From: a virus
Length of the DNA: 23,596 nucleotides
Reading direction: 5' to 3' (one strand)
IMG/VR virus record: IMGVR_UViG_3300032284_000755
Coordinates: 1 to 23,596 of that record
Position 1 is the first letter of the stretch, and every line of letters begins with the position of its first letter. Both the position numbers and the translations under genes were made by a program. Below are positions 1 through 23,596 of this stretch, one piece after another. Below the pieces are notes generated by a model that searched no databases, had not been told where the DNA came from, and worked only from the letters and a program-made list of their open reading frames with translations.

Positions 1-1
1 A

Positions 2-397
2 CTTGATGAGCTTGGAATCACATATCATCATCAACCCTACGAGCTGGCACCTAACTGGATTCTGGTACACGGCGACGAGGGAAACATACAACCAACTGCT
101 GGAGCGACTGCGCTTGGACTTGCAAAGAGGGCAGGCGTCAGTGTTGTCTGTGGACATACGCACCGAATGGGGCTTACCCATTGGACGCAGAGCTGGGCTG
201 GTAAAGGAAAGACTGTTTGGGGCTTGGAAGTTGGTCATCTAATGAACCTCAAGCATGCAAAGTACATCAAGGCTGGGTTGTTTACATGGCAACAAGGCTT
301 TGCTATCTTGCATGTGGATGGTAAGAACGTTACGCCACACTTGGTTCCGATTATCAACAAGTCATTCACCGTAGACAAAAAGGTGTGGAGTTGGTAG
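2..397 (+). CDS. Metallophosphoesterase (calcineurin-like), 5' end cut off
   Basis: Reading frame 2 is open from the window edge to a TAG at 395-397 and encodes the last 131 residues of a protein whose start lies outside the window. It carries HGDEG (about residues 23-27) and CGHTHR (about 51-56). These match the metal-binding histidine and GHTH blocks of calcineurin-like phosphoesterases, which use two metal ions to hydrolyse phosphoester bonds. Small enzymes of this family are common in phage genomes, where the substrate (nucleotide, RNA end or phosphoprotein) is rarely known. The next gene starts inside its last codons (GTG at 385), so the two are probably co-transcribed and translationally coupled. 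The family call is good; the substrate is unknown. The N-terminal metal motifs (DxH, GDxxD) cannot be checked here. Confidence 0.82.
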   Translation, partial: LDELGITYHHQPYELAPNWILVHGDEGNIQPTAGATALGLAKRAGVSVVCGHTHRMGLTHWTQSWAGKGKTVWGLEVGHLMNLKHAKYIKAGLFTWQQGFAILHVDGKNVTPHLVPIINKSFTVDKKVWSW

Positions 398-1032
398 CAG
401 ATAGCTGGCTGCAAGAGTCTCGTGAGATAGCGGTAACAGTAGCTCGCAAGGTTCATAGGCATTACCACACATACTTCGACGTCTCTGACGTGACGCAAGA
501 GCTAATGGTGTGGACACTTAAACGTCAGGATAAGATTAAAGAATGGCTCGACCATCCGCTTGATTCAGATGAATACAAGATGGGTGTGCGTAAGCTAGGC
601 AAGACGCTGACTCGCCTTGCAGATAAGTATTGCCGGCGCGCTAAGGCGCAGAAGCTAGGCTACGAGATACGCGATGAGCAATACTACGACGCTATTAGTT
701 TGTCGGAGATGTTGCCATTAGCCTTTCCTATCAAGGCGCCTATTGTTAATACCACCGATGGCAGTAAGCCCAAGGTATCCGGCGGTGGCAACCCTGCCGA
801 GGGTGGCAACTATGTTATCCAACTGATGGATATACGCCGTGCCTTATCTAAGATTGACCCGCAGGATAAGCTTGTGCTTGAGATGAAGTTCTTTGAGGGG
901 CTAACCTTTACAGAGATTGCTGAGATACTACAAGTCAGCGATACCACCGCACATCGTAAGGTGGATGGCGCGCTGCGCCGATTAAATAACTTTCTTGGTG
1001 GAGCTAATCCATTTGCAAAGGGTGAAGAATGA
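385..1032 (+). CDS. RNA polymerase sigma factor-like protein
   Basis: A 215-residue protein starting at GTG 385, overlapping the end of the upstream gene by 13 bases. The C-terminal part (residues 153-205) reads as a sigma-70 region 4: a conserved start around DPQDKLVLEMKFFEGLTF, then a helix-turn-helix (EIAEILQVSDTTAHRKV). Residues 15-60 (ending near FDVSDVTQELMVWTLKRQDKI) resemble region 2, which binds core polymerase and the -10 element. The middle is Gly/Pro-rich and looks like a flexible linker, as in ECF-type sigma factors. Such a factor would redirect host RNA polymerase to phage promoters. The window also carries two WhiB proteins, a family known to contact sigma region 4, so a joint regulatory role is plausible but inferred. 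A region-4-only transcription activator is the alternative. Confidence 0.8.
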   Translation: MELVADSWLQESREIAVTVARKVHRHYHTYFDVSDVTQELMVWTLKRQDKIKEWLDHPLDSDEYKMGVRKLGKTLTRLADKYCRRAKAQKLGYEIRDEQYYDAISLSEMLPLAFPIKAPIVNTTDGSKPKVSGGGNPAEGGNYVIQLMDIRRALSKIDPQDKLVLEMKFFEGLTFTEIAEILQVSDTTAHRKVDGALRRLNNFLGGANPFAKGEE

Positions 1033-1163
1033 CAAAGTATATGCACGACTCTGAATGCTACACAGAGATACGCCGCGTCGAAGGCAAGTCATACATGGAG
1101 CTGTTCTGGAATTGTGTAGATAACTGTCCTATAGGGGGCGAGCATGGCGACGTATCAGTATGA
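1029..1163 (+). CDS. Small Cys-containing protein, unknown function (44 aa)
   Basis: The ATG overlaps the stop of the sigma gene (ATGA), a typical coupled start. The 44-residue product has three cysteines (C10, C29, C34, the last in DNCPIGG) and several acidic residues. Its last 20 bases overlap the start of the following zinc-ribbon gene. I do not recognise the family. The coupled start and unbroken packing between two good genes are the evidence that it is real; the cysteine spacing hints at metal binding, but that is speculative. Confidence 0.55.
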   Translation: MTKYMHDSECYTEIRRVEGKSYMELFWNCVDNCPIGGEHGDVSV

Positions 1164-1347
1164 ATGTATAAATGATAGCTGCCCATCTGCCGGTGACTAC
1201 CATTACATCGAACGAAGCATCCATGAGGCTGAGCCAGAGTACGAATGCGTCTGTTGTAGCACTCCGCTTGTGCGAATCTATACTGTGCCAGCGATAAAGT
1301 TTAACGCTGCTGGTTTCTACTCTACTGATAATCCCAAGCGCGTATAG
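1144..1347 (+). CDS. FmdB-like zinc ribbon protein
   Basis: A 67-residue protein opening with MATYQYECINDSC and followed by ECVCCSTPLVRIYTVPAIKF. This is the layout of the FmdB/CxxC zinc-ribbon family: a Tyr-rich N-terminal strand, a first cysteine pair, a second CxxC about 25 residues later, then a strand ending in a short hydrophobic segment and GFYSTD. The first pair is C8 and C14 (CINDSC) rather than a strict CxxC, which is slightly unusual. FmdB proteins are annotated as putative regulators and are common in actinobacteriophages; their biochemical role is not established. It is the last gene of the plus-strand group and is followed by a terminator. Confidence 0.8.
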   Translation: MATYQYECINDSCPSAGDYHYIERSIHEAEPEYECVCCSTPLVRIYTVPAIKFNAAGFYSTDNPKRV

Positions 1348-1375
1348 CTTTAGGTATAGGGGAAGTACCTAAAAC

Positions 1376-1415
1376 AAAGAAGCCCGTCGGAGATTTATCC
1401 GGCGGGCTTTCTTGT
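1376..1415. terminator. Bidirectional Rho-independent terminator
   Basis: AGCCCGTCGG (1381-1390) pairs with CCGGCGGGCT (1399-1408) with one G-U pair and an 8-base loop. An A-rich flank precedes the stem and TTTCTT follows, so it can act on both strands. It sits between convergent groups, the plus-strand genes ending at 1347 and the minus-strand operon ending at 1478. Confidence 0.85.
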
Positions 1416-1477
1416 CGCTTCTACCTTGCGGGAGCGATGGCGGCTGTGAAAGGACTAGTAACCAGCCACCACATCTA

Positions 1478-1774
1478 TTAGTCAGACTGTATCATATCAG
1501 GATGTTTAAGTAAAGCAAGTTGGATGCGTGTCTGCCGGTCATATATTCCCACCCGCTTAACATAATCCTTCTTTGCCTTCTCGACGGTATCGTATGGACC
1601 AACAGCTTGTACTAGGTTGAGGCTAGGATGCACAACGAATACGACATAGCGTTGGCGATGGTTCAGCATCTCCTCAATGGTAGCAAATACATCCTTAGCT
1701 AGCGTCTCCACATCCGGCGCTTCACCTTCGAGCAAGGCTATCACCTTGCGTAGCTCAGTCGGTTTCGCGGCCAT
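1478..1774 (-). CDS. Conserved small phage protein, unknown function (98 aa)
   Basis: The start is placed at ATG 1774 (MAAKPTELRKV) rather than further upstream because GGAGGA lies 7-8 bases before it on the minus strand. The protein begins with a helical segment containing LRKVIALLEGEAPDVETLAKDVFATIEEML, then a probable beta-rich part (RQRYVVFVVHPSLNLVQAVGPYDTVEKAKKDYV). The VGPYDTVEKA portion resembles the small phage and actinobacterial domains that describe a value with an expected range, but I cannot name a family. It is the last gene of its operon, overlaps the previous gene by 20 bases, and ends before the convergent terminator. Confidence 0.72.
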   Translation of the reverse strand: MAAKPTELRKVIALLEGEAPDVETLAKDVFATIEEMLNHRQRYVVFVVHPSLNLVQAVGPYDTVEKAKKDYVKRVGIYDRQTRIQLALLKHPDMIQSD

Positions 1775-1925
1775 ATAGTTCCTCCACGTAGCGCTTAGGC
1801 GGTACATCAAGCTGCAAGCATAGCTTCTCAATGATTCCCTTAGCGACAGCTCTGGCTTCGTTTAAGCCATCCCTGTATCTATCTTTCATTACAGCGTTAT
1901 ATGTGTCCCAATCAAGTGTTGGCAT
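1755..1925 (-). CDS. Small protein of unknown function (56 aa)
   Basis: A 56-residue ORF (MPTLDWDTYNAVMKDRYRDG...) lies exactly between the glycosyltransferase gene and the 98-residue gene. It overlaps the former by 14 bases and the latter by 20. GGGGAA lies about 6 bases before the ATG on the minus strand. The product is largely helical by composition and charged, with a single cysteine. It fills the only gap in an otherwise continuous operon, which is the main reason to call it real. No family is recognised. Confidence 0.68.
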   Translation of the reverse strand: MPTLDWDTYNAVMKDRYRDGLNEARAVAKGIIEKLCLQLDVPPKRYVEELYGRETD

Positions 1926-2697
1926 TTAGTTTCCCCATCAGTCTGACGCATTCATCAACGCGTTCACGCAGTGAAAGATACCCATATACCTGCGTGTTGT
2001 CAAGGTATTGCGGTATGCCAAGGTTGCGTAGGTTACGGCTGAAAATGACATACTCGTAATCATCCGTGTCATCCATATAGCGGACATGCTCGAAGACATC
2101 CTTGCGTATCAGATAGGTGCAGTGAACCACGTCACAGATGATGTGTCCTGTTATCTCACGCTTGAGCACCTGGTAGTAGCGCATGTCATCAAGGAAGTAG
2201 CCACGCACATTAGCTAACAAATGGTAGTTAGAGTAGGCAGGCTGCTCAGTATCAGCGCACATCAGTAGCGGTGCTACCACCGGCAGGTTGTGGCTAATCA
2301 TGGTGCGTAGCGTATGAGGCGCGACGAAATTATCTACATCCACCACCCAGTAGAAGTCTGCATCTGCCTGCCATGCAGCGTTAATGCTTGTCTCTCGTAT
2401 ATCTCCCAGCACCTTAAAGCGTGTGGGATTCCATTCGTGTACGCCGTAGTCCTGCACCGGTGCTTCTACATCGCGGTAGTCTTCGACCACATGGCGATAC
2501 CACTTGGCGTTCTCATTGCACCAATCGCGCAGTATCTGCTCGGTCTTATCCGTGTTGTTGTTACTACGGATAAAGAGAATCATCCGGTCTTTGGGATAGT
2601 CCCACTTGGACAGTGAGTCCAGCCATGCCGGTAACATCTTTTCTTTCTGCTTAGCCAAGATGGCTACAAATACTAGCGGCTCATTGGTGGCGGTCAT
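1912..2697 (-). CDS. GT-A glycosyltransferase resembling procollagen galactosyltransferase N-terminal domain
   Basis: The start is placed at ATG 2697 (MTATNEPLVF) because AAGGAA precedes it at good spacing; longer versions add an unrelated N-terminus. The 261-residue enzyme has a GT-A layout: an opening strand VFVAILAKQKEKMLP (9-23), WDYPKDRMILFIRSNNNTD (32-50), and the DxD metal and sugar-nucleotide motif VVDVDNF (118-124, D120 and D122). These are followed by LPVVAPLL (138-145), AYSNYHL (154-160) and a C-terminal block DYEYVIFSRN...VYGYL. From memory, the order and wording of these blocks match the first GT domain of animal GLT25D/COLGALT proteins, which act on collagen. The same phage encodes a collagen-like fibre (22294 onward). 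The fold call is strong, the collagen-GT likeness is good, and the substrate is inferred. Confidence 0.8.
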   Translation of the reverse strand: MTATNEPLVFVAILAKQKEKMLPAWLDSLSKWDYPKDRMILFIRSNNNTDKTEQILRDWCNENAKWYRHVVEDYRDVEAPVQDYGVHEWNPTRFKVLGDIRETSINAAWQADADFYWVVDVDNFVAPHTLRTMISHNLPVVAPLLMCADTEQPAYSNYHLLANVRGYFLDDMRYYQVLKREITGHIICDVVHCTYLIRKDVFEHVRYMDDTDDYEYVIFSRNLRNLGIPQYLDNTQVYGYLSLRERVDECVRLMGKLNANT

Positions 2698-2824
2698 CGA
2701 GTTGTTCCTTTCCACACTCGGGGCATGTCCAGCTGTTCCATTCCTTGCCCACCCATACCATGATGTCCTTAAAGTCTTTCTCGCACCAGGTGCAGAAGAC
2801 ATCTAGCTCTGTTTGATAGTCCAT
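2681..2824 (-). CDS. Small zinc-ribbon protein (47 aa)
   Basis: A 47-residue ORF with two CxxC pairs, CTWC (11-14) and CPEC (34-37), the classic four-cysteine zinc ribbon. Its ATG overlaps the stop of the upstream gene (TAATG) and its own end overlaps the glycosyltransferase start by 17 bases, so it sits in a coupled chain. The region between the pairs is Trp/Lys-rich (VWVGKEWNSW). It may bind nucleic acid or a protein partner; the function is unknown. Confidence 0.72.
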   Translation of the reverse strand: MDYQTELDVFCTWCEKDFKDIMVWVGKEWNSWTCPECGKEQLDDRHQ

Positions 2825-2964
2825 TACCAGCCCCCTAAGCAGTCTTTAGAATGTGTATGCATTGAGTATTGTAGTAGGTATTCGCCTTTAGTTGGCGCAA
2901 ATAGCTCGGTGCCACAGGCACCGCATGAGCCGTACCATTCTTCACCAAAGAAATCGTAGGTCAT
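2824..2964 (-). CDS. Small Cys/His protein, possible zinc finger (46 aa)
   Basis: The start is taken at ATG 2964 (MTYDFFGEEW). It overlaps the stop of the WhiB gene (ATGA) and has AAAGG before it. The product contains CGAC (14-17) and, near the end, HTHSKDC, a plausible C2HC metal site. The stop overlaps the start of the next gene as TAATG. No family is recognised. A longer reading frame begins upstream at 3054 but would run across the WhiB gene and has no ribosome-binding site. Confidence 0.65.
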   Translation of the reverse strand: MTYDFFGEEWYGSCGACGTELFAPTKGEYLLQYSMHTHSKDCLGGW

Positions 2965-3227
2965 ATCCGCCCTTTCTTGAGGCGTTTGCGTTCCGCCTCG
3001 GTTGTGTTGCCCCACCAGCCTAGCTGGTTGTACTTTATGGCATAGCTTAGGCATTCATCCACCACAGTGCAACCACCACAGATACGGCGCAACATGGTGG
3101 TGTCTCTGTCATCGCCCTTGTTGTCGTTGCTGGTAAAGAATGCTTCGGTATCCGTGCCGGCACAGTTGGCGCTATCTTTCCATGCCTCATCTGCCGGGTC
3201 AATTATCGGATATATTATATCTTCCAT
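2961..3227 (-). CDS. WhiB-family Fe-S transcription regulator (first copy)
   Basis: An 88-residue protein with the four WhiB cysteines: C22 (in SANCAG), C50 and C53 (CGGC), and C59. These hold a 4Fe-4S cluster in known members. They are followed by the turn GWWGN (70-74; consensus G[VI]WGG) and a basic C-terminal tail (ERKRLKKGRI) for DNA contact. WhiB proteins are found in Actinobacteria and their phages and bind region 4 of the principal sigma factor; phage copies can act as dominant negatives of host WhiB proteins. Its ATG overlaps the transglycosylase stop (TAATG). The last Gly of the turn is replaced by Asn, a small deviation. Confidence 0.93.
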   Translation of the reverse strand: MEDIIYPIIDPADEAWKDSANCAGTDTEAFFTSNDNKGDDRDTTMLRRICGGCTVVDECLSYAIKYNQLGWWGNTTEAERKRLKKGRI

Positions 3228-3667
3228 TAGTACCAGCCCTTTCGTAGCTCATGCTTTAGCCCAGCGCAAGCATCGTTATTCCAATGCAGTTTGATATAGA
3301 GCAGACCCCAACGAATCTGAGTCTGATAGTTAGACTTGTAGTCTAATCCCATCTGAGCCATCTTAGTTGCCGGCAGTGCTTGTGGTATGCCCATTGCCCT
3401 GCCCTGAGTTGTCTTATCACCAATAGCATTGACCCGCCAATGGCTTTCCATTGTCCACAGACGGTCGAGACAGGCCCATTGCTTGGCGCTGCCACCTTGT
3501 TGCATATACAGGCGTTTAGCGTAGCTCTTAGGGCTTGCAGTAGGTTCTTTCACCGGTGCGTAGGGCATGGATGTCCAGACTATTCCAAGGGTACAGAGCG
3601 CTGCGGTGTAAAGATAGAACCGTCTTGTCTTTCGTAGCCTGGTGTGGGCTTGGGAATGGGTGGACAT
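3227..3667 (-). CDS. Membrane-anchored lytic transglycosylase
   Basis: The start is placed at ATG 3667 (MSTHSQAHTR) with AGAAAGG before it. Residues 17-35 form a hydrophobic segment after a basic stretch (RLRKTRR), so it is a signal anchor or signal peptide. Residues 65-146 carry the transglycosylase-like domain: WACLDRLWTMESHWRVNA with the probable catalytic Glu74, then GIPQALPATKMA and TQIRWGLLYIKLHW. That block order is typical of actinobacterial secreted lysozyme-like (aggregation-promoting-factor type) domains, which cut peptidoglycan glycan strands. A role in lysis or superinfection control is possible. The gene is unusually placed between two WhiB genes, and its first 88 bases overlap the end of the upstream WhiB gene in another frame. 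Confidence 0.85.
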   Translation of the reverse strand: MSTHSQAHTRLRKTRRFYLYTAALCTLGIVWTSMPYAPVKEPTASPKSYAKRLYMQQGGSAKQWACLDRLWTMESHWRVNAIGDKTTQGRAMGIPQALPATKMAQMGLDYKSNYQTQIRWGLLYIKLHWNNDACAGLKHELRKGWY

Positions 3668-3999
3668 GTTAAGCCTTTCTGTTCTGCAAAGCCACGTATT
3701 TTTTCTTGCCAAATAAATCCTAAGTCCATGGTCTTGTCAAATGAAGCTACTCTAGCTCTCTCATAGGGAAAAGTTCCGCCCCATATTCCGTACTCCTCGG
3801 CGTTATCTATTGCAGCCTGAAGGCACGTCTGGCGAATCGGACAGGTCGAGCAGATAGCAAGCGCGGTAGTCGCGTTGTCGATGATAGCCTGAAAGCGTTT
3901 GCTTGGCTGATAGCCAAGGCTAACGCGGATGGCTTCGGGATACCACATATCTCCGTCCATGCCTTTACAGGCAGCGGGTAGGTCGGTAGTAAATATCAC
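3580..3999 (-). CDS. WhiB-family Fe-S transcription regulator (second copy)
   Basis: A 139-residue protein starting at GTG 3999, which overlaps the stop of the preceding 28-residue gene (GTGA). The cluster cysteines are C11, C50, C53 and C59 (CSTCPIRQTC), with the canonical turn GIWGG at 71-75 and FPYERAR after it. Later Met codons would lose C11, so the GTG start is needed. Beyond the WhiB core there is a tail of about 50 residues, Pro-rich near the end (CPPIPKPTPGYE), which overlaps the transglycosylase gene in another frame. It differs clearly from the other WhiB in this operon, so the two are not recent duplicates. Likely role: sigma-dependent transcription control during infection. Confidence 0.93.
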   Translation of the reverse strand: MIFTTDLPAACKGMDGDMWYPEAIRVSLGYQPSKRFQAIIDNATTALAICSTCPIRQTCLQAAIDNAEEYGIWGGTFPYERARVASFDKTMDLGFIWQEKIRGFAEQKGLTCPPIPKPTPGYERQDGSIFTPQRSVPLE

Positions 4000-4082
4000 T
4001 CGCGGTTCTCGAACTTATGCAAAGCGTTCTCTAGCAACGCTCCCCCTACGGCAGCGAGGGCGGAAATAATTACGATAATCAT
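3996..4082 (-). CDS. 28-residue single-span membrane peptide
   Basis: A very short ORF whose ATG overlaps the stop of the upstream gene (ATGA) and whose stop overlaps the GTG of the WhiB gene. The product is a hydrophobic helix (MIIVIISALAAVGGALL) followed by a charged tail (ENALHKFENRE). It could be a small holin-like or regulatory membrane peptide, and it lies two genes from a transglycosylase. It could also only serve to couple translation into whiB. Exact overlap on both sides is the support. Confidence 0.55.
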   Translation of the reverse strand: MIIVIISALAAVGGALLENALHKFENRE

Positions 4083-4258
4083 TCCATCATGCCTTTCAGG
4101 ATAGCAATCGCCACGTCGCAATTGCCTCGTAGTTGTAGGGCGTGAATCGCTTCCCCGAGTATCTCAGCGGTGGCATCGCGGTGTCCGGCGCGGTATGAGT
4201 CTCCCATGGCTTCATGTATGCCGTCAATCATCTTAGTTAGTCGTTCTGAATCGGTCAT
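4079..4258 (-). CDS. Small helical protein, first gene of the WhiB operon (59 aa)
   Basis: The ORF starts at ATG 4258 with AGGAG about 10 bases before it and lies directly downstream of the promoter at 4312-4339. The 59-residue product (MTDSERLTKMIDGIHEAMGD...) is predicted mostly helical and slightly acidic, ending LKGMME. No family is recognised. Its position as the leading gene and a strong ribosome-binding site make it likely to be real. Confidence 0.65.
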   Translation of the reverse strand: MTDSERLTKMIDGIHEAMGDSYRAGHRDATAEILGEAIHALQLRGNCDVAIAILKGMME

Positions 4259-4311
4259 GTTGTGCGCTCTCCTATCGGTTTCATGGGCGGTATTAGCGCC
4301 TCGTGGGTCGT

Positions 4312-4339
4312 AATATACTCAATCCGTGGTAGTTGTCAA
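4312..4339 (-). promoter_or_regulatory. Sigma-70-type promoter for the WhiB operon
   Basis: On the minus strand a perfect TTGACA (4339-4334) is followed, 16 bases on, by TATATT (4317-4312). It lies about 55 bases before the ATG at 4258. The 12-mer CTTGACAACTAC at this -35 box recurs exactly at 5934-5923, before the first gene of the other minus-strand operon. Confidence 0.72.
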
Positions 4340-4352
4340 GTACCCACAGACC

Positions 4353-4381
4353 AAAAAACCTACGCCCTTTGAGGCGTAGGT
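4353..4381 (-). terminator. Rho-independent terminator of the second minus-strand operon
   Basis: ACCTACGCC (4358-4366) and GGCGTAGGT (4373-4381) form a perfect 9-bp stem with a 6-base loop. On the minus strand it is followed by a run of six T (4358-4353). It separates the operon ending at 4399 from the promoter of the WhiB operon a few bases further on. Confidence 0.9.
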
Positions 4382-4398
4382 CAGTTGGCGGGGCGGTA

Positions 4399-4629
4399 TT
4401 ATCGGGTAGCGCAGTTGCACCCGTCAATCAGTGGTCGGAGGCAGTCTCCGCAGTAGCTGAGCAACTGCCCATCGGCTTGCATGTCTTCTATCATGGTGTC
4501 CAAATTGGTGTCATAAGATACCCCGCAATTCGGGCAGGATACTTCCGACATGCTCCCCGCCCCGTAGGGCTTAATCGTGACGGTGGCGGGGGCGTTGCAA
4601 TCTAAACATGGTTGGATTACTTGGCTCAT
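4399..4629 (-). CDS. Cys-rich zinc-binding protein (76 aa)
   Basis: A 76-residue protein with paired cysteines: C8/C11 (CLDC), C32/C35 (CPNC), C60/C63 (CGDC) and C71/C73 near the end (CNC). This suggests two zinc sites, a ribbon in the first half and a second knuckle at the C-terminus. The ATG overlaps the stop of the upstream gene (ATGA). It is the last gene before the terminator at 4353-4381. The function is unknown; small zinc-ribbon proteins of this type are frequent in the early genes of actinobacteriophages. Confidence 0.75.
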   Translation of the reverse strand: MSQVIQPCLDCNAPATVTIKPYGAGSMSEVSCPNCGVSYDTNLDTMIEDMQADGQLLSYCGDCLRPLIDGCNCATR

Positions 4630-4850
4630 GCTGACACCTCACAGGTGCAATCGGTCAAAACCTCAGAGCAATCATCGCATTCTTCGCTGGCTTCATAATC
4701 AGAGAGCCAAACGCGATAGGCGATTGGGTCTAACTCTTTGAGGGCGTAGGAGGGCATGTATTCCATATCCCCAAACTTGATAGGTGGATAACATTCATCT
4801 AGGTATTCGTTAAAGCGTTGTTGGATTTCGTAATCTTCTAGCTTTGCCAT
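4626..4850 (-). CDS. Conserved small phage protein (74 aa)
   Basis: The start is set at ATG 4850 (MAKLEDYEIQ) behind CGAAAGGACTGCAAC, a start-associated sequence shared with other genes of this operon. The core (FNEYLDECYPPI...YALKELDPIAYRVWLSDYEAS) resembles a small protein common in phages of many hosts, often seen as a short ORF with an 'ALKE.DP.AYR....D' signature. Its function is unknown. The C-terminus adds CDDC and CTC, so this copy may also bind a metal. Coupled to the downstream gene by ATGA. Confidence 0.78.
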   Translation of the reverse strand: MAKLEDYEIQQRFNEYLDECYPPIKFGDMEYMPSYALKELDPIAYRVWLSDYEASEECDDCSEVLTDCTCEVSA

Positions 4851-4933
4851 GTTGCAGTCCTTTCGATAGTTGGGTCCGACTAGGCGTCGGCTGTAAGGCA
4901 AGGATACGCAGACCCTTGCCCTACCGTCAAGGC
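4851..4933 (-). promoter_or_regulatory. Structured spacer with CGGACCC motif and start-associated sequence
   Basis: On the minus strand the spacer holds GGCAAGG/CCTTGCC with a 10-base loop (about 4895-4918), CCGAC/GTCGG with a 5-base loop, then CGGACCC (4878-4872) and CGAAAGGACTGCAAC just before the ATG at 4850. The last two elements recur in the other spacers of this operon. Confidence 0.55.
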
Positions 4934-5077
4934 CTAGAGAGGGGGCGTGTCGCTCCAGATTGGGCCTGAGCCCGTCCACCAGAGATGGGTTACCACCTGC
5001 CAGACGCCCCAGAAGAGGAGCGTCCAGAAGGCAGAGCGGACGATAAAGCGGGTCAGGAGATAGGCAGGGGACTTCAT
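4934..5077 (-). CDS. Small membrane protein (47 aa)
   Basis: A 47-residue ORF starting at ATG 5077, which overlaps the stop of the upstream gene (ATGA). One hydrophobic, Trp-rich span (FWTLLFWGVWQVVTHLWW, about residues 18-35) follows a basic N-terminus (LLTRFIVR). It could be a holin or holin-like factor or an inner-membrane accessory peptide; there is no catalytic gene next to it to decide. Coupled start and good operon fit are the evidence. Confidence 0.62.
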   Translation of the reverse strand: MKSPAYLLTRFIVRSAFWTLLFWGVWQVVTHLWWTGSGPIWSDTPPL

Positions 5078-5271
5078 GCGCTTACTTTCTGGCGATTGTA
5101 AAGCTCTGTGGCGATTTTCTCGCGGGTCGCGTAGAGCTTCTGCAGCTCTACTTCCTTGCGGTCACCAGCCCTGCTGGGGACTTTCTGCCGAGCCTTGCCT
5201 GCCTCGTTGGCGCGGATTGCGCGGTTGAGGCTCTCGTAGATGTTCATGAGGTCGTTGTATGTCAGTTCCAT
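5074..5271 (-). CDS. Small helical protein, paralogue-like to the gene at 5667-5903 (65 aa)
   Basis: The start is taken at ATG 5271 (MELTYNDLMNIYESL) with ACGAAAGGACTGCACC before it; the longer frame upstream runs through the spacer RNA. The product is Lys/Arg/Glu-rich and helical, likely coiled-coil (VELQKLYATREKIATELYNRQ). Its N-terminus and layout (MEL, then Leu/Ile heptads, then an AI...AR..KPS-like block) resemble the 78-residue product of 5667-5903, suggesting an old duplication. The function is unknown. The final bases overlap the membrane-protein start. Confidence 0.72.
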   Translation of the reverse strand: MELTYNDLMNIYESLNRAIRANEAGKARQKVPSRAGDRKEVELQKLYATREKIATELYNRQKVSA

Positions 5272-5309
5272 GGTGCAGTCCTTTCGTTTGGTGCTAGGGA
5301 ATCTCCCCG

Positions 5310-5356
5310 TGCCTTGACCGGAATCGAACCGGTAAAACCCCCGACGGGTCAAGGCG
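5310..5356 (-). other. tRNA-like acceptor/T-arm minihelix in an mRNA leader
   Basis: On the minus strand GCCTTGA (5355-5349) pairs with TCAAGGC (5317-5311). Between them lie a short CCC-GTC-GGG hairpin and a full T-arm: ACCGG, loop TTCGATT, CCGGT. The stretch GGTTCGATTCC matches the tRNA T-arm (B-box) consensus exactly. Only about 16 bases separate the 5' acceptor strand from the T-arm, so the D-arm and anticodon arm are absent and it is not a normal tRNA gene. It lies between the stop at 5364 and the ribosome-binding site of the gene starting at 5271. It may be an RNA-processing signal, a tRNA mimic or a tRNA relic. Confidence 0.55.
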
Positions 5357-5363
5357 GGTCCGC

Positions 5364-5588
5364 CTAGTTAGATATGACGGTCCAATTGTCAGCTTGGAAG
5401 CCGTAGCCGAATGAAATCCACTCGTAGGCATCCAACCAATAAAAAACTGAATCATCGGCTGGGTGCTGGCTCATATCCTTGTCCTGCCAATCCTGTGGAA
5501 TCAAAGCGAAGGTGGCTGTGTTGACATCTCCGTTGCTCCAGCGGATTTCTGCGTCCTGTGTTGCTACCGGTGCGATTGTCTGTGTCAT
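5364..5588 (-). CDS. Small acidic protein of unknown function (74 aa)
   Basis: Starts at ATG 5588 behind AACGAAAGGACCAAGAA, the conserved start-associated sequence. The 74-residue product is acidic and aromatic-rich (IRWSNGDVNTATFALIPQDW..., VFYWLDAYEWISFGYGF). It is probably a small beta-rich cytosolic protein, with no Cys and no membrane span. No family is recognised. The low pI and DNA-like acidic surface are compatible with small phage inhibitors, but nothing in the sequence proves that. Confidence 0.7.
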   Translation of the reverse strand: MTQTIAPVATQDAEIRWSNGDVNTATFALIPQDWQDKDMSQHPADDSVFYWLDAYEWISFGYGFQADNWTVISN

Positions 5589-5645
5589 TTCTTGGTCCTT
5601 TCGTTTCTCGCCTGTCTCATCAGTAGCGGGTGGCGGGTCCGCTAG

Positions 5646-5661
5646 ACGCCCCGAGGGGCGT
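5646..5661 (-). other. Stem-loop after the 5667-5903 gene
   Basis: ACGCCCC (5646-5652) and GGGGCGT (5655-5661) form a very stable short hairpin a few bases after the upstream stop codon. No T-run follows on the minus strand, so it is more likely an mRNA 3'-end stabiliser or processing signal than a terminator. Confidence 0.55.
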
Positions 5662-5666
5662 TTCGA

Positions 5667-5903
5667 CTATGCGTTGATTAGCTTATGAAGCTCGGTGCGT
5701 TGTATTTGGATTTCTCCTTCTACTTCGGTCAAGATTTTCTGTAAGTATACAGCCTGAGAGCCTATACGGTCACGCTTCGCGGTTACTCGGTCAGACTCGC
5801 TAGCGCTTGGCTTGCCAAGGCGGGCATATTCTGAGTTCTTGGTCTTGATTGCTGAGGTAAGTAGCTCGCGGATTGTGTCCAGCTGTACCCAATTAAGTTC
5901 CAT
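5667..5903 (-). CDS. Small helical protein, first gene of the second minus-strand operon (78 aa)
   Basis: The start is taken at ATG 5903 (MELNWVQLDTIREL) behind CAAAGGACTAAAA. The product is charged and helical (a coiled coil is likely over residues 50-75, VYLQKILTEVEGEIQIQRTEL) and resembles the 65-residue product of 5074-5271 in its N-terminus and central region. As the promoter-proximal gene of the operon it would be made first. The function is unknown; an SOS box and a CIRCE-like element lie upstream. Confidence 0.72.
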   Translation of the reverse strand: MELNWVQLDTIRELLTSAIKTKNSEYARLGKPSASESDRVTAKRDRIGSQAVYLQKILTEVEGEIQIQRTELHKLINA

Positions 5904-5955
5904 TTTTAGTCCTTTGCTGTTTGTAGTTGTCAAGCTCGGCGTTTACCGATACCCG

Positions 5956-5985
5956 TATCAAACCACCTTTGGCTACGCTTGTCAA
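5956..5985 (-). promoter_or_regulatory. Promoter P2 for the second minus-strand operon
   Basis: On the minus strand a perfect TTGACA (5985-5980) is followed after 17-18 bases by TTTGAT/TTGATA (5962-5956). The -35 is consensus; the -10 is weak. It lies about 55 bases from the ATG at 5903. Confidence 0.5.
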
Positions 5986-5992
5986 GTCAATT

Positions 5993-6026
5993 TTTGTCCC
6001 CTAAACACACGACTTTGGGGGACAAA
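5993..6026. promoter_or_regulatory. Dyad TTTGTCCCC / GGGGACAAA beside promoter P2
   Basis: TTTGTCCCC (5993-6001) and GGGGACAAA (6018-6026) are perfect inverted arms separated by 16 bases, directly upstream of the P2 -35 box. No T-run on either side makes a terminator unlikely. It is a possible operator or a hairpin in transcripts from P1. Confidence 0.5.
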
Positions 6027-6050
6027 GGATAATCGGGCAATTCGGACATG

Positions 6051-6079
6051 AGTATAGTGTTGATTTGTCGACATTAGAA
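6051..6079 (-). promoter_or_regulatory. Candidate promoter P1 overlapping the SOS box
   Basis: On the minus strand TATACT (6056-6051) makes a good -10. Seventeen bases upstream is TTCTAA (6079-6074), a poor -35 that overlaps the SOS box at 6076-6089. A start near 6044 would give a leader of about 140 bases to the ATG at 5903. The overlap with the LexA-like site is what makes it interesting. Confidence 0.4.
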
Positions 6080-6089
6080 CATCTGTTCG
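6076..6089. promoter_or_regulatory. LexA-type SOS box
   Basis: AGAAC-ATCT-GTTCG matches the Gram-positive and actinobacterial LexA consensus CGAAC-N4-GTTCG at all but the first position, and is followed by A (GTTCGA). It overlaps the -35 of candidate promoter P1, the usual place for repression. Confidence 0.62.
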
Positions 6090-6091
6090 AG

Positions 6092-6118
6092 TTAGCACTT
6101 TTAGCCCATGAGTGCTAA
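6092..6118. promoter_or_regulatory. CIRCE-like element (HrcA operator)
   Basis: TTAGCACTT, nine bases, GAGTGCTAA. The CIRCE consensus is TTAGCACTC-N9-GAGTGCTAA, so arm length and spacing are exact and 17 of 18 arm bases match. CIRCE binds HrcA, the heat-shock repressor of groE and dnaK operons. It lies 2 bases from the SOS box, on the upstream side of candidate promoter P1. Confidence 0.72.
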
Positions 6119-6130
6119 TTGTCGACAATT
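6117..6130. promoter_or_regulatory. Perfect 14-bp palindrome centred on GTCGAC
   Basis: AATTGTCGACAATT reads the same on both strands. A second copy of its core (TTGTCGACA, around 6066-6073) lies 54 bases away, so the two flank the SOS box and the CIRCE-like element. Likely a binding site for an unidentified dimeric protein. Confidence 0.5.
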
Positions 6131-6132
6131 GC

Positions 6133-6170
6133 GGTCCGTCGATTGGGTCCGCTGATTGCCAGCGGGTCCG
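6133..6170. repeat. Three GGTCCG repeat units
   Basis: GGTCCG occurs at 6133-6138, 6146-6151 and 6165-6170. The last two belong to near-identical 19-base units (GGGTCCGC-GATTGCC type). The same GGGTCCG heptamer occurs at 4872-4878, 5356-5362 and 5635-5641 in the operon spacers. Confidence 0.6.
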
Positions 6171-6238
6171 CCGATTGCCTGCCAATGAGGCTGGTAGACA
6201 GTCCCCCGCCCACCCTATCGCAACACGCCCGAACGCGT

Positions 6239-6256
6239 TGTTACCGTGCGGTAACA
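6239..6256. promoter_or_regulatory. Dyad TGTTACCG-TG-CGGTAACA
   Basis: Eight-base perfect inverted arms around a 2-base centre. Compact symmetry of this kind is typical of a protein-binding operator rather than an RNA hairpin. No gene or clear promoter lies immediately beside it. Between it and 6460 I see no further clear feature apart from an AT-rich stretch near 6400-6440. Confidence 0.45.
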
Positions 6257-6462
6257 TACCTACAACGGGCACCGACCACCCCGCAACGGGTCGGAAACGC
6301 GCTAGAACTCGCGGTCGGTAATGCCCCGTTGAGAATTGGAAACAAATCCGCGCCGGAATCGCTGGCGCTCAACCCGAGGGTTTTTAACTAGCGGTGTGTA
6401 TTACTATTACTATCCACCACAATATTTTTTCTAAATATAGGCCGGCGGCGCACCCCTATTTG

Positions 6463-6477
6463 TCTCATATAATGAGA
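6463..6477. promoter_or_regulatory. Dyad TCTCAT-ATA-ATGAGA
   Basis: Perfect 6-base inverted arms around ATA. The centre contains TATAAT (6468-6473), so it may be an operator over a -10 box, although no good -35 box is visible 16-18 bases upstream on the plus strand. Confidence 0.4.
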
Positions 6478-6542
6478 TACACACCCCATCAGCCAAAAGT
6501 TTTTTTATAGCAAAACTAATATAAAATACTGACTATAGAGTG

Positions 6543-6558
6543 TGTGATGTAATTCACA
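6543..6558. promoter_or_regulatory. Perfect GlxR/Crp-type operator
   Basis: TGTGA-TGTAAT-TCACA matches the Crp consensus TGTGA-N6-TCACA completely and also the corynebacterial GlxR form with TA at the centre. Its centre (6550.5) lies about 61 bases before a start predicted from a TATATA -10 at 6600-6605. That is the class I activator spacing, and the promoter lacks a good -35, as activator-dependent promoters often do. Activation of the terminase leader is the inference. Confidence 0.68.
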
Positions 6559-6567
6559 GCAATAAAA

Positions 6568-6592
6568 GCGGGATAAGCGTGTTTTATCCCGC
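6568..6592. terminator. Strong hairpin, possible minus-strand terminator
   Basis: GCGGGATAA (6568-6576) and TTATCCCGC (6584-6592) form a perfect 9-bp stem with a 7-base loop. On the minus strand TTTTATT follows, as in an intrinsic terminator; on the plus strand the tail is only CTTAATATATAT. It may block antisense transcription out of the terminase module. Confidence 0.55.
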
Positions 6593-6627
6593 CTTAATAT
6601 ATATAGGGGATAAAATAAAACACGTCT

Positions 6628-6777
6628 ACCCGTTCGGCTCTAGGCAGCTGAGCCTCACAGCGAAGATGCCGCTGAGACGAACGGTGGGTTTTACTAGCCA
6701 GCCCTCTGAGGCTGGCTCTTAACGGGTTAGGGAGCCGTAAGCACAGCAGGCTCCCATTAAGCAAAAAAGCTTTTTTT
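6628..6777 (+). ncRNA. Highly structured RNA leader or small RNA upstream of terminase
   Basis: Five helices are visible. CCGTTCG (6630-6636) pairs with CGAACGG (6678-6684) and encloses two hairpins, GCTC/GAGC (6637-6653) and CAGCG/CGCTG (6658-6674), forming a three-way junction. AGCCAGCC/GGCTGGCT (6696-6717) is a perfect 8-bp hairpin, and GGGAGCC/GGCTCCC (6730-6755) a 7-bp one. ACCCGTT (6628-6634) can instead pair with AACGGGT (6721-6727), giving a competing fold. The element ends in AAGC-A6-GCTT followed by T5 (to 6777), which resembles a weak terminator. It matches no RNA family I recognise. It could be a leader, a separate small RNA or part of the packaging site. Confidence 0.55.
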
Positions 6778-6827
6778 GGCGCCTAGGGGGCGCCCCTAAA
6801 ATACACCCAGCTGCAACCATAGGTTGC
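6778..6827 (+). promoter_or_regulatory. Two hairpins before the terminase ribosome-binding site
   Basis: GGCGCC (6778-6783) pairs with GGCGCC (6789-6794), and GCAACC (6813-6818) with GGTTGC (6822-6827) over a 3-base loop. The second ends 6 bases before AAAAGGA (6834-6840), the terminase ribosome-binding site, so it could influence initiation. Confidence 0.5.
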
Positions 6828-6850
6828 GCCCACAAAAGGATTTTTACCCA

Positions 6851-8788
6851 ATGGCAAAGAAACTCAGCGAGGTGACTGACCGCAGTGCGTACAAGCTAGC
6901 CCCAGGTGCTACCTTGTCCGCCCCCGAAGCCAAGAAGCGCCTTCTCGCGCTGATTGAAGAAGGCGTGACTGTGGAGGACGCTTGCCGCGCAGTCGGCAAG
7001 TCTGTGAAGTCATATGAGTATTACCGCGCTAGCGACCCTCAATTCAAAGAGGCGATTGACCTCGCCCGAGTTATTAAGCGTCGTGCCGGCAAGGTAGCTG
7101 AGGAAGATGCCAATATCAGCTTTGAGGACTTCCGGACCAAGTACCTCTCCAGCCAGACTTTTCCGCACCAGCGCAACATAGTCTCCCTTCTGGAAGAAGG
7201 CCAGCCAGCCTGGCTTCACCCAAACATGATTTACGAAAAGGGCTTTAAGAACTACGTCCTCTGCAACATGCCTCCAGAGCATGCCAAGTCGATGACGGTC
7301 AGTATAGATTATGTGACCTACAGAATTGTCACAGACCCAAATGTAAGAATTAAGCTTGTCTCTAAGACCCAGCAGATGGCCAAGGAATTCCTCTACGCCG
7401 TCAAGCAAAGACTAACTGCGCCCCAATGGGCAGAACTTCAGAGGCGGTACGCTCCAGTGGAAGGCTTCAAAGCCACGGCTGAGAAGTGGACCCAAGACGC
7501 AATTTACATTGAACGCGACTCAGGTGAAAAAGACCCAACCCTTCAAGCCTTGGGTATCGGCGGGCAGATTTACGGTGCCCGTGCCGACTTGATTATTCTT
7601 GATGACTGCGTGACTCTCTCAAACTCCAATGAGTACGAAAAGCAGATTCGCTGGATTCAACAGGAAGTCCTGACTCGTGTGGGACCCACCGGCAAAATTC
7701 TGGTTGTAGGTACACGCGTTGACCCAGTTGACTTGTACCGAGAGATGCGTAACCCAGACCGATACCCTGAAGGGGAATCGCCCTGGACCTACCTAGCTAT
7801 GCCAGCTGTCCTAGAGTTTGCAGAAGACCCAAAGGACTGGACAACGCTCTGGCCTAAGTCAGACCGCCCATGGGCAGGGGATGACACAGAACCAGATGCA
7901 GACGGATTGTATCCGCGCTGGGATGGTAACAACCTCAAGAAGCGTCGTGGTGTCCTTGACCCTAAGACCTGGGCTATGGTCTACCAGCAGCAAGATGTTG
8001 AGTCTACCGCTATCTTTACACCCGAGAATGTACGCGGCTCTGTCAGCGGAATGCGTTCCGTAGGTCCGCTTATCCCAGGCGCACCTGGCCAGCCCGCTCA
8101 GCTTAACGACCAGTACATTGTCTGCTCGATGGACCCAGCCATGTCAGGAGATACATTCTCCGTCGTGCTAGCTGGAGATAGAACTACCCAGAAGCGTTAC
8201 TTGCTGGAAGCCTCACGCATGCCAGCCCCTACGCCTCAGATGATTCGTGACTTGATTTTCAGCTGGACTGAAAAGTACAAGCCTAAGGTCTGGGTAATTG
8301 AGAAGAACGCTTTCCAGCTCTTCCTCACCCAAGACGAACAGATTAACAAGTTTCTTGCCACGCGAGGCATCCGCCTCGTGCAGCACTACACCGGTGCGAA
8401 CAAGATGGACGCCGAGTATGGCGTCGCATCCATGGCACAGCTTTTCGGCACGTTGGACAACCAAGGCAAACACATTAGAGGTTCTAACTTATTGGAATTG
8501 CCCCGTGCCGATAACGAACACATCAAGGCTCTTATCGAGCAATTGATTACCTGGTCTGCCGGCACCAAGGCTAAGCAGGACGGACCAATGGCTCTCTGGT
8601 TTGCAGAGACGCAGATGCGCGACTATCTCAACCAGTCCGGCGCATATGGTGGTTCTTTTGTGAAGAACCCGTTTGTAACAAAAGGACAGCTCGCTAAGCG
8701 TCGAGTTGTGGACTTAGAAGAGTACGCCAAGCTGCAAGAGCAAATGGCATCTAATGGAGGAACCTGGTATGGCACTGGATATAGATGA
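6851..8788 (+). CDS. terL: Terminase large subunit with an N-terminal HTH domain
   Basis: The start is placed at ATG 6851 (MAKKLSEVTD) with AAAAGGA 10 bases upstream; the longer frame begins at a TTG inside a hairpin. The 645-residue DNA-packaging motor has a P-loop PPEHAKSM (141-148), Walker B LIILDD (247-252), coupling motif VVGTR (285-289), and a RuvC-like nuclease half starting near CSMDPAMSGD (424-433) with the conserved Asp. It uses ATP to pump DNA into the capsid through the portal and cuts the concatemer. Residues 36-75 (VTVEDACRAVGKSVKSYEYY) form a helix-turn-helix like that of small terminase subunits, and no separate terS is visible. Its end overlaps the portal start by 20 bases. 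Confidence 0.93.
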   Translation: MAKKLSEVTDRSAYKLAPGATLSAPEAKKRLLALIEEGVTVEDACRAVGKSVKSYEYYRASDPQFKEAIDLARVIKRRAGKVAEEDANISFEDFRTKYLSSQTFPHQRNIVSLLEEGQPAWLHPNMIYEKGFKNYVLCNMPPEHAKSMTVSIDYVTYRIVTDPNVRIKLVSKTQQMAKEFLYAVKQRLTAPQWAELQRRYAPVEGFKATAEKWTQDAIYIERDSGEKDPTLQALGIGGQIYGARADLIILDDCVTLSNSNEYEKQIRWIQQEVLTRVGPTGKILVVGTRVDPVDLYREMRNPDRYPEGESPWTYLAMPAVLEFAEDPKDWTTLWPKSDRPWAGDDTEPDADGLYPRWDGNNLKKRRGVLDPKTWAMVYQQQDVESTAIFTPENVRGSVSGMRSVGPLIPGAPGQPAQLNDQYIVCSMDPAMSGDTFSVVLAGDRTTQKRYLLEASRMPAPTPQMIRDLIFSWTEKYKPKVWVIEKNAFQLFLTQDEQINKFLATRGIRLVQHYTGANKMDAEYGVASMAQLFGTLDNQGKHIRGSNLLELPRADNEHIKALIEQLITWSAGTKAKQDGPMALWFAETQMRDYLNQSGAYGGSFVKNPFVTKGQLAKRRVVDLEEYAKLQEQMASNGGTWYGTGYR

Positions 8789-10550
8789 GTTAGGTATTAA
8801 GGTCCGCAAGCTGCGCGACCACTACCATCTTCGTGATGCCCGCTGGGCAGACCTGCTTTCAATTCGTCAAGGAAATATCCAACAGGTATTCCCTGACCTA
8901 TTCTCATCTGATTATCCAAAGCCTATGGTGGCTAACTTCATCGACATCGCTGCCCGCGACGTAGCCGAAGTTATTGCTCCACTGCCAGCCTTTAACTGTG
9001 ACTCAACTGACGCTATCTCAGACCGCGCTAAGAAGCGCGCTGACAAGCGCACCATGATTGCCGCTGGCTATCGTGACTCCTGCAACTTGCAGACCCAGAT
9101 GTACACAGGCGCTGACCGCTACTTGACCTACGGCATGTTGGCATTCATCATCGAGCCTGACTTTGAAAACAATCGTCCAATGATTCGCTTGGACAATCCA
9201 ATCGGTGCATACCCAGAGTGGGACCGCTTCGGCAAGCTGACGTCCTATACCCGTCGCTACCAGAAGACTGTACGCGAGCTATGCAACGATTTCCCAGAGC
9301 ATGAGTCTGTTATCCGTGGACCTTATGAGGCTCGCAACTCTGAGCGCCTCCTTGAGGTATTCCGCTATGTGGATAAGAACGAAACCATTCTCTTTGTCCC
9401 AGAGCGTAGCAATCTTCTCCTTGACCGCGTAAAGAATTTCATTGACGAGATTCCTGTCGTTATCGCTGTTCGTCCTGGCATTGACTCAGACGAGCATCAA
9501 CGCGGACAGTTTGACGACATCATGTGGGTACAGGTAGCCCGCTCACGCTTTGCTACCTTGCAGCTGGAAGCAGCACAGAAGTCTGTACAGGCTCCATTCG
9601 CTCTGCCTTCCGATGTTAACGTTCTTGAGATTGGCCCAGACGCAACCATTCGCTCTGCTAACCCAGAGAAGATTCGTCGTGTTGGCCTCGACATTCCTAA
9701 CGGCATCTTCCAAGAGTCTGCAACTCTTGACCAAGAGCTTCGTGTTGGTGCACGTTACCCACAAGGCCGCCTCGGTCAGCAGTCAGGTTCTATTGTTACA
9801 GGCCGTGGCGTTGAAGCGCTTATGGGTGGATTTGATACTCAGGTTAAGACAGCGCAGGCCGTATTCGCCGAGTCATTCCGCCATGTTATGCGTATCTGCT
9901 TCCTCATGGATGAGAAGCTCTTTGGTGATGTAGAAAAGGAAGTACGCGGCGTAAATGCTGGCGCACCTTACGAGATTACCTACACACCTAAGAAGGACAT
10001 TGCCGGTGATTACTGGTGCGATGTTACTTACGGCATGATGGCAGGCCTCGACCCTAACCGTGCTTTAATCTTCGGCTTACAAGCTCGTGGTGATAAACTT
10101 ATCTCACGTGATTTCTTGCGTCGTCAAATGCCATGGGAGATGAACGTCTCTATGGAAGAAGAAGCAGTAGAGATTGAGAATCTTCGTGACTCTCTTCTAG
10201 CCGCTGTTTCCTCAATGGCACAAGCAATCCCATCCTTAGCTGCACAAGGACAGGACCCATCAAAGATTATTAACGCAATCGCAGCTGCGATTAAGGGCCG
10301 CCAGAAGGGTGACAATATCGAAGATGTTGTTGCTGAGGCATTTGCCCAACAAGTTTCCCCGGCAGTTGCAGCCGCTGGTGAGGCACAGGCCCCAGGTCAG
10401 GCTCCTGCTGGGGAGCCTACTGCTCCGCAAGGAGCTGCACCACAAGGCGCACCGCAAGGTGGGTCTGCACTACAAAACCTGCTTGCAGGAATTTCATCTT
10501 CTGGAGCGCCGCAGTTAGCTGCGTCAGTTTCCAGACGCTCGCCAGCCTAA
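8769..10550 (+). CDS. Portal protein
   Basis: The start is placed at ATG 8769 (MALDIDELGI) behind GGAGGAACC, inside the end of the terminase gene. The 593-residue protein has the usual portal layout: an N-terminal part with DIAARDVAEVIAP, a wing (YGMLAFIIEPDFENNRPMIRLDNP), a clip/stem region, and a Met/Ala-rich crown region. The C-terminus (about residues 525-580) is a low-complexity Pro/Gly/Gln tail (APGQAPAGEPTAPQGAAP). It forms the dodecameric ring at one capsid vertex where terminase docks. Its position immediately after terL supports the call. The family was judged from gene order and sequence style rather than from a motif search. Confidence 0.82.
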   Translation: MALDIDELGIKVRKLRDHYHLRDARWADLLSIRQGNIQQVFPDLFSSDYPKPMVANFIDIAARDVAEVIAPLPAFNCDSTDAISDRAKKRADKRTMIAAGYRDSCNLQTQMYTGADRYLTYGMLAFIIEPDFENNRPMIRLDNPIGAYPEWDRFGKLTSYTRRYQKTVRELCNDFPEHESVIRGPYEARNSERLLEVFRYVDKNETILFVPERSNLLLDRVKNFIDEIPVVIAVRPGIDSDEHQRGQFDDIMWVQVARSRFATLQLEAAQKSVQAPFALPSDVNVLEIGPDATIRSANPEKIRRVGLDIPNGIFQESATLDQELRVGARYPQGRLGQQSGSIVTGRGVEALMGGFDTQVKTAQAVFAESFRHVMRICFLMDEKLFGDVEKEVRGVNAGAPYEITYTPKKDIAGDYWCDVTYGMMAGLDPNRALIFGLQARGDKLISRDFLRRQMPWEMNVSMEEEAVEIENLRDSLLAAVSSMAQAIPSLAAQGQDPSKIINAIAAAIKGRQKGDNIEDVVAEAFAQQVSPAVAAAGEAQAPGQAPAGEPTAPQGAAPQGAPQGGSALQNLLAGISSSGAPQLAASVSRRSPA

Positions 10551-10589
10551 CGTTACTGACGAGACAACTCATCCCTATAGGAGAAAAAA

Positions 10590-10796
10590 ATGGCAACAAT
10601 GAAGTCATCATTGACTACAAAGGTTCCTTCACCAAAGAACCAAGGCGGACACGGTTCGTCAGACGCAACAACCCAGAAGACAGCTATCCAGAAGAAGTCT
10701 GGACCAGCTGCTACCGGTAAGTCAACCATCAAGTACAGCGCACAGCCTTCTGGCACCAAGGGCACAGGCACCACTGCCGGAAAGCCAATGAAGTAA
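10590..10796 (+). CDS. Small basic disordered protein (68 aa)
   Basis: Preceded by AGGAGAAAAAA, a strong ribosome-binding site, 39 bases after the portal stop. The product is rich in Lys, Thr, Gly and Ser (TTQKTAIQKKSGPAATGKST) with no Cys, no hydrophobic core and no predicted fold. A basic disordered peptide here could bind DNA or a capsid component, but that is a guess. Its place in the module and clear start argue that it is a gene. Confidence 0.72.
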   Translation: MATMKSSLTTKVPSPKNQGGHGSSDATTQKTAIQKKSGPAATGKSTIKYSAQPSGTKGTGTTAGKPMK

Positions 10797-10799
10797 CAC

Positions 10800-11015
10800 A
10801 TGTCTAATGAGCAGGGCAGGATTCCTACACGGGTAACCAAGTGGGATTTCTTTGCCCTGCTTGCAGATACTACTGCAGCAATTTTAGTTGATATAGCAGC
10901 TGGGTTCGACACACTCACCCACATGCTAGAACATCAGGCAAGTTTCGTGGATGACAAAGAATCATTCCACGAGTATGCAGCCCGCACCATCGAGACACTA
11001 CAAGAGGGAGAATAG
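10800..11015 (+). CDS. Small helical protein in the morphogenesis module (71 aa)
   Basis: Starts at ATG 10800, 3 bases after the previous stop. The product contains a hydrophobic helix (DFFALLADTTAAILVDIAAGF, about residues 16-36) and an acidic C-terminal helix (SFHEYAARTIETLQEG). It may be membrane-interacting or an oligomerising helix. No family is recognised. Confidence 0.7.
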   Translation: MSNEQGRIPTRVTKWDFFALLADTTAAILVDIAAGFDTLTHMLEHQASFVDDKESFHEYAARTIETLQEGE

Positions 11016-11017
11016 TC

Positions 11018-11491
11018 ATGCCACAGGCAAACAAGCCAGCTATGACATCAGGCCCAGGGGCTTTAAGCCAACGCACCGATGGCGGACCAGCATCAAAGCA
11101 AGTACAGCGGTATATCTCAGGTATGCCTAATTATGGTGATGCAACACAGCTTATGGATATGCAAGCTTCTGCGCCTATGTCGCAAGCTCCCAAAACTCCT
11201 ACAGCTACACCAGCACAGGTAGCAGCCGCTGCGCAGCAGGGTGGACGCCCAATGACGTCGCAAGGCCCTATGCAACAAGTAACACCTATCAACGCTCCAA
11301 CACAGCGTCCTTCAGAACCAGTGACTACTGGCTCACCCATGGGCGCAGGAGCAGGTCCAGAAGCACTAGGAATTATGCCTGGACAAGCAGCTCAAGCTGG
11401 GCAATCAGCGAAGAATCTTATTCAAGCACTCGCGTCTCATCCAGACGCTTCCCCGGAGCTGCAACAACTCGCTAGTGCATTAGGGAAGTAA
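11018..11491 (+). CDS. Disordered Pro/Gln/Ala-rich protein (157 aa)
   Basis: Preceded by GAGGGAGAATAGTC. The N-terminal part (GPGALSQRTDGGPASKQVQRYISGMPNYGDATQLMDMQASAPM) is of a type often seen after the portal in environmental podovirus-like genomes; the function is unknown. The middle is low-complexity (Pro, Ala, Gln, Thr) and the last 30 residues form a short helix (NLIQALASHPDASPELQQLASALGK). Possibly a capsid-interior or assembly factor. Confidence 0.72.
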   Translation: MPQANKPAMTSGPGALSQRTDGGPASKQVQRYISGMPNYGDATQLMDMQASAPMSQAPKTPTATPAQVAAAAQQGGRPMTSQGPMQQVTPINAPTQRPSEPVTTGSPMGAGAGPEALGIMPGQAAQAGQSAKNLIQALASHPDASPELQQLASALGK

Positions 11492-11493
11492 CC

Positions 11494-11817
11494 ATGGCAG
11501 AGCCACTTCCTGTACCAACACCAGCCCCTACAACGAATGTTGACATTGCTAACGCAATGGTTCAGGGCAATCAAGTTTTTGTTAAGCACAACCCGCAGCT
11601 TGCAGCTGCTGGCATATTGTCTGGCAACCCAGACACCATGAATACACTTGCTGCTAGCTCGCATATGGTTAATTATGCCAAAGCAATCGATGACCATATT
11701 GCCACATACAATTCAAGCGTATGGTTCTCTAATATTTTCAAAGATGCAAAAGATGTTTCTGCAGCCCTTATCAAGAACGCAGCGGAAATCGCTGCGGAAA
11801 AGGGGCTTAATCAATGA
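11494..11817 (+). CDS. Small virion-module protein (107 aa)
   Basis: Starts 3 bases after the previous stop, and its own stop overlaps the start of the 1567-residue gene (ATGA). A Pro-rich opening (PLPVPTPAPTTN) precedes a helical domain (VDIANAMVQGNQVFVKHNPQLAAAG...DVSAALIKNAAEIAAEKG). No family is recognised. The coupling to the giant gene suggests that the two products work together, for example as a chaperone or internal protein pair. Confidence 0.72.
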   Translation: MAEPLPVPTPAPTTNVDIANAMVQGNQVFVKHNPQLAAAGILSGNPDTMNTLAASSHMVNYAKAIDDHIATYNSSVWFSNIFKDAKDVSAALIKNAAEIAAEKGLNQ

Positions 11818-14800
11818 GTGACACTCAGGTAGCTCCAGCCGCACCAGCTGCACCTTCTTCAAGTGGTGGCTTTTTAGGTTTTGTTAAGAACATTCCTAGC
11901 GACATTGCTAAGGGTGTATCTGATATTCCTGTAGTTGGCAAGGCTCTTGGTACTGCTATGTCATGGGCTGGCAAGCCTTTGCAGGAAATTCAAAAAGACT
12001 ACAAGTTTATTCATAGCCTTTACGTTGACCATGGTGTTGGCGGTATGTTGCTTGGTACAGCTGGCGTTCTTGCCGGTGGTGCTATTGGCGCTCTTGGTGG
12101 ACCAGCAGGTATTGCCCTTGGTGCTGACATTGGTGGCGCTTTAAGCCGTAACATTCTTGGCCGCGTCGTACCTAACTTCCAGGATTCATTTAATAAGTCC
12201 AATGACCCGAATTACTTGGTGTCATTTGGACGCGATTTAGCGCATGGACTAGGTGCTATTCCTGGACTCGGTACACTGCGCAATACAAACACTGGCTTCG
12301 GCCAAGTTGTTTCAGGTATTGCAGATGCTTCATTTGACTTTGAGGGCGACCCCGTTGCTGCTGGCGCCAAGCTATCAGCAGCAATTAAGCGTGGAGATGC
12401 TCTTGCTGTTGTTAAACAAACCGATGAAGCTGGAAGCTTAATTTTTGATGCAGCTGGCAAGCCTATAACCAAGCTTGACGATGTAACAGGAAAGCCTATT
12501 GCTCACGCAACGCTTCCATTTGCCTCTTCTGGTGGCGCTGTTTCTAACTTTCTTTTTGCCAACTCGTCAAAAATCATTACGGCTGACCAGCTAGACCAGG
12601 TTCTTGCTAACCCGCTTATGGCTAGCAAAGTACGCGCCATTGATGACATTGTTGACAAAGCAAAGAATGACCCGACTATTGCAGCTGGCTATATTCACAC
12701 TAATTACGGAATTCCTTCAGGCTGGTCGGCAACAATGAGCAAGGCTCTCTCAACTGCAACAACTCGAGATGAAGCAGTCCAGATTTTAAAGCAGTCTTTG
12801 TACTCCAAGGAATTGGCAGATAGCGCCAATACCGCTACTGGAGAATTGCGCTTGCCATCTTTGACATATGGCAAGATGCTCAATCAAAGAATCGGTATTG
12901 ACCGCATTCGTATGAGCAAGAATGCAAGCAATTACAATGACCAAGTTAACCTCCTTTTGCCTCGCAAGAGCGCTATCATGGAGCCTTCTGTTAACCCAGA
13001 TGGTTCTCCTGTGCTTGATGAAACAGGCAACCAGGTAATGAACCCTAAGACTGTTACCAAGGTTGACCCAAATACTGGCGTAGAAACTCAAGAACAACTT
13101 TTTAAACTTAACAAGCCTGCACTATTTTCCAAACCGGGTAGCGGTGCAATGATGAATGCCCTTGCTGGCAAGGTTCGCACATTTACAGGCGAGCGAGCAT
13201 TATCTTTTGATACCAAAGCTAACGCTTTGTCTTCTAAGGAATTTGACCCAGCTGACCCAAGTGCATCTGAAACCGCGATGGATTTTAGTTATTATTCCAT
13301 GCCGTATCGCGTAGCTCTTGAGCATGCAACTAAGATGATTACAGCTACCGATGACGGTGCGCGTATTGACCAGATGCACGTCCTTCAACAGGAAGTACTT
13401 AAAAACTTTGGCGTAGCCAAGGCTCAGGCTGCTTCAGTATTTGGTCAACTTGAGAGCGCTTCTCGTGGAAGCGCCTTTGACAAGGGTGTTTATGCCGTCA
13501 ATGACGGACGCCTTATCGGCTCAACCGAAATGAAACCTGAGTATAGCGATACGCCTAAAGAATTGGCTATCGTTGAAGGTCAGCGCTATAAGGGTTCCAT
13601 GCTTGACCTTAGAGATATCCGTCAAGTCATGCGTAGCGCCAAAGCCTACGGCGCTTTGTACAACCCAGTAGACGACTTTTTTACACACTACACAAACGCT
13701 ATTTTTGCGCCATTGGCACTGCTATCTCCAGCCTTTGGTTTGCGCGTATCTTCCGGTGAAGCCTTGCATCAAATCATGCGTAAGGGCTTGCCTAGCTATT
13801 TAAGCAATGTCCTAGCTGCAAGCGTAGCCAACATGTCAGATAAGTACCGTTTGTACCACATGGATAAAATTGCTCAGACTCTTACTGAAACTGATAAAAA
13901 TGCCATTGAGGCCGAGCAAGCAACTGGTGTTGCTAAACCAATTACAACAAACGAAGTCACTAAAGAGCTTGATGAGCGTAACCGTACTGTCCACGGCACC
14001 TTTAAGAATCTTGATGATTCTTTAACTAGCAAGCAGTCATGGAACAACGCAGCCAACGCTGCTCGTAATGCTCGCTTTAATATCATGCCATTGGGACTAC
14101 TTGCTAATAAGTTCCGCGAGTCCAACCTTGTGCCATATTTTGTCAAGGACAAAATCAACGCCATGGACCGCTATTCAGCTATCTACGGCAATAGAATGCC
14201 ACAGGCTGGCGTAAGCGCAGCTCACGCAGCTTCTGAAGACTTGGTTGCAAAAGACAACATTAACCTTTTCGTCAAGAAGCATGGACATGGCACTGTGCCT
14301 GGACAAGAGCTTGCTGGTCTCTCCCAGCTAGATAATAGCTTTCATTCCACATATGCCAAGAATGTCAACATGGCAGCAGCTGATTTGGCTCAACGCGACA
14401 TTGCCCGTGACTACATGAACCGCATGAAGTCTCCAGAATTCAAGGCGCTATCTCCAGACGAGCAGTTTGCTAGCTTGGTAGATGCTCAAGCAGCCCGTAT
14501 TAAGAATCCTAATATGTATCAGGATTACCGTAAGTCTATGGACGGCTACACAAAGGCTGTTCCAGAATCATTTGCTAAGAACCAGGTAGATTACCTACAG
14601 GGTTTGGTATACGGTACTGGCCGCAAAGTTAACGTTGATTTGGTTGACAAGATTGCCAAGGGTCAGCGAGTAACCGAGCAAGAGCTACGCAAGCTTCCTC
14701 AGACAGCCCTTCCTATCCAAGTGCTGGGCCGTCAAACAATGCCGACTCTTACTGATTCGTTGCAGCGTGTCGAGCAAATGGGTTTCCGTAAGTTTGTTAC

Positions 14801-16517
14801 TCCAGTTATGGACTATGTATCTCGTCAGCCTTTGTTTGCTGACTTCTTCACTCGCCGCTTAATTGCTAACCAGCCTTTGATTGACATGGGCTTGCTGAGC
14901 GAAGAAGAAGCTATCCGCATGACTGCGACACAAGCTACACGTGAGATGATTCCAGCTATTCACAGCCCTGCTATTCGTAGCCAGTTTGCTGTGCTGCACC
15001 GTAACTTGCTTCCGTTCTTCTTTGCCCAAGAGCAGGCTATGCGTCGTACTGGCCGTTTGATTATGTCTAACCCACAGGCATTCCGTGATTTCCAGATTAT
15101 CCAGCAGGGTTTAAACAACCCAGGCTTTGTACACACTGATGCCAATGGCCAGAAGTACATTGTCTACCCTGGCGGAATCGGAGAAGCTGGTAATGCTATT
15201 GCCCGTGGCTTAAATGCTCTCGGCTTGAAGCAGTTTACAGGCTTGCCAACATCTATTACCGGTAATACTGCGTCGCTTTTGACAGTCCTTCCAGAAGTCA
15301 AGATGCCTGGCACAAGCCCATTCGTCAACCTTGCAATGACAGAGCTATCCAAGAAATTCCCATGGATGGACAAGGCAGTTAACGTTGCTTCTGGTGGCTA
15401 CCCATCACAAAACTTTATTGACACGATTATTCCTAACTCCACCATGCGTGACTTGTTCAACGCTATGAATATGGATGACCGTGAATCAACAGTCCTTAAC
15501 TCAAAGCTGTCAGCCATTATGGCTGCCTATTACCATGGGGATTTGCCAGAGAATTACACCTCTTTGCCACCTTACCAACAGCAAGAGATTTTGACCAAGA
15601 TTGAGCATAACGCTCAGTCTAACCTCATTATCAAGGGCTTGTTCTCGTTCCTGCTTCCGTTGGCACCAACGGTCAGCAACGACTACTACACCAAGGATAT
15701 GCAGACGCTTCGCTCTGATTACCTAAACATGCTCAAAGAGAAGGACCCAAGCACAGGAGCTACATACACAGCCGCTGCTGCGCTTAACAAGTTCTTACAG
15801 CAAAATGGTGAGCGCGCTTTGTCCTCTACGGTAGCCCATACGCTAAACGGCACAGGTGGAGCTTATGCCCCACTAGCTGATTCAACCCTTAGCTGGATTA
15901 ATAATAACCAGCCATTGTTGACTAATAGCGCCTACTCAAAGGCTGCTCCTTACCTGATTCCACAAGTGGCTGATGGCAAGGATGCACTAGCTGTTGAAAA
16001 CAAGCTTATTATTAACCACTTCCGTGCAAAGACTACAGCGAATGATTTCTTGAATTCTTTGTATGTCAAACAGGGTTGGCAAGATTTGTCGCAAGACTAT
16101 ACCGATTATCAGAATGCGATGACTCAAGCTCGCGCTACTAACAACCGCATGGCTGAGTATAATATTGGTCAAGCTTGGAAGCAAGTCACAGCAAACTATG
16201 GACAGAGCAACCCAATCTGGTATGCGGATTACAACAATCCAACCAAGAAGGTTGACTCACAGGTTGTTATCGGACAGTTCCAAAAGATGCAAGAAAAGGG
16301 CTTGTTGCCCAACACTCCAGAAGGAAACGGCATCAAGGAATTGCTTGCCAGCTATCAGGATTACCATAACGGCCTTGTGGCGAATACCATCAATGGCCAG
16401 CATTTGCCAGGATACGCAAATATCCAAGATGCTTGGTATACCTATCTCGACAATTTAGCTGCATCAAATCAGCGCTTAGCAAGCGTAATCACAAGCGTAT
16501 TTAGAAGGGCTGTATAA
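11814..16517 (+). CDS. Giant virion protein (1567 aa), probable internal/ejection protein
   Basis: The largest gene of the window. Residues 74-112 form a Gly/Ala-rich hydrophobic stretch (GVGGMLLGTAGVLAGGAIGAL...), likely to insert in a membrane. The remainder is mostly helical, with a conserved-looking block near residues 1050-1100 (SPAIRSQFAVLHRNLLPFFFAQEQAMRR), of a type also seen in large polyvalent phage proteins. No transglycosylase or protease motif is visible. In podoviruses such as T7 the comparable protein is the 1318-residue internal protein gp16, which is ejected to cross the cell envelope. By size, composition and the absence of a tape measure, an ejection or internal role is the best guess. 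It lies before the capsid genes rather than after them. Confidence 0.72.
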   Translation: MSDTQVAPAAPAAPSSSGGFLGFVKNIPSDIAKGVSDIPVVGKALGTAMSWAGKPLQEIQKDYKFIHSLYVDHGVGGMLLGTAGVLAGGAIGALGGPAGIALGADIGGALSRNILGRVVPNFQDSFNKSNDPNYLVSFGRDLAHGLGAIPGLGTLRNTNTGFGQVVSGIADASFDFEGDPVAAGAKLSAAIKRGDALAVVKQTDEAGSLIFDAAGKPITKLDDVTGKPIAHATLPFASSGGAVSNFLFANSSKIITADQLDQVLANPLMASKVRAIDDIVDKAKNDPTIAAGYIHTNYGIPSGWSATMSKALSTATTRDEAVQILKQSLYSKELADSANTATGELRLPSLTYGKMLNQRIGIDRIRMSKNASNYNDQVNLLLPRKSAIMEPSVNPDGSPVLDETGNQVMNPKTVTKVDPNTGVETQEQLFKLNKPALFSKPGSGAMMNALAGKVRTFTGERALSFDTKANALSSKEFDPADPSASETAMDFSYYSMPYRVALEHATKMITATDDGARIDQMHVLQQEVLKNFGVAKAQAASVFGQLESASRGSAFDKGVYAVNDGRLIGSTEMKPEYSDTPKELAIVEGQRYKGSMLDLRDIRQVMRSAKAYGALYNPVDDFFTHYTNAIFAPLALLSPAFGLRVSSGEALHQIMRKGLPSYLSNVLAASVANMSDKYRLYHMDKIAQTLTETDKNAIEAEQATGVAKPITTNEVTKELDERNRTVHGTFKNLDDSLTSKQSWNNAANAARNARFNIMPLGLLANKFRESNLVPYFVKDKINAMDRYSAIYGNRMPQAGVSAAHAASEDLVAKDNINLFVKKHGHGTVPGQELAGLSQLDNSFHSTYAKNVNMAAADLAQRDIARDYMNRMKSPEFKALSPDEQFASLVDAQAARIKNPNMYQDYRKSMDGYTKAVPESFAKNQVDYLQGLVYGTGRKVNVDLVDKIAKGQRVTEQELRKLPQTALPIQVLGRQTMPTLTDSLQRVEQMGFRKFVTPVMDYVSRQPLFADFFTRRLIANQPLIDMGLLSEEEAIRMTATQATREMIPAIHSPAIRSQFAVLHRNLLPFFFAQEQAMRRTGRLIMSNPQAFRDFQIIQQGLNNPGFVHTDANGQKYIVYPGGIGEAGNAIARGLNALGLKQFTGLPTSITGNTASLLTVLPEVKMPGTSPFVNLAMTELSKKFPWMDKAVNVASGGYPSQNFIDTIIPNSTMRDLFNAMNMDDRESTVLNSKLSAIMAAYYHGDLPENYTSLPPYQQQEILTKIEHNAQSNLIIKGLFSFLLPLAPTVSNDYYTKDMQTLRSDYLNMLKEKDPSTGATYTAAAALNKFLQQNGERALSSTVAHTLNGTGGAYAPLADSTLSWINNNQPLLTNSAYSKAAPYLIPQVADGKDALAVENKLIINHFRAKTTANDFLNSLYVKQGWQDLSQDYTDYQNAMTQARATNNRMAEYNIGQAWKQVTANYGQSNPIWYADYNNPTKKVDSQVVIGQFQKMQEKGLLPNTPEGNGIKELLASYQDYHNGLVANTINGQHLPGYANIQDAWYTYLDNLAASNQRLASVITSVFRRAV

Positions 16518-17041
16518 TGGCTGGTTTAACCGACCCAAAGACAGGTCAAGTAATACCTGGTAGCTCAACCACAAATACGAGTACAACCTCAACTTCTGGC
16601 ACAACAACCGTGCCAACAAGCCAGTTTAACTCTTTGCTGTCAGCCGTTCAAGGCGGAGCCGGCAACATCTACGCAAATATGAAGACATATACCAACACTG
16701 GTTATGTCACTCAAACCTCACCACAGGATATTGAGTCTCTTATCAATGCCACCATGCAGTCTTTGGTAGGGCGCAATGCTACAGCTCAAGAGATTCAAAC
16801 TTACGGCTCTGAGCTATTGGCAGCTGAAAAGGCCAACATGGGTTCATTCCAAGGCGTAACAGCTTATGGCCCAACAGGTAAGCGCGCTGACGTAACGGGC
16901 ACTCAAACCACCACAGGCGTAGACGTTCAAGGCTTCTTGCAAAGCCTTATTTCAGGCAGTGCAGATGCTCAGTCCTACAAGGCCGCTACTGGCTATTTCG
17001 ACGCTATGACACAGGCTCTACAGCAGCAGAAGGCGATATAA
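16517..17041 (+). CDS. Thr/Ser-rich virion-module protein (174 aa)
   Basis: Its ATG overlaps the stop of the giant gene (TAATG). The N-terminal 40 residues are Thr/Ser/Gly low complexity (SSTTNTSTTSTSGTTTV). The remainder has a helical part (DIESLINATMQSLVGRNATAQEIQTYGSELLAAEKAN) and a C-terminal Gln-rich helix (QALQQQKA). The position between the giant protein and two other large proteins suggests an internal or ejection protein; no family is recognised. Confidence 0.7.
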   Translation: MAGLTDPKTGQVIPGSSTTNTSTTSTSGTTTVPTSQFNSLLSAVQGGAGNIYANMKTYTNTGYVTQTSPQDIESLINATMQSLVGRNATAQEIQTYGSELLAAEKANMGSFQGVTAYGPTGKRADVTGTQTTTGVDVQGFLQSLISGSADAQSYKAATGYFDAMTQALQQQKAI

Positions 17042-17042
17042 T

Positions 17043-18731
17043 ATGGCGACTCCTACACTAGAAGATTTGCTTAAAGGCCGTAGTGCGTCTGCTCGTCGTT
17101 TAATTCAAGCCGAGTACGAAAAGGACCCGCAACAAGCTATTCAGGATTTTGGTCCACAGGCGGCATCTCGACCAGCAACCCTGGAAGAAATGCTTGCTTC
17201 GGAAACAAAAGCTCATGGCGGCTCACTGACCAATTCACAGCGCCAAGCCGTCGTCAACCAATGGAACCTCCAGCAAGGTTTTAACGCTTCGACTCAGCAA
17301 GCTAGTGGCGAGCAGGATTACAACAACCCAAACAATCCTGGCGGAACGTTCAACCCAAAGGCTGGTCCTCAAGTAATTCAGGCTGGTGGCAAAACATCCG
17401 CTCCTGACCAACCAGCTCTTGGCACAACAGATGAGCAAAGTGTTCGTATTGCTAACACTCTAGCAACTAATGCCGATGCAGCCGCACAAGCCGCAGTTAA
17501 AGACGCAGCATCAGTTCCCGGAGTAACTAAGCAAATGGTTAACAGCGGCCTAGCTGCCGCTGGTGGCAAGACTGCAAATACAGCAGCTAGTAGCGGAGGC
17601 GCAGGGGCGGGAGCTGGTTCAGGTTCTAGCACGGCGGCTGGTACATCTACTGGTGGCGGAGACTATAAGACCGTTAAGGGCGTATTAAACTTCCAAGGTA
17701 ACCCATTTACTGGTCGATACCAAGGTACATATTACGCCAATGGTAAGGTCGAAACTCCTGACCAGATTAAGCAAGACTTTATTGCTAAGTATGGCCAGCA
17801 GGCTAAGTTTATTATGTCCGTTCCAGAACTTGGCGGACCTGGTGGCTTGCTTGACCAAGCCATTAAGAATGACTGGGGCAAGGACCAATTTACTACCCAG
17901 TTTGCCAATACCCAATGGGCACAGACCCACCCTGGTGACATCGGCCTTGCTGAGATTAAGCGCATCTCTGCGCCTGAGCAATACAACACAGACTACAATG
18001 CAGCTCAAACCCGCATTGCAAGTATAGCCAAATCGCTAGGCATGTCTTTGACTCCTCAACAGTTGGGTCAACAGGTTGACATCAAGTCAACCCCAGCCCT
18101 TGACCAGAACGCAGTTGATTCAGGTCAGGATATGACTAACTGGTTGATGCAGCACCCAAATGCTACAGATGCTGATATCACCAAGCAGATGGCTAACTAT
18201 GGTACTATTGACCCTACCACTGGCCCTGGCGGTTTAATCAGACAATTTTCCACAAACCTCCAGTCGCTGGCTCAGCAATATGGAGTGTATGGACAATTTA
18301 GCCCAGATGGCACAAGCAAAAACTTTGAGCAAAAAGCTCTTGAAGAAGCTGCAGGTGGCGCTAATCTGAATGACCCAGCAACCATGCAGAAGTATGAACA
18401 GATGTACAAGACTGCAGCCATAAATACATACAAACCTTTTGCTGACCAAATCAACGCTGGCGCTAAAGTATCTGACCTAGCTTCGCCTTATGTTAATACT
18501 ATTCAAAGCCTGCTTGAGGTAAGCCCAGCTGATGTTCAGCTTGGTGGAGCTACAGGATACGGCGCAATGGTATCCAAGGCCATGGCTGGAGATGCTAACG
18601 GCACCCCTACCAATCTTTACGATTTTGCCAATCAGGTTCGTTCTCAACCCGAATGGCTCAAGACTCAGAATGCCCACACAACAATTCTTGGTGGCATTGA
18701 CCAATTGATTAATAAGATGGGACTCGGTTAA
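17043..18731 (+). CDS. Large virion-module protein (562 aa)
   Basis: Starts just after the previous stop and ends in TAATG with the next gene. An N-terminal helical part (TLEDLLKGRSASARRLIQAEYEKDP) is followed by a low-complexity Gly/Ser/Ala linker (about 185-205: GGAGAGAGSGSSTAAGT) and then a long helical, Gln/Asn-rich C-terminal half. It resembles internal or ejection proteins in composition, but I cannot assign a family. It may form a stack with the giant protein and the 399-residue product inside the capsid. Confidence 0.7.
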   Translation: MATPTLEDLLKGRSASARRLIQAEYEKDPQQAIQDFGPQAASRPATLEEMLASETKAHGGSLTNSQRQAVVNQWNLQQGFNASTQQASGEQDYNNPNNPGGTFNPKAGPQVIQAGGKTSAPDQPALGTTDEQSVRIANTLATNADAAAQAAVKDAASVPGVTKQMVNSGLAAAGGKTANTAASSGGAGAGAGSGSSTAAGTSTGGGDYKTVKGVLNFQGNPFTGRYQGTYYANGKVETPDQIKQDFIAKYGQQAKFIMSVPELGGPGGLLDQAIKNDWGKDQFTTQFANTQWAQTHPGDIGLAEIKRISAPEQYNTDYNAAQTRIASIAKSLGMSLTPQQLGQQVDIKSTPALDQNAVDSGQDMTNWLMQHPNATDADITKQMANYGTIDPTTGPGGLIRQFSTNLQSLAQQYGVYGQFSPDGTSKNFEQKALEEAAGGANLNDPATMQKYEQMYKTAAINTYKPFADQINAGAKVSDLASPYVNTIQSLLEVSPADVQLGGATGYGAMVSKAMAGDANGTPTNLYDFANQVRSQPEWLKTQNAHTTILGGIDQLINKMGLG

Positions 18732-19930
18732 TGGCGCGCTCAGCAGACCAAAGCAGTGGAGCAAGTAACGCCGCTCTTCCAAGCTCGCAATTTGGCGGAG
18801 ACGCTGGCGCTGTAGCAGCCAATACTCCAAAAGCTGCAGTTGCCGCTACTCCACCAGCGACAACGCCCCAACCTTCAACACCCCTTCCAGCTACTCCTGC
18901 AGCATCAACTGGCTTTACTCAAGCTGATATCGATGCGGCTGTTAAAAAAGCTCTTGATGCAAAAACTGCTACAGATGCTAATAACGCAGCTGCAGTAAAA
19001 GCTGCCAACATTACAGACGCTGCAACCCAAGGCGCAGCTGTTCTTGCTGGCTTTGGCCTTACTGGCGATATCGCTGGTGGCATCGTAGCCATGATGCAAA
19101 ATGGTTTAGATATGACAACCATTACCAATGTCATCGATTCTTCAGACCCAATGACAGCGGTTAAGGGATTGGGTTTGAGCGACAGCCAGCTGTCAGCTGC
19201 AACCAGCCTTGTCAGCGCATGGCAGACCCGCTTTAGCGGCAACCAAGCTCGTATCGCAGCAGGCTTGCAGCCTCTTGACCCAGCTACTTATATTCAGAAT
19301 GAGCAGTCTTACAAGCAGGTAATGACAATGGCTGGCATTCCAAACAACAGTCCGTTGATGGCTACCGATTATCTTGGCAACCTTATGGCTATGGATGTAT
19401 CACCAGCTGAAGTCAAGATGCGTGTGGATACAGCAACAACTGCTATTCAAAACGAGGACCCACAAGTCATTCAACAGCTTCAAGCTCAGTATGGTTTAAG
19501 CACAGCGTCTTTGATGACGCACTTGCTTGACCCAAAGGTAGCAGCACCTGTTATCCAACAGGAGTACAATGCAGCTACTATCGGAGCAGAAGCAGCTCGT
19601 GCTGGAGCCAACATCGCCTACGGCGGTACTGGCCCACTCAGCGCTATGTCACTCGCAGCTCAAGGAATTAGCCAAGCTCAAGCGGCTCAAGGATTCCAGC
19701 AAGTTGCTGCACAGACTCCAGCGCTTCAATCATTAGCTAGCCGCTACACCGGATACGGTCAAGCTGGCAATGTTGCAGGTCAGCTGGGCGCAGCAGTCTT
19801 TGGTACTCAAGGAGCAGCACAAGCTGAAGCTGAGATAACCCGCCTCAAGGCACAAGAATCCGGCGCCTTTGGTGGCTCAGCTGGAGCCTCAAAGGGCAGC
19901 TTACTCGGAGCGCAAGAAGGCGTTTCCTAA
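18731..19930 (+). CDS. Large Ala/Gln-rich virion-module protein (399 aa)
   Basis: The ATG overlaps the previous stop. Pro/Ala/Thr low complexity over residues 30-60 is followed by a helix (DIDAAVKKALDAK), a hydrophobic part (GAAVLAGFGLTGDIAGGIVAMMQ, about 96-120) and helical repeats such as DVSPAEVKMRVDTATTAI. The last third is Ala/Gln-rich (QAQAAQGFQQVAAQ). Again an internal or ejection-type composition without a nameable domain. A gap of about 124 bases follows, with no gene or clear terminator. Confidence 0.7.
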   Translation: MARSADQSSGASNAALPSSQFGGDAGAVAANTPKAAVAATPPATTPQPSTPLPATPAASTGFTQADIDAAVKKALDAKTATDANNAAAVKAANITDAATQGAAVLAGFGLTGDIAGGIVAMMQNGLDMTTITNVIDSSDPMTAVKGLGLSDSQLSAATSLVSAWQTRFSGNQARIAAGLQPLDPATYIQNEQSYKQVMTMAGIPNNSPLMATDYLGNLMAMDVSPAEVKMRVDTATTAIQNEDPQVIQQLQAQYGLSTASLMTHLLDPKVAAPVIQQEYNAATIGAEAARAGANIAYGGTGPLSAMSLAAQGISQAQAAQGFQQVAAQTPALQSLASRYTGYGQAGNVAGQLGAAVFGTQGAAQAEAEITRLKAQESGAFGGSAGASKGSLLGAQEGVS

Positions 19931-20054
19931 CATAAGAATCCGTCACCACTGACCAGCATGGATGACGCGTATTAAGACTGGTAGTAGGAGCCAAACATCT
20001 TTCCCCTGAGATGCGTTGCGGCCTGCGTCACAACTAACGAAAAGGGAGTGCCAC

Positions 20055-20543
20055 ATGGCAAACCAATATGAAGACGATGACTTCGATGATATCGAAGATA
20101 CTCAAGATGCAAACGGTCCTGCGAATCTTCGCAAGGCATTGAAGCGAGCAGAGAAGGAAAAGAAAGAGCTGGCAGAACAATTGGCTGCCATCCAGTCTGA
20201 CCTACGCTCACGCTCCGTCAAAGACGTATTGGCACAGAAAGGCGTACCTGACAAGGTAGCCAAGTTCATACCTGGCGACGTAAGTACGCCAGAGCAGATT
20301 GACTCATGGCTCAGCGAAAATGCCGACGTGTTCGGTTTCGCAAAGCCAGAAGAAGCTGCTCAAGCAAGCGAAGAAACGCAAGCGCAAGTTGCCTCATATC
20401 AGCGTATTAACGCTGCTACTCAGAATGCAAGTACCCCAAGTCGTGAGACTGACCTAGCTGCAAAGCTAGCTGGGGCAAAGACTCTTGATGAGTTGAATGC
20501 AATTACCGGCAACCCAACTACGCGTTTTACTCGCGGCAAGTAA
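20055..20543 (+). CDS. Capsid scaffolding protein
   Basis: The start is placed at ATG 20055 (MANQYEDDDF) with AAAGGGAG before it; the longer version begins in the spacer. The 162-residue protein has an acidic N-terminus (EDDDFDDIEDTQD), a coiled coil (NLRKALKRAEKEKKELAEQLAAIQSDL, about 24-50), and a C-terminal tail. This is the normal build of a scaffold that guides procapsid assembly and is absent from the mature particle. It lies 38 bases before the major capsid gene, the usual scaffold-capsid order. The call rests on layout and composition rather than on a conserved motif. Confidence 0.82.
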   Translation: MANQYEDDDFDDIEDTQDANGPANLRKALKRAEKEKKELAEQLAAIQSDLRSRSVKDVLAQKGVPDKVAKFIPGDVSTPEQIDSWLSENADVFGFAKPEEAAQASEETQAQVASYQRINAATQNASTPSRETDLAAKLAGAKTLDELNAITGNPTTRFTRGK

Positions 20544-20581
20544 ACCCATCCGCACAAACCTTATAGAAAGAAGGTGAACGC

Positions 20582-21619
20582 ATGAGCAACGCATACACAG
20601 ACTCGTCATCTGGCTCACTAGGTAACTACTTAGTACAAACAGCCTATGACCGTTATGTTGAATTCGCTCTCCGTGCTGTTCCTCTCGTCCGCGACGTAGC
20701 GGACAAGCGTCCAGTACAACAGGCTATGCCTGGTTCTTCAGTAGTATTCCAGATTTACACAGATTTGGCTGCTGCTACAACTGCACTCTCTGAGGACATT
20801 GACCCAGATGCAGTCGCACTCGGAAACACCACACAGGTTTCCGTAACACTCAACGAATACGGTAACGCTTCTCTTGCTACCCGTAAGCTTGAGTTGTTCT
20901 CACTCTCAGATGTTGACCCAGCAATTGCTGACATCATCGCCTTCAACATGGCTGACTCTCTTGATACAGTCGCGTTGCAGACCCTTACCGGTGGCCCAAA
21001 TGCTATCGCAGAAGTTAACGGCTCTGTCGTTTCAACCTATGCTGGTACCTACACCAACGGTACAACCAACAAGTCAATCCTCGGAACTGACGTTATCAAG
21101 TCACGCGACATCCGTTTGGCTGTTGCTAAGCTCCGCGCTAACAAGGCTGTTCCACGCCAAGGCGAGTACTACTGGGTTGGTATCCACCCAGAAGTCTCAC
21201 ACGACTTGCGTGCTGAAACCGGTCTTGGTGGCTGGCGTGATGACCACAAGTACTCCGAGACAGGTGCTGGCGAATTCTGGCCAGGAACCATCGGAACCTA
21301 CGAAGGTGCAATGTTTGTTGAGTCACCTCGTATGGCCAACTTTGCTGACGGTACAGGCGCTGGTTCTTCTAGCGGTACCTTTGGTACTTCTTCATATGTT
21401 AACGCTACTGGCGGTGTTCGTGTATTCCGTACACTCGTCGCTGGAAAGCAAGCACTGGCAGAAGCTGTAGCCGAAGAGCCACATGTTATCTTCGGACCAG
21501 TTGTTGATAAGTTGATGCGTTTCCGTCCAATCGGATGGTACGGCGTTCTTGGATGGGCACGTTATCGTGACGCTTCCTTGGTACGTATCGAAACCGCATC
21601 TTCGATTCACCAGGCTTAA
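20582..21619 (+). CDS. Major capsid protein (HK97-like fold)
   Basis: A 345-residue protein preceded by AAGGTGA. It has a short N-terminal arm (SSGSLGNYLVQTAYDRYVEFALRAVPLVRDVADKRP), a beta-rich stretch (GSSVVFQIYTDLAAATTALSEDIDPD), a spine helix region (DSLDTVALQTLTGG), and a peptidase-free C-terminal domain. Wording and length fit the HK97-like capsid proteins of the N4-gp56 type. The codon usage is strongly biased (regular CGT, GGT, AAC, GTT), as expected for the most highly expressed phage protein. It is followed by a stem-loop. Confidence 0.88.
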   Translation: MSNAYTDSSSGSLGNYLVQTAYDRYVEFALRAVPLVRDVADKRPVQQAMPGSSVVFQIYTDLAAATTALSEDIDPDAVALGNTTQVSVTLNEYGNASLATRKLELFSLSDVDPAIADIIAFNMADSLDTVALQTLTGGPNAIAEVNGSVVSTYAGTYTNGTTNKSILGTDVIKSRDIRLAVAKLRANKAVPRQGEYYWVGIHPEVSHDLRAETGLGGWRDDHKYSETGAGEFWPGTIGTYEGAMFVESPRMANFADGTGAGSSSGTFGTSSYVNATGGVRVFRTLVAGKQALAEAVAEEPHVIFGPVVDKLMRFRPIGWYGVLGWARYRDASLVRIETASSIHQA

Positions 21620-21633
21620 TTAACTAAGTCACT

Positions 21634-21669
21634 GTGATAGGCCCGTCAGATAGTGGGCGGGCCTACCAC
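21634..21669 (+). terminator. Stem-loop after the major capsid gene
   Basis: TAGGCCCG (21638-21645) pairs with CGGGCCTA (21658-21665), extendable by GTG/CAC with one mismatch, over a 12-base loop. No T-run follows (CTTAAC), so it may act as a weak attenuator or an mRNA-stability element that keeps capsid mRNA abundant. Confidence 0.6.
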
Positions 21670-21686
21670 TCTTAACAAGGAGAAAC

Positions 21687-21944
21687 ATGGGATACCAATT
21701 TACACCACCAGCGGTTGACGAAACCCCAGCAGGTTTTGGCCGTTTGATGTGGCGCTTTCGTATTGCCCGTGGAGACACGCTTCTTGTTAATGGGACAGCA
21801 GTAACTCGTGTCCGTACCCCAGGTGTAGACCAAACCCTGGAAGCTGACTATTACTACCTCGGCGGCCATATCTACAGCATTACGCCAGTTGAGGCAACTA
21901 TCTTGACTAACGCCGGATACGGCGCATACATTACAACGGTTTAA
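21687..21944 (+). CDS. Small head or head-tail protein (85 aa)
   Basis: Preceded by AAGGAGAAAC, directly after the capsid gene. The product is beta-rich, with Tyr-rich patches (DYYYLGGHIYSI) and no Cys. The position after the major capsid protein suggests a head decoration or a head-tail connector subunit. No family is recognised. Confidence 0.72.
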   Translation: MGYQFTPPAVDETPAGFGRLMWRFRIARGDTLLVNGTAVTRVRTPGVDQTLEADYYYLGGHIYSITPVEATILTNAGYGAYITTV

Positions 21945-21952
21945 GGAGAGAC

Positions 21953-23596
<1,644 letters not shown>

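What the first reader, a model, noticed from the sequence alone, without database searches (positions are those of the whole stretch)
1912..2697. Phage encodes a procollagen-galactosyltransferase-like enzyme and a collagen-like fibre
The glycosyltransferase (1912-2697) shows the block order of the first GT domain of animal GLT25D/COLGALT proteins: an opening ILA strand, WDYPKDR, the DVDNF motif, AYSNYHL and VYGYL. The same genome carries a Gly-X-Thr collagen fibre (22294 onward). In Bacillus BclA, Thr residues of GPT repeats are glycosylated. The inference is that this enzyme glycosylates the fibre, altering stability, host binding or exposure to host defences. The enzyme is in the minus-strand regulatory operon rather than beside the fibre, so it may instead act on a host surface protein or glycan.
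Basis: partly seen in the sequence, partly recalled or inferred. Interest (0 to 1): 0.82.

Follow-up and report, generated by a model that had tools for sequence, protein, structure and literature searches.

The report
Phage enzymes likely glycosylating collagen fibre
A freshwater actinobacterial phage carries a stand-alone enzyme related to the dormant half of the human collagen galactosyltransferase; its relatives in bacteria and other phages sit beside genes for threonine-rich collagen-like proteins, so it most likely helps attach sugar to the phage's own collagen-like fibre.

Summary
The minus-strand gene 2697-1912 (261 aa) is a GT-A glycosyltransferase whose best sequence and fold match is human COLGALT1 (phmmer 1.7e-25; Foldseek 7e-26), far ahead of teichoic-acid or LPS enzymes. 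But the match is to COLGALT1's N-terminal domain, described as non-catalytic. The phage protein lacks the catalytic GT25 domain, and the fibre's Gly-X-Y repeats contain no lysine, so "procollagen galactosyltransferase" is the wrong label.

The inference that it glycosylates the fibre gains independent support. Bacterial relatives (36-49% identity, at least four phyla) have Gly-X-Thr collagen genes within about 10 kb in 15 of 35 windows, against 0 of 54 control windows from the same genomes. They also pair with a second GT2-TPR enzyme resembling C. difficile SgtA, which glycosylates Thr of collagen-like BclA3; in proteobacteria the two are fused. In the window's phage group that GT2-TPR lies downstream of the fibre in 11 of 11 loci; in a 136-kb phage the two enzymes are adjacent.

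Best reading: a two-enzyme Gly-X-Thr collagen glycosylation module, the GT2-TPR initiating, this enzyme probably extending. Sugar, order and activity are untested. Phage-only co-occurrence is uninformative, because nearly all relatives have the fibre.

The parts
1912..2697 (-). Stand-alone GT-A glycosyltransferase (261 aa), relative of the COLGALT1 GalT-N domain and LH3 AC domain
   Evidence: Open frame; phmmer COLGALT1 1.7e-25, LH3 1e-9; AF2 model pLDDT 92.9; Foldseek COLGALT1 TM 0.81; purifying selection. Start ATG 2697 preferred: the upstream in-frame extension to 2802 overlaps the preceding gene and has no start codon in several relatives.
2548..2562 (-). Motif NNNTD (residues 46-50), nucleotide-binding region by analogy with GT2 enzymes
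   Evidence: N46 and D50 invariant in 29 phage and bacterial proteins; role inferred from GT-A family knowledge
2329..2340 (-). DxD motif DVDN (residues 120-123), metal and nucleotide-sugar binding, aligned to the first DxD of COLGALT1
   Evidence: D120 and D122 invariant in phage and bacterial relatives; aligned to VDADN of COLGALT1
2110..2124 (-). Motif HCTYL (residues 192-196), probable third metal ligand His
   Evidence: H192 invariant; aligned to VHSTFL of COLGALT1; role inferred
22294..23596 (+). Collagen-like fibre gene, truncated by the contig end; proposed acceptor
   Evidence: Pfam Collagen 3.9e-26; PHROG tail fibre families; 72 triplets, 52 with Thr at Y, no Lys
22390..22848 (+). 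First Gly-X-Thr collagen stretch
   Evidence: Runs of at least 7 G-X-Y triplets at 22390-22533, 22540-22728 and 22786-22848
23293..23499 (+). Second Gly-X-Thr collagen stretch, 23 triplets, 87% Thr at Y
2964..3999 (-). Context: the same minus-strand gene block with two WhiB-like genes (2964-3227 and 3583-3999), pointing to an actinobacterial host
   Evidence: Pfam Whib 1.5e-14 and 3.6e-16

Best explanation
The gene encodes one enzyme of a two-enzyme system that glycosylates the Thr-rich collagen-like fibre of the virion. The second enzyme is a GT2-TPR glycosyltransferase encoded directly downstream of the fibre in close relatives; it is missing here only because the contig ends inside the fibre gene. 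Most likely the GT2-TPR puts the first sugar on Thr of the Gly-X-Thr repeats and the COLGALT-N-like enzyme adds a further sugar, or modifies another site, on the same chains before the triple helix closes. Shown: homology, fold, conserved catalytic motifs, the neighbourhood and fusion links. Inferred: activity, the acceptor in this phage, order of action, sugar identity and effect on the virion.
For: (1) Active-site residues D120, D122, H192, N46 and D50 are invariant across 29 phage and bacterial relatives, as expected of a working enzyme. (2) Bacterial relatives have a collagen-like ORF within about 10 kb in 15 of 35 windows against 0 of 54 control windows of the same genomes (Fisher p 8.5e-8); 4 of 4 Paenibacillaceae loci fetched without prior knowledge of collagen had one. 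(3) Chlamydiota: Gly-X-Thr runs in 13 of 14 genomes with the enzyme against 23 of 102 without (p 5e-7; excluding query-derived genomes 10/11, p 1.3e-5; also excluding genomes under 1.5 Mb p 2.8e-4). (4) A GT2-TPR companion is in 17 of 35 GT windows against 1 of 54 controls; it is fused to the enzyme in Mesorhizobium, with GT25 as third domain, and in Methylobacter and alphaproteobacteria, and is directly adjacent in a 136-kb phage (7009-8046 and 8049-8909 of L284). (5) In the window's phage group the GT2-TPR lies downstream of the fibre on the same strand in 11 of 11 loci, in 7 within about 25 bp. The window is 90-94% identical and collinear over most of its length with a 32.8-kb contig that has it. 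(6) Precedent: C. difficile SgtA, encoded next to bclA3, adds beta-O-GlcNAc to Thr of collagen-like peptides (PMC7157674). The companion's closest solved folds are the peptide glycosyltransferases ThuS and SunS.
Against: No biochemistry. In the window's phage group the enzyme gene lies far from the fibre, on the other strand, in an early-type gene block. All group contigs that reach the fibre region carry a fibre, so co-occurrence among them proves nothing. Two large phages with the enzyme have collagens with Gln rather than Thr at Y. 20 of 35 bacterial windows show no collagen ORF nearby, although 25 of 28 of those genomes have Gly-X-Thr runs somewhere. The human homologous domain is reported non-catalytic. 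Phage DSL-LC01 has collagens and the GT2-TPR but no relative of this enzyme was found in it.
Confidence: 0.6

Rival explanations
1. The enzyme modifies a host surface glycan or glycoprotein, for example to block superinfection, and its resemblance to collagen enzymes is ancestry only.
For: It sits in the minus-strand block with WhiB regulators, away from the structural genes. Foldseek also reaches teichoic-acid and polysaccharide GT2s (TarS, RmlT, SpsA). Superinfection exclusion was proposed for glycosyltransferases of Nanopelagicales phages (PMC10202952).
Against: Those folds are about 16 orders of magnitude weaker than COLGALT1. Bacterial relatives cluster with Gly-X-Thr collagen genes, not with wall-polymer genes as such.
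Confidence: 0.2
2. The enzyme glycosylates phage DNA, as proposed in the literature for glycosyltransferases of freshwater actinophages.
For: Proposed for the E7 and F5 glycosyltransferases (PMC10202952); the gene is in an early-type block.
Against: No resemblance to known DNA glucosyltransferases in the PDB search; bacterial relatives lie in collagen loci.
Confidence: 0.07
3. The protein is a catalytically dormant partner, like COLGALT1 GalT-N, that scaffolds the GT2-TPR on the collagen substrate.
For: The human GalT-N domain and LH3 AC domain are described as non-catalytic scaffolds. The two proteins are fused or adjacent in several lineages.
Against: Metal and nucleotide-binding residues are invariant across phages and bacteria. 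In COLGALT1, mutating the corresponding first DxD (D166A-D168A) abolished activity (PMC3244457), so the motif matters.
Confidence: 0.13

Closest known systems
Human COLGALT1/GLT25D1, GalT-N domain (PDB 9evj, 9u7j)
   Same: Same domain over its whole length (28% identity, TM 0.81); shared DxD, His and NxxxD motifs; collagen as proposed acceptor
   Different: No GT25 domain, which is the catalytic one in COLGALT1; acceptor repeats have Thr and no hydroxylysine candidate
LH3/PLOD3 accessory (AC) domain
   Same: Homologous domain (phmmer 1e-9)
   Different: AC is non-catalytic and embedded in a hydroxylase-glycosyltransferase
Clostridioides difficile SgtA-BclA3
   Same: Bacterial glycosyltransferase gene next to a GPT collagen-like gene, O-GlcNAc on Thr shown in vitro (PMC7157674); the companion GT2-TPR has the same size and a GT-A N-terminal domain
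   Different: SgtA itself was not compared by sequence here; P0001 resembles COLGALT-N rather than a GT2-TPR, and acts in a phage
SunS and ThuS glycocin glycosyltransferases
   Same: Closest solved folds of the companion GT2-TPR (Foldseek 3e-14), GT2 enzymes that act on peptides
   Different: They glycosylate bacteriocin precursors, about 13-15% identity
Mimivirus L230
   Same: A virus encoding its own collagen and a glycosyltransferase for it (PMC9614988)
   Different: L230 acts on hydroxylysine with its own hydroxylase; Mimivirus infects amoebae

Membership tests
COLGALT/GLT25D procollagen galactosyltransferases | N-terminal GalT-N domain | tested here: met
   phmmer 1.7e-25, profile 4e-40, Foldseek TM 0.81
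COLGALT/GLT25D procollagen galactosyltransferases | C-terminal GT25 domain (PF01755), catalytic | tested here: not met
   261-aa protein, no PF01755 hit. A bacterial relative in Mesorhizobium does carry it.
COLGALT/GLT25D procollagen galactosyltransferases | Hydroxylysine in Gly-X-Y repeats as acceptor | tested here: not met
   No Lys in the fibre's 72 triplets
COLGALT/GLT25D procollagen galactosyltransferases | UDP-galactose as donor | not testable with these tools
   Needs biochemistry
SgtA/BclA-type Thr glycosylation of bacterial collagen-like proteins | Glycosyltransferase gene close to a Gly-X-Thr collagen gene | tested here: met
   15/35 bacterial windows against 0/54 controls. In the window's phage group it is the companion GT2-TPR, not this gene, that is close.
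SgtA/BclA-type Thr glycosylation of bacterial collagen-like proteins | Transfer of sugar to Thr | not testable with these tools
   Needs enzyme assay or virion mass spectrometry
GT-A fold glycosyltransferases (GT2-like) | GT-A fold with DxD motif | tested here: met
   AF2 pLDDT 92.9 and Foldseek; Pfam Glycos_transf_2 above cut-off
Teichoic-acid or LPS glycosyltransferases | Best match to TarS, RmlT, LPS GT25 or similar | tested here: not met
   TarS 3.7e-10 and RmlT 1.9e-9 against COLGALT1 6.7e-26
Phage virion glycosylation systems | Sugar on a virion protein that depends on a phage-encoded enzyme | not testable with these tools
   No virion data

The most novel reading that the evidence does not exclude
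The COLGALT-N/AC domain family is an old collagen glycosyltransferase family of bacteria and phages acting on Gly-X-Thr collagen together with a GT2-TPR partner. The silent N-terminal half of the animal collagen galactosyltransferase is a relic of it, and phages use the active form to sugar-coat a virion fibre.
Probability: 0.4. Interest if true: 0.88.

Novelty: new variant of a known kind. Interest (0 to 1): 0.74.

Why it matters
Collagen glycosylation in animals is catalysed by machinery whose origin is unclear, and half of COLGALT1 is reported to be a dormant glycosyltransferase domain. Here that domain appears as a stand-alone protein with an intact active site in phages and at least four bacterial phyla, linked by genome position and by gene fusion to threonine-rich collagen-like proteins. 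If confirmed, phages would have a dedicated two-enzyme system for glycosylating a host-recognition fibre, relevant to adsorption in abundant freshwater actinobacteria. It would also give a candidate ancestor for the animal domain, plus compact enzymes for making glycosylated bacterial collagens.

Tried and rejected
1) Phage-only co-occurrence as evidence: all 12 GT-bearing records of at least 30 kb carry a collagen fibre, but relatives without the GT carry it too, and most of those contigs end before the place where the GT would lie. Dropped as uninformative. 2) Presence of Gly-X-Thr in Paenibacillaceae: 6/6 with GT against 119/195 without, p 0.055. Too common a background, so proximity was used instead. 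3) First genome-contig scan with a narrow alignment found nothing; a broader alignment worked. 4) GenBank phages hold no relative of P0001; PHROGs and NCBIfam have no family for it. 5) The start at 2802 was considered and rejected: it overlaps the upstream gene and is not conserved. 6) A sub-threshold match of the companion's TPR region to the prolyl 4-hydroxylase peptide-binding domain was not used as evidence, since TPRs match each other generically. 7) The two main COLGALT1 structure papers are not held in the library; the non-catalytic status of GalT-N rests on a review, and an earlier mutagenesis paper shows that the N-domain DxD is needed for activity. This conflict is left open.

Full report
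What is there. The window is a 23.6-kb IMG/VR virus fragment with phage packaging and capsid genes, a sigma-70-like gene and two WhiB-like genes, which points to an actinobacterial host. The minus-strand gene 2697-1912 encodes 261 aa. Its relatives form 43 IMG/VR loci, several of them from freshwater-type samples by inference from the published freshwater actinophages with WhiB, sigma factor, glycosyltransferase and collagen-like genes (PMC10202952). The gene is under strong purifying selection.

Identity of the enzyme. Pfam gives only weak GT2 and Anp1 matches. The Protein Data Bank search gives COLGALT1 at 1.7e-25 and LH3 at 1e-9, with bacterial GT2 enzymes above 0.1. The AF2 model has pLDDT 92.9, and Foldseek puts COLGALT1 first (E 6.7e-26, TM 0.81), then LH3, Mimivirus R699, and only then TarS, SpsA and RmlT near 1e-9. 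The aligned part of COLGALT1 is its N-terminal domain. A recent review describes that domain, and the LH3 AC domain that also matches, as non-catalytic (PMC13382579; PMC6082870), although mutating its DxD abolished activity in an older study (PMC3244457). The phage protein has no GT25 domain. It is thus homologous to a part of COLGALT1, not a COLGALT.

Bacterial relatives. A broader alignment found 31 genome loci at about 37-67% identity, most encoding stand-alone proteins of about 260 aa. The two closest, from betaproteobacterial bins, branch or score with the phage proteins and are probably phage DNA. Catalytic motifs are invariant in 29 phage and bacterial proteins. Of 35 windows around the bacterial gene, 15 hold a collagen-like ORF, usually rich in Thr at Y. 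They come from Bacillota, Pseudomonadota, Chlamydiota and Dependentiae. None of 54 control windows (1.08 Mb) from the same genomes does (p 8.5e-8). Related loci are not independent, so the p-value is indicative; the four Paenibacillaceae loci taken blind were all positive. In Chlamydiota the enzyme and Gly-X-Thr runs co-occur (13/14 against 23/102; 10/11 against 23/102 without the query-derived genomes).

The companion enzyme. In Bacillus, Paenibacillus and Sporomusaceae loci the gene lies beside a GT2-TPR gene and often beside nucleotide-sugar genes such as mannose-1-phosphate guanylyltransferase or GDP-mannose dehydratase, followed or preceded by collagen genes. GT2-TPR relatives are in 17 of 35 GT windows and 1 of 54 controls. 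In Mesorhizobium one 933-aa protein carries GT2, the P0001-like domain and GT25, close to a Gly-X-Thr ORF (33 of 36 triplets with Thr). Methylobacter and alphaproteobacterial proteins fuse GT2 to the P0001-like domain, and one adds a sulfotransferase. These fused forms are the sister group of the phage clade in the tree (midpoint root, so direction is not shown).

In the phages. The window's contig ends inside the fibre. A 32.8-kb contig with 90-94% identity in collinear blocks continues past it and encodes a GT2-TPR. In 11 of 11 group loci where the downstream DNA is held, this gene follows the fibre on the same strand: 7 within about 25 bp, the others 0.5 to 4.6 kb away. In a 136-kb phage the GT2-TPR (7009-8046) and the P0001-like gene (8049-8909 of L284) are neighbours. 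The cultured Actinomycetia phage DSL-LC01 has collagens and the GT2-TPR a few genes apart. The GT2-TPR model (pLDDT 92.7) is closest to the peptide glycosyltransferases ThuS and SunS. The functional precedent is C. difficile SgtA, which adds GlcNAc to Thr of collagen-like BclA3 (PMC7157674).

How it probably works. The fibre offers 52 Gly-X-Thr sites in the part that is visible. The GT2-TPR would bind the unfolded chain and put the first sugar on Thr; P0001 would add a second sugar or act on a subset of sites. Extra sugars on Y-position Thr could stabilise the triple helix or change host binding. The links between genes are shown; the reaction, donor, order and effect are inference. The dormant-partner reading (P0001 as scaffold), a host surface target and DNA modification remain as rivals with decreasing likelihood.

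Limits. No enzyme or virion data. The fibre and the GT gene are separated in this genome. Two large phages have Gln-rich collagen repeats with the same enzyme. The fibre is present in all group contigs that reach that region, so phage co-occurrence is not evidence. SgtA itself was not compared by sequence. The origin of the animal domain cannot be settled without eukaryotic sequences.

Noticed in passing
L256 9433-15270 and L259 3739-5751 (large phages): Collagen-like proteins with mostly Gln at Y (220 of 294 and 36 of 62 triplets) in phages that also carry a P0001-like enzyme; Ser is common at X instead.
   Followed up: partly
L261 6107-7171, L265 7416-8495: The TPR region of the companion GT2 has a sub-threshold match to the prolyl 4-hydroxylase peptide-substrate-binding domain (PF23558, 6.6e-5), a domain that binds collagen chains.
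   Followed up: no
L075, L076: Contigs binned as Comamonadaceae and a betaproteobacterium carry 65-67% identical relatives; L075 nests inside the phage clade, so these are probably phage contigs in bacterial bins.
   Followed up: partly
L287 (Actinomycetia phage DSL-LC01): Cultured freshwater phage with two collagen genes, a tryptophan halogenase, the GT2-TPR, and a UDP-galactopyranose mutase next to another glycosyltransferase.
   Followed up: no
L081 95-2899: One protein fusing GT2, a P0001-like domain and a sulfotransferase domain.
   Followed up: no
L089, L093, L094: The P0001-like gene is interrupted by in-frame stops in three Paenibacillus genomes, suggesting decay there.
   Followed up: no
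window 2694-2820, minus strand: A small Cys-rich ORF (zinc-finger-like, CxWC/CPEC) overlaps the start of the enzyme gene by an ATGA junction, suggesting translational coupling.
   Followed up: no
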